This document shows positions 1-64,000 of a stretch of DNA of 64,000 nucleotides, one piece after another; position 1 is the stretch's first letter; each line of letters starts with the position of its first letter. The stretch is taken from assembly GCA_016795105.1 (NCBI GenBank), contig JAEUIH010000034.1, positions 1 to 64,000 of the forward strand, given 5' to 3'. Below the pieces are notes generated by a model. It searched no databases. It had not been told where the DNA came from and saw only the letters and a list, made by a program, of their open reading frames with translations. The translations under genes were made by a program, and so were the position numbers. Origin of the DNA: Planctomyces sp. (GTDB taxonomy: Bacteria > Planctomycetota > Planctomycetia > Planctomycetales > Planctomycetaceae).

Positions 1-183
1 TTGGTCTCTGAGACCGACGACTGATCGAGCCTCAAAGATCGAGGCTGGACAACCGCGCTCGCAATGCGCGCCGAAACCCCTGTTTTCATCCCGTTTGTGC
101 TGCAAACGCAGGATTTGAGAACGGTGTGCGCTCAACTCACGCCTGAGTCCCCCAAATCGCTTTGCACCTCCCGCAGTGCATCT

Positions 184-308
184 CAAATTTCGGCCCTGCT
201 GCCAGCACGCTTCGCTATCGCCCCCCCTAAATGCCGCTCCAACCGCACTCGATTCGATCCACGCCCCCTCAACCGGGGTCAGACCCAATGAACCCGGGGT
301 CAGACCCC
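184..308. repeat. Direct repeat copy 1 with GGGTCAGACCC palindromes
   Basis: About 120 bp, matched by a second diverged copy at 403-524. Shared segments include AGCACGCTTCGCTATCG and AATGCCGCTCCAACC. The copy ends in two palindromes about 10 bp apart: GGGTCAGACCC (276-286) and GGGGTCAGACCCC (296-308). Palindromes of this type are common in REP-like dispersed repeats. I see no transposase nearby, so a link to one is only a possibility. Confidence 0.75.
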
Positions 309-350
309 ATGTTTCCAACCTCCAATCATTAAACCTGTCAGAATCCGGTA

Positions 351-391
351 CTTCTAATTGTCGCTGAACGGAACTTCTCATTGTCGCTAAG
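351..391. repeat. 23-bp-period tandem repeat
   Basis: Two near-identical units, CTTCTAATTGTCGCTGAA (351-368) and CTTCTCATTGTCGCTAAG (374-391), start 23 bp apart. Read on the minus strand they give GCGACAATGAGAAGTTC-like units, which resemble the repeated terminal motifs of some insertion sequences (the IS21 group comes to mind). No transposase gene is present, so this may be a leftover element end. The assignment to a family is a guess. Confidence 0.45.
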
Positions 392-402
392 CACCGTGCA
401 GC

Positions 403-524
403 CAAAATTCCGGCCTTGCTGTTAGCACGCTTCGCTATCGCCCCCCCAAATGCCGCTCCAACCCCACTCGATTCGATTCACGCCCACTCAACTAGGGTCA
501 GACCCGATGAATCCGGGGTCGGAT
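403..524. repeat. Direct repeat copy 2 with GGGTCAGACCC palindrome
   Basis: Diverged second copy of the 184-308 repeat. It keeps the order of blocks, the GGGTCAGACCC palindrome at 495-505 and a decayed second palindrome starting at 515 (GGGGTCGGATC). The differences are point changes and small indels, so the duplication is not recent. Confidence 0.75.
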
Positions 525-1215
525 CACGTGTCTGGGATCCACACCTGATCTCCCATAATGAATGGTTGACCAAGAGGTTGAACCAGAGTTGCCGATCGCG
601 GTCTTTGAAATGGAAACTGACTCGCAACAATCGGATCAGCGTAGTCGTTCCCCAGCAGCCAGAGATCGCAGCGTAAAGAATCTGTACATCACACCAATCC
701 TTGCGACTATCGTCGGCTGTCTTGATTGCGAGCCACCCAGAAGGTCCGCGGGCTTTCGTCAATTCGACGAGGCAAGACTCAATGGTCGTTTTGCACAAGA
801 CTTTCTATACTCACGGGACTACTTCAAAGAGGCTCGAGAGACTTAGTCATGAGCCTTTGAGTTGGTACGATTCGAAGTCTTCACTGTAGACCAATAAAGC
901 TCGTGATCAGGGCTGATCGACGTGGCCGCGAAGGATGGATGGGTCTGGCAAAAAATCGGCGACAATAGATGCGACGAATCTGCAAGCTCGTGCACCGCGT
1001 CCTCCAATATTCGAACTGTTGTCACGCAGTCTGTTTCTTTTCTCTGTCATCCTGTACCATGAATTTCGCCGACCGGCACCACTATAATGAGGCTGCACAC
1101 CCAACGATGCCAACGAATAAGCCGATTCACGGAAGCAGCGAAGTCCAGCGGATTTACAATCGACAACCTTTTTACGGACTTTGCCTGCTTAAACTCTTTC
1201 ATTGCACAAGATCAC

Positions 1216-1590
1216 ATGACTATCAAAGCTGAATCACATCACTCGATCAATTACATCGAGTTCTCTGCTGTCGACATACCTGAAGCAAAGCGGTTCTTCA
1301 ACGCGGCATTCGATTGGGAGTTCAACGACTATGGTCCCGACTATGTTGGAATACGAAATCAGAATGCTGACGGTGAGTGCGGTGGAATTTGCCGTACTGA
1401 GAGCGTTGTGACTGGCGGTCCGCTGGTGATTTTGTATTCCATTGATTTACAGGCTTCACTTGCCTCCGTGCAAAGAGCTGGCGGTAAAGTCACCAGGGAA
1501 ATCTTTTCGTTTCCTGGAGGGCAGCGATTTCAATTCTGTGACCCGAGTGGAAACGAGCTTGCAGTGTGGTCAGACCAGGCAAACATCTGA
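1216..1590 (+). CDS. VOC (glyoxalase/bleomycin-resistance) superfamily protein
   Basis: A 124-aa protein with the single-module layout of the vicinal-oxygen-chelate fold. It opens with NYIEFSAVDIPEAKRFF, where the beta strand and helix carry the usual 'x-A-F-F' type pattern, runs through DWEFNDYGPDYVGI, and ends with the typical GGQRFQFCDPSGNELAVW strand and turn. The open frame extends upstream to 1087, but the extra 43 residues are unlike the family and the family's first strand begins just after the ATG at 1216, so I start there. Members are metal-dependent lyases, isomerases, dioxygenases or binding proteins; the substrate cannot be read from the sequence. Probably cytoplasmic. The gene stands alone, with non-coding DNA on both sides. 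Confidence 0.85.
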   Translation: MTIKAESHHSINYIEFSAVDIPEAKRFFNAAFDWEFNDYGPDYVGIRNQNADGECGGICRTESVVTGGPLVILYSIDLQASLASVQRAGGKVTREIFSFPGGQRFQFCDPSGNELAVWSDQANI

Positions 1591-2302
1591 CGATGCAGGA
1601 TGCATTACAAATGCCATGATGAGAATGAGCGAAGTGTCGATGTCGCATTCAGATCACCACTGCGGCCAGTTTAAGGAAACTCTTCGTAGCCATGCCAATC
1701 CTCATCCAACGGGTCACTATCTGCAAATCGGGGACGGGGTTTATGTGATAAGTCTTCGCGTGCGAACAATCCAGCCAAACCGATATTATTATTTGTCGAT
1801 CCCGGACCGTGGTATTCCGCAAGTCTCGAATTCAGTCGCCTTAACCCGTCACTCCGCCGACGTCGAACAGACGGCTTCTCATAGGCGCCAGGTCTGGTCT
1901 TGTGCGACTTTCTCTTTCTCGCCCAAAAAACCATCTTTCGGAATCGATGCAGTGTTTGATGAATTGTTTCACCACAATGAGGCTCAATTCGAACCACCAT
2001 TTCGTGCGTCTTACGGCTGACGCTGTGCCTCAAAACAGATGCGCGAACTCAAGAAAAAAGGCGAACGTTTACAATCCACCCGACCGCCGTGAGTGACTCT
2101 CTTGTTAGAAATCGCGACGGCTAAGTGGTGCGCGTAAGGCCGCTCTTCTGTGTTAAAGAGACGGTCCGTATTTCCTATTCGCCATTCTGATGATATCGCA
2201 ATAGGGTGTCCCTGCACAATACAAGCAGCCACTCCCTTACAGAGCCCAACGTGCGATGTTCGTGCTTCGGTCCAGGCCGCTATTGGTCCACTACCGTTAG
2301 GC
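1591..2302. other. Intergenic, no supported gene
   Basis: Several open frames of 60-190 codons overlap on both strands, but none shows a domain, signal peptide or good ribosome-binding site. The longest plus-strand frame (1442-2020) runs through the VOC gene in another phase. Nothing else is recognisable here. Confidence 0.6.
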
Positions 2303-2776
2303 TTACTCTTCGTGAACTGGACCAACAATGCGAAAATTCTGCCACTTCTCAACGTGCAGTGCGTACCACTCGTGGCCCTCTCGATCTCCCGCTCCCGGAG
2401 AAAACGTCAGCGAGCCTGTAGCAACAATGGTTGTACCCTTCTTCAATTGATTCGATCCGCCATAGGATAACTGTAGCCGATCCAGAACGTCGGCCAGTTC
2501 ACCTTCAATCCAGACCGTGAGATCTTTCCTTTTGTGCTCGGATGTCGCTTCAATGACAAAAGTCGGCGCCTTTCCAGGGATGGAAATCTGCGCAACTCCG
2601 CCTAACTCTGACACTGAAAATCTGATGGTCACTTCCTTGCGATCCAGCTTCGGATCGAGCTTCGCGATTGCCAATGCCGGCGGATCCTCTGAACTCGGCG
2701 GGCAGTCGCTGTCGTCCGCGAAAATTGAAAGACTACACAAAAGGATCACACCAACGGACGAAATCAGGATCTTCAT
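2303..2776 (-). CDS. Small secreted protein of unknown function
   Basis: A 157-aa protein with a clear N-terminal signal peptide (MKILISSVGVILLCSLSIFA, cleavage expected near residue 20). The ATG at 2776 sits about ten bases after a strong GGAGGA. The mature part is acidic and looks beta-rich (EVTIRFSVSELGGVAQISI; GTTIVATGSLTFSPG), without a family I recognise. It lies 90 bp downstream of two overlapping minus-strand genes and may be co-transcribed with them. Likely periplasmic or extracellular; the function is unknown. Confidence 0.7.
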   Translation of the reverse strand: MKILISSVGVILLCSLSIFADDSDCPPSSEDPPALAIAKLDPKLDRKEVTIRFSVSELGGVAQISIPGKAPTFVIEATSEHKRKDLTVWIEGELADVLDRLQLSYGGSNQLKKGTTIVATGSLTFSPGAGDREGHEWYALHVEKWQNFRIVGPVHEE

Positions 2777-2866
2777 TGATTGTCCTCCAGCTTCGCCGCA
2801 TTACGCTGAATTACTCGCATCGCTGTTCTGACGGTACCAGCACGCCTGGGGGATGTCAATTCGTGT

Positions 2867-3292
2867 TCAGTCCCACCAACACGCCACGGCCCGCATTCCC
2901 TCCGGGACTGGCACCGGTTCGAATGATACACCGTCGGTCCAGCCAGCCGAGCAATTGTCGGGACGGATTGCGGCATCGAACCATTGAGCGACCGCTTGTG
3001 GAGACGCGCTTGTAATGATCCAGACAGTATCGCTGAAAGGCCACATTTCAGGATCATCAAACATCGCAATCTGCACACGGACATCAGCGACATCGGATCT
3101 TGCAGAAATCTCTTTCAGGACTTCGTAGAACTTTGCAGGACCTGGCGGCGGAGAGAGGTTACAGCCGATGCTTCCGAAGTCATCGTTTCCTTTAAAGAAC
3201 TCGGACAGAGTCAACAGTGGCCGAATCGTCGTGGGATCGTTGACGTCTCCGTTTCTGTTGACGCGTTCCGCGATTTGTTGAAGGTAAGTCAT
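2867..3292 (-). CDS. Conserved hypothetical protein
   Basis: 141 aa, no signal peptide or membrane segment, so probably cytoplasmic. The open frame extends further upstream to 3403. The ATG at 3292 is preferred because it overlaps the stop of the upstream lipoprotein gene by four bases (ATGA, 3289-3292), a typical translational-coupling junction, and because the upstream extension would lie inside that gene. Recognisable patches are LTLSEFFKGNDDFGSIGCN, MFDDPEMWPFSDTVWIIT and a C-terminal VACWWD. They look like a conserved single-domain family, but I cannot name it or assign a function. Confidence 0.7.
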   Translation of the reverse strand: MTYLQQIAERVNRNGDVNDPTTIRPLLTLSEFFKGNDDFGSIGCNLSPPPGPAKFYEVLKEISARSDVADVRVQIAMFDDPEMWPFSDTVWIITSASPQAVAQWFDAAIRPDNCSAGWTDGVSFEPVPVPEGMRAVACWWD

Positions 3293-3774
3293 TTTGGCTG
3301 TTGTCGTTGTTTCGGGTAAAGCATCGGTTTGGACCCGTTCAGCAACGATTCCTCTGCCGACTCTTGTGAGCTTGGAATTCTTTCGAACAGAGTCTCGACC
3401 CATTGTGAATCGAGGGCATCAAGCTCCGTCGTTCGCATTTCGTCATATGAACCGTCTTCCCAAAACATTCCGAGCGATGTGGTGAAACTTCGCAAAACGT
3501 TGCCCTGATAAGCAATGGCTATCGTTCTGTGTCCAATATCTGCGGGCAATGTGCCAATGTAGGGCTTACAGCTCGAATTCGTGTAGATCTCTCGAAGTCG
3601 TTGCAGTGTTTCGCGGTCTGAGATTGTCACAGAAGGATGTCCTTCTTTGGAAATGACAACAGCGTTGGCGCGATCAAAGTCATTCAGCCAGGCTGGATCC
3701 GGCTTCCGAGAAATGGAGCTACAGCCGAAAGCGAGTCCGCAGGCAGCAATGAGGATGAATGAAGTCGATCGCAC
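3289..3774 (-). CDS. Putative lipoprotein
   Basis: 161 aa. The N-terminus MRSTSFILIAACGLAFGC is a lipoprotein signal peptide with the lipobox Cys at position 18 (LAFGC). The start codon is GTG, about eight bases after GGGAG. The mature protein has no domain I recognise; it contains strands such as NAVVISKEGHPSVTISD and HRTIAIAYQGNVLRSF. Its stop overlaps the start of the next gene by four bases, so the pair is almost certainly co-translated. Expected to be anchored to a membrane by the acylated Cys. Role unknown. Confidence 0.75.
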   Translation of the reverse strand: MRSTSFILIAACGLAFGCSSISRKPDPAWLNDFDRANAVVISKEGHPSVTISDRETLQRLREIYTNSSCKPYIGTLPADIGHRTIAIAYQGNVLRSFTTSLGMFWEDGSYDEMRTTELDALDSQWVETLFERIPSSQESAEESLLNGSKPMLYPKQRQQPK

Positions 3775-3913
3775 GCCGATGCTCCCAATTCAATCCAAAT
3801 AATGATGGATTTCGCCCGCCGTGACTATAAAGGTATCAACATCTCTAAGGGGCGTCAATTTTATCAAACTGGAAGTGGGCCGCTTGTGACGCTTGTGAAT
3901 TGCGTGACGACAT

Positions 3914-4942
3914 TCAGCGATAGAACGAAACCGGGTGCGGCTTGACACCTAGTTCATCATAGTTGAAGCCACTTTCCATCGGCTGGTAGCCGCCGACGAT
4001 GTCTACACTGCGAGAAGCAGAAATTGATGATTCCATGCCGATGCCCCAATAGGCCGCGTTAACCACGAGTCGGCGCAGGCCGGGGCTTTTCAGATCGGTG
4101 CCACTGCCCATCGTACATTGGAAGACACGGGCTGACTTGCCACTGCTGGTCCGCCATGGCTTTACCCATGCAATCGGGAGCGGTTCCAGTTCTTCATTCG
4201 GCAAGTCATCCGGTTTTCGGCCCATGAGCGGCTGACCCCAAACAAGCGCAGTACAATCGGCCGGCAAGCGAGTGCCTTCTTTATAGGTGCGGTAAACGTC
4301 CGAGTCGCCCCAGATGTCTGTGACTCCGATGAGGATGGGGTGCTGTATCTGCTCTTTGTCAAGACTGCCACGGGTCGAGTCCGCATGCCAGCATCCGTGG
4401 TGGTTGAGAAACGAACCGCCAAGAATATCCTCTCCCCAACGCACTTGTTTCCCATCAATCTTGTACGGTAGCGGGTCTCGGAAGCCATGGTTAGCTGTTC
4501 GCAGCGCAATGATCGGTTTTCCGGAATCCACGTACCGGACAATGTGTTCCTGTTCCGAGTCTGGAAGTGTGAGCAGACGAGTAAAGAAAATGACGAGGTC
4601 AGCCGAAGCCAGTTGTTCGAGTCCCGGGATGTGATGTGTTTTGAACTCAGACTCCCTGCCCTTCTCCGGGTAAACCGGCATCGTCGGATCAACCTCACCC
4701 CGTTCATTGACAGCGAAAAGCACGATACAATCGAAGCCATGGTGAGTGCTGAGTACCTTTGCCATCATCGGCATCGACTGTTCGCTGCGATACTCCTGTT
4801 CGGCCGCTATGAGTACGATGCGTTTGCCTGTCCCCGGGCCATCTCCCCCCGAATAGGTCAGCCACTGAGCTCCCTCCGAAACCCCTTGGGCAGAAGCTCG
4901 AACGCATAGCAAAAGGCAAAGTACAATAAACAAGGCTCGCAT
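3914..4942 (-). CDS. Secreted ThuA-like domain protein
   Basis: 342 aa from the ATG at 4942 (a GTG one codon upstream is also possible). Signal peptide at residues 1-18 (ALFIVLCLLLCVRASA). The rest matches the ThuA-like fold, a glutamine-amidotransferase-like domain abundant in planctomycetes: KRIVLIAAEQEYRSEQSMPM, then a segment placing ADLVIFFTRLLTLPD before KPIIALRTANHGF, and the typical HHGCWHADSTRG and HPILIGVTDIWGDSDVY stretches. ThuA was named for trehalose utilisation, but secreted planctomycete members are often near polysaccharide-degradation genes and their reaction is unproven. It stands alone here, 139 bp from the lipoprotein gene. Confidence 0.85.
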   Translation of the reverse strand: MRALFIVLCLLLCVRASAQGVSEGAQWLTYSGGDGPGTGKRIVLIAAEQEYRSEQSMPMMAKVLSTHHGFDCIVLFAVNERGEVDPTMPVYPEKGRESEFKTHHIPGLEQLASADLVIFFTRLLTLPDSEQEHIVRYVDSGKPIIALRTANHGFRDPLPYKIDGKQVRWGEDILGGSFLNHHGCWHADSTRGSLDKEQIQHPILIGVTDIWGDSDVYRTYKEGTRLPADCTALVWGQPLMGRKPDDLPNEELEPLPIAWVKPWRTSSGKSARVFQCTMGSGTDLKSPGLRRLVVNAAYWGIGMESSISASRSVDIVGGYQPMESGFNYDELGVKPHPVSFYR

Positions 4943-5653
4943 CACTTGGTGGCTTTCAAAAGGTGAACGAAGTTGCCCAGGTGGTCACCTGGGGGAAGTT
5001 ACATGTGAAAAGGTACTCCGGAAGGTCATACATTTCGTTGTCACGTGGCCTCAAAAGAACGGTTCTTCAACAAGTATCCTGGAATACGCATTCCAGCGTC
5101 CACCACTTCAGACCCGGGCGCGAAGTCAACGTGCCTTATTGAAAGTCTGAAAGCCTGGATACCCCTGCCGTTTGCTTTAGCGTCTGGCTTGGCATGTGTC
5201 GGCTCAGTCGGAGCAACCCAGAACCCCGCCCTGGTACGGCCGAGGCGAATCGCAGCGAAACAGAATACAGCCGCCCAAATCACTCTAACAGGTGGTCTTC
5301 TGATGTCGCTTTCGGCGGAAAGTGCAGGTTTCGCTTTGTTCCAGTGAATCTCCACCGCAGTCTGCTTTCTGTTGTGTCGACGAGATGATGAGAAACTGCA
5401 CTGACTATGCCATGTGCGCAAGCGGCCGCGAGGATTTTCTCTTGTGTTATGCTACCGGAGTTTGTGCTGTCCTCTACGAACACGTCCGACGTGTCGAACA
5501 ACTCTACTGTCTGGAATGAGTGTGACGATTGTGTCCTGAGAGATTCCTCAGCGTGGCCCTTACTCGAACATCGATTGTCCGTTGCTAAGGAGAAAACTGG
5601 GTGTCCTGTCGACCAGCAGGAATCATTAACGCACATCCGAAAGGGAAGAAAGA
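4943..5653. other. Intergenic region with small inverted repeats
   Basis: No gene is supported in this 711-bp stretch. Two compact inverted repeats lie near the ThuA-like gene: AAGAAC-G-GTTCTT (5055-5067) and CTGGAAT-ACGC-ATTCCAG (5079-5096). Neither is followed by a T-run. The short open frames overlap on both strands and lack signals. The right end carries the ribosome-binding site of the next gene (AGGGAAGAAAG just before 5654). Confidence 0.55.
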
Positions 5654-6643
5654 ATGAGATGTCGAATCAGAAAGTCGACATGCTCTCCGGAGACGAATCA
5701 CCCACAGTCGATGCTGGTGCGCGCTCTGCTAGTCCTTGTAACGCTGACTGCTCCTGGAAACATCTCAGAACAGCACGCGGCAGCCGACGAGCACATCGGC
5801 TCGAAGCCGACGCTGCGAGTCGATACCTTACCTGGAATCGTTACGAGAGATTCATGGCTCTGCGATTTCCTCTCTGACAAGCGAGCGGGGGTGAATTGCC
5901 TCACTCACACAACTCTCCAGAACACGTCGATCCAAGACGGCCCTCCGGTTGAAGTGCCGGAGCCACTGCTGTTCGATCTCGTTCATCCGCTGGGCGTCAG
6001 AAGGAACGCAGTAGAATTTAATACGCTGGCGATCATGCCGTGGAGCGCATCAAACGCAACCCCTGACGACGACCCGTTCGGGTCCGGCACAACAACATCT
6101 GACAAAGGTGGCATCGAGTGGGCTCCGGAAGTTGAGTATGCGATCGCCGATAACCTGGCCGTTGAATTCGAGTTCCCGTTCGAATCGTCGACGCTGGAGG
6201 AGTACAAACTGGGGCTTCAGTGGACGATCGGAACGGCATTCGATGATCGTTATATCCACGGCTTCCAGACGTTGTTCCAACCGACGACAGAGTGGCAGGA
6301 ATGGAATTCAACCCTGCTTTATCTGGGCGGCATCGAGATTAATGACACCTGGAGTGCGCTATTTATGATCGGCGGTCGCATGGATCTGGAGGGCCCCGCC
6401 CGTTCAGAAACGTTTGAAGAACTGATCAACGTTTCGGTCTTTGCGGAACTCAGCGAAGCGATGAGGGTCGGCCTGGAAACGAATTTCGCTTCTCAGGCCA
6501 ATGCCACCGAAGACCTGATCGTCGTTCCTCAATTTCAATATCAGGTCGCAAATAACTTCGAGATCCAGTCAGGACTTGGATTTGGTACGTTCAGTCAGGG
6601 ACATGAAAACTCATTCATGCTGCGTGTGGTCGTGACGAACTGA
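5654..6643 (+). CDS. Putative outer-membrane beta-barrel protein
   Basis: 329 aa. The ATG at 5654 follows a purine-rich AGGGAAGAAAG. It gives a charged N-terminus and then a hydrophobic core (MLVRALLVLVTLTAPG, residues 20-35), probably a signal peptide; an internal ATG at 5711 would give a tighter one. After about residue 100 the sequence alternates hydrophobic and polar residues with aromatic girdle residues, as in barrel strands: VEYAIADNLAVEFEFPF, YKLGLQWTIGTAF, STLLYLGGIEINDTWSALFMIGG, and a last strand ending SFMLRVVVTN. The C-terminal residue is not Phe. No named family recognised. It precedes an OprB-like porin on the same strand by about 320 bp. Confidence 0.7.
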   Translation: MRCRIRKSTCSPETNHPQSMLVRALLVLVTLTAPGNISEQHAAADEHIGSKPTLRVDTLPGIVTRDSWLCDFLSDKRAGVNCLTHTTLQNTSIQDGPPVEVPEPLLFDLVHPLGVRRNAVEFNTLAIMPWSASNATPDDDPFGSGTTTSDKGGIEWAPEVEYAIADNLAVEFEFPFESSTLEEYKLGLQWTIGTAFDDRYIHGFQTLFQPTTEWQEWNSTLLYLGGIEINDTWSALFMIGGRMDLEGPARSETFEELINVSVFAELSEAMRVGLETNFASQANATEDLIVVPQFQYQVANNFEIQSGLGFGTFSQGHENSFMLRVVVTN

Positions 6644-6967
6644 AGATGACTGGAGACGCGCATCACGAATGTTGTGCAGAGAGTTCGCCTGTGCTGCGGA
6701 GCGACAGCATGGTTGCCAATTCCGGACGTTTCCCTACCGCCTTAATACAACTGATTCAAGCCGCGAGACTCTCACTGTCGATCTCTGAATTACAGTCTTG
6801 CCTGTCCGGGAGCTGGCTGGAAAAACGTATCGGAGTGCACCAGTCTTTCATCGAGTCTTTGCCGCTTCAGCAACCGGCCCAGCGGGGACTCTCGCGGCAT
6901 GGAACCGAAGCAACGGAAATGCCGGGCGTTTCCAACGCGATCTGTTCATGCCGGAAAGGTGCCGCAG
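6644..6967. other. Spacer between two barrel genes, no supported gene
   Basis: An open frame continues through here (6646-7089) but overlaps the porin gene in another phase and lacks any protein signal. The porin frame itself is open back to 6899, but that ATG has no ribosome-binding site. I see no terminator hairpin. Confidence 0.55.
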
Positions 6968-8284
6968 ATGAGTCTCCCCGGAAATTCCTCACACCGAGGC
7001 CGGGAGACAGGCAGAGCCTTCGCGTCGTACAGTTTCGTGACGACCGCCGTTGCTGTGATTACTGTGATCTGTACCTGCCTTCCAATTGAAGCGCACAATC
7101 TGCCAGTTTCCACTGACAGTTTCGGAATGCCGGAAGATGCTCGTGACGACATCCCACAGCCCCGAGTTGATGCTGCCGACTCTGAAATCCCGCAGTTGTC
7201 CACCTTGTTTGCTGATCGGGTGTCCGCGATCGATGTGCAAACGACCTATTACGGGGATGTTTTTGGAAAGACACACGGCGGTGCCTCAACAAAAGATGCC
7301 ATACGCTATCAGGGTCTTCTCAACATTGAGCTGACTGTCGACCTTGACGCCCTCGACGCCCTGGAGAATCGGATTCCCGGGAGAGTCTATCTGCTCGGGC
7401 AAACGACTCACGGACAAGGTCTGTCGCACGACATTGTCGGTGATTCGTTAGTCCTGAGTGATATCGACTCCGGAGGCAATATCACACAGGTTGGCGAATT
7501 CTGGTGGGAGCTTCAACTCCTGGATGAGAACGTGACTGTTCGTCTTGGAAAACAGGACGTTAACACTGAGTTCATTTACATCGATGCTGCGGAGCATTTC
7601 GTGCAGTCTTCGTTCGAGCTCACTCCGAGCTCAACGCTGCCAACATTTCCGCAGCAGTCGATGGCAGCCGTCGTCCTGCTTCAACTGAATTCCTCGTTAC
7701 AACTGAAACTCGGTGCATGGGATGCACTTGCAGAACCTGGTGGCTGGGGGGTTTCAGGGAACGACACGGCTTTTCTTGCCAGTGAGGTAGAGTACCAATA
7801 CGCGTTGAACGACGGCCGCCTTCCGGGAACAATCAGTACCGCCGCAGGATATCAAACTCCGGGTGAATTCAACGACCAACCCGTGGATGCTATTCACGGA
7901 TACGCGTTCCAATGGGAGCAGTTGTTGTTTCGCGAGTCCTGTCCGGATTCTGTCAGCTCGCAGGGGCTCTCAGTATTCGCCGCCTACTATCCAAGGTTCT
8001 TCGGCTCAAATCGTCCCCCGAATTCGATCGGCAACAGCGCCTCAGCAGGCATCGTGTATCAGGGGCTTCTATCTCGTCGCGACGACGACGAAATGGGTGT
8101 CGGGGTCTCGTGGGCCGAATTGTTTCAAGGGGGGAGTAATCGTGAAATCGTATACGAGATCTTTTATCGAGCAGAAATAAACTCACGCGTCAGCCTGCAA
8201 CCCGACCTTCAGTACATCATCAGTCCATCCGGCATCTATCCGGATGCGTTCGTCGCAGGCGTTCGATTTCTGCTTGAACTCTAG
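6968..8284 (+). CDS. OprB-like carbohydrate-selective porin
   Basis: 438 aa from the ATG at 6968, which follows GGAAAGG by about seven bases; the ATG at 6899 has no such site. A signal-anchor-like segment SFVTTAVAVITVICTCLPIEA ends near residue 45. The body matches the OprB-type porin pattern: a tyrosine-rich early strand (VQTTYYGDVF), RYQGLLNIELTVDLDAL, the VRLGKQDVNTEFIY strand where OprB members usually have a G-K-x-D motif, and a closing ISPSGIYPDAFVAGVRFLLEL with a terminal aromatic/hydrophobic strand. OprB proteins form outer-membrane channels for sugars. No transporter or sugar-catabolic genes are next to it, so the substrate is open. Confidence 0.8.
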   Translation: MSLPGNSSHRGRETGRAFASYSFVTTAVAVITVICTCLPIEAHNLPVSTDSFGMPEDARDDIPQPRVDAADSEIPQLSTLFADRVSAIDVQTTYYGDVFGKTHGGASTKDAIRYQGLLNIELTVDLDALDALENRIPGRVYLLGQTTHGQGLSHDIVGDSLVLSDIDSGGNITQVGEFWWELQLLDENVTVRLGKQDVNTEFIYIDAAEHFVQSSFELTPSSTLPTFPQQSMAAVVLLQLNSSLQLKLGAWDALAEPGGWGVSGNDTAFLASEVEYQYALNDGRLPGTISTAAGYQTPGEFNDQPVDAIHGYAFQWEQLLFRESCPDSVSSQGLSVFAAYYPRFFGSNRPPNSIGNSASAGIVYQGLLSRRDDDEMGVGVSWAELFQGGSNREIVYEIFYRAEINSRVSLQPDLQYIISPSGIYPDAFVAGVRFLLEL

Positions 8285-8334
8285 CCTCCCTAACGTTCCA
8301 TCCAGTCAACGATGCTCTCACCCAAGTGACTAAA

Positions 8335-11300
8335 CTACTGTTCCAGGAACAAATCCTGTGTCTTCAACAATTCCTGGCCGGATGGAGTGATCAGACCTTT
8401 GAAGGATTCTCCATTGACGCTGGGAGCCAGTGTCCGCACTGCCCCGTCAAAGGTGACAGCCCTGAGTGTCGGTGTGGAGGCCAGGTTTGTCAGCAATTCC
8501 AGCGAACTCACATCATTAAGATCTACGGAAATGTCTTCTGGCTGCGTCCATGGAACGGCATCCTCTGATGAAGCCTGAATGAAATGAATTGTCTGTGATG
8601 TGCCGTCTGTTACATCTCGGATCGCAGCGGCTCGACCAGGTTCCGGAAACGGAGTCCCAGGCCCCATGACTCTGACAATCCGCGTTGTATGACTATCCGC
8701 GGGGTCATTGGCATCGCGAAAGCAGTCCGGCATCGACGAAAGCAGCTGTTGGTTATGAGGACTATCCCAGGGCTCTTCGAGTCGAAATTGTTTGTACAGT
8801 GCCGTGTGGCCAAGGAACGGTAACAGGTGCACTCGCCAGCTTAACTGTGATGATCGAAGAGGAATCATCTCACCGGAATCACCTCTTTGCTGTGGAGGAA
8901 AGAAGTTGAACACATCGTGATAATTCATTGCTGCCAGAGCAATATTTTTCATCTGTTCTGCTTCAAACCTGGGTTCAACGGCCGGCGGGAACATCAATTG
9001 CCCCCTCTGATGGGTCAGCCATCGCTGCACCGTTTGTCCATCCACAATTTCGTTTCCGTCAGATGTTGCTAACGCGCGAAAGATGGCACCCGGAGTCTCC
9101 GTGGTGAATCGCAAAACCTGTCCACTTCCAAGCATCGCCCTGATCTCTGTCTCGCTGCCAAACAGACCACGATAGTCCAGTGATGAAAGCTCTATTTCGA
9201 GATCCGGCCTGGTCCATTCCTGTTCGAACGTCTCGCCTGTCTCAAGCAGCATGATGGTGTTCAGGAATCCGTCCGGTGCCTGCATCCATTGTTTGTCTCC
9301 AGCAAACAGACTGCCGCTTCCGCTCAGCACTCGCAGCCGAGTCTTCGAAACGGCGCCCGGTGAACTCCTGAAGATCTCAGGCATGAATTCCAGCAATGCA
9401 AGATTGGTTTCACTGTCCCACGCCTCATCAAGCTTAAAGCGATCATACAAGGGTTTTTGTTCCAGATAAGGCAGCAGATGAACTCGCCAACTGAGTGGAG
9501 AACGCACACCACCGGGCAACTGCACGTTGGTCGGCGACTGTTGGCGTTCGTCGTAGAATCTCTGAATTGCACGGTTCAGAGTTCGAAACCGCATCGCGTC
9601 GGCTGGCGGCTCAGCAGGTTTCAGAGTCGCCGGGTCAGCGTCCTGCTTTGGCAGTTTAATCAGATCGGCGATTGGTTCCGCGGGCTTGACTGACGGAGAC
9701 AGTCGAAGCTGCTGTTCCGGGTTTCTGAGCGCCAGCTCCAAATCAAACAATTCACCGCGCCGAATTGATATCAGAGCACTCAGTTTTGAAGTATGGAGAT
9801 TCCCAGGAATCTCAACCGTTGTAGCGGCAAAGGTTGCTGCAATCACGGGTGTCGCGGGGGCCCAGCCGAACGACTCCTGAAACGTTCCACTGACTGGAAT
9901 CAGGCTGTCGGGCTTTGTCCAGGTCACTCCATTCTGCGGCGCCACGAGATAAAACAATGTCGTGAGGTCAGGAGCATCTGTGATCGCATCAGGAGCCGGC
10001 AGTTGTCCAACGGTTCGCTGACAGTCTTCCGGCAACGACAAAATGAACCGGGTGCGTCCACGATATGGTCCCAGCTGGAAGACTTCGGGCATCTGAGACG
10101 CCAGAGGCAAATTGGCTTCACTATCCCACGGCTGACTCAGATCAAACTTCGCATAGAGTTCATCTTCACCAAGGAACGGCAACAGGTGAACTCGCCATGA
10201 CAACGGACCGGGGGCAGACGTTTGAGCATCCTTCTGTGAGGCCATTGCCTTTTCACGACTCACCATCGCTTCGGCGATCTTCTTCAGCTTTGCGTGAGCC
10301 TGATTGAATTCCTGTTCGGGATTCAGCAGTGTGTCGCTCCCAAAATCTCCCGCGGAGCCCATATTCGCAAGACGTGCGACTGCCGCGGACCCCGTGAGCT
10401 GACCTGTGATCAGCCGCTCGTCGAGATGTTCGCCACCGGCTAGACTGCACAAAGCCTGCAGGAGTTCCGGAGCACATTCCTTTAGATTGAACACTGTTCG
10501 ATGACCACAGACTGTAAAGCGAACTTCTTCACCTTCAGCAAGTCCGAGACGATCAGGCGTCACAGCGGTATATGCCTGAACATTGTCGGGTTGAGTCCAT
10601 GTGATCGCCTGACTCTGCCCAACGTAAAACAGCAACGCTGTCTGCTCAGAACCATCCAGCACATCGCGAACTCGAGTGTATTCACCTCCATCGCCACTGC
10701 CATCAAGCCGGAGAAACGATCGAAGCTGCGTCTTGCCGGATTTTGGATCAGTTCCGAAGATCGTGGGCATTCGTGAAATCAGAGTTTTATTGTGTTCACT
10801 GTCCCATGGTTCATCCAGATGGAACTCGCTGTGCAATGCCTTCAATCCCAGCGCAGGAAGCAGATGGACTCGCCATGAAAGTCCAGCTCTGTCTGGAGGG
10901 CCTGGTGCAATAAAGCGGTCAGGATCATTCTTCGGAATTTGGTCGAATAGTGCGGCCTGAACCAGATCCATCCCGTGGCGAGCTTCCTGTTCGACTTGCT
11001 GCAGCTGGGCTTCAATCCGAGCTTGCTCTTCCATCTTGCGAATCTGTTCGATCCGCTCGAGTTCCATCCTTTCCTGGTCCTGCCGCAACTTCTCTGCTCG
11101 TTCCTGCTGCGCAGCCATTTCTGCAGCGACGACTACTGCCCGAGCCTGAGCCTGAACGGCCTGTTGCTGTTCGATTCGAGCCATCTCCTGAGCCGCGCGA
11201 GCGTTTTGCCGCTGAATATAGAATGCAAATCCCGCTCCAATGACCACAATCAACAACAGGAACACAAACAGGCAGCCGCCAAGGATGGCGAAGATTGTTC

Positions 11301-11385
11301 CAGGAGACGGTGATTTTTTCACAACCGGAGCTCTTGATGCGGAGATTGGCTTCCATCCACTGAAATCCGGCTTGTTGCTGGTCAT
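8335..11385 (-). CDS. Membrane-anchored protein with four DUF1559-like modules
   Basis: 1016 aa. A short cytoplasmic N-terminus is followed by one transmembrane helix (about 30-56) and a long charged coiled coil (57-137, Gln/Glu/Arg-rich). Then come four related modules, each opening with LSWRVHLLP at residues 169, 395, 631 and 848 and continuing with a conserved PWDS (AWDS in module 3) and a following M-P. DUF1559 proteins are planctomycete pseudopilin-like proteins that normally carry one such module after an N-terminal methylation helix. Here the prepilin cleavage motif is absent. The last module retains the family signature IALAAMNYHDVFNFFPP. Expected to project outside the cytoplasmic membrane. 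It is followed on the same strand, upstream, by the giant surface protein. Confidence 0.85.
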   Translation of the reverse strand: MTSNKPDFSGWKPISASRAPVVKKSPSPGTIFAILGGCLFVFLLLIVVIGAGFAFYIQRQNARAAQEMARIEQQQAVQAQARAVVVAAEMAAQQERAEKLRQDQERMELERIEQIRKMEEQARIEAQLQQVEQEARHGMDLVQAALFDQIPKNDPDRFIAPGPPDRAGLSWRVHLLPALGLKALHSEFHLDEPWDSEHNKTLISRMPTIFGTDPKSGKTQLRSFLRLDGSGDGGEYTRVRDVLDGSEQTALLFYVGQSQAITWTQPDNVQAYTAVTPDRLGLAEGEEVRFTVCGHRTVFNLKECAPELLQALCSLAGGEHLDERLITGQLTGSAAVARLANMGSAGDFGSDTLLNPEQEFNQAHAKLKKIAEAMVSREKAMASQKDAQTSAPGPLSWRVHLLPFLGEDELYAKFDLSQPWDSEANLPLASQMPEVFQLGPYRGRTRFILSLPEDCQRTVGQLPAPDAITDAPDLTTLFYLVAPQNGVTWTKPDSLIPVSGTFQESFGWAPATPVIAATFAATTVEIPGNLHTSKLSALISIRRGELFDLELALRNPEQQLRLSPSVKPAEPIADLIKLPKQDADPATLKPAEPPADAMRFRTLNRAIQRFYDERQQSPTNVQLPGGVRSPLSWRVHLLPYLEQKPLYDRFKLDEAWDSETNLALLEFMPEIFRSSPGAVSKTRLRVLSGSGSLFAGDKQWMQAPDGFLNTIMLLETGETFEQEWTRPDLEIELSSLDYRGLFGSETEIRAMLGSGQVLRFTTETPGAIFRALATSDGNEIVDGQTVQRWLTHQRGQLMFPPAVEPRFEAEQMKNIALAAMNYHDVFNFFPPQQRGDSGEMIPLRSSQLSWRVHLLPFLGHTALYKQFRLEEPWDSPHNQQLLSSMPDCFRDANDPADSHTTRIVRVMGPGTPFPEPGRAAAIRDVTDGTSQTIHFIQASSEDAVPWTQPEDISVDLNDVSSLELLTNLASTPTLRAVTFDGAVRTLAPSVNGESFKGLITPSGQELLKTQDLFLEQ

Positions 11386-11571
11386 ATTCGATTTGTCACC
11401 CGGACTCGTATGCGATGTCGAAGAGATTAACTATGCGTTCTCGAGGTGCCGCCATTCTTGCAGAATGGGTCGCATATGACCATGGATCAACTGCACCAGG
11501 TCGCAGATCTTTCTCAAGTAAGATGCTTGCGCAACCGGCGATACGATGAAACGAGGCCGACAAGGCGATGA

Positions 11572-14500
11572 TCACAAAGGGTCGACAACTTCGTCAATGA
11601 AGAGGTCTGAGATGATGTCATTCAGGGCTTTGAAGTACCAGTCCTGACCGAGACCGCCAATTAGCGTGTCAAGCAATGAGTCATCCAGTACGTTAATTCC
11701 GGCCTGTAGTGTTGAGAGATTCGCACCGACTCCCGTTCGAATGCTGTTGACACGATCAGAGTAATTGGCGCCTGACGTCCACGCATCGCGCAATTCACTG
11801 AATCGCGTCAGCCATGCAGGGTGATTCAGTTCATCCGAGGATGAGCCAGGGATCAGGATGTCATCGTCGTTTCCACCAACAAGCTGATCCGTGTTGATTC
11901 CTCCTCCAACAAGGATATCTCGACCGCCACGACCATCAATGTAGTTCGCCAGGGAATTGCCGATGATGATATCATGACTCGATCCTCCAACCACGAATTC
12001 CACACTTCCAACGAAGAGGTTGCGGTTGATGTGAACCTGTTGCGACACAGATGAAGTCACGTTCAGGTTGATCGTGACCGGAACAACAATGCCTGCAAAA
12101 TTCAGGGTATCAATACCACTGTTGCTGCCGCTGACTTCGTCCACCGTATCTGTCTGCATCACGGTCACCGAAGAAAGCTGATAGATGTCATCATTGCTTC
12201 CCCCGGACAACAGATCAGAGCCGTCGCCGTCGAACAAACTGTCGTTACCGTTCCCACCTGACAGTGTGTCGTCTCCCGCGAGTCCGAAGAGCGAATCAGA
12301 GCCGTCGTTGCCAACAATTGTGTTAGCCGCGCTATTGCCGATCAGCGTATCGCCCCCAAATCCCCCGATCAGATTTTCGAAGGCTGTTGATGAGTTGATC
12401 TGCAGCGTCTGATTTGTGAAGGCCGCATAGGTAGCATTCGAGTTCAGCCAGACTGTGACGCTTGTCGAGATAAATGAAAAGTCCAGTGTATCGTCGCCCT
12501 GCCCCACGTGCTCCGTAATGAAGACACTCGATCCAGCGCTCTGGGGGTAGAAGACGTACTGATCGTTTCCCGAACCGCCGAGCAGTGAATCAATGAGTCC
12601 GGCGGGCGTGGCGCTCATATGGAAAGTGTCATTGCCGGCAGGTCCGCCGTTCAACACATTCACCAGGCCGTTGCCGGTCAACGTGTCGTGACCGCTTCCT
12701 CCAGTCAGCATTTCGACGGTTTCCGGCTGAAGCACGACCTGCCGATTTGCATGAACGGTCTGTGAACCGGCAGCAGCCAGAGACAGCGTGACGTTCGAAG
12801 TCACGGAGGTGAAGTTGATGTGATCTGTACCGCCGCCGGCAAGTTCAACGATGGAATCAGTCTCTGATGACAGCGCCTGCTCCATTCCATAGAAGTCATC
12901 ACCTGGGCCGCCATGCAACTGATCACTTCCGGCACTGCCCCGCAGAGTGTCGTTGCCCGCATTGCCATTAATCACGTTGTCCAATGCGTTACCAAACAAG
13001 TTATCGTTTCCCGATCCACCAGACACAATTTCCATGCTGCCTGACGAATTGAGTTGCAGCGTCTGATTCGCGTACACCACGTATGAGGCACTGCTGTTCA
13101 GCCAGGCAGAAACGTCGCTCGGCACGGCAGAGAAATCCAGTTCATCTATACCGCCGCCTGCCCCAACGGCCTCGACAATCAACACCTTCGCAGGAATTGC
13201 CTGCGACTGAAAGACGTACGTGTCATTGCCCGATCCTCCAACAAGCAACTCGACCTCGCCGACAGGAGCAGTGCCGACGTGAATCGTATCATTACCGTGC
13301 GAGCCGCGAATCTCATTGCGCAGACTGTTTCCTGTGAGTGTATCATTCCCATTCCCACCGAAGACATTTTCAATCGTAGATTCCATCGTCAGCGTCAACG
13401 CTCGGTTGAGGTGAATTGACTGAGTGGCGATTGTTGCCAGCGAAAGAGCAATGTTATCGGTGACGGTCGAGAACGTCAGTGTGTCGATCCCGTCATTATC
13501 AAGCTCAAGTATCGAATCCGCTTCTGGCGTGCCTGCCGCATAAAACGTATAAAGGTCGTTGCCTGAGCCGCCTTCCATGAAATCGCTGCCTTCACCACCA
13601 ACGATTGAGTCGTTTCCGCCGCCGCCGATCAATGTGTCGTTGCCGCCATTCCCAACAAGGGAATCCGGATTTCCCTGGCCAATCAGGACATTGTTCTGAG
13701 CATTCCCGACGAGGTCATTGAATCCGGAACCGCCGAGCATGTTTTCAAAATTCGTGCCGGAATTGATCTGCAGCAGCCGATTCAGATGCACGTCCTGAAT
13801 TCCGTTCGATGCCAGATACATCTTAATGTTTGAAGTTACGTCTATGAAGGAAATCGTATCGGTGCCCTGTCCCGCATGCTCCACCAGAAAATCACTCTCC
13901 GAAATCAAAGCGTCGACGAAGCGATAAACATCATCGCCTGGACCGCCTTCCAGAGTATCGTTGCCACCTGCTCCCAACAGAATGTCGTTACCGCTGAACC
14001 CCCGAATGCGATTGCCCGCTAAGTTGCCAGTGAGCGTATCATTTGCCAATCCACCAATGGCATCCTCGAAAGCAACCCCTGAGTTCAGCTGTAACATGCG
14101 ATTGAGATGGACCGACTGCGCAATCGTAAGGCCGAGATTTAGTGTCACGGCGGTCGTCAATGAAGCAAAAGAGATTGTGTCGCTACCTTCACCAGGCAGT
14201 TCGCCGAGCGAATCTGTTTCTGCTGCTGCCGCAGTACTAAACACATAGAAGTCATCACCCGGGCCGCCGAAAATCGTATCATTGCCAGCAGCGCCGGTCA
14301 GCGTATCATTCCCCGGTCCACCAAAGATCGTGTTCGCTTTTGCATTACCGGTCAGAAGGTCATTTCCCGAACCACCCTCAACCTGTTCGAAGGCATTCAC
14401 GGGCTGAAGTTGCAGAATCAGATTGGAGGCATGAACAACCTGAGTACCTGTGAGGCTGAGATTTACAGACACATCCACCGTCGTCGTCGGACTCAGGTTA

Positions 14501-17500
14501 ATTCGGTCGATACCCCCGGAAGACTCGAAAACGGCGAATGCACCAAGCGGTACGTCCGCATCGAAGTAGTATTGGTCGTTGCCGGCACCAAGATCAACAG
14601 ATCGTGTTTCGATACTGGAAAGGCCAAGTGAAGCGCCATTGATCGACCATGAGTTCTCTGAAATCGCTGAGAAAATGTCAGCGCTACCGGTTCCGATGAC
14701 GAGCATCGAATCTGATCCTGCCGCGCCATTGAGAACCAGGGGCTGCTGCATCGGGTACGTTCCAACCGGGGTCGCAGCTCCCCCATTCGTCGACACTGTT
14801 ACGCTCACCGTTCCACCAAAAATCGAAGGTGAATATGTCAGAACAAACTCGTCATTTCCCGAGGTCCCTGAAACAATATGTGAAGTCTCTACAACATTCG
14901 TTAACTGAATCGTAAAGATCTTTGAAAACGTTGCGCCGCCGCTGTCAGTGACCTGAACAGTGACGTCATGAGAAGCCGACACTTCGAAATCCAGCAGAGC
15001 CGGATCTGCGACAATCAGATTGTTGCCGTCAATACCAAACCGGCCGCCGGCATTGTCCGTCAGACTGAACGTAAACGACTCTGTAGACTCCACATCAACT
15101 GCCGAAAGTGATCCGATCACCTCGCCGATCGGCATGTCGAGCAAATAGACAAGTCCGGCATCAACGCCATCTGTGTGGTCACCGGCCGATCCCACAACAA
15201 TGTGAGTCGCGTTGACTGCAATCGTGCTCCCTAAATCCCCGAACAAATCTCCTGCTTCGGGCGTAGGATTGTCAATTGTTGCCAACAGGTTGCCGGTCGT
15301 CGCACTGAAGACATGAATTTGCCCTGAAAACGAAAGTCCGTTCGCTTGTCTGGAAGCAACAATCACGTGGTCACCCGAAGCGGCCAGACTGATGCCGAAC
15401 ACATCGCCCGCCTCGTTCCCCGGGGCCTGAAGTGTGTGCAGCAAGGCGCCTGTGGTCGAACTGAACAAATACACTCGACCGGCGTCGTTGGCACCTTCAT
15501 TGTCACCCGGAGATGCAACGACAAGAACATCTGCGGTCACAGCAACCGTCGAACCAAACAGATCGAATACGCCTGGACTTGGGTTATCCAGCGTAATGAG
15601 CAGCGAAGTCGTATTGGTTACAGAATCATACTCGTACAGGTAAGCGCGACCCGAACGAATCCCTGTCGAGTTGTTTGTCGGAGCGCCGATAAGAATTTTG
15701 TTGCCCATCATACTGATGGCTGTACCAAACTGCCCTGGCTCTGCCGGCTCGGGACTCTGAATGGTCGTCAGCAGATTTCCACTCACCGCATCGAACAGAT
15801 GAACCGCACCGGCTAGTGGCGCGATGGCATCCCGATTGGAGCGAATCGCAATCACGGTACCAGAGATGCTGACCTGCGAACCAAATTCATCGTCAGCACT
15901 CGTGGCAGTCTGATCCGGATTGTTCAGAACATGCAATAGGGCGCCTGTCGTTGAATCATAGACATATGCACGGCCGGAATCTTCGGCAGCAGTGTCTTCG
16001 CCTCCCGCGCCGACAACCGCGTAGGCGCCTGAGATCGCTATTCCCTGACCAAATCGGTCACCAGAAACACCTGTCGGATTGAATAAAGTCGCAATCTGAC
16101 TCCGAGTCGCTGCGTCGTACAAGTAGACTCGACCGTCATATGTGAACGGTGCGAAATGCTGCACATGAGACACGAGTAATCGAGTTTCCGATGCCGCAAC
16201 TCGACTGCCAAAACCAAGTTGTCGCTCCGGGTTCGGATTCCGCAGCAAGGAAATCGCCGCTTCATTTGCAGTGTTGCCTGTCAATCCAATATCTGTCGGT
16301 TGGTAGTTGAAATCCGTAATGTTGATCGTCACAACCTGCTCCAGCACGTGTGCAGCAGAGTCGGTCACTCGTACCATGATCTGGTGGCTGGAATCAGTTT
16401 CAAAATCCAACAGGCTGGCGTCAGCCACGCGAATCACCAGTCCATCCTGCAGGAATCGCCCTCCGGCGTCGTCCAGCAGCACAAACGATTCCGTTTCACC
16501 GGCATCTGGATCGTTCGACGATAAGGATCCCACCATCGCGTTGTTCGTGGTGTTCTCCGACTCATTGCTCGGTGTCAGGCTGATCAGCGTGGCCGCTTCG
16601 TTCACGTCCGTCACGTCTATTGTAAAGGCCTCATCGTAGGTGTTACCGGCCGAATCCATGACTCGAACGGTTACGCTGTGAGTCGTCTGTTCTTCGAAAT
16701 TGAGCAGCGATCCGTTCGCAACAACCAGGTTGGTACCATCAATTGCAAATCGGCCACCAGATGAATTCAACAGGCTGAACGTGAAAGACTCTCCCGGCGT
16801 GGAATCAGTGGCCGTCAATGCACCAACAACCGTGTTGACCGCAGCCAGTTCCGCGACTGTGCTTGCTGATAGAGTGATATCGGTCGGTGGAGCATTCGTG
16901 CCCGTGTCGTACACAAAGACGTTACAGGAATTGCCGAGTTGCAGGGTTGCTTCTCCGACCAGGAGTCTGTTCTGAAAGATCGAAACCGAAGAGAGAAACG
17001 ATGGCGTCTCTGATTCATACGCAGGAGACAGTGGAATCGTACTGATCAGTGAACCTGAATCTGCATTGAGGATACTGCCGAATATCGTCGGTTGTGCATT
17101 CGACACGAAGACTCGCGACGCGATCTGATCAGCGTTGATATCCGCCAACATGACATCTTCAAGTATCTGATTCAAATCCCCAGTGGTCGCATCGAATACA
17201 TAGGTCAGCGGGAAATTCGTGGAATCCATGCTGACCGCAATCAGATTCTCATAGATCGCCACCTGATGGCCGAACGTTGTTTCTCCCAACTGCAGAATGT
17301 CAGAAGCCATCAGTGTGTGCTGCAACTGCCCGGACGCTGCGTCAAAGATGTAGGCTTTTCCGGCGTGGGAGTTTCCAGCATCCCCATACGCTTCAGTATC
17401 GTGATTTCCCACAACAACTTTGCCATTGCCTGTTGCAACAGACAATCCGAAATCGAGATCAAACAGCCCGGCCCCGGGATTCGCTGCCTCCGGTTCCGGA

Positions 17501-18162
17501 CTTTCCAGCACATGCAGAAGTGTTCCGGTGGTTGTGCTGAAGATATATGCGTGCCCTGCGTCATCATCCTTTGGAGAAATTCCTCCCGGTTCAAATGGCC
17601 CGATGCCGGGTGCGCCTACAATCACATAGTTGCCATCGATCGAAACAGACGCCCCGAACTGATCGTGGTTTTCTGATAGCGGATTTCCTGTGGTGAATGT
17701 CCCGTCAAATGTGAACAGGAGATTCCCGGTACTAGCCTCAAACAAATACGCACGACCTGAACGGTCAGAGTAACCAGAGACGGTCGTGTCCGCCGTATTC
17801 AGATCTCCCCAGCCAATGGCCCCGATGACGATCAAGTCATCGAAGATATCGACTGAGTACCCAAATCGATAGAGGTCGCCTGGGTCTGGATTTGCGATCG
17901 TTCTCAACAGCTCGCCAGTGTCTGCATCGTGAACCTGAACTTCCCCAACAAACCCGTTCACCGGCTGACGATCGAAGAATGGATTGCCCACAATGTGATA
18001 GTCGGCACTCATTGCATGCGACCAGCCGAAACCATCATCCGGAGCTCCCGATCGCGCTGCCAGCGAATATAAGTAATCGACTGTCAGCATCCGGCGAATT
18101 TCAAGAGATTCTGCACGAAACGAGCGGCGATTTCGGCGAGTATTTTTGAGTGGACGTCCCAT
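11572..18162 (-). CDS. Giant surface protein: FG-GAP propellers, cadherin-like domains, RTX repeats
   Basis: 2196 aa. The N-terminus RRSFRAESLEIRRMLT is the export-type motif (LE-x-R-x-ML) of large planctomycete surface proteins. In order: a first FG-GAP/integrin-like propeller (about 30-410, repeats such as FGASVSIDGNYVIVGAP), two cadherin-like domains with AIDGTNLVVANGSLLNFE and LDFETDSSHQIMVRVTD, a second propeller of about 400 residues set inside a third cadherin-like domain, then eight units of roughly 105 residues combining a VHLNR-x-LQ-type strand with calcium-binding RTX turns (GGPGNDTLTG, GNAGNDTL). A short helical tail (RFSELRDAW to FIDEVVDPL) ends it. RTX turns bind Ca2+ and fold outside the cell. 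Probably an adhesin or matrix protein; the partner is unknown. Confidence 0.9.
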   Translation of the reverse strand: MGRPLKNTRRNRRSFRAESLEIRRMLTVDYLYSLAARSGAPDDGFGWSHAMSADYHIVGNPFFDRQPVNGFVGEVQVHDADTGELLRTIANPDPGDLYRFGYSVDIFDDLIVIGAIGWGDLNTADTTVSGYSDRSGRAYLFEASTGNLLFTFDGTFTTGNPLSENHDQFGASVSIDGNYVIVGAPGIGPFEPGGISPKDDDAGHAYIFSTTTGTLLHVLESPEPEAANPGAGLFDLDFGLSVATGNGKVVVGNHDTEAYGDAGNSHAGKAYIFDAASGQLQHTLMASDILQLGETTFGHQVAIYENLIAVSMDSTNFPLTYVFDATTGDLNQILEDVMLADINADQIASRVFVSNAQPTIFGSILNADSGSLISTIPLSPAYESETPSFLSSVSIFQNRLLVGEATLQLGNSCNVFVYDTGTNAPPTDITLSASTVAELAAVNTVVGALTATDSTPGESFTFSLLNSSGGRFAIDGTNLVVANGSLLNFEEQTTHSVTVRVMDSAGNTYDEAFTIDVTDVNEAATLISLTPSNESENTTNNAMVGSLSSNDPDAGETESFVLLDDAGGRFLQDGLVIRVADASLLDFETDSSHQIMVRVTDSAAHVLEQVVTINITDFNYQPTDIGLTGNTANEAAISLLRNPNPERQLGFGSRVAASETRLLVSHVQHFAPFTYDGRVYLYDAATRSQIATLFNPTGVSGDRFGQGIAISGAYAVVGAGGEDTAAEDSGRAYVYDSTTGALLHVLNNPDQTATSADDEFGSQVSISGTVIAIRSNRDAIAPLAGAVHLFDAVSGNLLTTIQSPEPAEPGQFGTAISMMGNKILIGAPTNNSTGIRSGRAYLYEYDSVTNTTSLLITLDNPSPGVFDLFGSTVAVTADVLVVASPGDNEGANDAGRVYLFSSTTGALLHTLQAPGNEAGDVFGISLAASGDHVIVASRQANGLSFSGQIHVFSATTGNLLATIDNPTPEAGDLFGDLGSTIAVNATHIVVGSAGDHTDGVDAGLVYLLDMPIGEVIGSLSAVDVESTESFTFSLTDNAGGRFGIDGNNLIVADPALLDFEVSASHDVTVQVTDSGGATFSKIFTIQLTNVVETSHIVSGTSGNDEFVLTYSPSIFGGTVSVTVSTNGGAATPVGTYPMQQPLVLNGAAGSDSMLVIGTGSADIFSAISENSWSINGASLGLSSIETRSVDLGAGNDQYYFDADVPLGAFAVFESSGGIDRINLSPTTTVDVSVNLSLTGTQVVHASNLILQLQPVNAFEQVEGGSGNDLLTGNAKANTIFGGPGNDTLTGAAGNDTIFGGPGDDFYVFSTAAAAETDSLGELPGEGSDTISFASLTTAVTLNLGLTIAQSVHLNRMLQLNSGVAFEDAIGGLANDTLTGNLAGNRIRGFSGNDILLGAGGNDTLEGGPGDDVYRFVDALISESDFLVEHAGQGTDTISFIDVTSNIKMYLASNGIQDVHLNRLLQINSGTNFENMLGGSGFNDLVGNAQNNVLIGQGNPDSLVGNGGNDTLIGGGGNDSIVGGEGSDFMEGGSGNDLYTFYAAGTPEADSILELDNDGIDTLTFSTVTDNIALSLATIATQSIHLNRALTLTMESTIENVFGGNGNDTLTGNSLRNEIRGSHGNDTIHVGTAPVGEVELLVGGSGNDTYVFQSQAIPAKVLIVEAVGAGGGIDELDFSAVPSDVSAWLNSSASYVVYANQTLQLNSSGSMEIVSGGSGNDNLFGNALDNVINGNAGNDTLRGSAGSDQLHGGPGDDFYGMEQALSSETDSIVELAGGGTDHINFTSVTSNVTLSLAAAGSQTVHANRQVVLQPETVEMLTGGSGHDTLTGNGLVNVLNGGPAGNDTFHMSATPAGLIDSLLGGSGNDQYVFYPQSAGSSVFITEHVGQGDDTLDFSFISTSVTVWLNSNATYAAFTNQTLQINSSTAFENLIGGFGGDTLIGNSAANTIVGNDGSDSLFGLAGDDTLSGGNGNDSLFDGDGSDLLSGGSNDDIYQLSSVTVMQTDTVDEVSGSNSGIDTLNFAGIVVPVTINLNVTSSVSQQVHINRNLFVGSVEFVVGGSSHDIIIGNSLANYIDGRGGRDILVGGGINTDQLVGGNDDDILIPGSSSDELNHPAWLTRFSELRDAWTSGANYSDRVNSIRTGVGANLSTLQAGINVLDDSLLDTLIGGLGQDWYFKALNDIISDLFIDEVVDPL

Positions 18163-18437
18163 GGCCGGGCCTTTTTTCTAAGGAAACAGCGAAAAGCCGC
18201 GGAAAGCGGATTCCAGCACGTCTCCATCGATCCCCTCAGCCAGGGTCGGCCAAAAATCCTCTGAGTTTTCAAAGATCCGTGCCAGTGCGGCAGTTCAAGG
18301 ATGGAAATAACTCTGCGAGTGTTCGCGATTTGATCGAGAGCTCAAACTTCGAGCCGATCACGTCGTTCGTTCCATCCGGATCGAGACCTGTGACGTCAAC
18401 AAGTCCCGCAGGAACTTACCAGCTAACAAAGCCCTTC

Positions 18438-20630
18438 TCACGGATTTATTAACCGGCCCATGAAGAGGATAGCGTCTGAACGGCGGTCGCGGATCAGGAA
18501 CAGGAATGGATGGTCAGCCCGAAATTCAGGTGTAAACGGACGAGTCGCCGGAATGGCACGAGGATTGGCCATCACAACTGCGGTCGCGGCAGCAGCTTCA
18601 GTCCCCTTCTCTGAGACCTCAATTGTTGCTGAATGAACGACCTCTGAGATGAACAACGAATCTTTCTGTTCTCCGCTGGCGGCGATTCCTGTGAAATCTG
18701 CTCGATTCGGACCAAATTCTTCGAATGCATCGACCATCCCCATCGATTTCAAAACACTTGCCAGCATCGCCTGTTCGTTCAGTTTGAATTTCGGAATCCA
18801 TGTATTGACTCGACGAGATCTGGCGGTCTTCATCCATGCCTGCAGACTCTCAGGTGAAATCATCTTCTCAGCACTCTTCAATCCATCATTTGTTCGAGGA
18901 AGAATGAACACCATCGACAGATCGCCACCTTTGTAGGTGACTTCCAGCACGATCAGCCCACCATCATCCGGGTAGCATTTGGGCAATTCCCCAATCGCCG
19001 GAACTTCCGTTGGTGTTTCAAAGAGTGTTCCGTCTGCATTTACGGCACAATAGCCCGCTTCAAGTGCAAATGAATGCATCAGCGGTACTTGCTTTTCGTC
19101 GGTACCGTTCACAAAGAAAGGCTCAGGCCGTGTCAGGTCTTCAGGAAAGGGGTCCGTCCATTCTCCTCGAAAATAAATGGCATTGGTCAGGATCAATCGG
19201 ACTCGCTGCCACTGCGATTCTGTCATCAGTCGCTCCTGCAGCAATTCCGGAATCATCCCGTTTGTCTGTTCAGAAACCCATTGGTTGATCGGCCGTCGTT
19301 CCTGCGCTCCCTTATTACGGAAGTCCATCTGCTGGAAAGCTCCAGTACCATAGTATTCTTCAATCGTCTGAAGATAACGCGGATTAAACTGATACGACTT
19401 GTCACCCCACAAGGAGTTGGAGACTCTGAGTTCGAACTGATCAAGCTTTGAAAGCCGTTCATTGATCTGATTGGCCAGCTTCTGAGCCGTGGCCGCTGCG
19501 AGTCGCGCCTCAGTGTACTTCTGCTGCTTCTGAAGTTCCGTCACCTGACCATTTGCTGCCGCGAGCTCCTGCTTCAGTTTCGCCACCTCGTTTCGAAGTG
19601 GAAGCGTGGCGGAGTCATCTCGCTGCCAGAGTCGGCTCAGATGGCGATGACCTGTATGAAGAGCCAGAAAGTCCATCGGTATCTTCTGCGATCCGCTTCC
19701 GGCGGGTCGAGCTTCTTCGGGAATTCGCAGAGCCGCGGCCATTTGCTCAGCAGTTTTCCCGCGTGCACCTTCAATGGTCATTGAGAGTGCCACCGAGATT
19801 GAATATGGTGAAAAGAAGATATTACCTTCCTCCTCCTCCGCCAGCTTTCTGTACATTTCGAATGCGAACCTGTTGTTGGCTGTCAGAGCGACGTTTTCGG
19901 GCGGCACTCCAGGCACAGCAGCGAGCAACTGTCCGGCCGTACCGTTCAGTTGTCCTTCCGCATTCATGAGCGTGACAGCACCTGCCAGAATGAAAACTCT
20001 CAAAATGTTCTTATGCATTGTCGAAGTCCTGTTCAATTCATGATGTCCAATTCGAAAATTCATATCTCCCGATGCAACGACTTTTCCGGTCGCAGTCGAG
20101 ACTTCAATCGGAGTTGATGCAGGTTGTTTTCCAACCACCTGAATCTCCCCGCTTCTGAGTGCAATATGCGTCGCATCAATTGCTTCATAGTCCGCTTCGT
20201 CGCCGACTATGATCTTCCACGGTGGCGACGATGCGATTGGGTTCTGAGACGTACCCTCGGTCGAAACATTTCCGCCGGGACTTCCAGGCAACAGCTGGTC
20301 GGTGTCCCGTTCGCCGCCAGACTTCAGCAATACAAACGTGACTGCAACTGCGAGGATGGCCACCGTCACCATCAACCTTCGCCGTCCGACGACACGACTC
20401 GAACGAGCAGAATCTCCGACAGCACGATCGATCAAGGACTGGGAGCGATCGTCAGAAGCCTGGCCGGATGATTCTCTCAAAACGGTTCGGAGTATTGCGT
20501 CCATTGCAGTGTCTCGCCCCTGCTGCCGACGGCTTCCAGCCTGCTCGGCGTTTGGTGAATTCGATCGTGGCTTCAGGTCAGACTTTTGGGGCTCCTCACC
20601 TCCATCTGGTTTTGAGTGTGGTTCATTCAT
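18438..20630 (-). CDS. Anti-sigma/FecR-like and serpin fusion protein
   Basis: 730 aa. The polar cytoplasmic part (1-85) is followed by one transmembrane helix (86-104), an FecR-like region (about 135-240, ending LNGTAGQLLAAVPG) and a full serpin (about 246-730). Serpin signatures seen are NIFFSPYSISVALSM, LTNAIYFRGEW, the hinge EKGTEAAAATAVV (674-686) and the closing PFLFLIRDRRSDAILFMGRL. The small-residue hinge is the form found in inhibitory serpins, and Arg691 lies near the expected scissile bond. A coiled-coil insert (about 340-395) replaces the loop between helices C and D. The start overlaps the stop of an ECF sigma gene by eight bases. I infer a membrane anti-sigma whose outer part can trap a protease. 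Confidence 0.9.
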   Translation of the reverse strand: MNEPHSKPDGGEEPQKSDLKPRSNSPNAEQAGSRRQQGRDTAMDAILRTVLRESSGQASDDRSQSLIDRAVGDSARSSRVVGRRRLMVTVAILAVAVTFVLLKSGGERDTDQLLPGSPGGNVSTEGTSQNPIASSPPWKIIVGDEADYEAIDATHIALRSGEIQVVGKQPASTPIEVSTATGKVVASGDMNFRIGHHELNRTSTMHKNILRVFILAGAVTLMNAEGQLNGTAGQLLAAVPGVPPENVALTANNRFAFEMYRKLAEEEEGNIFFSPYSISVALSMTIEGARGKTAEQMAAALRIPEEARPAGSGSQKIPMDFLALHTGHRHLSRLWQRDDSATLPLRNEVAKLKQELAAANGQVTELQKQQKYTEARLAAATAQKLANQINERLSKLDQFELRVSNSLWGDKSYQFNPRYLQTIEEYYGTGAFQQMDFRNKGAQERRPINQWVSEQTNGMIPELLQERLMTESQWQRVRLILTNAIYFRGEWTDPFPEDLTRPEPFFVNGTDEKQVPLMHSFALEAGYCAVNADGTLFETPTEVPAIGELPKCYPDDGGLIVLEVTYKGGDLSMVFILPRTNDGLKSAEKMISPESLQAWMKTARSRRVNTWIPKFKLNEQAMLASVLKSMGMVDAFEEFGPNRADFTGIAASGEQKDSLFISEVVHSATIEVSEKGTEAAAATAVVMANPRAIPATRPFTPEFRADHPFLFLIRDRRSDAILFMGRLINP

Positions 20631-21162
20631 TCAAGTCTTCCTCAACGCGAGTCTTCTGAACACACTGACGGAGCACTTCACGGGCTCGACTCAATCGTTG
20701 ATAGGCCGCCGCCTCCGATAACTGAAGTTGTGCACACACTGATCGAAGTTCCATCCCGTTTTCATAGACAAGTGATACAATCGATCGCAGTCCATCGGGT
20801 AGCTGGCTTAGACAGGACTCGAGTCGCCTTCTTGCATCAACTTTCCACGACGTTTCCGACGATTTTCGCAGATCGAAACTCATAAAAGTCTCTTCCATTC
20901 CTTCCAGAACCTCCGGGTCCTGAATCATCTCACTACGCTGGTCATTGCGCCACATTTCCATTGCCTTGAGTCTCGCGATTCCGCGAAGCCATGCCCCAAA
21001 ATCAGCTCCTTCACGAAATTCTGACATGCGACGGCAGGCCGTCAGAAATGCCTCCTGCATCAGATCATCGGCCGCATGGTCATTGCCTTTCATCAGAGCG
21101 CGAGAGTACGCAACCAGCATAGGCTGGTGCTGTTCCACGAGCTTAGAAAGTGCGGTCTGCAT
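20623..21162 (-). CDS. ECF RNA polymerase sigma factor
   Basis: 179 aa with the two-domain layout of ECF sigma factors: region 2 (about 10-80) with DDLMQEAFLTACRRMSEFREG and FGAWLRGIARLKAMEMWR, and region 4 (about 110-165) with LPDGLRSIVSLVYENGM and a helix-turn-helix ending AYQRLSRAREVLRQCV. The ATG at 21162 follows GGAG by seven bases. Its last eight bases overlap the start of the serpin fusion gene, so the two are translationally coupled; this is the classic sigma then anti-sigma order. The combination of a short sigma with a FecR-like partner suggests control by a membrane signal. The regulon cannot be read from this window. Confidence 0.92.
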   Translation of the reverse strand: MQTALSKLVEQHQPMLVAYSRALMKGNDHAADDLMQEAFLTACRRMSEFREGADFGAWLRGIARLKAMEMWRNDQRSEMIQDPEVLEGMEETFMSFDLRKSSETSWKVDARRRLESCLSQLPDGLRSIVSLVYENGMELRSVCAQLQLSEAAAYQRLSRAREVLRQCVQKTRVEEDLNE

Positions 21163-21546
21163 GAGTACTCCGTAACTGTCATTGACGAATCCACTGCGTT
21201 TCTGACAGACGTTTCCTGGATTTTTCGAAAACTCCCTGCGGTTCTTCCGCGTCCGCCGTACTTCTAACAGTTGAATTCCTCTCGAGCCGCAAAGATTCTA
21301 AACGTCGAGTTGCGTAAAATGTTTGCTGCTGGCGTTTATTGCAGTAAGTTGATTCCGACTGCATCCAGCGCGTAACAATGGCTCGACATCACGACGGAGC
21401 GTGATGAGTACTTTGGCAGCCAGTCTTTCGTGGTCAAAACACGAGCCCTGCCTGCGATTCGAATCCAAAATTCAAGAGCCTACAATAGCAGAGAATATGG
21501 TACCATACCCATTGTCTGAACTGTTGTCGCTCGGGAGGAAGAGCCT
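21163..21546. other. Divergent intergenic region between sigma factor and phospholipase-D gene
   Basis: This 384-bp region separates two divergent genes, so it should hold promoters in both directions. Toward the sigma gene I see a GGAAACG element and several CGTC words, but the spacing is not that of a standard ECF promoter and I do not call one. No open frame in the region is convincing. The right end has the GGGAGGAAGAG ribosome-binding site of the next gene. Confidence 0.5.
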
Positions 21547-22749
21547 GTGAATGTCCGAGACGGAATCGCGCTAAATCCGGAAGAGATTGCTCGTGCTTCC
21601 GGTTTTGTTTCGGGCAATCAGGTGACACTGTTGCAGAACAGCGAAGCGTTTCTTCCGGCTCTGGAGCAGGCGATGGGGCGGGCCGGATTTGAAATCTATC
21701 TGGTAACGTATATCTTCGCAGATGACTCCGCAGGACGGAGGATTGCTTCAGCGATGAAACGCGCCGTTTTACGTGGTGTTCGCGTCTATCTAATCGTTGA
21801 CGGGTATGGATCCAGCGATCTGTCGCGACACATGCGAGACCAGATGCAGCAGGACGGAATCCGGCTGCATGTCTTTCGACCATGGATATCGCCCTGGACA
21901 TTGCGTCGCAAACGCCTCCGACGAATGCATCGGAAAATCGCTGTCATAGATCGGGAGACTGCATTTGTCGGCGGAATCAATATCGTCGACGACGGCTTAG
22001 AGGCAAACGAAGATGCCCCTCGGTATGACTATGCTGTTGCGATTGAAGGGCCTCTGGTGGACTCAGTTCGTCATTCGGCCGTGCAGTTGTGGGCATCAGT
22101 GGCTGGAAAGACGTTTCGCAGTCGAGGGGCTCGCGCAGCAGATTTGCCTGAGTCAACCCGTCCCGGTGGGTCCATGCGAGCTGCATTTCTGTTGAGAGAC
22201 AATCTCCGTCATCGCCGAGACATAGAATCAGCCTATCTGCTGGCGATCAGTCATGCGAGAACGGAGATCATTCTGGCTCACGCTTACTTCTTTCCAGGGC
22301 ACAAGTTCCGTCGTGCATTGATCAATGCAGCAAAACGAGGCGTGAGAGTGGTGTTGCTGCTGCAGGGGAAACTGGAGAACTTTCTCGAACATCACGCACG
22401 TCGAGCGATCTACGGCAATCTTCTGGCTGCCGGAATTGAAATCCACGAATACCAAAGAAGTTATCTCCACGCCAAAGTTGCTGTCGTCGATGGACACTGG
22501 GCAACCGTGGGATCGTCGAATATCGATCCGTTCAGTTTGCTTCTTTCCTGCGAAGCAAACATCGTTGTTGACGACAGTGCTTTCGGTTCCGCTCTGGCAC
22601 AAAGTCTGAAAATCAGCATCGCATTGGAGAGTCAACAGATCGTGGAAGCCAGCTGGAATCAACAATCAATCGCGATGCGATTCATCAACTGGCTTTGCTA
22701 TGGACTGGTTCGCCTGATGACCGAAATCAGTGGATACGATTCCGACTGA
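21547..22749 (+). CDS. Cardiolipin synthase-like phospholipase D family protein
   Basis: 400 aa with two complete HKD catalytic motifs: MHRKIAVIDRETAFVGGIN (His128, Lys130, Asp135) and LHAKVAVVDGHWATVGSSN (His308, Lys310, Asp315). The spacing, the absence of N-terminal membrane helices and the length fit the ClsB-type cardiolipin synthases, which make cardiolipin from phosphatidyl donors at the inner face of the membrane. The ATG follows GGGAGGAAGAG. The last 84 bases overlap the end of a kinase gene on the opposite strand. A different phospholipid transfer reaction remains possible, since the HKD family is broad. It is a lone gene with no lipid-synthesis neighbours here. Confidence 0.85.
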   Translation: MNVRDGIALNPEEIARASGFVSGNQVTLLQNSEAFLPALEQAMGRAGFEIYLVTYIFADDSAGRRIASAMKRAVLRGVRVYLIVDGYGSSDLSRHMRDQMQQDGIRLHVFRPWISPWTLRRKRLRRMHRKIAVIDRETAFVGGINIVDDGLEANEDAPRYDYAVAIEGPLVDSVRHSAVQLWASVAGKTFRSRGARAADLPESTRPGGSMRAAFLLRDNLRHRRDIESAYLLAISHARTEIILAHAYFFPGHKFRRALINAAKRGVRVVLLLQGKLENFLEHHARRAIYGNLLAAGIEIHEYQRSYLHAKVAVVDGHWATVGSSNIDPFSLLLSCEANIVVDDSAFGSALAQSLKISIALESQQIVEASWNQQSIAMRFINWLCYGLVRLMTEISGYDSD

Positions 22750-24348
22750 CTGTGAAATACGTGTCCGTTTCGCAGCAGTACCCAACAATGCCGCGTAGAT
22801 TCCGGACAGCATTGCAAACCCTGTTGCAACCAGCGTAAAAGCAACATTGCGGGCAAATGGATTTTCGGCGTAAGCTGGAGATGGAGCGGCCGGAGAGATG
22901 CCCAGCAACACACTAAATGCGTAGCAAAGTGTCAACGCAGAAAGAATCATCGCAAGCAGGCTGTTACGGCGAATATTCTGCAGCTGACGAATCCGCATTG
23001 ACAGCCAAATCAAGAGCGAATGAAGCGGGATGATGAAGCTGAACAACGGCCCCAGGATTGGAAGCAGCGTCTGTACCGACACTTCCCCCTTTGGAATCTC
23101 AGCAAGTGCAACAGGTAATGACGCGATGCTCCACAGCATAATCACGAAATTGATAACAACGGCGGTCAGAGCCAGTTGTTGTTGCCCTCGACGCAGTGAA
23201 CACCAGGACATTACCCGACGGATACGACCAATGGGTCGTGCGGTCACAGGTTGTTCTGTTAGAAATCGTTTGAGATCTGCTGCCAGCTCTTTTCCTGAAG
23301 CGTATCGACTGCGAGGATCATTCGCGAGGCATTTCATACAGATGGCATCCAGATCCACAGAGACATCGACTCGGAATCGGCGAACGGAAGCAGCAGTTTC
23401 ACTCTGCAGACGCTCGATCACTGCCGGAAGTGAGGCCGCATCGAATGGCGGGGAGCCGGTCAGCAACTCGTAGAGAATCGCACCAATGGCAAAGATGTCG
23501 CTGGCAACTCCAATTTCTTCTGTACGACATTCGGCCTGCTCAGGTGACATGTAAACTGGCGTTCCGGCAATCAGACTGCCTCGAGTGTCACGCAGAGAAA
23601 CATCGACTGGGATTGCCAGTCCGAAATCCAGAATTCTGACCGTCACACTTGAGCTCTGGCCTGTTCGAGACGATCGGTTGATGATCACGTTTCCTGGCTT
23701 CAGATCCCGATGCAGAACACCGTGCTGATGGCCGTAGTCTGCAGCATCTGCCATTTGCATGGCGATCTCAGCAGCGACCTGTGGCGAGACAGGCTTCGAC
23801 TGAGTCGCAAACCATTTGTCGAGCGTCTGACCATCACAAACCGGCATGACGAGATACGGCATCCCATCGACGGTACCTGCTTCGTACATCGGGACGACAG
23901 CCGGATGATCCAGACGAGCGGCCAGCGCACATTCCCGTAAGAATCGCCGCCGATGCGCTGGGTCGAACATTTGAGACTGATGAATGACCTTCAATGCGAT
24001 TTCTCGTTCACCGGAGGGATCGAACGCGCGCCAGACCACGCCAAAACGTCCTGCTCCCAGCATTGCAAGAATTCGAAATCGCCCGATTTTTTCAGGACGC
24101 TGAGCAGCATCAGGTGGTGAGGGTCTTGCGAATACTCTGTTCAACAATGTAGCGGCTCGAACGGTGTCAGAATCAAGTCCATCGGGCGACTCAACTTCGC
24201 CGCCAGGCTCTGTGGTTCGGAGTTCCCATAACTCCAGCTGAATCGCTTTACGCAGATCGCTATCAACTTCCGGAACCTGTGCTTGCGACAATTCCCGACG
24301 GGAATCGGCGTCCTCCGGAGTGCCCTCAAAAGTATCTGAAGCCTTCAC
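22666..24348 (-). CDS. Membrane Ser/Thr protein kinase, multi-pass C-terminus
   Basis: 560 aa. The kinase domain (about 90-365) is complete: glycine loop LGAGRFGVV, Lys120 in ALKVI, catalytic HRDLKPGN (Asp215), DFG at Asp241, and GTPVYMSPE. The C-terminus has four probable membrane helices (about 391-415, 427-450, 462-484, 501-525) in place of a large ectodomain, so this kinase may sense through the membrane itself. The polar N-terminal 85 residues hold no zinc motif, unlike other kinases here. It overlaps its upstream ECF sigma gene by four bases (ATGA), which gives a coupled sigma-kinase pair. Its 3' end overlaps the converging phospholipase gene by 84 bp. Confidence 0.9.
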   Translation of the reverse strand: MKASDTFEGTPEDADSRRELSQAQVPEVDSDLRKAIQLELWELRTTEPGGEVESPDGLDSDTVRAATLLNRVFARPSPPDAAQRPEKIGRFRILAMLGAGRFGVVWRAFDPSGEREIALKVIHQSQMFDPAHRRRFLRECALAARLDHPAVVPMYEAGTVDGMPYLVMPVCDGQTLDKWFATQSKPVSPQVAAEIAMQMADAADYGHQHGVLHRDLKPGNVIINRSSRTGQSSSVTVRILDFGLAIPVDVSLRDTRGSLIAGTPVYMSPEQAECRTEEIGVASDIFAIGAILYELLTGSPPFDAASLPAVIERLQSETAASVRRFRVDVSVDLDAICMKCLANDPRSRYASGKELAADLKRFLTEQPVTARPIGRIRRVMSWCSLRRGQQQLALTAVVINFVIMLWSIASLPVALAEIPKGEVSVQTLLPILGPLFSFIIPLHSLLIWLSMRIRQLQNIRRNSLLAMILSALTLCYAFSVLLGISPAAPSPAYAENPFARNVAFTLVATGFAMLSGIYAALLGTAAKRTRISQSVGIVSTDFGHQANQSIAKPVDESHRD

Positions 24349-24923
24349 TTCTCAGACTCCACACCAATCCGTTGCCCAAGCGACTGCATGGCCTTCAGCC
24401 ATAACCGTCGAACAGCATCGTGCGAAAGCCCCAGCCGCTCTCCAATCTTTTCGAAAGAAAGCGACTCGATGTAACGAAGCCGAACGATAGTTTGCTGCTG
24501 CATTTCCAGCTGTTCAATCGCCTTCAGCAGTTGCTCCAGTGTCTCCTGTGCAACCAGTTCGGAAAGCAGCGTTGGCTGACTGGTCAACGACTGAACCGGC
24601 AGTGCAGCATTGAATTTTTGTGAAACAACTCTTCTCCGAGTATCCTGTCGTCTCGCTTCATCAATGATGCGATGCTTAAGAATCTTCACCAGCCACTGTG
24701 TGAGTTCTTCGTTGGAAGATCCACGAAATGATTCCTGATCCCGAATCGCCGCCAACAGCGTTTGCTGCACAACATCTGATGCGGTCAACTGCGATCGAAG
24801 CGCGTCGCTCATCAGCCGTTCCGCAATACTCAGCAAAAATCTTCGCGACTGAACGATCTGCTCTGCTCGCTCGATTTCTACACTCGTCGATTGAGCAATG
24901 ATCGTGTTCGATTTGTTCAACAC
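24345..24923 (-). CDS. ECF-type RNA polymerase sigma factor
   Basis: 192 aa, probable GTG start at 24923 after AAGG. Region 2 carries TASDVVQQTLLAAIRDQESFRG and a DNA-melting helix with LVKILKHRIIDEARR. Region 4 carries MQQQTIVRLRYIESLSFEKIGERLGLSHDAVRRLWLKA. This is the pattern of planctomycete ECF groups found beside Ser/Thr kinases. Its stop overlaps the start of the kinase gene by four bases, so the pair is coupled. Whether the kinase phosphorylates this sigma factor or acts on an anti-sigma is unknown. Confidence 0.9.
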   Translation of the reverse strand: MLNKSNTIIAQSTSVEIERAEQIVQSRRFLLSIAERLMSDALRSQLTASDVVQQTLLAAIRDQESFRGSSNEELTQWLVKILKHRIIDEARRQDTRRRVVSQKFNAALPVQSLTSQPTLLSELVAQETLEQLLKAIEQLEMQQQTIVRLRYIESLSFEKIGERLGLSHDAVRRLWLKAMQSLGQRIGVESEK

Positions 24924-25036
24924 AGGTCAGGCCTTTCGCGGGTTGATCAAATATTTCATAATGAGGCGATAACGTCTCCGGAGATCGTGGCCTTCCCGGC
25001 AACGAGTTCAGACAGAATCTGAACTCGATGTTTGAA

Positions 25037-25570
25037 TCATGATTCCTTACCGGGGTTCTCTGCAGTTCGCCGGCGAGTCCGAGAACCGAATCCTGACTGC
25101 CGGATCCACCCCTTCGTTTGTGCCCAGTGGAGTCCAGCGCCTGCAATGGCTCCCGTCAGAAGCCCACTGCCGGCTTTGGGCAGGATTGTCTCCCGATTGC
25201 CATCCAGAAATTCACCAAGACCATTCATAACAAAGAAACCAACTGCCATTGAGGCGATTGGAGGAACCCATTCCGGCACCTGAAGTTGCTGCCAGCTCTT
25301 TGCTGCTATGCCAATACAAGTAACCCCAATGGATCCGGACGTACCAAATTTCAGACCTCGCAACGCCATCGCTATCAAAGTTCCCTCGCCTTTTAGCCAG
25401 GCATTCACAAAGCCCATGAGAAAAAACAACGCAAAGACACTGGCCGCAACCCCAGCGAAAGTCAACAGGGCTCTGCTGTCCTGACTTTGCCTGCTGACGG
25501 ACTCAGAGGAAATCTCTGTTGATTCGAGTGTGTCATGTGTCATTGCAGATTGCTCACTTGCTGAGTTCAA
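25037..25570 (-). CDS. Small membrane protein of unknown function
   Basis: 177 aa. At least three hydrophobic stretches are visible: LLTFAGVAASVFALFFLMGF, a Gly/Ala-rich GTSGSIGVTCIGIAA, and WVPPIASMAVGFFVMNGL; a fourth Gly-rich one is GSGLLTGAIAGAGLHW. The C-terminus is basic (RTRRRTAENPGKES). The frame begins at a TTG at 25570 after AAGGAGA; an ATG at 25543 has a weaker site, so the start is uncertain. No family recognised. It lies between two sigma/kinase units on the same strand, upstream of the sigma at 24923, and might belong to either. Confidence 0.65.
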   Translation of the reverse strand: MNSASEQSAMTHDTLESTEISSESVSRQSQDSRALLTFAGVAASVFALFFLMGFVNAWLKGEGTLIAMALRGLKFGTSGSIGVTCIGIAAKSWQQLQVPEWVPPIASMAVGFFVMNGLGEFLDGNRETILPKAGSGLLTGAIAGAGLHWAQTKGWIRQSGFGSRTRRRTAENPGKES

Positions 25571-25649
25571 CGGTCGGGGTTCTCCTTAGAAATGGGTTTC
25601 AGCAGGTATGTTCTTCCAGTTGCTCCTGCAAAAGAGACTTAACCCGTCA

Positions 25650-28600
25650 CTAATCCAGAGCCAGTGTTTCCATCGCTTTCAAAAACAGTTTTTGATGGCT
25701 GTCGAACGTGCCGGAAGGACTAGTCAGCAAAGCTACCAGAATGTTGTCTTCGTGAGGTATGGCGATCCAGTGTTGCCTTGTTTTCACAGAACCACTGCCG
25801 GTAATGGCACTCCCGGTGCCCTGCCCTTCGACAACCATCCACATCGCATCGCGGCCGGCGATTTGCCGAACCTCTTTCTCCACGACGACCGCCGAATGCT
25901 TCTCTTCCTGAGCCCTGGCACTTTCTGCAACCAACCACGAAGGATCGACCACTGCCCCGGTTTCCTGAATGAACAAATTGAGTGAAACACCTCCGGGCCG
26001 TGAATACGCAGCACGAGCAATTCCGGGGACCATAACTGCATCGAGAGAAGCCTCCTGCCAGTCGGTCCCTGGATTGACTGCAAATCGATATTCGGAATCA
26101 AAATACCTGCCGGGCACCGGAAGGACTTCTTCCCCGGTCTTCAACTCAAACTGAGACAATGCCAGCTTTCCGATGCTCCCTGTTTCGTCGGCTGAGTAGA
26201 ACGCGAACTGCCTTTCGAGTGTTTCGCGGTCACCATGCAGCACCGAGCCACCGACATCAAATGAAACCGATTTTTGACCTGGCAGGATCACTGCCGACCA
26301 GTTGACATGAAGATCAGATGCTTTCCGGGCCATCATCATGCTTTGATCATAGCCCAGAAAAATCGTATCATCGGATGGACTCCACGCGCCACCACCTTGA
26401 TGTAAACCCATCCCTCTGCGAAATACACTCTGAGTACCATCGGGGCGTAACAGCGCCGTCAATGTGGCGAGTTGAAGGTAAAGTGAACCGTCCGGCGACC
26501 ATGCTGCAGCCGGGCTGGCCTCGCGAACGCGATCCGTTACACCATCGGCAACGTTTACATGGACATTGTCGCCAAAACACACCTCCATACCATCTGGTCT
26601 CCAAACTGCCACAGTATAATGAGCAGGAGTACCCGGAGCTTCCGCGAGTAAAGAGACGCTTGCGCCGTCTCCGTCCAGAGTGATCCGCAGGAATTTCTTT
26701 CCCGCATGAGCCACGAGCAAACCATGCTTCGACCAGCCAACAATCACTCCGCCGTTCTCGCCGGTGTCGAATTCGTGCCGGGTTCGTCCATTGGTATCGG
26801 TGATCTTAATATGCCCGTTCGCGAGTCCTGCGGCAAGCTGAGTCCCATCGGGATTCCATGCGAGGCTGACACAGGAACCCGGCACGGTCAGAAAGCTGCC
26901 ATCGATTCTCCCAATTCTGTAGTGGCTGCTCTGAGGCCATCCCGCTGCCATATGCTTCCCATCGGGACTCCACGCGAGACGAGCTCCAAGTGACGCCGGC
27001 TCATTCAGCGACATCACCTGATATGAGGCACCGTCGGACGACCAGATGCGAAGGCAGTTATCGCCAATCTGACTGACGGAGGCGATTTGGCTGCCATCGG
27101 GAGTCAAACTGACACAGGAAACAGGCAACACGGTTGTACCAGTATCAAACTCGATTTTCCGCAAATCTCTGTCACATACTGCAAGACGGCCTCCTGCAAG
27201 AACCAAATGCCTGCCATCCGGCGACCAGTCAACAGCTGTGGGAACCGGGCCAGTTTCGGGCCATACCTGGATTCTTCGTTCCGGTGGCGTCACGGTTCCT
27301 GACTCCGGGTCCAGTTCGTATGGTTCCGCTCGCCATACTGTCAGATGATCTCCATCGGGCCGCCAGGCCACTGCGCACAACGGCTCCGCAGGGAATTCCT
27401 TCAACACACTACCGTCCGCCCCGCAGATCACCAGCCGATCAAGACAGGAAAGTGAAATTCGATCCTTTGAACCCCAGCGAATTCGATGTCCACCTGTCGT
27501 CTGCCGATCAGGTATATCGATGACATGCTCAACCTCGAAGGTCTCGGCGTTCCAAATGCGAACGGCGTCCCCATGCCAGCATGCGAATCGCTGCAGGTTT
27601 GGTGAAGCGGCGATATTGCCAAGTCCACAATAGTTAGTCGGCTGACCTTCTGTCAGAGACTTCAGCAATGACCCGTCAACATTGCGAACATCCAGACGAT
27701 TATCACCACCGCAGATCAGACGGCTGCCATCGAACGTCCATGCGACAGCCGCCAGGGTACTGTCGTGCACAACCTCTTCGTGCAGCAACTGCCCTTCGAT
27801 CGTCCAGATTCGCAACACGTTCGCATGATCAGCCACGACCGCAATTCGGCGGTTGTCCGGATGCCACGAAAGATCGCCGGCACCGAATCCTCCGAACCCG
27901 GGCAGCAGTTGATGCAGTTGCATTGAGGCGGCTGAGTAGACACGTACATGTCCATCACCACTGCCGGTGGCCAGCCAATTTCCATCCGGGCTGTAACGAG
28001 CAACATTGACCGTGCCTCTCGGATATATAGTGTCAACGTTCCAGCGACCAATATTCTCCAGTTCTGCAGGACGCTCAATCAACCCAGGCAACACGTTGCC
28101 GTCCTTCAACGCCGCCCATGTCCACCCTTGTCCCGACCACGAAGGAAACGGACCTGCTGGCCAGGGTTTCTGAGCGTTTCGAACAACAGGAGGTAACACA
28201 TTCCGGATAGCAGGAGTTGATACGTTTCCAACAACGGCCGTTGAAGGTCTTTCAAGCCATGCTCGAATTCTTGTTGTTTCGCTGACTGTCACCCTGACCG
28301 GCTGAGTCCCAGGCTCCGTCTTCAGCGCGACTCCATCCGGCGTCCGGAGGATCAGTTCATGTGAACCTTCGGGGACGGACACAGTCAGCAACTTTCCTGA
28401 CTCATCCGGCGTGAATCTCACCTGACTCCCATCGATCTCAACCTCAGACACAGGAACAGCAGTCTCAAGTTCGACAACAATCGTCCCATCCTTCCTCTGG
28501 AGCCGGATTACAATGATGGCCAAAAGAATCAAAGCAGCAATGCCTCCCATTCTCAGAAACAGCCTCGGGCGAATCGGAGGATTCGGAAGATCATCAACCT

Positions 28601-29855
28601 GTTGGGGCTCCGTCCTCAGTTCCTTCAGCTCTAAGGCCACATCACGTGCCGACGTCGGCCTCTCCGACGCATTCTTTTTCAGCAGGCGAGTGATGATGTC
28701 TGCGAGTTGAGGACTGACGTTTGGAGCGTGAACCGTCAACGGCTGCGGGGAATGGTGAGCAACGGCAATCAAAGTGGCCGTCAGGTTACTGCCTTCGAAC
28801 GGGCTCTTACCGGTCAGCATTCGATACATCACGCTGCCCAGGCTGAACAGATCACACCGATGATCTACATCGCCGCCACAAGCCTGTTCAGGGGCCATGT
28901 ACTTCGGAGTACCCAGTACGATGCCTGACTGAGTCAGGCTCGCATCTTCAGCATTGTTGCGCACAAGACCGAAGTCCAGAATCCGAACCCGATCATTGCC
29001 TTCCTGAAGCCAGATATTGTCCGGCTTGATGTCACGGTGAATCAACCCCCGTACATGAGCAGCATGGAGTCCATTTGCGATTTCCTTCGCAATTCTCGCA
29101 ACCTCAGTATCTTCGAGACGTCCGCAACGATCTAATCGAGCCTGCAGAGATTCTCCTTTCAGAAACTGCATGGCGATAAACGGAACTCCGTTGTCTTCAC
29201 CCACCTGATAAATCGTTACGATATTGTCATGTTCAATCGCCGCCGTCGCCTCGGCTTCTTTCATGAACCTCGCTTTTGCCTCCCGATTCGCGGCAATCAC
29301 CGGCTTCATCACCTTCAGTGCGACCAGTCGCTTCAATGATGGATCTTCAGCGCGATAGACAACTCCCATACCGCCACTGCCCAGAACCTGGAGGATACGG
29401 TATCCGCCAAGCCGCCCGATCTCGTCTGTCTGCTCAGCTGGTCGCAGAAACGATACCGCGTTCGAGTCGAACTCGACGGTCGGTACTGGTTTCGATTTTG
29501 TTTCCGGCGATGAGTTATTCAAACTGACAACTTCGGCAGGGTCATTTCCTGCATCACCTGAACCGATCAATGTCTTGTCGATGACCGCAGGCGGAGGCGT
29601 TCGAAGAGTTCGAACTTTCCTGATCAACCGTTCGACCAACTCAACCTCACGCGTCCGAAAGATTTGCGTTTCTGCTCGCGTCAGCATCGCTGTGACTTCG
29701 GCAGACGGAATCAGAGCGTCAGCTTCCCGAGAACAACGGTCACACTGCAGCAGATGAGCCTCCAGCTTCGAAAACTCTGAATCTGAGGTCTGTCCGGAAA
29801 GCAGTTGCTGAAGCTGAGCGCGATCCGGGCAAACTGTTAATTCAGGCTGATTCAT
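25650..29855 (-). CDS. ZAS-motif Ser/Thr kinase with large WD40-type ectodomain
   Basis: 1401 aa from the ATG at 29855 (a GTG 15 codons upstream opens the same frame). Early residues carry HLLQCDRC, an HxxxCxxC motif (His34, Cys38, Cys41) like that of zinc-binding anti-sigma (ZAS) domains. The kinase (about 150-415) is intact: GSGGMGVVY, Lys181, HRDIKPDN (Asp275), DFG, TPKYMAPEQ. A transmembrane helix (about 434-452) is followed by a PEGA-like region and a long WD40-like propeller with WSPDG and WRPDG repeats. The last 165 residues form a separate domain with a WMVVEG-type core. It follows an ECF sigma gene on the same strand, the expected partner. Confidence 0.9.
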   Translation of the reverse strand: MNQPELTVCPDRAQLQQLLSGQTSDSEFSKLEAHLLQCDRCSREADALIPSAEVTAMLTRAETQIFRTREVELVERLIRKVRTLRTPPPAVIDKTLIGSGDAGNDPAEVVSLNNSSPETKSKPVPTVEFDSNAVSFLRPAEQTDEIGRLGGYRILQVLGSGGMGVVYRAEDPSLKRLVALKVMKPVIAANREAKARFMKEAEATAAIEHDNIVTIYQVGEDNGVPFIAMQFLKGESLQARLDRCGRLEDTEVARIAKEIANGLHAAHVRGLIHRDIKPDNIWLQEGNDRVRILDFGLVRNNAEDASLTQSGIVLGTPKYMAPEQACGGDVDHRCDLFSLGSVMYRMLTGKSPFEGSNLTATLIAVAHHSPQPLTVHAPNVSPQLADIITRLLKKNASERPTSARDVALELKELRTEPQQVDDLPNPPIRPRLFLRMGGIAALILLAIIVIRLQRKDGTIVVELETAVPVSEVEIDGSQVRFTPDESGKLLTVSVPEGSHELILRTPDGVALKTEPGTQPVRVTVSETTRIRAWLERPSTAVVGNVSTPAIRNVLPPVVRNAQKPWPAGPFPSWSGQGWTWAALKDGNVLPGLIERPAELENIGRWNVDTIYPRGTVNVARYSPDGNWLATGSGDGHVRVYSAASMQLHQLLPGFGGFGAGDLSWHPDNRRIAVVADHANVLRIWTIEGQLLHEEVVHDSTLAAVAWTFDGSRLICGGDNRLDVRNVDGSLLKSLTEGQPTNYCGLGNIAASPNLQRFACWHGDAVRIWNAETFEVEHVIDIPDRQTTGGHRIRWGSKDRISLSCLDRLVICGADGSVLKEFPAEPLCAVAWRPDGDHLTVWRAEPYELDPESGTVTPPERRIQVWPETGPVPTAVDWSPDGRHLVLAGGRLAVCDRDLRKIEFDTGTTVLPVSCVSLTPDGSQIASVSQIGDNCLRIWSSDGASYQVMSLNEPASLGARLAWSPDGKHMAAGWPQSSHYRIGRIDGSFLTVPGSCVSLAWNPDGTQLAAGLANGHIKITDTNGRTRHEFDTGENGGVIVGWSKHGLLVAHAGKKFLRITLDGDGASVSLLAEAPGTPAHYTVAVWRPDGMEVCFGDNVHVNVADGVTDRVREASPAAAWSPDGSLYLQLATLTALLRPDGTQSVFRRGMGLHQGGGAWSPSDDTIFLGYDQSMMMARKASDLHVNWSAVILPGQKSVSFDVGGSVLHGDRETLERQFAFYSADETGSIGKLALSQFELKTGEEVLPVPGRYFDSEYRFAVNPGTDWQEASLDAVMVPGIARAAYSRPGGVSLNLFIQETGAVVDPSWLVAESARAQEEKHSAVVVEKEVRQIAGRDAMWMVVEGQGTGSAITGSGSVKTRQHWIAIPHEDNILVALLTSPSGTFDSHQKLFLKAMETLALD

Positions 29856-30031
29856 GGGGCACCGATTCTCGAGTCCACCAGAAGCTATCACGACGGTCAC
29901 CCAACTGGTGGTGCGACTTCAGGAAACGTCTTTCATTGAACGTATTTGAGGATCACTAGTGGGGACTACGCAGAGACGAGAAATTCATTTCAGAAAAAAC
30001 GGGGTACACGCTGAATTCAACGACGGACCGT

Positions 30032-30661
30032 TTAGTCCAGCAATCCGTCGAGCTCTTCACGCAGGCGTTTTAGGACGCGACATTTTGCGACTCGAACTGC
30101 ATTGGCCGAAATCCCGAGTTCGGCTGCAACTTGTTCAGCAGAAACACCTTCCGTCACGTACTTCCAGCAGGCATCCCAAGTCAGGGGTTCGAATTCCGCA
30201 GCAATCAAACGCCTGGCTCGCTCGACCAGATAGGCTCGATATTCGACTTCGTCAAAAAGGTCGGGTTGACTGGCTTCGGGAAGCCGCTCCATGAATGATG
30301 AATGGCCGGTTCCAGCTCGATGCTTCTGACGACGCTCCCAGTCTCTTGCTCGGTTCAAAGTCATTGTGTGAAGCCATCCTCGAAACCTCCTGCGAGCGTC
30401 GTACTCAAAATCCGACAGCTTGACGACCAGAGTCGAAAGCACATCCTGTACCAAATCGGCAGCATCATCCGAATTCAAACCGTGCTGGCGACCCCAGTAG
30501 AAGATCAGCGGAACATACAGTTCGGTAAATCGAGTCCACGCAGAGTCGTCATCCGATGATCGAAGTCTTCTCAAAAGATTGACGGATGTTGTTTCCACCA
30601 GAATTTCCCAAACGTCGCCCAGAGATTTTATGATCAGCCTGCTGAACTCATACATGCCCAT
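30032..30661 (-). CDS. ECF-type RNA polymerase sigma factor
   Basis: 209 aa. Sigma region 2 begins near residue 25 (SVNLLRRLRSSDDDSAWTRF) and carries DDAADLVQDVLSTLVVKLSDF and RGWLHTMTLNRARDW. Region 4 has WDACWKYVTEGVSAEQVAAELGIS and VRVAKCRVLKRLREEL. This is the kinase-associated planctomycete ECF type. The true start may lie up to 20 codons downstream, because the family usually begins close to ETTSVNLL. It sits between two WD40 kinase genes on the same strand, 78 bp after one and about 180 bp before the other. The sigma-then-kinase order of the neighbouring units favours the downstream kinase (25650-29855) as partner. Confidence 0.9.
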   Translation of the reverse strand: MGMYEFSRLIIKSLGDVWEILVETTSVNLLRRLRSSDDDSAWTRFTELYVPLIFYWGRQHGLNSDDAADLVQDVLSTLVVKLSDFEYDARRRFRGWLHTMTLNRARDWERRQKHRAGTGHSSFMERLPEASQPDLFDEVEYRAYLVERARRLIAAEFEPLTWDACWKYVTEGVSAEQVAAELGISANAVRVAKCRVLKRLREELDGLLD

Positions 30662-30739
30662 TCCGTCCAGGGAGGATATCAGTCCACAGCATGATTCTCA
30701 ACGTTCAGACACTCAATGAGACTTCTACTCAGTGAGACT

Positions 30740-33700
30740 TCATTCGGGAGTCGAGGCATCCCAGACTTTTAAGGTCTGATCACGACTGGCGCTGACCAAT
30801 CGGTCGCCCTTATGATCAAACGCCAGGGCGCGAACCTCCGCCGAGTGACCTCGAAGCGTGATCACTGGCTCGCCACTCTTTGCATCCCAGACACGAATGG
30901 TTTTATCCATGGAGCCCGTTGCGAAGCGGCTGCCGGCTGGATGAAACACAATCGACGAGATCTGGTCACTGTGCCCCTGAACTGTCTTTTCCAATTCACC
31001 CGTTTCAGCGTTGAGGATTGAAAGTTGGCCGCGGTAGCTGCCGACGACAATTCGATCCAAATTCCTGTCAAAAGAAATGGCGCTCACGAGTGATGTGGCG
31101 TGTTTCCAAAGCGGCTTACCGCTCTCAACACTCCATGCTTCAACCGACTGATGATCACCAATCAGAAATCGTTTTCCATCCTCAGAGAACGCGAGCGCCG
31201 AAGGATCGAATTCCCGGTCCAGCGACAACAATTGCTCACCCGTTTCAACATTCCAAAGAATCGTTTTCTTGTCTCGGCTGGAACTGATCAGACGCGAACT
31301 GTCCCCGCTGAACGTCAGTTTGAAGATGATGTCACCGTGACCGACGAATCTGCGAATCTCACCACCATTGACGCAATCGAGAACGAGAAGCGTGTTATCG
31401 TGAAAAGCCCAGACGAAGTATTTCCCGTTGGGACTTACAACGAACGAACCTACCGAATCTGTATCAATCCCTGGCAGCTGAATGACACCAGCACCAGTAC
31501 TCACATCCAAACGTCGAATGGGCTGATCTGTGTCTCCGATGCCCGCGATGATCTCAGAGTCATCTTCTGAGAATGCAACCGAGTCGATTGTGATCGGGCT
31601 GATTCCATCGATCAATTGAATGGTCAGTTCCTTTTCATCTGAAAGATTCCATCGCCGGAAACTTTGATCATCGGCTGAAGTGAAGAGATGCCCATCAGGT
31701 GAAAAAACAACCGTGGAAACGACTGCCGTGTGACCCTTAAGAGTCCTTATCAGCTGTCCAGACGGAACGTCCCAGATTGTTACCGTCTTATCGTCGCAGG
31801 CACAGGCGACAACTCGATCATCCGGGCTGAATGCCACTGACATCACTCGCCCCTGATTCGGCAAAACGTGGAGTGCTTCGCCCGTTTGAGAATTCCAAAG
31901 CCGTGCTGTCTGGTCAGCTCCGCCGCTCACAACCAGGTGATTCTCATTGCTGCAGCCGACCGTATGAACCATGAACGAGTGACCTTTTAGGTCATGAACT
32001 GGTTTGCCAGTCTCCGCATCCCATACGATTACGTTCGCAAAGAAATGACCGGTCACCAGAGACTTTCCGTCGGAGCTGAACGCTACAGTACGAGCCCCGG
32101 CCACACGCTCATCGGTGACTTCCAGTTCGGTCACTCCGGTTGTGGCATTCCATATGAAGACCGCGGCTCCTGCGGCCCCTGCGATCGACTTTCCCTGAGG
32201 ATGGAAAACCGGCTTGTAACACGGCTCTTGCAGTGCGATGGTCTGCATCAGTTCATTCGTTTCGCAATTCCAGATTCGAATTGAATTGTCGCTGCCGCTG
32301 GTGACAAACGTCTGGCCATTCGGATTAAAGTCTGCGCTATACAGAACCTCGTCGCCCGGCTGGAATTGCGAAATGAGTTTTCCGGTTTCAGCATTCCAAA
32401 TAGCGACTGACTTGCCCCCGTTTACTTCGATGACACGCTGGCCATTGGGGCTAATGCTGATAACAGGTAATTTACCTTCACTCTTGAAAGTTGACTGGCC
32501 ACGGCGAAACAGCCGCCCCAGATAGTGGTGTTCCCAATCCCGCAATGGCTCATCGCACGCGTTCCAATACTGCAGGGCTGTGACCACATCTCCGGCCTGC
32601 CACTCGCGAAACGCAAGTTGAATATTGCTCAGGTAGAGCGCATGCCTCAGCTGATCGTTGGAGGTGACAAGGCCAGCTTCCGACACTTTGAGTTTTTCCA
32701 GCCTGCTTTCCGCAAGCTGCTTAGCTTCGAGAAAAGCGGCTGCATTCCTGTCAGCTCTGGATCGTTCGTTCTCAGCAGTCTCTCGCTTCTCAATCGCGTC
32801 GTTTTTTGCAATTTTCTCGCTCGCAACTGCCTGTTTGGCCTCCATCAATCCAAACATCGTTCCGGCCAGTCCGCCGACAAGAGACAGTACCAGAAGACTG
32901 GCTGCGAGCACACTTTTTCTGTTGCGTCTGAGGAACTTTGACAGTCGATAGCTGTTCGACGCAGGGCGCGCTTCCACAGTTTCACCTGAAAGAAATCGCT
33001 GAATGTCCCGAGCCAGTCCGTTGGCCGTTGGATAACGTCGCTCACGACTCTTTTCCAGACACTTCATCACGACCCAGTCCAGTTCACCTTTCAGAAGCGC
33101 CGTCAGTTTACGAGGTTCGATTTGCCGCACTGCAGCTACTGACGGCAATGATTCATGTGTAGAAAGTCGAGTACTCGGCTTCGAAGGTTCCTGTTCTTTG
33201 ATCACCCTGATCATCTCAGCCAGTCCAGCCGTCTTTAACTGGGCCTGGTCAATGGGCCGTAGTCCTGTCAGCAGTTCATACAAAACGACGCCAAGCGAAT
33301 AGATATCAGCGCGAGTATCAATATCGACGCCGGAGGTGCCGGCCTGCTCCGGTGCCATATATTCCAGTGTCCCGATCACTGCTCCAAACTGAGTTTCAAT
33401 GGTCTGCTCCGTCAGACTTCCGCCAGTGGCCTTGGCGACCCCAAAGTCAATGATTTTGGGAACCGGATTTCCGTCGACCATGGTGACCAGTATGTTCGCT
33501 GGTTTCAGATCGCGGTGAACAATCCCTTTTTGGTGGGCATGCTGAATTGCATTACAAACCGGTATAAAGAGCTCCAGTCGCTTATCCGTCGTGAGTTTCC
33601 CGGCATCGGCAAACTTGTTCAGTGGAAGTCCATCGACCAGTTCCATAACGAAGTAAGGCTGTCCTGTTTCAGTGACTCCAGCGTCCAGGACTGTTGCAAT

Positions 33701-34210
33701 ATTCGGGTGATCCATCATGGCCAGAGCCTGACGTTCCTGTTCGAACCGCAGGAGCACGGCCGTCGAGTCCATTCCCTTCCTGATCAATTTCAACGCAACG
33801 CGTCGCTTAACGGGGGCGATCTGTCTGGCACTCCATACTTCCCCCATCCCGCCCGCACCGATTTTCTCCTGGATCGCATACCGCCCGCTGATTACGACGC
33901 CGCTTCTAAATTCTCGCCCCACTTCGGTCACTGCCGCCGCATACTTAATAGCTTCTTCACCGTAATCACCCACGACTTCCTTGCTGTGCTCACCTTCCGC
34001 ATCATCAGTTAGAACCGTGGCCTGCAAAAGCCGGAAATCATTCTGCAAAAATCCGCCCGACTCGTCGTGAGCCGCCAACAACGCCTCAATCTGGCCCTTG
34101 AGGGACAGATCTGATGCGCATTCGCGATCCAACACTGCCTGCCGCTCAGAGGACGGTAGTGCCACGAGAATCAGGAACAGTCGCTGGACTTCGTTTGTGT
34201 CGTTTGACAT
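30740..34210 (-). CDS. Ser/Thr protein kinase with WD40 ectodomain
   Basis: 1156 aa from the ATG at 34210; the frame is open 21 codons further but the planctomycete kinase N-terminus starts here (EVQRLFLILVALPSSERQAVLD). The kinase (about 110-410) is intact: GAGGMGEVW, Lys141 in ALKLI, HRDLKPAN (Asp234), DFGVAKA, GTLEYMAPEQ. A transmembrane helix follows (about 435-455), then a charged coiled coil (about 460-540) and at least twelve WD40-like repeats with WNAETGK and WDAKSGE blades filling the ectodomain. No zinc motif is visible. It is divergent from the next sigma gene. Likely a membrane sensor whose propeller reads an external ligand. Confidence 0.92.
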   Translation of the reverse strand: MSNDTNEVQRLFLILVALPSSERQAVLDRECASDLSLKGQIEALLAAHDESGGFLQNDFRLLQATVLTDDAEGEHSKEVVGDYGEEAIKYAAAVTEVGREFRSGVVISGRYAIQEKIGAGGMGEVWSARQIAPVKRRVALKLIRKGMDSTAVLLRFEQERQALAMMDHPNIATVLDAGVTETGQPYFVMELVDGLPLNKFADAGKLTTDKRLELFIPVCNAIQHAHQKGIVHRDLKPANILVTMVDGNPVPKIIDFGVAKATGGSLTEQTIETQFGAVIGTLEYMAPEQAGTSGVDIDTRADIYSLGVVLYELLTGLRPIDQAQLKTAGLAEMIRVIKEQEPSKPSTRLSTHESLPSVAAVRQIEPRKLTALLKGELDWVVMKCLEKSRERRYPTANGLARDIQRFLSGETVEARPASNSYRLSKFLRRNRKSVLAASLLVLSLVGGLAGTMFGLMEAKQAVASEKIAKNDAIEKRETAENERSRADRNAAAFLEAKQLAESRLEKLKVSEAGLVTSNDQLRHALYLSNIQLAFREWQAGDVVTALQYWNACDEPLRDWEHHYLGRLFRRGQSTFKSEGKLPVISISPNGQRVIEVNGGKSVAIWNAETGKLISQFQPGDEVLYSADFNPNGQTFVTSGSDNSIRIWNCETNELMQTIALQEPCYKPVFHPQGKSIAGAAGAAVFIWNATTGVTELEVTDERVAGARTVAFSSDGKSLVTGHFFANVIVWDAETGKPVHDLKGHSFMVHTVGCSNENHLVVSGGADQTARLWNSQTGEALHVLPNQGRVMSVAFSPDDRVVACACDDKTVTIWDVPSGQLIRTLKGHTAVVSTVVFSPDGHLFTSADDQSFRRWNLSDEKELTIQLIDGISPITIDSVAFSEDDSEIIAGIGDTDQPIRRLDVSTGAGVIQLPGIDTDSVGSFVVSPNGKYFVWAFHDNTLLVLDCVNGGEIRRFVGHGDIIFKLTFSGDSSRLISSSRDKKTILWNVETGEQLLSLDREFDPSALAFSEDGKRFLIGDHQSVEAWSVESGKPLWKHATSLVSAISFDRNLDRIVVGSYRGQLSILNAETGELEKTVQGHSDQISSIVFHPAGSRFATGSMDKTIRVWDAKSGEPVITLRGHSAEVRALAFDHKGDRLVSASRDQTLKVWDASTPE

Positions 34211-34466
34211 TGTCTGGTTCCGATCGATTCCGGCTTGATCCTGGTTAATTTGTGTTTGACAGACAATGGGCACAGGCGTCTAACAATTGGTTTGCTTTTC
34301 CCGGCACATTGTTGAGTTGTGCTGTATACAAGGCAAGTATTCTGGAAATTCTCTGAAAGGATTGAGACGCTGCTGTGTGAGACCATATAGATGACGTGTT
34401 TTTCTCGATTCCTGACCATAATGGTCGCTGGCGTTTGATTGGTTCTTCTATGGAATTCATGTGCCC

Positions 34467-35072
34467 ATGAGCCAGTGGCCGGAAACAAGGGAGAGTTTAA
34501 TATTGCGGATACGTGATCCGCAGGACGCGATCGCGTGGTCGCAGTTCATGGCAATTTATGGGCCTGTCGTCTATCGGTTGTCCAGACTGCGAGGACTTCA
34601 GCACGCAGACGCAGAAGATCTGTGTCAGCAGGTTTTTCTGTCCGTCGCAAGGGCGGTAGAAACCTGGGATGCTCAACAGGGTGGTCCGCGTTTTCGCAAT
34701 TGGCTGGGTCGAGTTACTCGAAACGCAATCCTCAACGCGATCACTCGGACCAGGTTCGATCGAGCGACAGGGACTTCCAGTGTGCAGGACCTGCTGCTGG
34801 AATTACCGGACAGTGGCAATATGACTACCGCACTGCTACACGAGAGTCGCATCGAGGCCTATCGCTGGGCTGCTCGGCAGGTAAAAACGGAGTTCAGCAC
34901 ATCGACCTGGACGATGTTCCACGAAACAACAATCGGCGGACGCAGCGTCGCGGATGTTGCGAGGACGCTCGGCACCAGCAGCGGAGCAGTTTATGTCGCC
35001 CGCTGCCGAGTCATGCAACGCATTAAAGAAACGGTGAATGAAGTGTCTGACTTTTGGAGGTTGGAACGATGA
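34467..35072 (+). CDS. ECF-type RNA polymerase sigma factor
   Basis: 201 aa from the ATG at 34467; a GTG two codons upstream (34461) is also possible. Region 2: AWSQFMAIYGPVVYRLSR, then DAEDLCQQVFLSVARAVETWD and NWLGRVTRNAILNAI. Region 4: WTMFHETTIGGRSVADVARTLG followed by VYVARCRVMQRIKETV. It closely resembles the sigma factor at 38265-38867, and the two were probably produced by one duplication. Its stop overlaps the start of the next kinase gene by four bases (ATGA, 35069-35072), which gives a coupled pair. It is divergent from the WD40 kinase gene at 34210, 256 bp away. Confidence 0.92.
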   Translation: MSQWPETRESLILRIRDPQDAIAWSQFMAIYGPVVYRLSRLRGLQHADAEDLCQQVFLSVARAVETWDAQQGGPRFRNWLGRVTRNAILNAITRTRFDRATGTSSVQDLLLELPDSGNMTTALLHESRIEAYRWAARQVKTEFSTSTWTMFHETTIGGRSVADVARTLGTSSGAVYVARCRVMQRIKETVNEVSDFWRLER

Positions 35073-38000
35073 AGTCTGTGACTCCGTGTCTACGAACAGC
35101 GGATATCGATGCCTTACTTGCCGGAACAGTTCCACCATCACAGAGTCAGTTGTGGGAAGAACATTTCTCCGACTGTGAATGCTGTCGCATGGCAATGGCG
35201 AGTCAGGTTGGAGACCAGCAGTGGTGGCAGGAAGCAGAACAGTCGTTGCAGCACCAGGTTTGCGAGTCTCTCCGAGACTCGCAAACCCGTCTCGGAGAGA
35301 CGGGCCTGCGTGAGTTGCCGGACGAGCGCGAGAGCATTGAGGAACTTTTAAAACTGCTGGGACCGACCGACGACCCGCAAATGTTGGGACGCATCGGATC
35401 GTACGAAGTGTTGGGGGTTCTTGGACGAGGCGGAATGGGTGCCGTTTTCAAAGCGTTCGATGCCCCGCTGAATCGTTTTGTCGCCATCAAAATGTTGCTG
35501 CCGCACCTCGCAGTTTCAGGGACAGCTCGGAAGCGGTTCGCTCGCGAAGCTCAAGCAGCTGCGGCTGTGGTCGATGATCACGTGATGGCAATTCACTGTG
35601 TCGACGAGTGGCAAGGTGTACCGTATTTGGTCATGACCTATTCACGGGGCGTTTCATTACAAAGGCGATTGAACGACAACGGGCCTTTAGAAGTTCGCGA
35701 AATCCTGCGTATCGGCATGCAGGCTGCTAAGGGACTGGCCGCAGCCCATGCACAAGGCATCGTGCATCGCGACATCAAACCAGCCAACATCTTTCTTAGT
35801 CAGTCTGTCGAACGCGTGCAGTTGATGGACTTTGGCCTGGCTCGCACTGTGGACGACGCCAGTCTGACTCGTTCCGGCACTCTCGCTGGTACTCCGCAGT
35901 ATATGTCACCCGAGCAAGCGCGAGCTGAAACCGTCGACCATTTCAGCGACTTGTTCAGCCTTGGCAGTGTGATGTATGCCATGTGCACCGGCCATGCTCC
36001 GTTCCGAGCCGAATCCAGCTACAGCGTGCTCCGTTTGATTACCGACAAAGAACCTCGCTCGATTCGCGAAATCAATCCGGAAATTCCCGAATGGCTTTGC
36101 TCAATCATCAGCAAATTGATGTCTAAACAAGCCAGTGATCGCTTCGCATCTGCTCAGGAAGTTGCTGAATTGCTCGAAGATTGTCTTGCCCATGTGCAGC
36201 AACCCACGACTGTGCCTCTGCCAAAGTCCATTACTTCCGCACAGTCCAAACAGCACCGGCGTCTACTGCCTGGCAAGTTCATTGCCGCGGTATCGTCCGC
36301 GTTCCTGATGATCTTCGCTGGCGTGTTCGTCTTGCTGGAAATGAACAAGGGAACGCTGACAATCGAATGTGAAGCGAATGACGTACCGATTCGCATCATG
36401 CAGGGGGAGAAACTTGTTGAGAAGCTTACGATTTCGACGACCGGAGAATCGGTGCGTGTCGCTGCTGGCAACTACAAGGTGGAAATTGATGGAGCCTTCG
36501 ACAATATCGTAGTGAATGGAGGGCAAGTTGCCCTGAAACGTGGTCACACGGAAGTCGTCCGAATTCGACATTCAAGCAATGAAGCACAGAAAGACTCCAG
36601 TTCACCTGAACGGATTGCCAACCTGCCGGAAGACACTGAGGTCCACGTCGTCGGCTGCTATTTGGCAACAGACAACCAGCCAGTCAATGTGAGAGTGCAG
36701 AGAACCGGGAAACCAATGGTCGTCGTACTGAATGCTTACAGCGCCACGAGCTGGAACCTGGAAATTGATCAGGACGCCGACGTGCGCGGCGTCATACTCA
36801 GTGGATATTTCGATCAGCGATTTTCGCACATGGCTCCCAAAGATCAGCCCACGCGAATTCTCTCCTATTTCCCAATCTGGCAGGGGATTTCAGATGAAGA
36901 AAAGAAAGCTCGAGCCAGCCGCTGTTTTTACGTCTGGTCACCACTATTGCCGGATTTCGGAAAGATGCAGTCGTTGATCCGTGATCTTACAGGAGAAGAC
37001 GTTACGACCTTTCAGGGAATCTACACCGCAAGGTCGTTCCTGATCGACGGGCAACGCGGCCTTGAGGAAGCAAAGGTCGCTGTTCGATGGCAGAATTTAT
37101 CAAAGCGTTTCGATCCAGAGTCTCAAAGATATCGCAAGGTATTGGCCGAATTGGAATCCGTGCGCAGGAGTGATGATCGGGTACTCAACGCCGCAGAGAT
37201 TCAGAAACTCAATCTGCTGCTGGAGACATACGAGGGGGACAGCGACGAAACGCCTGCGGTGAATCCGAAAGCGACAGAGTCTTCATCGCTGAACAAGACT
37301 CTGCAACAGCTGCAGGGTCAATGGCAACTCCTACGCCAAATTGATGCGGACGGCGCTGAAAGTGGCACGCCCGCCAAAGCTGTGTGGGAATTCCAGGGTA
37401 ACCGCATCGTTGTACGAGATAGTGGGCCTGGCGGAACGATGCTGATCGAGGTTGATGATTCGCACTCACCTGCCCACATAAAAGTAGCACTTGAAACCGA
37501 AAGTGAATCCGGGCTGGGTCTGCTCAGTGTCGAAAACGACAAACTCATCATCTGTCTCGGCACGCGACAACAGAAGCCAGATCCTGAGAGTCGCCCTGAG
37601 AAGCTTCAATGGGTGTCCGGAGTTTGGTACATGGAACTGACTCGCGTCCAGACTGGCGAGACGCCCGCGATCGATCATGGCAATGCCCGTTCAGTTGTCG
37701 AAGCCTACATCGCATCGGCACTTGCGGGGGATGTCACGCAGGCGGCGGCCCTGGCAAAGAACGCTCCGGCCAGTTCTGAACGCATTGCACTGTTTCGAAA
37801 GGTTCTCAACCTCCAGCAGTTGAAGATTCAAACGGTCTACGTGGATCATCCTGCGAAACCGACACGTGCACTAGCGACTTCGGTAGCTGTCAGGCTGGAT
37901 GGCGATCATAAGGAGCCCGACGGTCGACGCGATGGTTTCATGGCATTCACGCTGGAGTTTACCAATGACAAGTGGTTCGTCGTCGATGTCGACTTTCCAT

Positions 38001-38074
38001 CGGAAACGCGTGCTGAAGCCGAAGTGAAGGAATTTCTGGAAGCCAATCCAGACTCGATCGACGTGCACCCCTAA
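35069..38074 (+). CDS. ZAS-motif Ser/Thr kinase with TIGR03067-like ectodomain
   Basis: 1001 aa from the ATG at 35069, which follows GGAGG and overlaps the sigma stop. The N-terminus has HFSDCECC, an HxxxCxxC zinc motif (His32, Cys36, Cys39). The kinase (about 110-370) is intact: GRGGMGAVF, Lys141, HRDIKPAN (Asp235), DFG, TPQYMSPEQ. A transmembrane helix (about 403-423) leads to a PEGA-like region, an unidentified middle domain, a TIGR03067-like domain (LQGQWQLLRQIDADG) and an NTF2-like C-terminus. A hairpin repeat lies inside the coding sequence at 35257-35304, between the zinc motif and the kinase. Membrane sensor with a cytoplasmic kinase. Confidence 0.92.
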   Translation: MKSVTPCLRTADIDALLAGTVPPSQSQLWEEHFSDCECCRMAMASQVGDQQWWQEAEQSLQHQVCESLRDSQTRLGETGLRELPDERESIEELLKLLGPTDDPQMLGRIGSYEVLGVLGRGGMGAVFKAFDAPLNRFVAIKMLLPHLAVSGTARKRFAREAQAAAAVVDDHVMAIHCVDEWQGVPYLVMTYSRGVSLQRRLNDNGPLEVREILRIGMQAAKGLAAAHAQGIVHRDIKPANIFLSQSVERVQLMDFGLARTVDDASLTRSGTLAGTPQYMSPEQARAETVDHFSDLFSLGSVMYAMCTGHAPFRAESSYSVLRLITDKEPRSIREINPEIPEWLCSIISKLMSKQASDRFASAQEVAELLEDCLAHVQQPTTVPLPKSITSAQSKQHRRLLPGKFIAAVSSAFLMIFAGVFVLLEMNKGTLTIECEANDVPIRIMQGEKLVEKLTISTTGESVRVAAGNYKVEIDGAFDNIVVNGGQVALKRGHTEVVRIRHSSNEAQKDSSSPERIANLPEDTEVHVVGCYLATDNQPVNVRVQRTGKPMVVVLNAYSATSWNLEIDQDADVRGVILSGYFDQRFSHMAPKDQPTRILSYFPIWQGISDEEKKARASRCFYVWSPLLPDFGKMQSLIRDLTGEDVTTFQGIYTARSFLIDGQRGLEEAKVAVRWQNLSKRFDPESQRYRKVLAELESVRRSDDRVLNAAEIQKLNLLLETYEGDSDETPAVNPKATESSSLNKTLQQLQGQWQLLRQIDADGAESGTPAKAVWEFQGNRIVVRDSGPGGTMLIEVDDSHSPAHIKVALETESESGLGLLSVENDKLIICLGTRQQKPDPESRPEKLQWVSGVWYMELTRVQTGETPAIDHGNARSVVEAYIASALAGDVTQAAALAKNAPASSERIALFRKVLNLQQLKIQTVYVDHPAKPTRALATSVAVRLDGDHKEPDGRRDGFMAFTLEFTNDKWFVVDVDFPSETRAEAEVKEFLEANPDSIDVHP
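35257..35304. repeat. Paired hairpin repeat inside a kinase gene
   Basis: Two perfect inverted repeats lie back to back. The first has a 14-bp stem, GGTTTGCGAGTCTC (35257-35270) with GAGACTCGCAAACC (35274-35287), and a TCC loop. The second has an 8-bp stem, CCCGTCTC (35286-35293) with GAGACGGG (35297-35304), and a GGA loop, the complement of TCC. Both match the design of the dispersed hairpins near 61.3 and 62.3 kb. The element is read through in frame, adding residues of the ESLRDSQTRLGETG type. There is no T-run, so it is not a normal terminator. Confidence 0.85.
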
Positions 38075-38264
38075 CCGATCCTGATCAAATCCGGACAACA
38101 CCAGTTCTCAGTCAGTTTTCCTGAGATCGCCGTAACATTTCAGCGATCGAGGACCGCACTGAGAATCCAAATTATTCCGGAAAAATCTTCGGGCTCGTGC
38201 AAGAAACCGACCTGACGTGGAACTTACTGGTGGCGACAATGTGCAAAACCACCAGCGAGCCCCC

Positions 38265-38867
38265 ATGATTCCCAGTCCACCGGAAACCAGAGCCAGCCTG
38301 ATCGTGCGTCTGCGTGACGCTGCGGATGTTGTAGCGTGGGATGAATTTGTGTCCGTATACGGGCCATTGGTCTATCGACTTGCACTGCGTCAGGGATTGC
38401 AGTCGGCCGATGCAGACGATGTGGTGCAGCAGGTCTTCGCTGCTGTGGCTCAGTCAGTTCACCATTGGCTGGAACGACCGGACCGAGGTCGATTTCGTGG
38501 CTGGCTCCTTACGATTTCCCGGAACATTGCCATCAAAACCCTGACACGCCGGCCCTGCGGTGGTATCGGATTCGGTGGCGATCCTGGACCGGCCCCATTG
38601 AGCGAACTCGCGGAACCCAGTCCGGATGTGTGCGGCCAGTTTGATATTGAGTATCGTCGCGAAGTCTATCGCTGGGCCGCAGAACAGGTACGGGCGTCCG
38701 TTGCTCCGAAAACATGGAACGCGTTTCAACTGACTCATATCGAAGGAGTTTCGATTGCCGACGCGGCTGCACGACTGAACCTGTCCGCCGGAAACGTCTA
38801 TATCGCTCGCAGTCGTGTCATCAGCCGTCTGCGTGAACTCGCCAGACAATTCGAGGTGTCCGAATGA
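38265..38867 (+). CDS. ECF-type RNA polymerase sigma factor
   Basis: 200 aa from the ATG at 38265; the frame is open to a GTG at 38217 but the family N-terminus (PETRASLIVRLRDAADVVAW) fits the later start. Region 2: DADDVVQQVFAAVAQSVHHW and RGWLLTISRNIAIKTL. Region 4: TWNAFQLTHIEGVSIADAAARL and VYIARSRVISRLREL. It is a close paralogue of the sigma factor at 34467-35072. Its stop overlaps the next kinase start by four bases (38864-38867). The 190-bp gap upstream contains no clear promoter. Confidence 0.92.
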   Translation: MIPSPPETRASLIVRLRDAADVVAWDEFVSVYGPLVYRLALRQGLQSADADDVVQQVFAAVAQSVHHWLERPDRGRFRGWLLTISRNIAIKTLTRRPCGGIGFGGDPGPAPLSELAEPSPDVCGQFDIEYRREVYRWAAEQVRASVAPKTWNAFQLTHIEGVSIADAAARLNLSAGNVYIARSRVISRLRELARQFEVSE

Positions 38868-40315
38868 ACCAATCCTGTAAGAGTTGCTCGGACGAACAGT
38901 TATGGACTCTGCTCCACGCCGCTGGAGATGGGCACGAGAGTCACAAAGCCGCGGCCGATCATCTGGCTGAATGCCCGCATTGTCTCTCTCGCCTGGAACA
39001 ACTGGCGGCAGAGCCGGCAGAATGGCTTGATATCCGCGATAGCCTGCAGACCGATTCCGCGTTTGAAGCCGCTGAACCATCTCCGAATGACACAGTGACA
39101 CCAGACGAACAACGCTGGGGCCGCGAACGCTGGAAACGCCCCTATGCATGGACCGATTCGATGGCCAGGTCGTTGCTGTCAAAGGCCAGTCACCCGGAAA
39201 TGCTTGGCCGCATCGGTCGTTACGATGTTGAACGGTTGATCGGCACAGGTGGCATGGGTGTCGTATTCAAGGCGTACGATACGGAACTCAATCGGCCAGT
39301 GGCCGTAAAGCTGCTGGCTCCCTATTTGGCCAGCAGTGGTTCGGCGCGGAATCGGTTTGCTCGGGAGGCCCGAGCGGCTGCAGCAGTGGTTGATGATCAT
39401 GTCGTTCCGATTCACAATGTCGAGACGGATGGCGAACACCCGTTTCTGGTCATGAAATTTATCGCCGGCGGATCGCTGCAGCAGCGCATTGATCGCGAGG
39501 GTCCGCTTCAAGTCTGTGAAGTGCTTCGCATCGGTATGCAGACGGCTCAGGGACTTGCGGCCGCTCATGCTCAGGGGCTGATTCATCGCGACGTAAAGCC
39601 CTCGAACATCCTGCTGGACGAAGGCGTCGATCGTGCGCTCCTGACCGACTTTGGATTGGCTCGAGCATCGGATGATGCCAGCCTGACTCGCAGCGGATTT
39701 CACCCAGGCACTCCGCACTATATGTCTCCCGAACAGGTTCGAGGCGAACTAATCGACGCCCGCAGCGATCTGTTTGGTCTCGGCTGTGTCCTGTATGCGA
39801 TGTGCACGGGACATCCACCTTTTCGCGGTGAATCCAGTTATACGGTTCTCCGCCGGATAACGGACGACACACCGCGACAGATCCGCGAAACCAACCCGCA
39901 AATTCCGGCGTGGCTCGACCGGCTCGTTCTGAAGTTGCTCGCCAAGTCACCTGAAGATCGCTATCCCTCTGCAACCGACGTCCACACGCTGCTGGAAAAA
40001 TGTCTCGCACACATTCAGCAACCGACAACAGTGGACTTGCCTGACGAACTTCAGCAGCGGTCGAATTTGTACAACTGGTTCGTACCACTGGGCCTTATGA
40101 CAGTCTGTGTTGCGATCTGCTGTGGAATCTGGGTGAACACCGATCACCCTGAAGAACTCAACAGGAACGCAGCAGCACAGACTGAGTCTGCATCTCTCCC
40201 GAACGATCCCGAACTGCAATGGGAGAGCGATACGGCTGAATTAGAATCCCTTCGCCAGGATTTTGTACCTGTCGAAGTGAAGACGAAGAAACTATGGGAT
40301 GTGGAACCCAAATGA
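38864..40315 (+). CDS. ZAS-motif Ser/Thr kinase, short C-terminal tail
   Basis: 483 aa. The ATG at 38864 overlaps the sigma stop and follows GAGGTG. The N-terminus has HLAECPHC, an HxxxCxxC zinc motif. The kinase (about 120-385) is intact: GTGGMGVVF, Lys in AVKLL, HRDVKPSN, DFGLARA, TPHYMSPEQ. It is strikingly similar to the kinase at 35069-38074 (shared AHAQG, TDFGLAR-type core, YAMCTGH, and LAHIQQPTTVDLP just after the kinase). One transmembrane helix near 405-425 leads to an extracellular tail of only about 55 residues. A large secreted protein gene begins 27 bp downstream and may supply the missing ectodomain. Confidence 0.92.
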   Translation: MNQSCKSCSDEQLWTLLHAAGDGHESHKAAADHLAECPHCLSRLEQLAAEPAEWLDIRDSLQTDSAFEAAEPSPNDTVTPDEQRWGRERWKRPYAWTDSMARSLLSKASHPEMLGRIGRYDVERLIGTGGMGVVFKAYDTELNRPVAVKLLAPYLASSGSARNRFAREARAAAAVVDDHVVPIHNVETDGEHPFLVMKFIAGGSLQQRIDREGPLQVCEVLRIGMQTAQGLAAAHAQGLIHRDVKPSNILLDEGVDRALLTDFGLARASDDASLTRSGFHPGTPHYMSPEQVRGELIDARSDLFGLGCVLYAMCTGHPPFRGESSYTVLRRITDDTPRQIRETNPQIPAWLDRLVLKLLAKSPEDRYPSATDVHTLLEKCLAHIQQPTTVDLPDELQQRSNLYNWFVPLGLMTVCVAICCGIWVNTDHPEELNRNAAAQTESASLPNDPELQWESDTAELESLRQDFVPVEVKTKKLWDVEPK

Positions 40316-40342
40316 CAAGTGACATCAAACGGAGTTGAACTT

Positions 40343-43300
40343 ATGCCTGGTCGCAATCACAACCGATCCGTTGTTATCAAACGACTACTAATCGCGCTGC
40401 TGTTCTGTACATGCACAGCCCTGAACGCACAATCCCCCGACTCACCCGCACCCCGGAACGTATCGCCGCCGCAGCCGGCGTTTCGCAAGTTCACGTTCAA
40501 GCATGCGAATGCTGCGGATGTCCTGAAGCTCTTGATGCAGCTTGAAGGCCTCACAAAAAACGAAGTCGGCCCGGGTTTCGCAGTGGACGAACGAACAAAC
40601 TCTTTTATCTACCAGAATATTGATGATGAACAGCAGGCTCTAATGTTCGAGGAAATGTGTACCCTGCTTGACGCCGAAAGTCCAAACGCCAGCGCCACAA
40701 ATGAAGGAATCTCGCTGACTGTTCCGGCGATGGGCCCGGAACCGCTGACGTTTGATTTCTCATTCGGAATCGTACGCGGCGACTCTGTCGACAGCCTCAG
40801 GCAGCAATACAATGAACTTGAGCAACGAACCCATCAGCTTGCAGACAGACTCAAACAATCGACATCGCTGGGCGAATCGCAACGCAACGAACTGGAACTC
40901 GCCGTTCGCAAATCCTTTGAAGCTCGCCAGACACTACAGCGAGCGGAATTGGCTGACCTTGCTCGTCGCATGACGAGCATGCAGCAATCGATCGACATGC
41001 GCGACAAACTGGCTGACAAAGTGGTAGAACGACGAGTAGAAGAACTGCTGAGTCCTGGTCTGACATGGGATCCGTTGAAAGACAGGGAACAGACACTGAG
41101 CGGATCCAGCAACTCCAACAGTGAATTGCAGATCTCGTCACCGCAACCCTCCGCCAATCCGCTATCCAACGGCCCGGTCGACCAGGCGTCACTGCCGCAG
41201 ATTGCTCCTCCGACTCCCAGAATTTCACCCTACCGACCCGGTGAGCGACCGGAAAACGTCATCAAGGCAAGGATGCAGGGACGCTGGATCGCCGACGCTC
41301 TGATAGAAGGCAATAAAGATAGCCTAAGCGAATACTCTGTACCGATGGAAGTTCTGATCAACAACAACGAAATGCGGTTTGTGGTTGGAGAACAGGATAT
41401 TCATGGGCCAATGCTGCTGGCCAACGTCAAAGACGACCACTCTTCGCTACAAAGTATCGACCAGCCGCTGCCGATTGACGTGATTATTGATCCTAACGGT
41501 GAGCATTCAAAATTCTGCGGGATCATCGCTTGCGATGGTGCGACATTGTCTCTCTGTATGGCAGCCGATGAGGGAAAGGAGGGCGGAGCATTTCGACCGA
41601 CATGGTTTATACCTGGATCAAAGGTTGTGCTGTTGAAATGCCATCGCTCGCCGGGAACTGCCGCGAAGACTACCCCACAGGAAATCGACCTCTCAACACC
41701 CCAGGCAACCCTCGATTACCTTCATCGCGACTCGATTGCTCATCCAAACAACGTTCCATCTGAAACCGAACCAACGGCTGAGGTCCCAGTCACTGGAACT
41801 CCGGCAGCGGGTATCTCGGCCGAACAAACTTCAACTTTGCCGACGGAACCCCTCGAGATCAAACTACTGATTTCGGAAAAGAATTCTCCGGCACTCAGAG
41901 TCTCCTACGATGATATCGACTTGATGAAGGTGCTCAATATGGAGCCCGTGCCGGTCAACGCTGTAGAATATTTCCCCGAATGGCTGAAAGGGCTGGATGG
42001 AGCCACAATTCGAATTCGGGGATTCATGTATCCGACCTTTGAAGCCACTGGCCTGACAGGATTCACGCTGGCTCGTGACAATGGAATCTGCTGCTTTGTC
42101 CGTCAGCCAAAGATCTATGACATCATTGCCGTCGAACTGGCACCGGGTGTCACATCGGATTACATTGAAGGCAAGCCCTTTGACGTGGAAGGAACCTTTC
42201 GTATTCAGCCGGAAGCCGACGAAACGGCGCTATATCGGCTCTTTCGCATCGAAAATGCTCGAGTGCTGCGATCGCAGGTCTCTTCAGCGATATCGCCCAC
42301 AGTCCCAGACTCCGCCGGCAGCGCCAGTTCGATTTCGCCGTCCGCGTCGCCACCGAATTCAGAAACGCCGGAAGTCTTGATCGCTCGACTGAATGAGTGC
42401 GGCAGGAATGGATCGTACAAAGAATTTGTAGCGTTGTTCACCAAAGAAGGTATCCGCGACTTAGCAGGGAGTTTGATGATGTCAGCCCTGCAATTGAATG
42501 GCCTTGAAGAAGCTGCGAGCATGCCAGCCCCTGATGGATCGACGAAACTCGACTCTGGTGTTACGGCCGTTCGCGAAGTACTGCAGCGATGGCTGCCTCA
42601 AACTGCTGATCCCGAGCAATCGAAAGCAATGAAAGATGGCCTCTCCACGATGCTGAATGCAATCGGTGGAACTCCGCCGAATCCGTCTGAGGTACAGGGA
42701 TTCGTCGTCTCAATGAGAAAGAGCGTTGAGGGTATCGATGATCATGGCAAGTTCTGCATCGAGATGATGCAGGCGTACGAAACGTTGACCAGTAAACCAT
42801 TCGTTTATTTCGACAGCGCCGGACCACAACCGGAATGGCAGGTATCACAGTTCGGTGAACGCGCGATTGCGACTCTCGGCGATGGATCGCCACATTCAAC
42901 AACAATCACACTGCAGCATACGAACGGTACCTGGCGAATCTCCAGCCTGTACAATGAACTCCTTAACGGGTCTAACCCAGCCGAGCAATCTCCAGGTGCG
43001 GCAAGTGTCGAATCTTCCGACTCGAGAACGGTCACACGTCGATATTCAGTCGGTAGTTTTGTCACGGAGACGTACTTTACCGGCAAAGGAAGTTACGACC
43101 TCCAGGAGGTCTACGAAAAGTATGAAACCGAGATCGAACAGTCACTTCAGGACCTGGCAAAGACTGTAACCGCGGCCTGTAGTCGGCCTCCCAGATTTGT
43201 ACAGGTCCTGAGCAGTTCGCGAGCCCTCCTTGTCGGTCACACAGTAGCCGGCCATCAGGAAATCGCTGACTTCATGAGCGATATTGGTATCAGCAACGAT

Positions 43301-44182
43301 CGAATTCGCCTGCGTGGAGAGTGCATAGCCATCACAAGTGAAGACGCGACGACGATCGGCCTCGAGCTGACACAGCGCGTACTTTCCCCGGAAGACATTG
43401 AAAAACTGCGAGTGTTTGCAAAAAGCGATTCTGCGAAGAGCCGGAAGTCGGAGAAGGAGAAGAGTAATGACATGTTCATCAACCTCGCCGTTATGGATGA
43501 AACAATCCTCTCCGGAACTCGAACACCGCTGAAGAACTCAGGATTGATTCCACTGTCGATCGCAGCCCGAATCATCCCTGGCACTGAGACGATTCAACTC
43601 CGCTTCGATACGCACGGATTAGAGAAGAATGGCGTTGAATACATAGCGCCGCTATTCCAGTCTGTTGGTGAGAGCCAGGCGGCTCTGTTGCCACTTGGCG
43701 AAGATTTCTACTGGATTGTCACGGCGGATATCGTTCATCTCCCAAACGCCGGCGCAAATCGTACTGACCAGGCAAATGAGACGACGCCCGCCAGTGCTGC
43801 CACCGAAATGCAGCAACGTCTGCAAGGTGAGTGGGATGTCACGGTGGCGGGATTCTCTGGCGACATGTCCGACAAACGACCCTATCAGGCTGTGGTTCGC
43901 GGTCAACTTTTCCTGCTGCAGGTTATGGAGGACGGCAAAGTTCTCGGGACATCACCGTTCAAGATCATATGGCCTGAGCCCGATCATCCTGACGTCGTCG
44001 ACATCGTTTGGGACCCGAACAACAACAGAGACGACCACTTCTGTCCAGGACGCATAACCTGCGATGGGAAGAGTTTTCGACTCGCATGGCGCAGCGACGA
44101 TTCAATTTCCGGTCCGGCCATTCGCCCCACCGAGATCTGTTCCGGTGAAGGTATCAGCTACTTTGAATGCGTGAGGAAGTGA
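40343..44182 (+). CDS. Large secreted multidomain protein with TIGR03067-like domains
   Basis: 1279 aa from the ATG at 40343, after GGAG; the GTG at 40319 lacks this site. A signal peptide ends near residue 30 (LLIALLFCTCTALNA). Domains in order: a short secretin-type N-domain (FTFKHANAADVLKLLMQL), a coiled coil (about 155-230), a TIGR03067-like domain (MQGRWIADALIEG), a DUF3299-like region (DGATIRIRGFMYPTF), an NTF2-like region, a second secretin-like part (LLVGHTVAGHQEIADFM) and a final TIGR03067-like domain (LQGEWDVTVAGFSG). It follows the short-tailed kinase by 27 bp, so it is probably co-transcribed with it. It may act as the external sensor for that kinase; this is inference. Confidence 0.8.
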   Translation: MPGRNHNRSVVIKRLLIALLFCTCTALNAQSPDSPAPRNVSPPQPAFRKFTFKHANAADVLKLLMQLEGLTKNEVGPGFAVDERTNSFIYQNIDDEQQALMFEEMCTLLDAESPNASATNEGISLTVPAMGPEPLTFDFSFGIVRGDSVDSLRQQYNELEQRTHQLADRLKQSTSLGESQRNELELAVRKSFEARQTLQRAELADLARRMTSMQQSIDMRDKLADKVVERRVEELLSPGLTWDPLKDREQTLSGSSNSNSELQISSPQPSANPLSNGPVDQASLPQIAPPTPRISPYRPGERPENVIKARMQGRWIADALIEGNKDSLSEYSVPMEVLINNNEMRFVVGEQDIHGPMLLANVKDDHSSLQSIDQPLPIDVIIDPNGEHSKFCGIIACDGATLSLCMAADEGKEGGAFRPTWFIPGSKVVLLKCHRSPGTAAKTTPQEIDLSTPQATLDYLHRDSIAHPNNVPSETEPTAEVPVTGTPAAGISAEQTSTLPTEPLEIKLLISEKNSPALRVSYDDIDLMKVLNMEPVPVNAVEYFPEWLKGLDGATIRIRGFMYPTFEATGLTGFTLARDNGICCFVRQPKIYDIIAVELAPGVTSDYIEGKPFDVEGTFRIQPEADETALYRLFRIENARVLRSQVSSAISPTVPDSAGSASSISPSASPPNSETPEVLIARLNECGRNGSYKEFVALFTKEGIRDLAGSLMMSALQLNGLEEAASMPAPDGSTKLDSGVTAVREVLQRWLPQTADPEQSKAMKDGLSTMLNAIGGTPPNPSEVQGFVVSMRKSVEGIDDHGKFCIEMMQAYETLTSKPFVYFDSAGPQPEWQVSQFGERAIATLGDGSPHSTTITLQHTNGTWRISSLYNELLNGSNPAEQSPGAASVESSDSRTVTRRYSVGSFVTETYFTGKGSYDLQEVYEKYETEIEQSLQDLAKTVTAACSRPPRFVQVLSSSRALLVGHTVAGHQEIADFMSDIGISNDRIRLRGECIAITSEDATTIGLELTQRVLSPEDIEKLRVFAKSDSAKSRKSEKEKSNDMFINLAVMDETILSGTRTPLKNSGLIPLSIAARIIPGTETIQLRFDTHGLEKNGVEYIAPLFQSVGESQAALLPLGEDFYWIVTADIVHLPNAGANRTDQANETTPASAATEMQQRLQGEWDVTVAGFSGDMSDKRPYQAVVRGQLFLLQVMEDGKVLGTSPFKIIWPEPDHPDVVDIVWDPNNNRDDHFCPGRITCDGKSFRLAWRSDDSISGPAIRPTEICSGEGISYFECVRK

Positions 44183-44594
44183 AGGCAGGATCAGTTGTGG
44201 TAAGAGTCAAGCCTCCGCGAGCACTGTCACCTCAGATAAGTCGCTCCGTCCACATTCGCGATCCCGAAAGTCACCAGGCCGATAACTCGACTTCGGCCCA
44301 CGCCCGGAGAGTCTGAGAGTCTTGGTCGGCGGATCACACACCTGCGATTGACCTCAACGGGGTCGCACAACAAAGCCTGGGGTCGCCGTTTCAACGGCGC
44401 ACCCCAGGAAACTGGCAGCAGTTCAAACGATTCCTGGAGCGGCTTTGAATCCGGTGTTTCGCGAATCACCCCAACCGCGTCCGCATCACTGGCAGCCTTT
44501 CAAATGTTTGCCGTTGACTTCCGCTTTCAGGTACTCCACATATTTTGCTTATAGCTCTTCATTGTCGTACCACAGACTCATCTGAAGTTGTTCG
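44183..44594. other. Intergenic region with a strong inverted repeat
   Basis: No gene is supported in this 412-bp region. It holds the 33-bp inverted repeat at 44376-44408. Two flanking open frames of about 70-80 codons on opposite strands show no signal or domain. The genes on either side converge, so the inverted repeat could take part in transcription end, though no T-run follows. Confidence 0.55.
44376..44408. repeat. Long inverted repeat (CCTGGGG stem)
   Basis: An imperfect 33-bp hairpin: CCTGGGGT pairs with ACCCCAGG, and inside it CGCCGT pairs with ACGGCG, with a single bulged base and a TTCA loop. It is close to a perfect hairpin and lies between convergent genes. Its loop and flanks differ from the TCC-loop hairpin family near 61-62 kb, so I treat it as a separate element type. 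Confidence 0.75.
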
Positions 44595-45350
44595 TCATTC
44601 AGATTCCGGCCAGAAACCGATACCCATTCCGGGTCTGATAGTCGCCTTTCGCATCAGGCTGAACATGTCGATCAGGAAGTAGTCGAGGTCGAGTGATGGC
44701 GAGAGCAACTCGAATGCCTCTTCGGTGAGGCAAAACGTTGTACCTTGACGATACATCGCATGACGCCTCAGGAGGTTCACCGAAAACGGTATCGTGGGGG
44801 ACGACCTTCCATAATATCTGCCGAATTGCAATTCAACGGGTCTTTCATCATCGATCGAATCGCTGACATCGTAGTATTGGGGCATCAAAATTTTGAAGTA
44901 CTGCCCAATCTCACGATGGTACGTTTCGATATTTGGTAATGCCGCAATCTTTTCCGCCAACTCTGTTCTGGCATATAGACCCTGTGCTTCGTCGCTGGCG
45001 TCACCAATCGGCGGCAGCGGGATGTCAACAAGCCTCTCGAACACAACCGGCTGGAACTCGATTCCCTGCAGTTTTGATAGCCTTTGCTTCACCGCTGATG
45101 ACACCACGATCTCGACTGAGTTCGGACACGAGACGGGCGGTACGAACCGTCCGCTTCGAGAGACATGCAACCTCTCACGATTCGAATTGCTCAACGCCGG
45201 ACGCTTCCACTCCCCGGTTCTCTCTTTTTCATAGGACTCGCCAAGGTACTTACAGCAGCCGTGGTACACGCATTGGTGGAAATCACTGACCCGCTTCCGG
45301 ACCTTTCCGCCCCTGAAACCAGCAATTGAAATGAAATAGACAAGATCCAT
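44595..45350 (-). CDS. Hypothetical protein
   Basis: 251 aa. The ATG at 45350 follows AAGGA. No signal peptide or membrane helix is visible, although several Cys residues are clustered near the N-terminus (CVYHGCCKYL, residues 27-36). The middle contains VEIVVSSAVKQRLSKLQG and a run ending YARTELAEKIAALPN; the C-terminal half includes FCLTEEAFELLSPSLDLDYFLIDMFSLM. I do not recognise the family. It is unlikely to be a shadow frame because it is isolated, with good initiation and uniform composition. Function unknown. Confidence 0.6.
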   Translation of the reverse strand: MDLVYFISIAGFRGGKVRKRVSDFHQCVYHGCCKYLGESYEKERTGEWKRPALSNSNRERLHVSRSGRFVPPVSCPNSVEIVVSSAVKQRLSKLQGIEFQPVVFERLVDIPLPPIGDASDEAQGLYARTELAEKIAALPNIETYHREIGQYFKILMPQYYDVSDSIDDERPVELQFGRYYGRSSPTIPFSVNLLRRHAMYRQGTTFCLTEEAFELLSPSLDLDYFLIDMFSLMRKATIRPGMGIGFWPESE

Positions 45351-45634
45351 GAGGTCCTTTCAATCGGATGTTTCAGTTCGATGCTGCCGCTATTTTTTTC
45401 AGCATAGTCGTAGAAAAAGTCTCTGAACATAGCAGAAACGTTAGGTTTGTTAATAACGAAGCGGAGATTAGTTCTAGGACTGCCAGGACACTGCGAAAGC
45501 CGTCCGGCAGTGTTCGGGGCTGCGGCACTTGGATAACAGCCAGGACGGGTAAACTGTTCACCGCAGTGCTGACTCTTCAAGGGGACGCGAAATGTGAACC
45601 CACGTGTTAACAGGTACTGCATCGGCAGGTGAAT

Positions 45635-46864
45635 TCATTCCAGTTGCTCAAAACGTTTCTTCGCCTCTTTTTCCGGCGAATCACCCCACAGTGGTGGATA
45701 CACGTAAGTTCTCGGAATCCGCAGTTCTGTTGTGTGTTGAGCCCCGTTTCGCGAATACACAATCTGTACCGGTGATTCCGTTTGGCAAAGGAATCCGCGA
45801 AGGCTGTCAAAGGTCAAATCTCGAGGAGACTTACCTTCAATTGAGACGATCTCATCATTGGCTTCGAGGCCTGCCTGACTGCCAGGAGAGTTCTCAATCA
45901 CATCGACGATGACCAGCCGGGATGAAACCGGAAATGTAAACATCATTCCGCTGTCGTTTCTCGGAAACCAGTTGATTTCTTTTCCCGACTCTTTCGCCAC
46001 GTAGATCATTTGATTTGGGGAGTCGATCGAAATCCTCAGATGTTTCAGCAGTCCCATCCCGATAGCATTCACCTTGTCTACGTAGGCCGGCACGTTCTGG
46101 AATGCCCGCGGTCCAATCGCAACATCGGCGCATATGACACGACGATTATCAACTGTTCCATCAATATTCTCAAAGCGGCTCTGCCCTGCGTCACGGGCCC
46201 TGCCCAATTCATGCAGTCTTTCAGAGGTGGCCTTAGTAAGCTTTGTCGTCAAATTGAATCCGGTGTGAATCTCAAACTGCCGTGTTCCAAGGCCCTGGAA
46301 ATGAAGAGGGAGCAGAGGTCGGTCATTTTGATACTTGATGGGGAAGGCATCAAATTCGTCAGATCCCTGTTTAAAGTCTTTACTCACCCAAATGCGTTCC
46401 GGCGTAAAATTGAGCACAATGTTTTTTACAAAGTCGTCTCCGAGAACCATATCGAATTTAACACCGGTGCTTTTCGTCAATTCGGAGAGGTCGGCCACGC
46501 CCACTTTCAACAAACTGACTGAAAGATCACCACTAAACAGTTCAAGATTCTCAATCACTTCTACATCAAGTTCCCTGCCTTTGGAGTTGAGGATTTTTTT
46601 TCGTTGGTTCAGTCTATATCGAGTAATATCGATCATAGACCTGTCAATAATCGAAACACGCGTCCCGGTGGCAACAAGACAGCGAATCTGTCTTCCGTCA
46701 ACAACAGCTTCTATGATTGGTACATCGGATTGTTGGAGTGTCGGAGACTCACTCGCGAAACAGTCACGTCTTGTGAAAATTGTTACTAACCAAAACGCGA
46801 TGACGATGCCCTCGCGCTTTCGCATTGGAACCGCAGACCTGATCTGCATTCTTTTTCGAAACAT
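45635..46864 (-). CDS. Aspartyl-protease-like protein with PDZ domain, catalytic motif altered
   Basis: 409 aa from the ATG at 46864, after GGAGGG. A hydrophobic N-terminal stretch (VIAFWLVTIFT, about residues 20-30) is a probable signal peptide. The first half follows the retropepsin-like fold (VDGRQIRCLVATGTRVSIID), but the catalytic Asp-Thr-Gly is Ala-Thr-Gly (Ala65). A second motif-like patch is MVLGDDFV. A PDZ domain closes the protein (VIENSPGSQAGLEANDEIVSI), as in secreted aspartyl-protease-PDZ proteins. Likely an inactive or changed protease that binds peptide ends. A frameshifted copy of its last 40 codons lies upstream, on the same strand. Confidence 0.75.
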   Translation of the reverse strand: MFRKRMQIRSAVPMRKREGIVIAFWLVTIFTRRDCFASESPTLQQSDVPIIEAVVDGRQIRCLVATGTRVSIIDRSMIDITRYRLNQRKKILNSKGRELDVEVIENLELFSGDLSVSLLKVGVADLSELTKSTGVKFDMVLGDDFVKNIVLNFTPERIWVSKDFKQGSDEFDAFPIKYQNDRPLLPLHFQGLGTRQFEIHTGFNLTTKLTKATSERLHELGRARDAGQSRFENIDGTVDNRRVICADVAIGPRAFQNVPAYVDKVNAIGMGLLKHLRISIDSPNQMIYVAKESGKEINWFPRNDSGMMFTFPVSSRLVIVDVIENSPGSQAGLEANDEIVSIEGKSPRDLTFDSLRGFLCQTESPVQIVYSRNGAQHTTELRIPRTYVYPPLWGDSPEKEAKKRFEQLE

Positions 46865-47449
46865 TGCAGTTGTATCCCTCCAGTCAGCAGGACAGAACAC
46901 AGCTTCATTCTCCCAGAGAGGCGGATACTCGTGCGTTTCCGGAATCCGCTGTTCTGTTGTGTGTTGAGCCCGTTTCGCGAACGCACCGTCTATACTATCG
47001 ATTCCGTTTGGCAAAGGAATCCCCAAAGGCGGCCAGGTCTCTCTGTGCTTTGATGATCATGCAGAATTTGCGGAGTTCCACTGCACGCACAGCCCGTCGC
47101 CGTTGGAGTCCACTCGCCGTACGATTCGCCTCTGGCACGGGGCCAGAGGGGTCTCTGTGGGGCGGCACAGGGCAAGAGGGGTCTGCTCGTGCAGCGGTAG
47201 TGGGGCAGGATGTGAGGACAGGATCAGCTATGGAGCTAAGTTGGTACTTGTCATGGAGTTCGAGATGGTTCAGAACGCGTCTCCTCATCCCTTGTTTGCT
47301 CGCCACGAACACTCATTTGTTTCATCGATCACCACTTCTGCTGGATAGAAATTGCGTCAGACTTGTATTGACGGCCCGGCTGTCGCACGATGCGGATGCT
47401 GATGTATATCGCAGGTCCGAGTGTAGCTCCGGTGCAGGAACATGAGTCG
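46865..47449. other. Intergenic region containing a degenerate gene tail
   Basis: The 46905-47036 part is a frameshifted copy of the 3' end of the neighbouring protease-like gene. Around 47134-47185 an approximate 30-bp-period repeat (GGCACGGGGCCAGAGGGG-type, then GGCACAGGGCAAGAGGGG) appears. No intact gene is supported between 47040 and 47449; the frame of the next gene extends back to 47390 but lacks a ribosome-binding site there. Confidence 0.6.
46905..47036 (-). pseudogene. Frameshifted remnant of a duplicated aspartyl-protease-like gene (3' end)
   Basis: On the minus strand this segment matches the C-terminus of the neighbouring gene. The two stretches share GTTCTGTTGTGTGTTGAGCC and ATTCCGTTTGGCAAAGGAAT, and the peptides are GFLCQTES and AQHTTE-x-RIP in both. 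One base is missing in the CCC/CCCC run after GTGTTGAG, so GFLCQTES and AQHTTE fall in different frames here. The distance between the two matching copies is about 1.23 kb, the length of one gene. A tandem duplication with loss of most of the first copy explains this. Confidence 0.8.
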
Positions 47450-48427
47450 ATGATTCACGAATCAGATCCCGAGAAAGTGGCCCGTTTCGAACTTGCACTC
47501 AGTCAACTGATTGAGAGATTCAGGGACGATCGGTACGTCCTGGCCACGGTTCTTGTGGGTCGTCTTTCTGAAGAGACGATCTGGCGGCGCGAATCACTGC
47601 GGTTGTGGATCATCGAAGCGGATGGTGTGAGTCGGCGGCTGCGAAGTGATGGAAACGAAGAACGCGTCTTTAGGATTCTCGTCGAGAACGGAATCAATAT
47701 TCATGCCGAACTGATTCCTCGAAGTCGGTTTCGCCAAATGGTCGAAGGCAGCTCGCGCACCGCATTTTCATGCAACTTCTTTGCCACGCGAAAACTGATA
47801 TACAGCATTGATCAGTCGATTGACAACTGGTTCGCACAGGCCAATACCGTCGCAGTGAAAGACCGAGATCGTGAACTGCTGATGTTTTCGACCTGGACAA
47901 TTCATTCGCTGCGGCATGCACGAAAGCTGCTGGAAATCCGGAAGGACGTAGAACTCGCAAGTCTGAAAATACTCAACGTCGCTCAAAGCGTCGCGTGTAC
48001 AGAGATCATTCGTTCCGGTGAGGTTTGCGAGCAGGAAGCCATTTACCGAGGAATCGAACTGGCCCCAGACCTGTTTCACGTGATTTACCTGGATGTGCTG
48101 AAGGATCGCAAGAACATCCAAGTGCTTGCAGCAGCACTCGACGCCGTCGACGCATATCTTGAACAGCATTACCAGGAACACCTGAAGCCGCTCCTGAGCT
48201 ACCTGACTGCTCAAAATCGCGTCGTACCATTGTCGGAGATCAGCGATCACTTTGCATGGTCGCAGATTTATCCATGGCATCTTGAATCCGCCTGTGAATG
48301 GCTCGAACAGCAGGGGTTGCTGGATAAACTCTCAACTCCGTTCAAACTCACCTCGCGCAGCCGGGAACAAGTCGAGGAGCCCGCGTATTATCTGGACAGC
48401 GACAGTCCTCTGAGTGGCAAGCAATAA
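47450..48427 (+). CDS. Putative nucleotidyltransferase-like protein with C-terminal winged helix
   Basis: 325 aa from the ATG at 47450; the frame runs back to 47390 but that start has no ribosome-binding site. Residues about 15-60 (ERFRDDRYVLATVLVGRLSEETIWRRESLRLWII) sit where small nucleotidyltransferases carry the G-S and D-x-D motifs, but those catalytic residues are not visible, so it may be inactive. The middle is helical (TIHSLRHARKLLEIRKDVELASLKILNVAQSV). The C-terminus looks like a winged helix (LSEISDHFAWSQIYPWHLESACEWLEQQGLL). Cytoplasmic. The family call is tentative. It precedes the UvrA gene by 93 bp on the same strand. Confidence 0.55.
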   Translation: MIHESDPEKVARFELALSQLIERFRDDRYVLATVLVGRLSEETIWRRESLRLWIIEADGVSRRLRSDGNEERVFRILVENGINIHAELIPRSRFRQMVEGSSRTAFSCNFFATRKLIYSIDQSIDNWFAQANTVAVKDRDRELLMFSTWTIHSLRHARKLLEIRKDVELASLKILNVAQSVACTEIIRSGEVCEQEAIYRGIELAPDLFHVIYLDVLKDRKNIQVLAAALDAVDAYLEQHYQEHLKPLLSYLTAQNRVVPLSEISDHFAWSQIYPWHLESACEWLEQQGLLDKLSTPFKLTSRSREQVEEPAYYLDSDSPLSGKQ

Positions 48428-48520
48428 TTTGCCCGGACAATTCGGTTGCGGAAACTGATGATGCCGTTGCCACTATAAATCAGCATTCGACTGTGCGACC
48501 CAGATCGCAGGAACAACACG

Positions 48521-51385
48521 ATGCGAACGACGATCGAAATTCAGGGTGCTCGCGAAAACAATCTCCGGAACATCAGCCTGGAGATTCCCCGCGATCAACT
48601 CGTTGTCGTGACAGGAGTCAGTGGTTCGGGCAAATCGTCGCTGGCATTTGACACGGTTTACGCTGAAGGTCAGCGGCGGCTGTTGGCATCCATGTCCACG
48701 TTCGCGAAACGATTCATCGGTCAGATGAAAAAGCCGGACGTGGACTTTGTAAACGGGCTGTCTCCCGTTGTGTCCATCGATCAAAAAACGACCGGGTCCA
48801 ATCCTCGATCGACGGTCGGAACCATGACAGATATCTCAGATTATCTGCGAATGCTGTTCGCAACACTCGGGACACCACACTGTCCGATGTGTGAGGAAGC
48901 GATTGAGATTCGTTCTGCCTATCAGATGACCGAGCACCTTCTGTCGTTGCCAAAGGGAACGGAAGTGGAAGTGCGTGCGCCAGTAAATCGGATTTACGGC
49001 GAAGACTACAACTACGTGTTCGAGCTCATTCGGGTGAACGGATACCGCCGCGCTCGCATCGACGGAGAACCACGGGATCTTGGTGACAATATTGAACTGG
49101 ATGAGGACGAGTCACATACGATTGAAGCTGTGATTGATACTTTTGTCATCGGCCCCGGCATCGATACGCAGGTAACGACATCGCTGGAGCACGGACTGAA
49201 GCTCGGCGATGGTCTCCTGAGTTTTCATATCCAGAGCCCAAAGAAACTGACGCCAAAACTCAAAGAGTTCTACAAAGGATTCGGCTGTGCAAAACACCAC
49301 GTCGTCGCTGGTGAACTTCAGTCGTTTCAGTTCACTTTCAATGATCCGGCGGGCGCCTGTCCGACTTGCTCCGGGATTGGCACGACCATGCGTGTTCATC
49401 CGGCGCTGCTTGTACCCGACCCCAGACGCTCTCTCAACGACGGAGCGTTTGTAAACGCGGCCCTCAGCAACAATCGCGACAGCTGGGGCGGACGGATCAT
49501 GCACAGCATGGCGGCCCATTATGGCTTCAGTCTTGATGTCCCATATAAAGACCTGTCGAACGATCATGTTCAGCTTCTTCTGTATGGCACGAAGGGCGAA
49601 CAGTTTGAGATCATCCTGCCACCCGGAGCAAAGCAGGGACATCAGCACGTTGGCAAGAAGATCAAGTACAACGGTGTTGTGAATCACCTGGAACACAACT
49701 ACCGCTGGTACCGCAAGCAAGGCACTTCCAACGCCGGCATGGATGAATATCTCAGGAAAGTCATGGTTGAATATCCATGTCCGGAATGCAACGGAGCCCG
49801 ACTGAAAAGGGCTCGACGATTGGTGACCGTGAGCGACCGAAGTATTCACGAAGCCGGAGAGATGCATCTGGCAGAACTGCTCCGATATCTGACACAGATC
49901 AAACCGACACCGCGGCAGAAAGCAGTCTCCGAAACAATTCTCCGGGAAGTCACTGTTCGTCTCGAACTGCTGATTTCAATCGGACTCGATTACCTGAATC
50001 TGAACCGCGGCTCATCAACACTGTCCGGTGGTGAATCGCAGCGAATCCGGCTATCGTCTCAGATTGGTTCAGGCCTGATGGGAATGCTGTATGTGCTGGA
50101 CGAGCCCAGCATTGGACTGCATCCGAAAGACAATGTCAGGATGATTGAAACGCTCAAACGTCTGCGAGATCTGGGCAACACGGTGATCGTGGTTGAACAC
50201 GATGATGATACGATTCGAGCTGCCGATCATGTGATCGAAATTGGCCCAGGGCCAGGTGTGCATGGTGGAACTGTAGTTGCGCAGGGCACAATTCAGCAGA
50301 TCCTGAATGATCCACAGTCCCTGACCGGCGCTTACCTGAGTGGACGCCAGCAGATTCGCGTTCCTCAACAGCGTCGAGAGGGGAGCGGCAAGGTGCTGAC
50401 GGTGCGAGGAGCTCGACACAATAACCTGAAGAACATTGACGTTGACATTCCGTTGGAACAGTTTGTCTGTGTCACCGGCGCATCGGGTTCAGGGAAGAGC
50501 TCGCTGATTCACTCGATTGTGCAGAAACAGCTTTATTCGCTGCTGCAGGACAGCCGCGTGCTTGCCGGAGATCACGATCAATTGACGGGGTATGAACATC
50601 TTTCCGATGTCATTGATATCGATCAATCACCGATCGGCCGATCATCTCGGTCCAATCCAGCCACCTACATCGGCATTTATGACGCCATTCGCACGCTGTT
50701 TGCAAATACCGAAGAGGCTCAGCGACGGGGCTTTACGGCCTCCACATTCAGCTTCAACGTCAAGGGTGGTCGATGTGAGGAATGTTCGGGCGAGGGATCG
50801 ATCACAACTCAGCTTTCCTTTATGCCCGACATTGAAGTTTCCTGCCCGACCTGTAAAGGTGCCCGCTACAACTCTGACACGCTGGAAGTCACGTTCCGAG
50901 GGAGGAGCATCGCGGATGTTCTGGAGATGTCGATCGAAGAGAGCACCGAATTCTTTGCGGACCAGACAACCATCTCGCGCAAAATCAAAGTCCTGAATGA
51001 ACTTGGTCTGGGGTATCTGAAACTCGGACATCCCTCCACAATCCTTTCCGGGGGTGAAGCCCAGCGCATTAAGCTCGCTGCTGAACTCGGCAAACTAAAA
51101 CACGGCAAGCACAATCTCTATATACTTGATGAACCGACCACAGGGCTGCACTTTGCGGATATCGAACGTTTACTGGTCAGCCTGAATCGCCTGGTAGATG
51201 CCGGTCATTCGGTCATCGTCATTGAACACAATCTGGATGTCATCAAGACAGCCGACTACATCATCGACCTTGGTCCGGAAGGAGGCCACAAGGGAGGCGA
51301 ACTGATCGTCTGCGGCACGCCCGAACAAGTCGCCAGGTGCAAAGCGTCGTACACAGGAAGATTTCTTAAGCCATATCTATCGTAG
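48521..51385 (+). CDS. uvrA: UvrA, excinuclease ABC subunit A
   Basis: 954 aa, the usual UvrA length. It has two ABC ATPase halves: Walker A at GVSGSGKSS (about 32-40) and GASGSGKSS, and signature motifs LSGGESQRI and LSGGEAQRI, with DEPSIGLH and DEPTTGLHF after them. Zinc-module motifs are CPECNGARL and CEECSGEG through CPTCKGARY. The first module is CAKHH in place of the usual C-x-x-C, followed by [13 protein letters not shown], so one zinc ligand may be His. UvrA recognises DNA lesions in nucleotide excision repair and loads UvrB. This could be a paralogue; the genome's main copy may lie elsewhere. The ATG follows AGGA. Confidence 0.9.
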
Positions 51386-51427
51386 AATGATTATCCCCTG
51401 GTCGCCTCAGGAGTTTGAAAGTATCCA

Positions 51428-52537
51428 ATGAGACTGACGTTGCTGCTCATCACGCTGCTTCTGTTCAAAGCAGGTTCCATAAATCGCAATACGGTCGCGG
51501 CGAAACAGAACCGTGCTTCCGCGGAACAGGATCATTTCTGGGAGCTTCAGGACTCCGGGGTCAACGTGAGCTTGCGAGGCGTGTCTGCGGTCAGCGATAC
51601 GTGCTGTTGGGCCAGCGGTGCCAAAGGGACGGTCATCCGAACAACGGATGGCGGAAAGACGTGGCAATCTATCGGACTATCCGACACCGAAGCGGCCGAT
51701 TTTCGCGATATTCATGCGTGGGACGAATCGACCGCCGTGATTATGAGTGCCGGCGATGTCGATCGTTTGTACAGAACAACAGATGGTGGCAAATCATGGA
51801 CCATCGTGTACGAGCATTCTGATCCGGCTGCGTTCTTTGATGGGATATCGTTTGATCAGACGGGGAAGCACGGATGGCTGATGGGAGATCCGATCAATGG
51901 CAAAGTTCATCTCGTTACGACCGACGATGCCGGTGTCACCTGGAAGCCGGTCCCTGAAGACCGATTGCCCAGTGTAGCAGATGGTGTCGCAGCGTTTGCC
52001 GCCAGCGGAACTCATTTACTGAACCCGAACAGCGACACGCTCATTATCGGTCTCGGTGGCATCGACCGAATGGTAACAGGACATGCTCAGTCCTCAGTGC
52101 TGATGACCATGACCTCAGGAAACCAATGGCAAAACATCGCTGTTCCGATGCAGGCTGGTCCTTCATCCGGCGTGTTCTCGATCACGTCGGTGGACAACAC
52201 AACCAGTCGTCTGGTGGTTGTCGGGGGCGATTATCAGAAACCCGAACAAAACACAGACAACGTGGCGATCAGTGATGACTCTGGTCGCTCATGGCGGCGG
52301 CCGAGTATGTCAAATCCAAAGGGCTTTCGGTCCGCTGTCGTATCCGTTGCCCAAAACGACGACCGACCACTACTGATCACTACGGGACCGTCAGGAACGG
52401 ATCAATCCACAGATCAGGGCGAATCCTGGTCCTCAGTGAGTGAGACGGGATTTCACACTCTGTCCTTCGTCTCTCCCGGTACACTTTGGGCCGCAGGCTC
52501 CGAAGGACGAGTAGCCCGCTGGCAACTTGAACGGTAG
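51428..52537 (+). CDS. Secreted Ycf48/BNR-type propeller protein
   Basis: 369 aa with a signal peptide (about 1-17, LTLLLITLLLFKAG). Repeated GGKTW-like blades are visible: RTTDGGKTWQSIG, RTTDGGKSWTIVY, TTDDAGVTWKPV, DDSGRSWRRP, STDQGESWSSV. This is the Ycf48-like / BNR-Asp-box propeller family. Ycf48 itself helps assemble photosystem II, but non-phototrophic bacteria have relatives of unknown role; here it is probably a secreted beta-propeller. The ATG follows CAGGAG. It lies between UvrA and an esterase gene with short spacers, so co-transcription with the esterase (28 bp downstream) is likely. Confidence 0.8.
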   Translation: MRLTLLLITLLLFKAGSINRNTVAAKQNRASAEQDHFWELQDSGVNVSLRGVSAVSDTCCWASGAKGTVIRTTDGGKTWQSIGLSDTEAADFRDIHAWDESTAVIMSAGDVDRLYRTTDGGKSWTIVYEHSDPAAFFDGISFDQTGKHGWLMGDPINGKVHLVTTDDAGVTWKPVPEDRLPSVADGVAAFAASGTHLLNPNSDTLIIGLGGIDRMVTGHAQSSVLMTMTSGNQWQNIAVPMQAGPSSGVFSITSVDNTTSRLVVVGGDYQKPEQNTDNVAISDDSGRSWRRPSMSNPKGFRSAVVSVAQNDDRPLLITTGPSGTDQSTDQGESWSSVSETGFHTLSFVSPGTLWAAGSEGRVARWQLER

Positions 52538-52565
52538 CTGAAGAAGTAGAAGGAGATTTCGTACT

Positions 52566-54557
52566 ATGATGACCACTATCAGACTGTTGTTCTTTCTGCT
52601 TCCTGCACAGTTCATTTCGACAGACAGCCTAACAGAAGCGGAACGTCAGGCAATTGTCGCTGAGATGCAGCCAGTGCAGCAGCAGCTTGATACTCTGCGG
52701 AATTCACCGCAGGTCTCGCCAGATCGCTGGGCCGATGCACAGATCTTTCTGAAAGGCGTCATTTGGGCGTTGGATTTTGGGCCGGTTGATGATGCAAAGG
52801 CTCATGAACTCGTTCAGAAGGCCATCCGCCGGGCTCGCGAACGCACCGAACTCCTGGCCGATGGCCAACAGCCATGGACAACAAAGCGGGGTATGACAAT
52901 CCGTGGCTTTATTTCGGAAATTGATGGCTCAGTTCAGCCTTATGGTTTGATTGTACCGGCTGGTTATGACCCCTCGAAACCGACGCGTCTGGATGTCGTG
53001 CTCCATGGAAGCCGCAGTGCCACTGGTCTGGGTGAGTTACAGTTCATTGATACGTATGACGCGGGCGATACTGGTGATACTTCACCGAATGGTGTCAACT
53101 TCATTGAAGTACATCCGATGGGTCGCCTGGGAGAGAATGCATACCGTTTCGAGGGCGAGACTGATGTCGACGAAGCCATCGAAGCGGTCTGTCGTGATTA
53201 TCGGATCGATCGTGCGAGAATCGTGCTTCGCGGAAGTTCACTGGGCGGAGTCGGTGCATGGCAGCTCGGTCTAAAACGGCCCGGTCGTTATGTTGCCATC
53301 GGACCTGCTGCGGGACCTGTGGATACGATTGAATTCGCCAATTCTCCGTGGAAACACTTTGTGCGTCTTGATCCATTGACCGATTGGCAAAAAGCCACCC
53401 TGCATCTGGTGGATGCGATTGACTACACGGGCAATGCTCGCATGGTACCGGTTGTCGCCGCGATGGGAGATCAGGACCCTTATTTCTCGTCGCATCAACT
53501 CATCGAGAAGGCGTTTGAAAAGGAAGGTGTGCCGTTCGTCGGTCTGATCGACCATGGCGCTGGCCACAGTATCACACCTCGCGTTTATCAGGAACAGCTC
53601 CGATTGCTCGGAGAGCATGCCGCAAAGGGCATCGATCCGTTTCCGAAACATCTTCACTTCGTTACCTGGACACTCAAGTTCAGTCGCTGTCACTGGCTGG
53701 AGGTGTTGGGGCTGGAAGCTCATTACCAGCGAGCCGATCTTGAGGCCACGGTCGATGTCGGCGGAGCAATCCACATGGCAGAACCTCGCAATGTTACTCG
53801 CTTTGCCCTGCATCCACCGGCTGTCTCTGCGAACGGTGGTCAGGTGATCGTTGGCCAGACAAAACTGACTCTGCCTCCACAACCAACGGATGCTGTGCAA
53901 TCGGTCTTTATTGAGAAGCTGAATGGCACCTGGAGCTATCAGGGACTGCTGAACGAAACCAGACTCACCGGAAAACGTCCGGGCCTGCAGGGTCCGCTGG
54001 ATGACGCATTTGCTCGACCCTTTCTGTGTGTCCGCGGTACAGGCCAGGCGTGGAACCCCGAGATTGACGCCTGGGCGGAAGCGAACCTGCAGCGGTTTTC
54101 GTACGAATGGCGGCGACACTACCGAGGCTACCTGCCGGTCAAAAACGATACCGAAGTGACCGAAGACGACGTGCGTCGATTCAACTTGATCCTCTTTGGA
54201 GACCCGGGCAGCAATCGCTGGATCAACGAGATCCTGCCACAACTTCCGATCACCTGGACTGAAGACACACTGCAAATCGGATCCATCCAGTACTCTGCCG
54301 CCCAACACGGCGTACAATTGATCCATCCCAATCCGCTGCCAGGAGCCAGTGGCCGCTATGTGGTGCTGAACAGCGGACACACGTGGCATGACGCCGAATT
54401 GCGATTCAGCTATATGGTCTTTCCCCGACTTGGTGACTGGGCTGTCTTCCGCGTCGGCAATAACTCATCGTCGGACGCGAGCAATCACGTCGCAGAAACC
54501 GTACTCACGTCCGGGTTCTTCGATGAACAGTGGCAGGTTCGGGAGCAACCAGAGTAG
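52566..54557 (+). CDS. Secreted alpha/beta-hydrolase (esterase-like)
   Basis: 663 aa; the ATG follows AAGGAGA. Signal peptide about 1-18. The hydrolase core follows the poly(hydroxyalkanoate)-depolymerase / esterase-like layout: oxyanion strand RLDVVLHGSRSA, nucleophile GSSLGGVGAWQ (Ser near 222), acid residue in GDQDPY, and His in HGAGHSITP. A long C-terminal part (about 375-663) has beta-rich elements with DVGGAIHMAEP and a final domain ending in HVAETVLTSGFFDEQW that I do not recognise. The reaction is likely ester hydrolysis outside the cytoplasm, substrate unknown. It lies 28 bp after the propeller gene, so the two are probably one operon. Confidence 0.82.
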   Translation: MMTTIRLLFFLLPAQFISTDSLTEAERQAIVAEMQPVQQQLDTLRNSPQVSPDRWADAQIFLKGVIWALDFGPVDDAKAHELVQKAIRRARERTELLADGQQPWTTKRGMTIRGFISEIDGSVQPYGLIVPAGYDPSKPTRLDVVLHGSRSATGLGELQFIDTYDAGDTGDTSPNGVNFIEVHPMGRLGENAYRFEGETDVDEAIEAVCRDYRIDRARIVLRGSSLGGVGAWQLGLKRPGRYVAIGPAAGPVDTIEFANSPWKHFVRLDPLTDWQKATLHLVDAIDYTGNARMVPVVAAMGDQDPYFSSHQLIEKAFEKEGVPFVGLIDHGAGHSITPRVYQEQLRLLGEHAAKGIDPFPKHLHFVTWTLKFSRCHWLEVLGLEAHYQRADLEATVDVGGAIHMAEPRNVTRFALHPPAVSANGGQVIVGQTKLTLPPQPTDAVQSVFIEKLNGTWSYQGLLNETRLTGKRPGLQGPLDDAFARPFLCVRGTGQAWNPEIDAWAEANLQRFSYEWRRHYRGYLPVKNDTEVTEDDVRRFNLILFGDPGSNRWINEILPQLPITWTEDTLQIGSIQYSAAQHGVQLIHPNPLPGASGRYVVLNSGHTWHDAELRFSYMVFPRLGDWAVFRVGNNSSSDASNHVAETVLTSGFFDEQWQVREQPE

Positions 54558-54682
54558 TTGATCCCAAACATGCAACCCTTCTGCAATCGCGTCTCCATTG
54601 CCATCCCATTGGATGACGTTGGGACGCATCTCAGTGCACATCCCACTCCCGAGCGGGAAATTCCCGCTGCGGAGAAATGTGG

Positions 54683-56581
54683 CTACCTTGAACTGCGTGA
54701 TTTTGTCGGGCGACGACGTCGTTCCGCAGGACGTTGACTTTCGGCCGCGTTGCGAGGACGTTCTTCGACGAAAATCCCGTCGCCAAACGTCAAGTCATCT
54801 CGACGTCGATTTTGACTACTTCCCGAACGCTGGCCCGCCGGACGTTGACCTTCAGATCGCGGGCCTTCAGTTCGGTGAGCCGATGAACGCTGTGTTGATG
54901 ATCGCTGCGTTGACGAACGCTGCCCCTCAGATCGCTGACCGGCCGAACGTTGACCTTCAGATCGCGGGCCGGCGGAACGCTGGCCTTCAGATCGCGGGCC
55001 GGCGGAACGCTGGCCTTCAGATCGCAGGGTTGACGGGCGTTGAGCAGCTGGACGTTGTCTCTCGGACCGCTGCCCCTCGTTACGCTGTGCTGCTGGACGT
55101 CGCTGTGCATCGCGTTGTTGTGCATCGCGTTGTTGTGCGTCGCGGGGCGGTCGAACGGCACTGCGGCCGGGGGCCTCTGAATTGGAGGCGGAACGGCGTT
55201 CCTCGGATGCACGTGCGGATTCGGCACGTTGCCGCGATACACGTTCTTCCTGGCGTCGAGCAGCGTGGCCCTGAAAACGTCGCGGGCCGGATTCGCTGGA
55301 ACCTGAACCGCTGCTGGTTTCACCGCGTCGAGCGCGATCACGTCCGGAAGTGGAGTCCGATGAACGGCTGTCGCGACGTCGTTGTGGCCTGCGGGAATTC
55401 TGTTCGGATCGTGAATCCGCAGTCTCTGCGGGCAGATTCGCCAGTTCGATACCTTCCAGCTGATCCACTTCAATCGTCTGTCCGATCAGTTTCTCGATGC
55501 TTCGCAGCATCCTGCGTTCTTCGGGATCGCACAGCGACACGGCAATACCCGTCGCTCCGGCTCGTCCTGAGCGCCCAATACGATGTACGTAGGTCTCTTC
55601 TTCGGTCGGCATGTCATGATTGAATACATGAGACACGAGGTCAACATCGATACCGCGAGCGGCAATGTCGGTGGCGACAAGAATCGGAGGCGAAGAGCTT
55701 TTGAACTCATCCAGAATTCGCTGACGTTTATTCTGACTCTTATTGGCATGAATGGCTTCAGCTCGCAGACCAGCGGCCACCATTTGACGCACGATGCGAT
55801 CGGCACCATGCTTGGTACGGCTGAATACGATTGCTCGTGATGGGCAGGCACGGCTGATGAGTTCAATCAGAACACGCGTCTTCTGTTTTTGAGGCACGAA
55901 GCAAACACTTTGCTCTACAAGGTCTGTGGTCTTTTGCTTTGGCTCAATGGTGATCCGGATTGGGTCATGCAACATGGACGCTGCAAGGTCACGAATCTCG
56001 GGCTTCATCGTGGCCGAAAACATCAGAGTCTGTCGATTGCGTGGAATGCGTTCCAGAATTCTTCGGATCGCCGGGAAGAATCCCATGTCCAGCATTCGAT
56101 CCGCTTCATCGAGCACGAGCGTCTTTAACCCGTCGAGGTTCACGAAACCCTGTTTCATCAGATCGAGCAGTCGACCAGGAGTCGCGACAATAATGTCAAC
56201 ACCTGATCGAAGGGCTCGAACTTGTGGTTGCTGGCCAACGCCACCATAAATTGTTGCCACTCGCACTCCGGCGAAGGCGCCATAGGCGTCGAAACTTTCC
56301 TGAATCTGCAGGGCCAGTTCGCGAGTACTTGCAAGGACGAGTACCTGAGTCCGGCGAGTTCCTGCCGAGCGTCGATCTTCTGCTGCGGAGTGCAGTTGAT
56401 GCAGCAGCGGAAGTGCAAATGCTGCAGTCTTGCCGGTTCCGGTCTGAGCAATTCCAACGACGTCACGACGTGACAACACCGCCGGTATAGCCTGAATCTG
56501 AATTGGAGTTGGAGTGGAGTATCCCTGTTTTGTCACCGCGCGCACAAGTGGCTCTGCGAGCCCGAACGTTTTGAAACTCAT
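54683..56581 (-). CDS. rhlE: DEAD-box RNA helicase (RhlE type) with repetitive basic tail
   Basis: 632 aa from the ATG at 56581, after AGGGA; the frame is open further but this start gives the family N-terminus MSFKTFGL. The helicase core (about 1-375) is complete: Q motif TPTPIQ, Walker A AQTGTGKT, the DEAD box (DEADRM), SAT motif, and HRIGRSGR. RhlE proteins unwind RNA duplexes, for example in ribosome assembly. From about 390 the chain becomes low-complexity and basic: Arg/Ser/Glu/Gln repeats such as RSEGQRSAGP, probably an RNA-binding tail. The tail is encoded by a 30-bp tandem repeat, with two identical units at 54961-55020. Confidence 0.92.
   Translation of the reverse strand: MSFKTFGLAEPLVRAVTKQGYSTPTPIQIQAIPAVLSRRDVVGIAQTGTGKTAAFALPLLHQLHSAAEDRRSAGTRRTQVLVLASTRELALQIQESFDAYGAFAGVRVATIYGGVGQQPQVRALRSGVDIIVATPGRLLDLMKQGFVNLDGLKTLVLDEADRMLDMGFFPAIRRILERIPRNRQTLMFSATMKPEIRDLAASMLHDPIRITIEPKQKTTDLVEQSVCFVPQKQKTRVLIELISRACPSRAIVFSRTKHGADRIVRQMVAAGLRAEAIHANKSQNKRQRILDEFKSSSPPILVATDIAARGIDVDLVSHVFNHDMPTEEETYVHRIGRSGRAGATGIAVSLCDPEERRMLRSIEKLIGQTIEVDQLEGIELANLPAETADSRSEQNSRRPQRRRDSRSSDSTSGRDRARRGETSSGSGSSESGPRRFQGHAARRQEERVSRQRAESARASEERRSASNSEAPGRSAVRPPRDAQQRDAQQRDAQRRPAAQRNEGQRSERQRPAAQRPSTLRSEGQRSAGPRSEGQRSAGPRSEGQRSAGQRSEGQRSSTQRSSTQRSSAHRTEGPRSEGQRPAGQRSGSSQNRRRDDLTFGDGIFVEERPRNAAESQRPAERRRRPTKSRSSR
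54841..55140. repeat. Tandem repeats encoding the helicase tail
   Basis: A run of diverged 30-bp units; two are identical and adjacent (54961-54990 and 54991-55020). Near 55100-55140 a shorter 15-bp unit repeats (CATCGCGTTGTTGTG-type). They encode ten-residue RSEGQRSAGP and five-residue RDAQQ units in the C-terminal tail. Unit number may vary between strains through slippage; this is inference. Confidence 0.85.
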
Positions 56582-57370
56582 TATAGTCCCTGGGTAATGA
56601 TCACCCGCTGCTCGCAAAATGTCCGCAGGAACGAAGGTGCTCCGCGAAACAGCTCACATCGGGCCAGAGGCAAAAAGCCTCTGTGAATGAGAAACATTCC
56701 CAGACCCGAATGCAGAAAGCCGCAAATGCGACTCAAAAACGATTGGAACTGGCAGTTATCCAGCAGATTCTGCCGAAGAAACTGAATGCTTCATGGGGTC
56801 CGGTCAACATCTGCGAAAGATCACAACAAGTGAAAGCTGTCGCGAAATGGCGGACCCCGAATCTCTCGACCGAAAGTCTAACAGCATTTCAGAAAATGCA
56901 CAGACATTTCATTCCGTTCAACCAACATTCTCCCACTTTCGAAGCCGAATTCGTTTTTCCCTCGAATTTAGCGGCTGTAGCGGCCCCTAAATGAGTGCCA
57001 GATCGCCATCGCCACGAATGACTGCTCAGTCGTTCATCCATTTTTTACGACACCAGGGGAAGCACTCCCTGCGACTCAGGCCGTGTGGGCAGCTTCACGA
57101 TTCGCAGATGGTGCAGGCCCCGGAACTGAAGGCCGAGTTGCCTCGGATCGGCGATCGTCGTATGTCTTCCGGCACAACCTCACTGAAGTTCAGTTGAACT
57201 TCCCTTAGAAGACAAAAGTCTCACCCTGCCGGAGATTTTCCGGAAAGCAGTTCGGCCGTCAGTCCCGCTGGACTCAATCCTGGCATCGCCTTAGATTAGC
57301 ACTCACAACCGCACCTCGGAACCGGCAGTTGAATTTCAAACGATATTCTCCACTACGGAAGCGTCATTGA
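56582..57370. other. Intergenic region, no supported gene
   Basis: This 789-bp stretch between divergent genes has several frames of 60-100 codons, none with a domain, signal peptide or good start. It should carry the promoters of the helicase gene and the histidine kinase gene; I see no distinct box. Confidence 0.5.
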
Positions 57371-60300
57371 ATGACACAGCAACCGAAGACCGATATCGGA
57401 CTTGGCCGTGCCCCAATGCGTATTGCTGGCTGGTACGCGGTGTTTGGTTTGCTCTGGATTTGGCTTAGTGATTCTGCCTTAAAGTCACTGGGATTCGAAC
57501 CGGACCACGTATTCCTGGCCGGCGCGATCAAAGGCACTGCATTCGTCGCCCTTACGGCCGCGTTATTGTACTGGCTGGTACGACGTGAAGTTGCAGTGGC
57601 GGAGCGATCAGAAAGCCTGTTGCGAGCGGTCGTCGAAGGCACGACGGATGCGGTATTCGTCAAGGACAAGGACGGGCGATATCTGTTGATCAATGAGGCT
57701 GCCGCCCGGTCAATTGGCAGCACGATCGCGGATGTACTAGGCCGGAATGACATCGAGCTGCTGAACGCTGAAGATGCCGGGCGAATTATCTCCAATGACC
57801 GAGCCATCATGGCGGGTGGCAAGGTTGTTACACTCGAGGAGACAATCACATCGAGCGGTTCAAAACGCACCTACCAGGCGACGAAGGCTCCATTGCATGA
57901 CACGACCGGAGCGGTGTCGGGGCTGATCGGAGTCGCGAGAGATATCACTGAGCGAAAGGCCATCGAAGATGCTCTGCGTGACAGCGAGGAGCGTTACCGA
58001 GAATTAGCCAACGCTATCCCTCAGATCGTCTGGACTGCGGCATCGGACGGAGCGATTACTCACCTGAACTCGAAAGCTGTCGAATATACGGGCCTTGAAG
58101 CCTCTGATCTGACCGGATGGTTGTGGGAGCGAGTAATCCATCACGACGACCTGGCGAACGCTGTCTCCGAGTGGACCCTTGCCCTTGGTGACGGCGTACC
58201 CCGTACTTTCGAGATGCGGATTTGTCGAGCCGACGGCCAGTACCGCTGGCATATTGTCCGCCAAAGTCCAATTCGCGACTCTGCTGGAAAAATCCAGTCA
58301 TGGGTCGGAACATGTACCGATATCGACGATTTGACACAGGCAGAAAATGCGCTCCGTGAGACTGACGCCAGACTTCGTGAAGCTCAGCGAATCGCCCGAC
58401 TGGGCAGTTGGAGCTGGGAACCGACAACGGACAAGGTATGGTGGTCAGATGCAGAATTCGAGTTGTTCGGCGTAGATCGTGACGCTGTACAACCAGGACT
58501 CGGAACATTCCTTGCCTTGCTCCATCCGGACGATCGAGCAATCGCGATAGAGCGAGTTCAGTCGATGAAGGCCGGGGCTGATGAATTTGCAAATGATCTG
58601 CGGATCGTACGACCTGACGGAGAGTGCATCTGGATCCATAGTCGAGCGCGTGCGACTCGTGACGCTGACGCGAATCTGATTCGGGTCGAGGGAACTGACC
58701 AGAATGTTTCAGAGATAGTTCGGGCAAAGCAGGAGTTGCGTGCCGAACGGGATCGGTTCGAAAAATTAATGGAAGCAGTCCCGGTGGCAATCTGTTCCTT
58801 CCATCTTGCACCGAACGGCCATATCTCCATGCCATATGCAAGCCACAGAATCGAGGCAATCTACGGCATTCCATCGTCTACCCTTGCCACAGATGCCTCA
58901 GGAATCTTCTCTTTCATGCACCCTCACGATGTCGAACGTGTTCGGACAGGGATTATTTCGTCCTCTCAGACAATGACCATGTGGTATGATGAATTTCGCG
59001 TCCGAAGTCCGGTTCTGGGAGATATCTGGGTCGAAGGCTGTTCGGCGCCGATACGACTCTCCGACGGTTCAACACTCTGGCACGGTTACGTAAACGATGT
59101 GACATCGCGGAAGCAGGTGCTCGAAGCGCTGCGTGCCAGCGAGCGACGACTCCGTCTGGCGCTCGAAGCCGCAGGATCCATCGCATTCACGTGGGATATC
59201 ACGAACGACGCTGTCACTCGATACTTCAGTAACGAACCTGCACTGCCAATCACCGGGGAGCATCTCGGAACTCTGGACGATGTTCGAGCGAAAGTGCACC
59301 CTGACGACCTGCAGGGTTTTGACAGCAGACTTTTGGTCTGCCTGGCGGAGGGTGTCGATTATCGCAATACATACAGGATCGTGCAGCCCGACGGCACCAC
59401 AACGAATCTTGAGGAGTATGGGTATCTCGATCGGGCAGCCGACGGTGCTCCGCTCAGCCTGACCGGCATTTCGATCGACGTTACTGAACGTGAGGCCGCA
59501 ACGGAAGCTCTGCGAGTCAGTGAAGCCCGTTACAGGCAGCTCGTGGATCTGTTGCCAACTGCAATCTTTGTTTATGCCAACGACTCAATCCTGTACGGCA
59601 ACCCGGCCTTCCTGCGAATGATCGGTGCCAGGGGCCTGGACGAATTACTCGGCAGCAGCCCGTTCGACATCGCTCATCCGTCGGCCCACGCTGCAATCCA
59701 CAGACGCAACGAACTGATGACCCAAACGGGGGAGCCGGTTCCGGGGTTCGAAAAGCGTATTGTTCGCCGGGATGGACGGTCTGTACCAGTATATTCAGTC
59801 GCAGCACCAATCAGCGGTTACGGTCCTCATGCCACACTGGTCGCCGTTACGGACCTGACGGAACGAGAGCGAGCAACAGAGCTTCTCCGTTCAGTCCTCA
59901 GCAGTGTTGGCGATGCCATCATTACTATGGACGAACGAGGAGTGATCGGATCTGCAAATCCTGCGGCCGAACGTCAGTTCGGCTACACAGAAACCGAACT
60001 GATCGGTCAAAACGCGAACTTGCTCATGCCGGAGCCGTTTGGCGGAAAACAAACAGAACGCGAAGTAGAATGCCGACGACGTGATGGCTCTCACTTCCCC
60101 GCAGAATTGACCTTAACTGAATTCCTGCTTGACGGAGAACGGCGATTCACCGGAGTACTCCGAGATATCACAGAACGCAAACGACTGCAGACTCAGTTCA
60201 CCCAGGCTCAGAAGATGGAGGCCGTCGGAAGATTGGCCGGGGGTGTTGCACATGACTTCAACAATCTGCTGACAATCATTTCCGGTTATTGTGATCTGCT

Positions 60301-61318
60301 AATGTTATCAGACCTCCCCGCAGGTGATAAACGCAGGGAATCCATCGCGACCATCCGGGATGCCGGCGAAAGAGCCGCCCGACTTACTCAACAACTGCTT
60401 GCCTTTAGCCGAAAGGCCGTGATCGAACCAAAACTGCTTGACCTGAATCAACTCGTATCAGACGCCACGAGGCTACTCCGACGATTAATTGGCGAAGACA
60501 TCATCATGGCGGTCGTCACGGCCCCAAAACCAATTCACGTCAATGCTGACCCGGGACAACTCGAACAGGTCATTATGAATCTCGTTGTCAACGCGCGTGA
60601 TGCCATGCCCACAGGCGGTCGGCTGTTGATCGAAGCCTCGACTGTATCGCAGCCGGACAATCCTTCGTCTCGATTCGCCCGACTATCTGTGAGTGACACT
60701 GGACACGGTATGTCAGACGAAATCAAAAGCAAAATCTTTGAACCATTCTTTACGACAAAGGGTATCGGCAAAGGAACCGGACTGGGACTTGCAGTCGTAC
60801 ACGGAGTTGTCAACCAGAGCGGCGGGCAGATCATGATTGAAAGCACAGTCGGCGTTGGCACTACGTTTCAGATTCTGCTGCCGCTGGTCACCAATGCGAC
60901 TTCCGCTGAGGCTGTTGACAAGGTCCGATTGGCAATTCGAGGTTCTGAGACTGTACTGCTTGTCGAAGATGATGAAGCAGTTCGGAAGATCACCAGAATC
61001 TCTTTGCAGTCACAGGGCTACAATGTTCTCGAAGCAGACGGCGGCGCCGCGGCTCTCAAATACGCCGAGAATTACCCGGACGAAATTCATCTGCTTGTCA
61101 GCGACGTTGTGATGCCCGAGATGGGGGGACGACAACTGCTTGATGCCGTCCGCAGGTTCCGGCCCGGTCTCCGAGTCCTGTTCATCAGCGGATATACAGA
61201 CGATGCAGTTTTGCTGCACGGAGTCGTTGAAGCGAGTGACGCTTTCATCCAGAAACCTTTTACTCCACTGAGTCTCGCTCGTAAAGTACGAGAAGTGATC
61301 GACACACCGGCCCCCTAA
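57371..61318 (+). CDS. Hybrid histidine kinase with seven PAS domains
   Basis: 1315 aa. Two N-terminal transmembrane helices (about 18-35 and 49-70) are followed by seven PAS-like units, each opening with an R-x-L-x-x-L or similar helix ([96 protein letters not shown]). Phospho-acceptor His961 sits in GGVAHDFNN. The ATPase domain has [11 protein letters not shown] and DTGHGM. A C-terminal receiver has Asp1245 in VSDVVMP and a Lys in IQKPF. This is a membrane sensor with phosphorelay to its own receiver; signal and output partner are unknown. Confidence 0.92.
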
Positions 61319-61319
61319 A

Positions 61320-61348
61320 GTAGCAGGCACATTCCATGTGCCGTCCGC
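61320..61348 (+). repeat. Hairpin repeat element 1 (TCC loop)
   Basis: Flank GTAGCA, 7-bp stem GGCACAT / ATGTGCC with a TCC loop, then flank GTCCGC. The element lies just after the stop of the histidine kinase gene, between convergent genes, and could act as a stem-loop for transcript ends, but no T-run follows. Member of a five-copy family in this window. Confidence 0.9.
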
Positions 61349-61358
61349 TGGTGCTATG

Positions 61359-61387
61359 GCGGACGGCAGACGGAGTCTGCCTGCTAC
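61359..61387 (-). repeat. Hairpin repeat element 2 (inverted copy, changed stem)
   Basis: Inverse orientation. On the minus strand it reads GTAGCA, then stem GGCAGAC / GTCTGCC with TCC loop, then GTCCGC. The variable four inner bases differ from element 1 on both arms in a pairing-preserving way, while flanks and loop are kept. Confidence 0.9.
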
Positions 61388-61388
61388 T

Positions 61389-61417
61389 GAAACAGGCACA
61401 TTCCATGTGCCGTCCGC
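61389..61417 (+). repeat. Hairpin repeat element 3 (left flank changed)
   Basis: Stem GGCACAT / ATGTGCC, TCC loop and right flank GTCCGC are identical to element 1; the left flank is GAAACA in place of GTAGCA. It lies 2 bp from element 2 and 14 bp from the end of the LysM gene. Confidence 0.85.
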
Positions 61418-61431
61418 GACTTGGTGGTGCA

Positions 61432-62148
61432 TCATGGTTTAGGGATCTGAATCTTCAATCCAACTCGAATCATATTGGGACTGGACCCAATGACGGCTCG
61501 ATTGGCGTCGTAGATCAGATTCCATTTTGATGCGTCGCCGTAGTAGTGCAGAGCAATATGCGAGAGTGTTTCGCCTCGTTGAATGATGTAGTTGATCGGC
61601 GCAGGACAATCCCGGAGGATCTCGCGGGCAACTCGGCGGTATTCAGCCAGAGTATCATGGTGCGTTGCAGCATCTTCCGTCAGAGTCCGAAACGCACTGC
61701 CGATCTCGTCGTTGATCGTATCCTGAACCACCTGAAAATCGGTTCTGGGATACCAAACACCGTTCTCGAAGACGTCCTTAAAGAACCCGTATTGGCGCAC
61801 TTCTGCCTCCAGATTGTCCATCAGATCCTGATTGTCATCCACGTGCCCCCGCTCATGGGCACCCCATTTTCTCTGTTCACACACAGTTAGATCACTGGAA
61901 AGCAAAACTTCCTGCTGAAGCTCTACCCGCAACGTACCTGTATCAAAGCTGAATTCCGGGATACCGCCCTGCATTCGCTGCTTGTACTGCACAGCTCTTG
62001 GATCAATAGTGATTCGTGGAATTGTGATCCCCAAAGCACTCCCGGCATTGGGATGACCAACGGCTGAAGCGCGGCTGACGACAGTCTCCGGTGTCACCAC
62101 TTGTGCAATCGGAATCGTCCCTTTTGAAACGACAAAGATAAGGGGCAT
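61432..62148 (-). CDS. HExxH metallopeptidase-like protein with LysM domain
   Basis: 238 aa from the ATG at 62148, which follows GGGAG by ten bases. The frame is open to 62439, but its upstream part is read from the hairpin repeats, so I use the later start. The centre has AHERGHVDDNQ, an HExxH motif (zinc-binding His pair and catalytic Glu), with NLEAEVRQYG downstream as a possible third ligand. The C-terminus (about 187-238) is a LysM domain: YIIQRGETLSHIALHYYG to IQIPKP, which binds peptidoglycan-type glycans. No signal peptide is visible, so its location is uncertain. It could be a wall-associated protease; this is inference. Hairpin repeat clusters flank the gene. Confidence 0.7.
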   Translation of the reverse strand: MPLIFVVSKGTIPIAQVVTPETVVSRASAVGHPNAGSALGITIPRITIDPRAVQYKQRMQGGIPEFSFDTGTLRVELQQEVLLSSDLTVCEQRKWGAHERGHVDDNQDLMDNLEAEVRQYGFFKDVFENGVWYPRTDFQVVQDTINDEIGSAFRTLTEDAATHHDTLAEYRRVAREILRDCPAPINYIIQRGETLSHIALHYYGDASKWNLIYDANRAVIGSSPNMIRVGLKIQIPKP

Positions 62149-62275
62149 ACTTCGCAGACTCCCTGAACAACAGTTCGAAACCGGTATCGAGACCCTGATA
62201 TTCTCGCCGACATCACCCTTCCGGTTGCGTGAAATCCTGCGGACTCCGGAAAAACGACTGATTGCAGCGTTTTTA

Positions 62276-62304
62276 GTAGCAGGCATTCTCCGAATGCCGT
62301 CCGC
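62276..62304 (+). repeat. Hairpin repeat element 4 (third stem variant)
   Basis: Flank GTAGCA, stem GGCATTC / GAATGCC with TCC loop, flank GTCCGC. A third stem sequence in the same frame of flanks and loop, again fully paired. Confidence 0.9.
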
Positions 62305-62364
62305 AAATGCACCTGGCCTCGCCACTACCAATCGCTGAAGCCGCAGAATCGCAACTACGGCGAC

Positions 62365-62393
62365 GCGGACGGCACATGGAATGTGCCTGCTAC
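62365..62393 (-). repeat. Hairpin repeat element 5 (inverted copy)
   Basis: Minus-strand copy with the stem of element 1 (GGCACAT / ATGTGCC), TCC loop, and intact GTAGCA and GTCCGC flanks. On the plus strand it is followed by TGAAACA, as is element 2. Confidence 0.9.
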
Positions 62394-62537
62394 TGAAACA
62401 CACTGCCCACGATTGTATCCAAAATACAATAGACAACAACGTGCGTCATGGCTTAGACTTTGGAAACTGCGTTGCGACTACAGCGAACCTTGAACTGAAC
62501 TCTTCGCTTCGGTCGAAGACTTTGTTGGAGTTCCCGT

Positions 62538-63233
62538 ATGTCTGCCGTTTCTGAAATCTCGGTTAAAACGGTTGCCGACCAGGTATGCGACCTGCTCCGC
62601 AGTGAACTGCTTTCCGGAAATTACATTGCCGGTAGTGCGATGCGGGAAGAAGAACTCGCCACTCGTTTTGGAGTCAGCCGACACCCAATCCGAAAAGCTT
62701 TGCAAAAACTGTCACTTGAAGGTCTGCTGACATCGAAACCCAATCGAGGCGTCTTCGTTGCGGCTTCACAGAAGGAACACGTCAAAGGCCTTCTGACTCC
62801 GATGCGAAAACAGCTGGAACTCTACGCTCTGGATTTGGCGGCCCCGAAACTGAACGACGATCATCATCGCACATGGGAACTGTTGATTCGAAAGATGGAA
62901 CGGGCCGGAGAAGACCAGAATCCGCAGGAGGTGCTGGATCTGGATGCAGCCTTTCATCAGCATCTGCTCGTCGTCGCGGGATTGGAGGAGATGCTCCCTG
63001 TTTGGCAGGGGATTTACAGCCGCATGCGAGACTATCACCAGGAGGGCAATGCTCAGTTGTCGGACCTTCGGTTTGTCGCCTTCGCCCATCGCCTGTTGAT
63101 CGACAGTCTGTTCGACGGTAAGCTGGCAAAGGCTCGCGCGGATTGGGAGTCTCACTTAGGTAATGGAGAATTCAACAAACGAGCAATGGCTTCATGGCTT
63201 CGGCAGAAGAATTCTGCAGCCAGGAAGAAGTAG
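62538..63233 (+). CDS. GntR-family transcriptional regulator (FCD type)
   Basis: 231 aa; the ATG follows GGAG. The N-terminal winged helix (about 10-75) has the GntR pattern: VADQVCDLLRSELLSGNYIAG, MREEELATRFGVSRHPIRKAL, LEGLLTSKPNRGVFV. The C-terminal helical ligand-binding domain (about 85-225) is FCD-like, with DLDAAFHQHLLVVAG as its conserved Asp-x-x-x-His metal/ligand site region. Members control sugar-acid or amino-acid catabolic genes, with the effector bound in the FCD pocket. The next gene (95 bp downstream, a planctomycete cytochrome protein) could be a target, but there is no clear operator to see. Confidence 0.9.
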   Translation: MSAVSEISVKTVADQVCDLLRSELLSGNYIAGSAMREEELATRFGVSRHPIRKALQKLSLEGLLTSKPNRGVFVAASQKEHVKGLLTPMRKQLELYALDLAAPKLNDDHHRTWELLIRKMERAGEDQNPQEVLDLDAAFHQHLLVVAGLEEMLPVWQGIYSRMRDYHQEGNAQLSDLRFVAFAHRLLIDSLFDGKLAKARADWESHLGNGEFNKRAMASWLRQKNSAARKK

Positions 63234-63328
63234 CGATCGCAAAGGAAGTAGCGAACCGAAAACCATCAACAGCCTGTTGCCCCTGCGTGCTATGACCATC
63301 TCTACTACCTGCCTGCTGATCCACGCCT

Positions 63329-64000
63329 ATGCTCCAACGTCTCACCCTCCTGCTGATCTCCTCGTTTTGCATGACTTCGTGCCTCGGTGTCTTTGGGCAG
63401 GAGTCTGCAGAACGCGACCACTTTGAATCGTCGATCAGACCACTCCTGATCTCGCGATGCATCGAATGTCATGGTCCCGACCGACAGGAATCGAGCCTCC
63501 GACTAGACTCGCGCCCGGGATGGATGAAAGGTGGTGAAGGCGGTCCCGCGATCATTCCTGGCGATCCGGAAAATTCACTGCTGCTGACTGCTGTGAAGCA
63601 CGAAAATCCAGACCTGCAGATGCCGGAAGAAAAGCTGAGTCAAACAGAGATCGCGGCAATCGAACAATGGATCCTGAGCGGTGCCTTTGATCCTCGAGAG
63701 ACAGCCGATGGTCCGGCAAAACATGTGGTGTCAGATCCGCGAACGTTTTGGTCATTCCAGCCGATTCGCGAGGTCAACGTTCCGGCAACCAGCGATCCGA
63801 ACTGGATTCGAACGCCGGTCGACGCCTTTATCCTTGCTCAGCTTGATGCCAGCGGATTAACACCCACACCACAAGCCAACCCGCGCACACTCATCCGACG
63901 GGCTTACTTTGATCTCATCGGACTACCTCCAACGCCGGAACAGGTGGATGCGTTTGTACGTGAACCAACTCAGGACGCCTGGGCTCGGCTGATCAACCAG
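63329..64000 (+). CDS. Planctomycete cytochrome c (PSCyt1/PSCyt2) protein, truncated at window edge
   Basis: The frame runs off the window; 224 codons are visible. A signal peptide spans about 1-23 (LTLLLISSFCMTSCLGVFG). The haem-binding motif CIECH (Cys44, Cys47, His48) opens a PSCyt1 domain that ends with MPEEKLSQTEIAAIEQWI. The PSCyt2 (DUF1549) domain begins near WIRTPVDAFILAQL and has RRAYFDLIGLPPTPEQV. The family is planctomycete-specific, usually ends in a PSD1 (DUF1553) domain and is often encoded beside a sulfatase or DUF1501 gene; it is thought to work at the cell surface. An in-frame stop just upstream fixes the ATG at 63329 as first start. Confidence 0.9.
   Translation, partial: MLQRLTLLLISSFCMTSCLGVFGQESAERDHFESSIRPLLISRCIECHGPDRQESSLRLDSRPGWMKGGEGGPAIIPGDPENSLLLTAVKHENPDLQMPEEKLSQTEIAAIEQWILSGAFDPRETADGPAKHVVSDPRTFWSFQPIREVNVPATSDPNWIRTPVDAFILAQLDASGLTPTPQANPRTLIRRAYFDLIGLPPTPEQVDAFVREPTQDAWARLINQ

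Follow-up and report, generated by a model that had tools for sequence, protein, structure and literature searches.

Hairpins of a probable decayed REPIN within the linker of a planctomycete kinase gene

How does a pair of hairpins come to lie within the reading frame of a protein kinase gene? This question is raised by a locus of a Planctomyces sp. whose genome of 8.9 Mb (G000) is assembled in 391 contigs; the window, that is, the whole 64-kb stretch of DNA analyzed here, is part of contig C277. The hairpins, their host gene and its neighbor are arranged as follows.

34464..35072, plus strand: partner gene upstream, encoding an ECF-type sigma factor (Sigma70_r2), from open reading frame and Pfam; 87% identity to the L104 locus
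35069..38074, plus strand: host gene, encoding a serine/threonine kinase of 1001 aa with an ATG start, from open reading frame and Pfam
35252..35312, plus strand: whole element, REPIN-like head-to-head dimer of GTAG-type REP hairpins, from alignment score and fold z; in frame in the kinase gene as residues 62-82 (HQVCESLRDSQTRLGETGLRE)
35252..35258, no strand given: outer stem, left arm CACCAGG, where the family has CCACGTAG, from fold and family comparison
35257..35287, no strand given: hairpin 1, perfect 14-nt arms and TCC loop
35286..35304, no strand given: hairpin 2, stem of 8 bp and GGA loop, two bases in common with hairpin 1
35305..35312, no strand given: outer stem, right arm CCTGCGTG, where the family has CTACGTGG; the minus-strand tag is GCAG, from fold and tag check

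Anatomy of the hairpin element

The kinase consists of a zinc-finger-like N-terminus, a linker, the kinase domain and a C-terminal extension. As the original prediction had stated, a 14-bp stem with a TCC loop and an 8-bp stem with a GGA loop lie between the CX2C zinc-finger-like motif (residues 36-39) and the Pfam kinase domain (residues 112-363), and the reading frame is open across them. Hairpin 1 has perfect arms of 14 nt each (35257-35270 and 35274-35287), and hairpin 2 reads CCCGTCTC-GGA-GAGACGGG (35286-35304). The stems adjoin, as claimed, but bases 35286-35287 are used by both, which makes complete pairing of the two at once impossible. Apart from hairpin 1, no perfect stem in the window with a loop of 3 nt reaches 9 bp; the pair of hairpins is confirmed and far exceeds what chance would produce.

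The RNA MFE fold of 35252-35313 has an energy of -38.7 kcal/mol, compared with -19.5 +/- 2.9 for 200 shuffles (z -6.7), none of which (0/200) was as stable. In this fold, an outer stem of 7 bp, interrupted by a single bulge (CACCAGG / CCTG-CGTG), encloses a 12-bp TCC hairpin and the 8-bp GGA hairpin. Since the outer stem closes, the extent of 35257-35304 first noted holds for the core hairpins but not for the element, which measures 61 bp (35252-35312).

A dispersed family of GTAG-tagged repeats

The search for further copies to which the original prediction pointed was rewarding. The 13-nt core GTCTCTCCGAGAC has 24 matches in the genome of origin, counted as 20 separate sites, and the reversed control has none; for the 17-nt core GAGTCTCTCCGAGACTC, 13 exact and 6 one-mismatch matches were found there, again with no match to the reversed control. 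Both window cores, the first being GCGAGTCTCTCCGAGACTCGCAAA, agree letter for letter with this dispersed family. GTAG-tagged REPs are dispersed palindromes of 20-40 bp in many copies, and the 24 copies, spread over 20 sites of the 8.9-Mb genome, fit this description; they also rule out a unique chance palindrome. A family copy of the same genome reads GTAGGC-GAGTCTC-TCC-GAGACTC-GC, often with a partner CGCGTCTC-GGA-GAGACGCG-GCTAC some tens of bases farther on the opposite strand, and GTAG is at the expected place for 18/24 core matches. Family stems of 9 bp with a TCC loop fall within the range of REPs (stem 5-13 bp, loop 2-20 nt), against which the window stems measure 12 (14) bp and 8 bp.

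The tag thus recognizable in the family is missing from the window copy, whose left end reads GTTT (CAGG/GTTT) and whose right end reads GCAG, with GTAG at neither. Judged by its letters, this copy is a decayed family member and, its own tags having decayed, it is probably immobile by now. Two exact cores only 23 nt apart occur nowhere else in the genome of origin, where the other three pairs are separated by 55-80 nt. Just 2/20 sites in this genome lie deep within a long open frame, one of 1001 codons and one of 745 codons as far as the stretch extends. The next-longest frame has 236 codons and stops at the element (L026, G000:C12:8746), and in this respect resembles the GTAG REPs that supply stop codons, as described in the available text of a 2013 report in BMC Genomics (PMC3733652).

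Many more copies occur in a relative of the same genus (G001). Across 59 genomes including that of the window, core copies number 189 in G001 and 24 in G000, with one each in ten genomes and none in 47; one copy amounts to background, as the reversed control too gives single matches in several genomes. The exact 17-nt form was found in 6 of 170 genomes of the taxonomic family (G001 138, G117 17, G000 13, G071 8, G154 3 and G012 1). Among the G001 copies inspected (29 clusters in 20 stretches, or 54 core matches, out of 189 core copies), GTAG lies at most 9 nt upstream in 39/54 core matches, and many copies are tight inverted pairs such as CCACGTAGGCGAGTCTCTCCGAGACTCGC-GAATCCC-...GCGTCTCGGAGAGACGCCGCTACGTGG (L142, L147, L151 and similar). 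These pairs share the plan of the window element and have CCACGTAG/CTACGTGG as their own ends. REPINs are inverted REPs with complementary outer ends, which is what is found in the same-genus CCACGTAG...CTACGTGG and in the 7-bp outer stem of the window. Aligned with a same-genus REPIN, the element scores 36.5, while none of 9118 other window positions scores more than 12.0; the resemblance therefore extends beyond the two hairpins to the entire dimer with its outer ends.

Elsewhere in G001, L145:7172-7292, L146:3833-3954 and L155:2665-2785 contain REP copies, apparently at one site in several genes or gene remnants, which we take to be YD-repeat (Rhs-like) from recognition of their sequence. 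The frame appears open on either side of the L146 copy.

The original prediction had equated the design with that of the intergenic hairpins near 61.3 kb and 62.3 kb. The plan is indeed shared (GTAG tag, TCC/GGA loops, dimers) but the stem sequence is not: window positions 61320-61411 and 62276-62393 are head-to-head dimers of another GTAG family, GTAGCAGGCA-NNN-TCC-NNN-TGCC, in which complementary stem variants are interchangeable and exact copies number 393 in the genome of origin, 0 in G001, 17 in G059 and 55 in G060. In this larger GTAGCAGG family, 23 clusters were examined, 2 from the window and 21 from 20 stretches chosen among the copies listed; none lies far within a long open frame, and 3 touch the end of a frame of >250 codons.

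Y1_Tnp matches number 9 in the genome of origin and 12 in G001. A core copy was present at 0/9 of the former loci and at 2/9 of the latter that were examined (L180 and L189; 12 matches in all), co-occurrences that could be due to chance given the density of core copies (189 in 9.2 Mb). At these 9 and 9 loci, no RAYT gene was found with the window REP family at its flanks. The Y1_Tnp (RAYT-like) genes L075, L172, L168, L164, L161 and L162 are flanked by other hairpin families, with CCCAGGGC-AAC/GTT-GCCCTGGG at L075 and GTAG-tagged CCCGGCCT hairpins at L161.

Orthologues, a second in-gene copy and the history of the linker

Scanning the genome collection with the kinase yielded 16 loci. In the closest orthologue, L104, the sigma factor is 87% and the kinase region 88% identical to the window, and the linker, shorter by 24 nt, is free of the hairpin. 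Its genome G059 holds 0 core copies, as do five others of the 7 genomes checked, the remaining one (G064) having 1. The hairpin is likewise absent from L105, the next-closest locus, and from the C166-type kinases L106, L107 and L110-L112. The linker comparison that the original prediction called for thus reveals a hairpin that is not conserved, and a conserved structured domain is ruled out by its presence in none of the examined orthologues. The neighboring paralogous kinase at 38864, in whose linker the original prediction saw unrelated sequence, has no copy: exact matches to the core pattern in the window are confined to 35266 and 35289. The C-terminal halves of L104:4001-9631 and window 35069-38074 differ, with WD40 repeats in L104, so that the orthology is restricted to the sigma factor and the N-terminal kinase half; judging from this comparison, the difference would be a sign of domain shuffling in the kinase family. 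The L104 contig (CAMAVB010000150.1) is titled Candidatus Kuenenia stuttgartiensis, yet its sigma-kinase pair is 87-88% identical to that of the window, and the record title or the binning is probably wrong.

Compared with L104, dN is 0.068 and dS 1.16 in the kinase domain (0.065 and 0.77 in the sigma factor), which indicates that the gene is kept by purifying selection. An open gene under purifying selection, with an orthologue free of the element, is what is expected of an intragenic in-frame REP, and implies that the element is translated. The high dS suggests that the insertion may be old, the nearest comparison without the element being already distant (dS to L104 about 1.2-1.4). The net gain over the L104 linker is 24 nt, whereas the element measures 61 nt, which is not a multiple of 3; either some 35-40 nt of old linker were lost or the linker is too variable to compare, and because it evolves fast the old sequence is not alignable with confidence. 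The proposal of a mobile element that landed in frame is supported, and in essence correct. Both outcomes named there as refuting it, conservation in all orthologues and a lack of further copies, failed to appear. The dispersed copies, the open frame and the element-free L104 agree with it, and the mobility of the family may be deduced from copy number and presence/absence; the lengths do not by themselves speak for a clean insertion.

The second site in a long frame belongs to a related kinase of the same genome, C166:42250-43434, which is 73% identical to the window kinase over residues 1-389. It carries a family member in the same linker (L012 about 1949-2039), also in an open frame; this copy, of about 90 nt, has a near-consensus hairpin ending GCCTACGTG and a degenerate partner upstream. 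The C166 relatives L106, L110, L111 and L112 are without the element. In the tree, C166 groups with L106 (91% in both genes) and the window adjoins L104, although the clade of window, L104 and L105 has support of only 62/51. A sister relationship of window and C166 is rejected (p-AU 7.6e-75) in a test whose groups were named after an earlier tree had been inspected and in which the sigma part is missing in 8/14 rows, including L105, L107, L109, L111, L084, L091 and L108. Left out of the final tree were L112b, an unrelated long branch, and L107b, L096, L098, L099 and L115. One insertion inherited by both paralogues is less likely, as the kinases are not sisters and each has an element-free orthologue; there were either two separate entries, or the element was copied between paralogues, which is possible. 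The encoded peptides are alike in part, with RLGETGLRE in the window and SLGETRLRE in C166. A tolerant linker is the simplest reason for both copies to sit in the same linker. A bolder alternative is that the linker is a recurrent REP landing site, where separate in-frame entries in two paralogues were kept for retuning the linker; we regard this as unlikely.

Origin and significance of the element

We consider it very probable that an old and partly decayed REPIN entered the linker, was kept in frame and is translated. A REPIN is a short repeat that carries no genes; its members would most likely have spread as single-stranded DNA folded into a double hairpin, on which a RAYT-type (TnpA_REP) Y1/HUH transposase recognizing GTAG and the hairpin presumably acted. 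One copy would have entered the linker between zinc motif and kinase domain in the lineage of this planctomycete, replacing part of the old linker or followed by a partial loss, with a net gain of 24 nt. An open frame and a linker tolerant of extra residues would have allowed the copy to be kept and translated as about 21 residues, presumably neutral in the protein. In an older paralogue, the same linker would have received a further family member in a separate event.

Four other explanations deserve consideration. The hairpin could have a function at the RNA level in the kinase mRNA, as a translation attenuator or processing site, maintained by selection and only incidentally of repeat origin. 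The very stable fold (z -6.7) of 61 nt centered about 210 nt past the start codon, and the presence of such an element in the same linker of two related kinases of one genome, would fit this role; however, none of the examined orthologues has it, the C166 copy is arranged differently, and hairpins within coding regions are unwound by ribosomes, which together make an RNA function improbable. Frame-preserving domestication, in which the peptide would alter linker length or charge and hence the coupling of zinc motif and kinase, could explain why both in-gene members among the 20 sites are in the same linker and encode partly similar peptides. Such likeness nevertheless follows from the same DNA being read in the same frame, and linker length and sequence vary widely among repeat-free relatives. 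The structure model of the kinase (mean pLDDT 57) is too poor to judge: the kinase domain itself is poorly modeled, so the low confidence of the linker (residues 47-124) says little, and we hold domestication to be quite improbable.

A third possibility is that the hairpins arose in place, by replication template switching that perfected an imperfect palindrome of the linker without any repeat insertion. The stems are perfect in the window and imperfect in family members; both arms changed jointly (CCCGTCTC/GAGACGGG for CGCGTCTC/GAGACGCG, with TTT facing AAA), which is the expected outcome of template correction; and L104 already has RDS where the right arm of hairpin 1 encodes RDS. A chance origin at a single site is nonetheless unable to yield cores identical to a dispersed family together with matching order, orientation and outer ends (36.5 vs. 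12.0), and in-place origin is very improbable, even if template switching may have polished the copy after its insertion. Finally, an assembly artefact, conceivable in a probably metagenome-derived genome fragmented into 391 contigs since palindromes are prone to misassembly, is hardly credible in view of the open frame across the element, the different copy in a second kinase whose frame is open too, and the core at 18 further sites.

A decayed REPIN in a coding linker belongs to a class that is already known, REP dimers inside genes having been described in 2013 (PMC3733652). According to the available text of that report, GTAG-tagged REPs occur in many phyla including Planctomycetes, with R. 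baltica named; behind their terminal GTAG comes a short stem whose loop has 2-3 nt, families of complementary stem variants exist, and head-to-head dimers carry GTAG outside. The family described here has these traits in common with them and likewise occurs in a planctomycete, although the window copy itself has lost GTAG; a GYAG tag is permitted in some families. Over half of intragenic REPs are dimers or groups, coding for 20-30 residues and perhaps neutral in flexible linkers, a description that also suits the window element. We found no description of the window copy or of the stem GCGAGTCTC-TCC in the accessible text of this literature, outside the figure that lists the 24 families of PMC3733652. 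REPINs, defined in PLoS Genetics in 2011 as inverted doublets of REPs that fold into a single hairpin and thought to be the replicative or mobile unit, are overwhelmingly extragenic in the portion of that article consulted (PMC3116915), whereas here 2/20 sites, including the window copy, are inside genes. Rickettsia palindromic elements (RPE; Ogata 2000 and 2002), the best-known palindromes of in-frame type, as presented in the available sections of the review PMC10969869, are palindromic repeats of about 150 bp, nearly half of them inserted in ORFs, in frame in protein genes, translated and apparently tolerated. The likeness to RPE is one of behavior only, that of an in-frame translated palindrome; the window family has 61 bp, is of the GTAG type and lies mostly outside long ORFs.

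The locus adds to this class, in a planctomycete, a case of a GTAG-type REP dimer turned coding sequence, together with an orthologue that lacks the element, and a paralogue in this genome provides a second one. The analysis also gives a name to the REP family GCGAGTCTC-TCC (exact 17-nt copies: 13 in the genome of origin and 138 in the relative), which should help to identify the transposase of the family. The locus shows that signaling proteins can acquire short new peptides from REP elements, and if the linker were indeed a recurrent landing site kept for retuning, this REP family would supply protein-coding variation to signaling genes.
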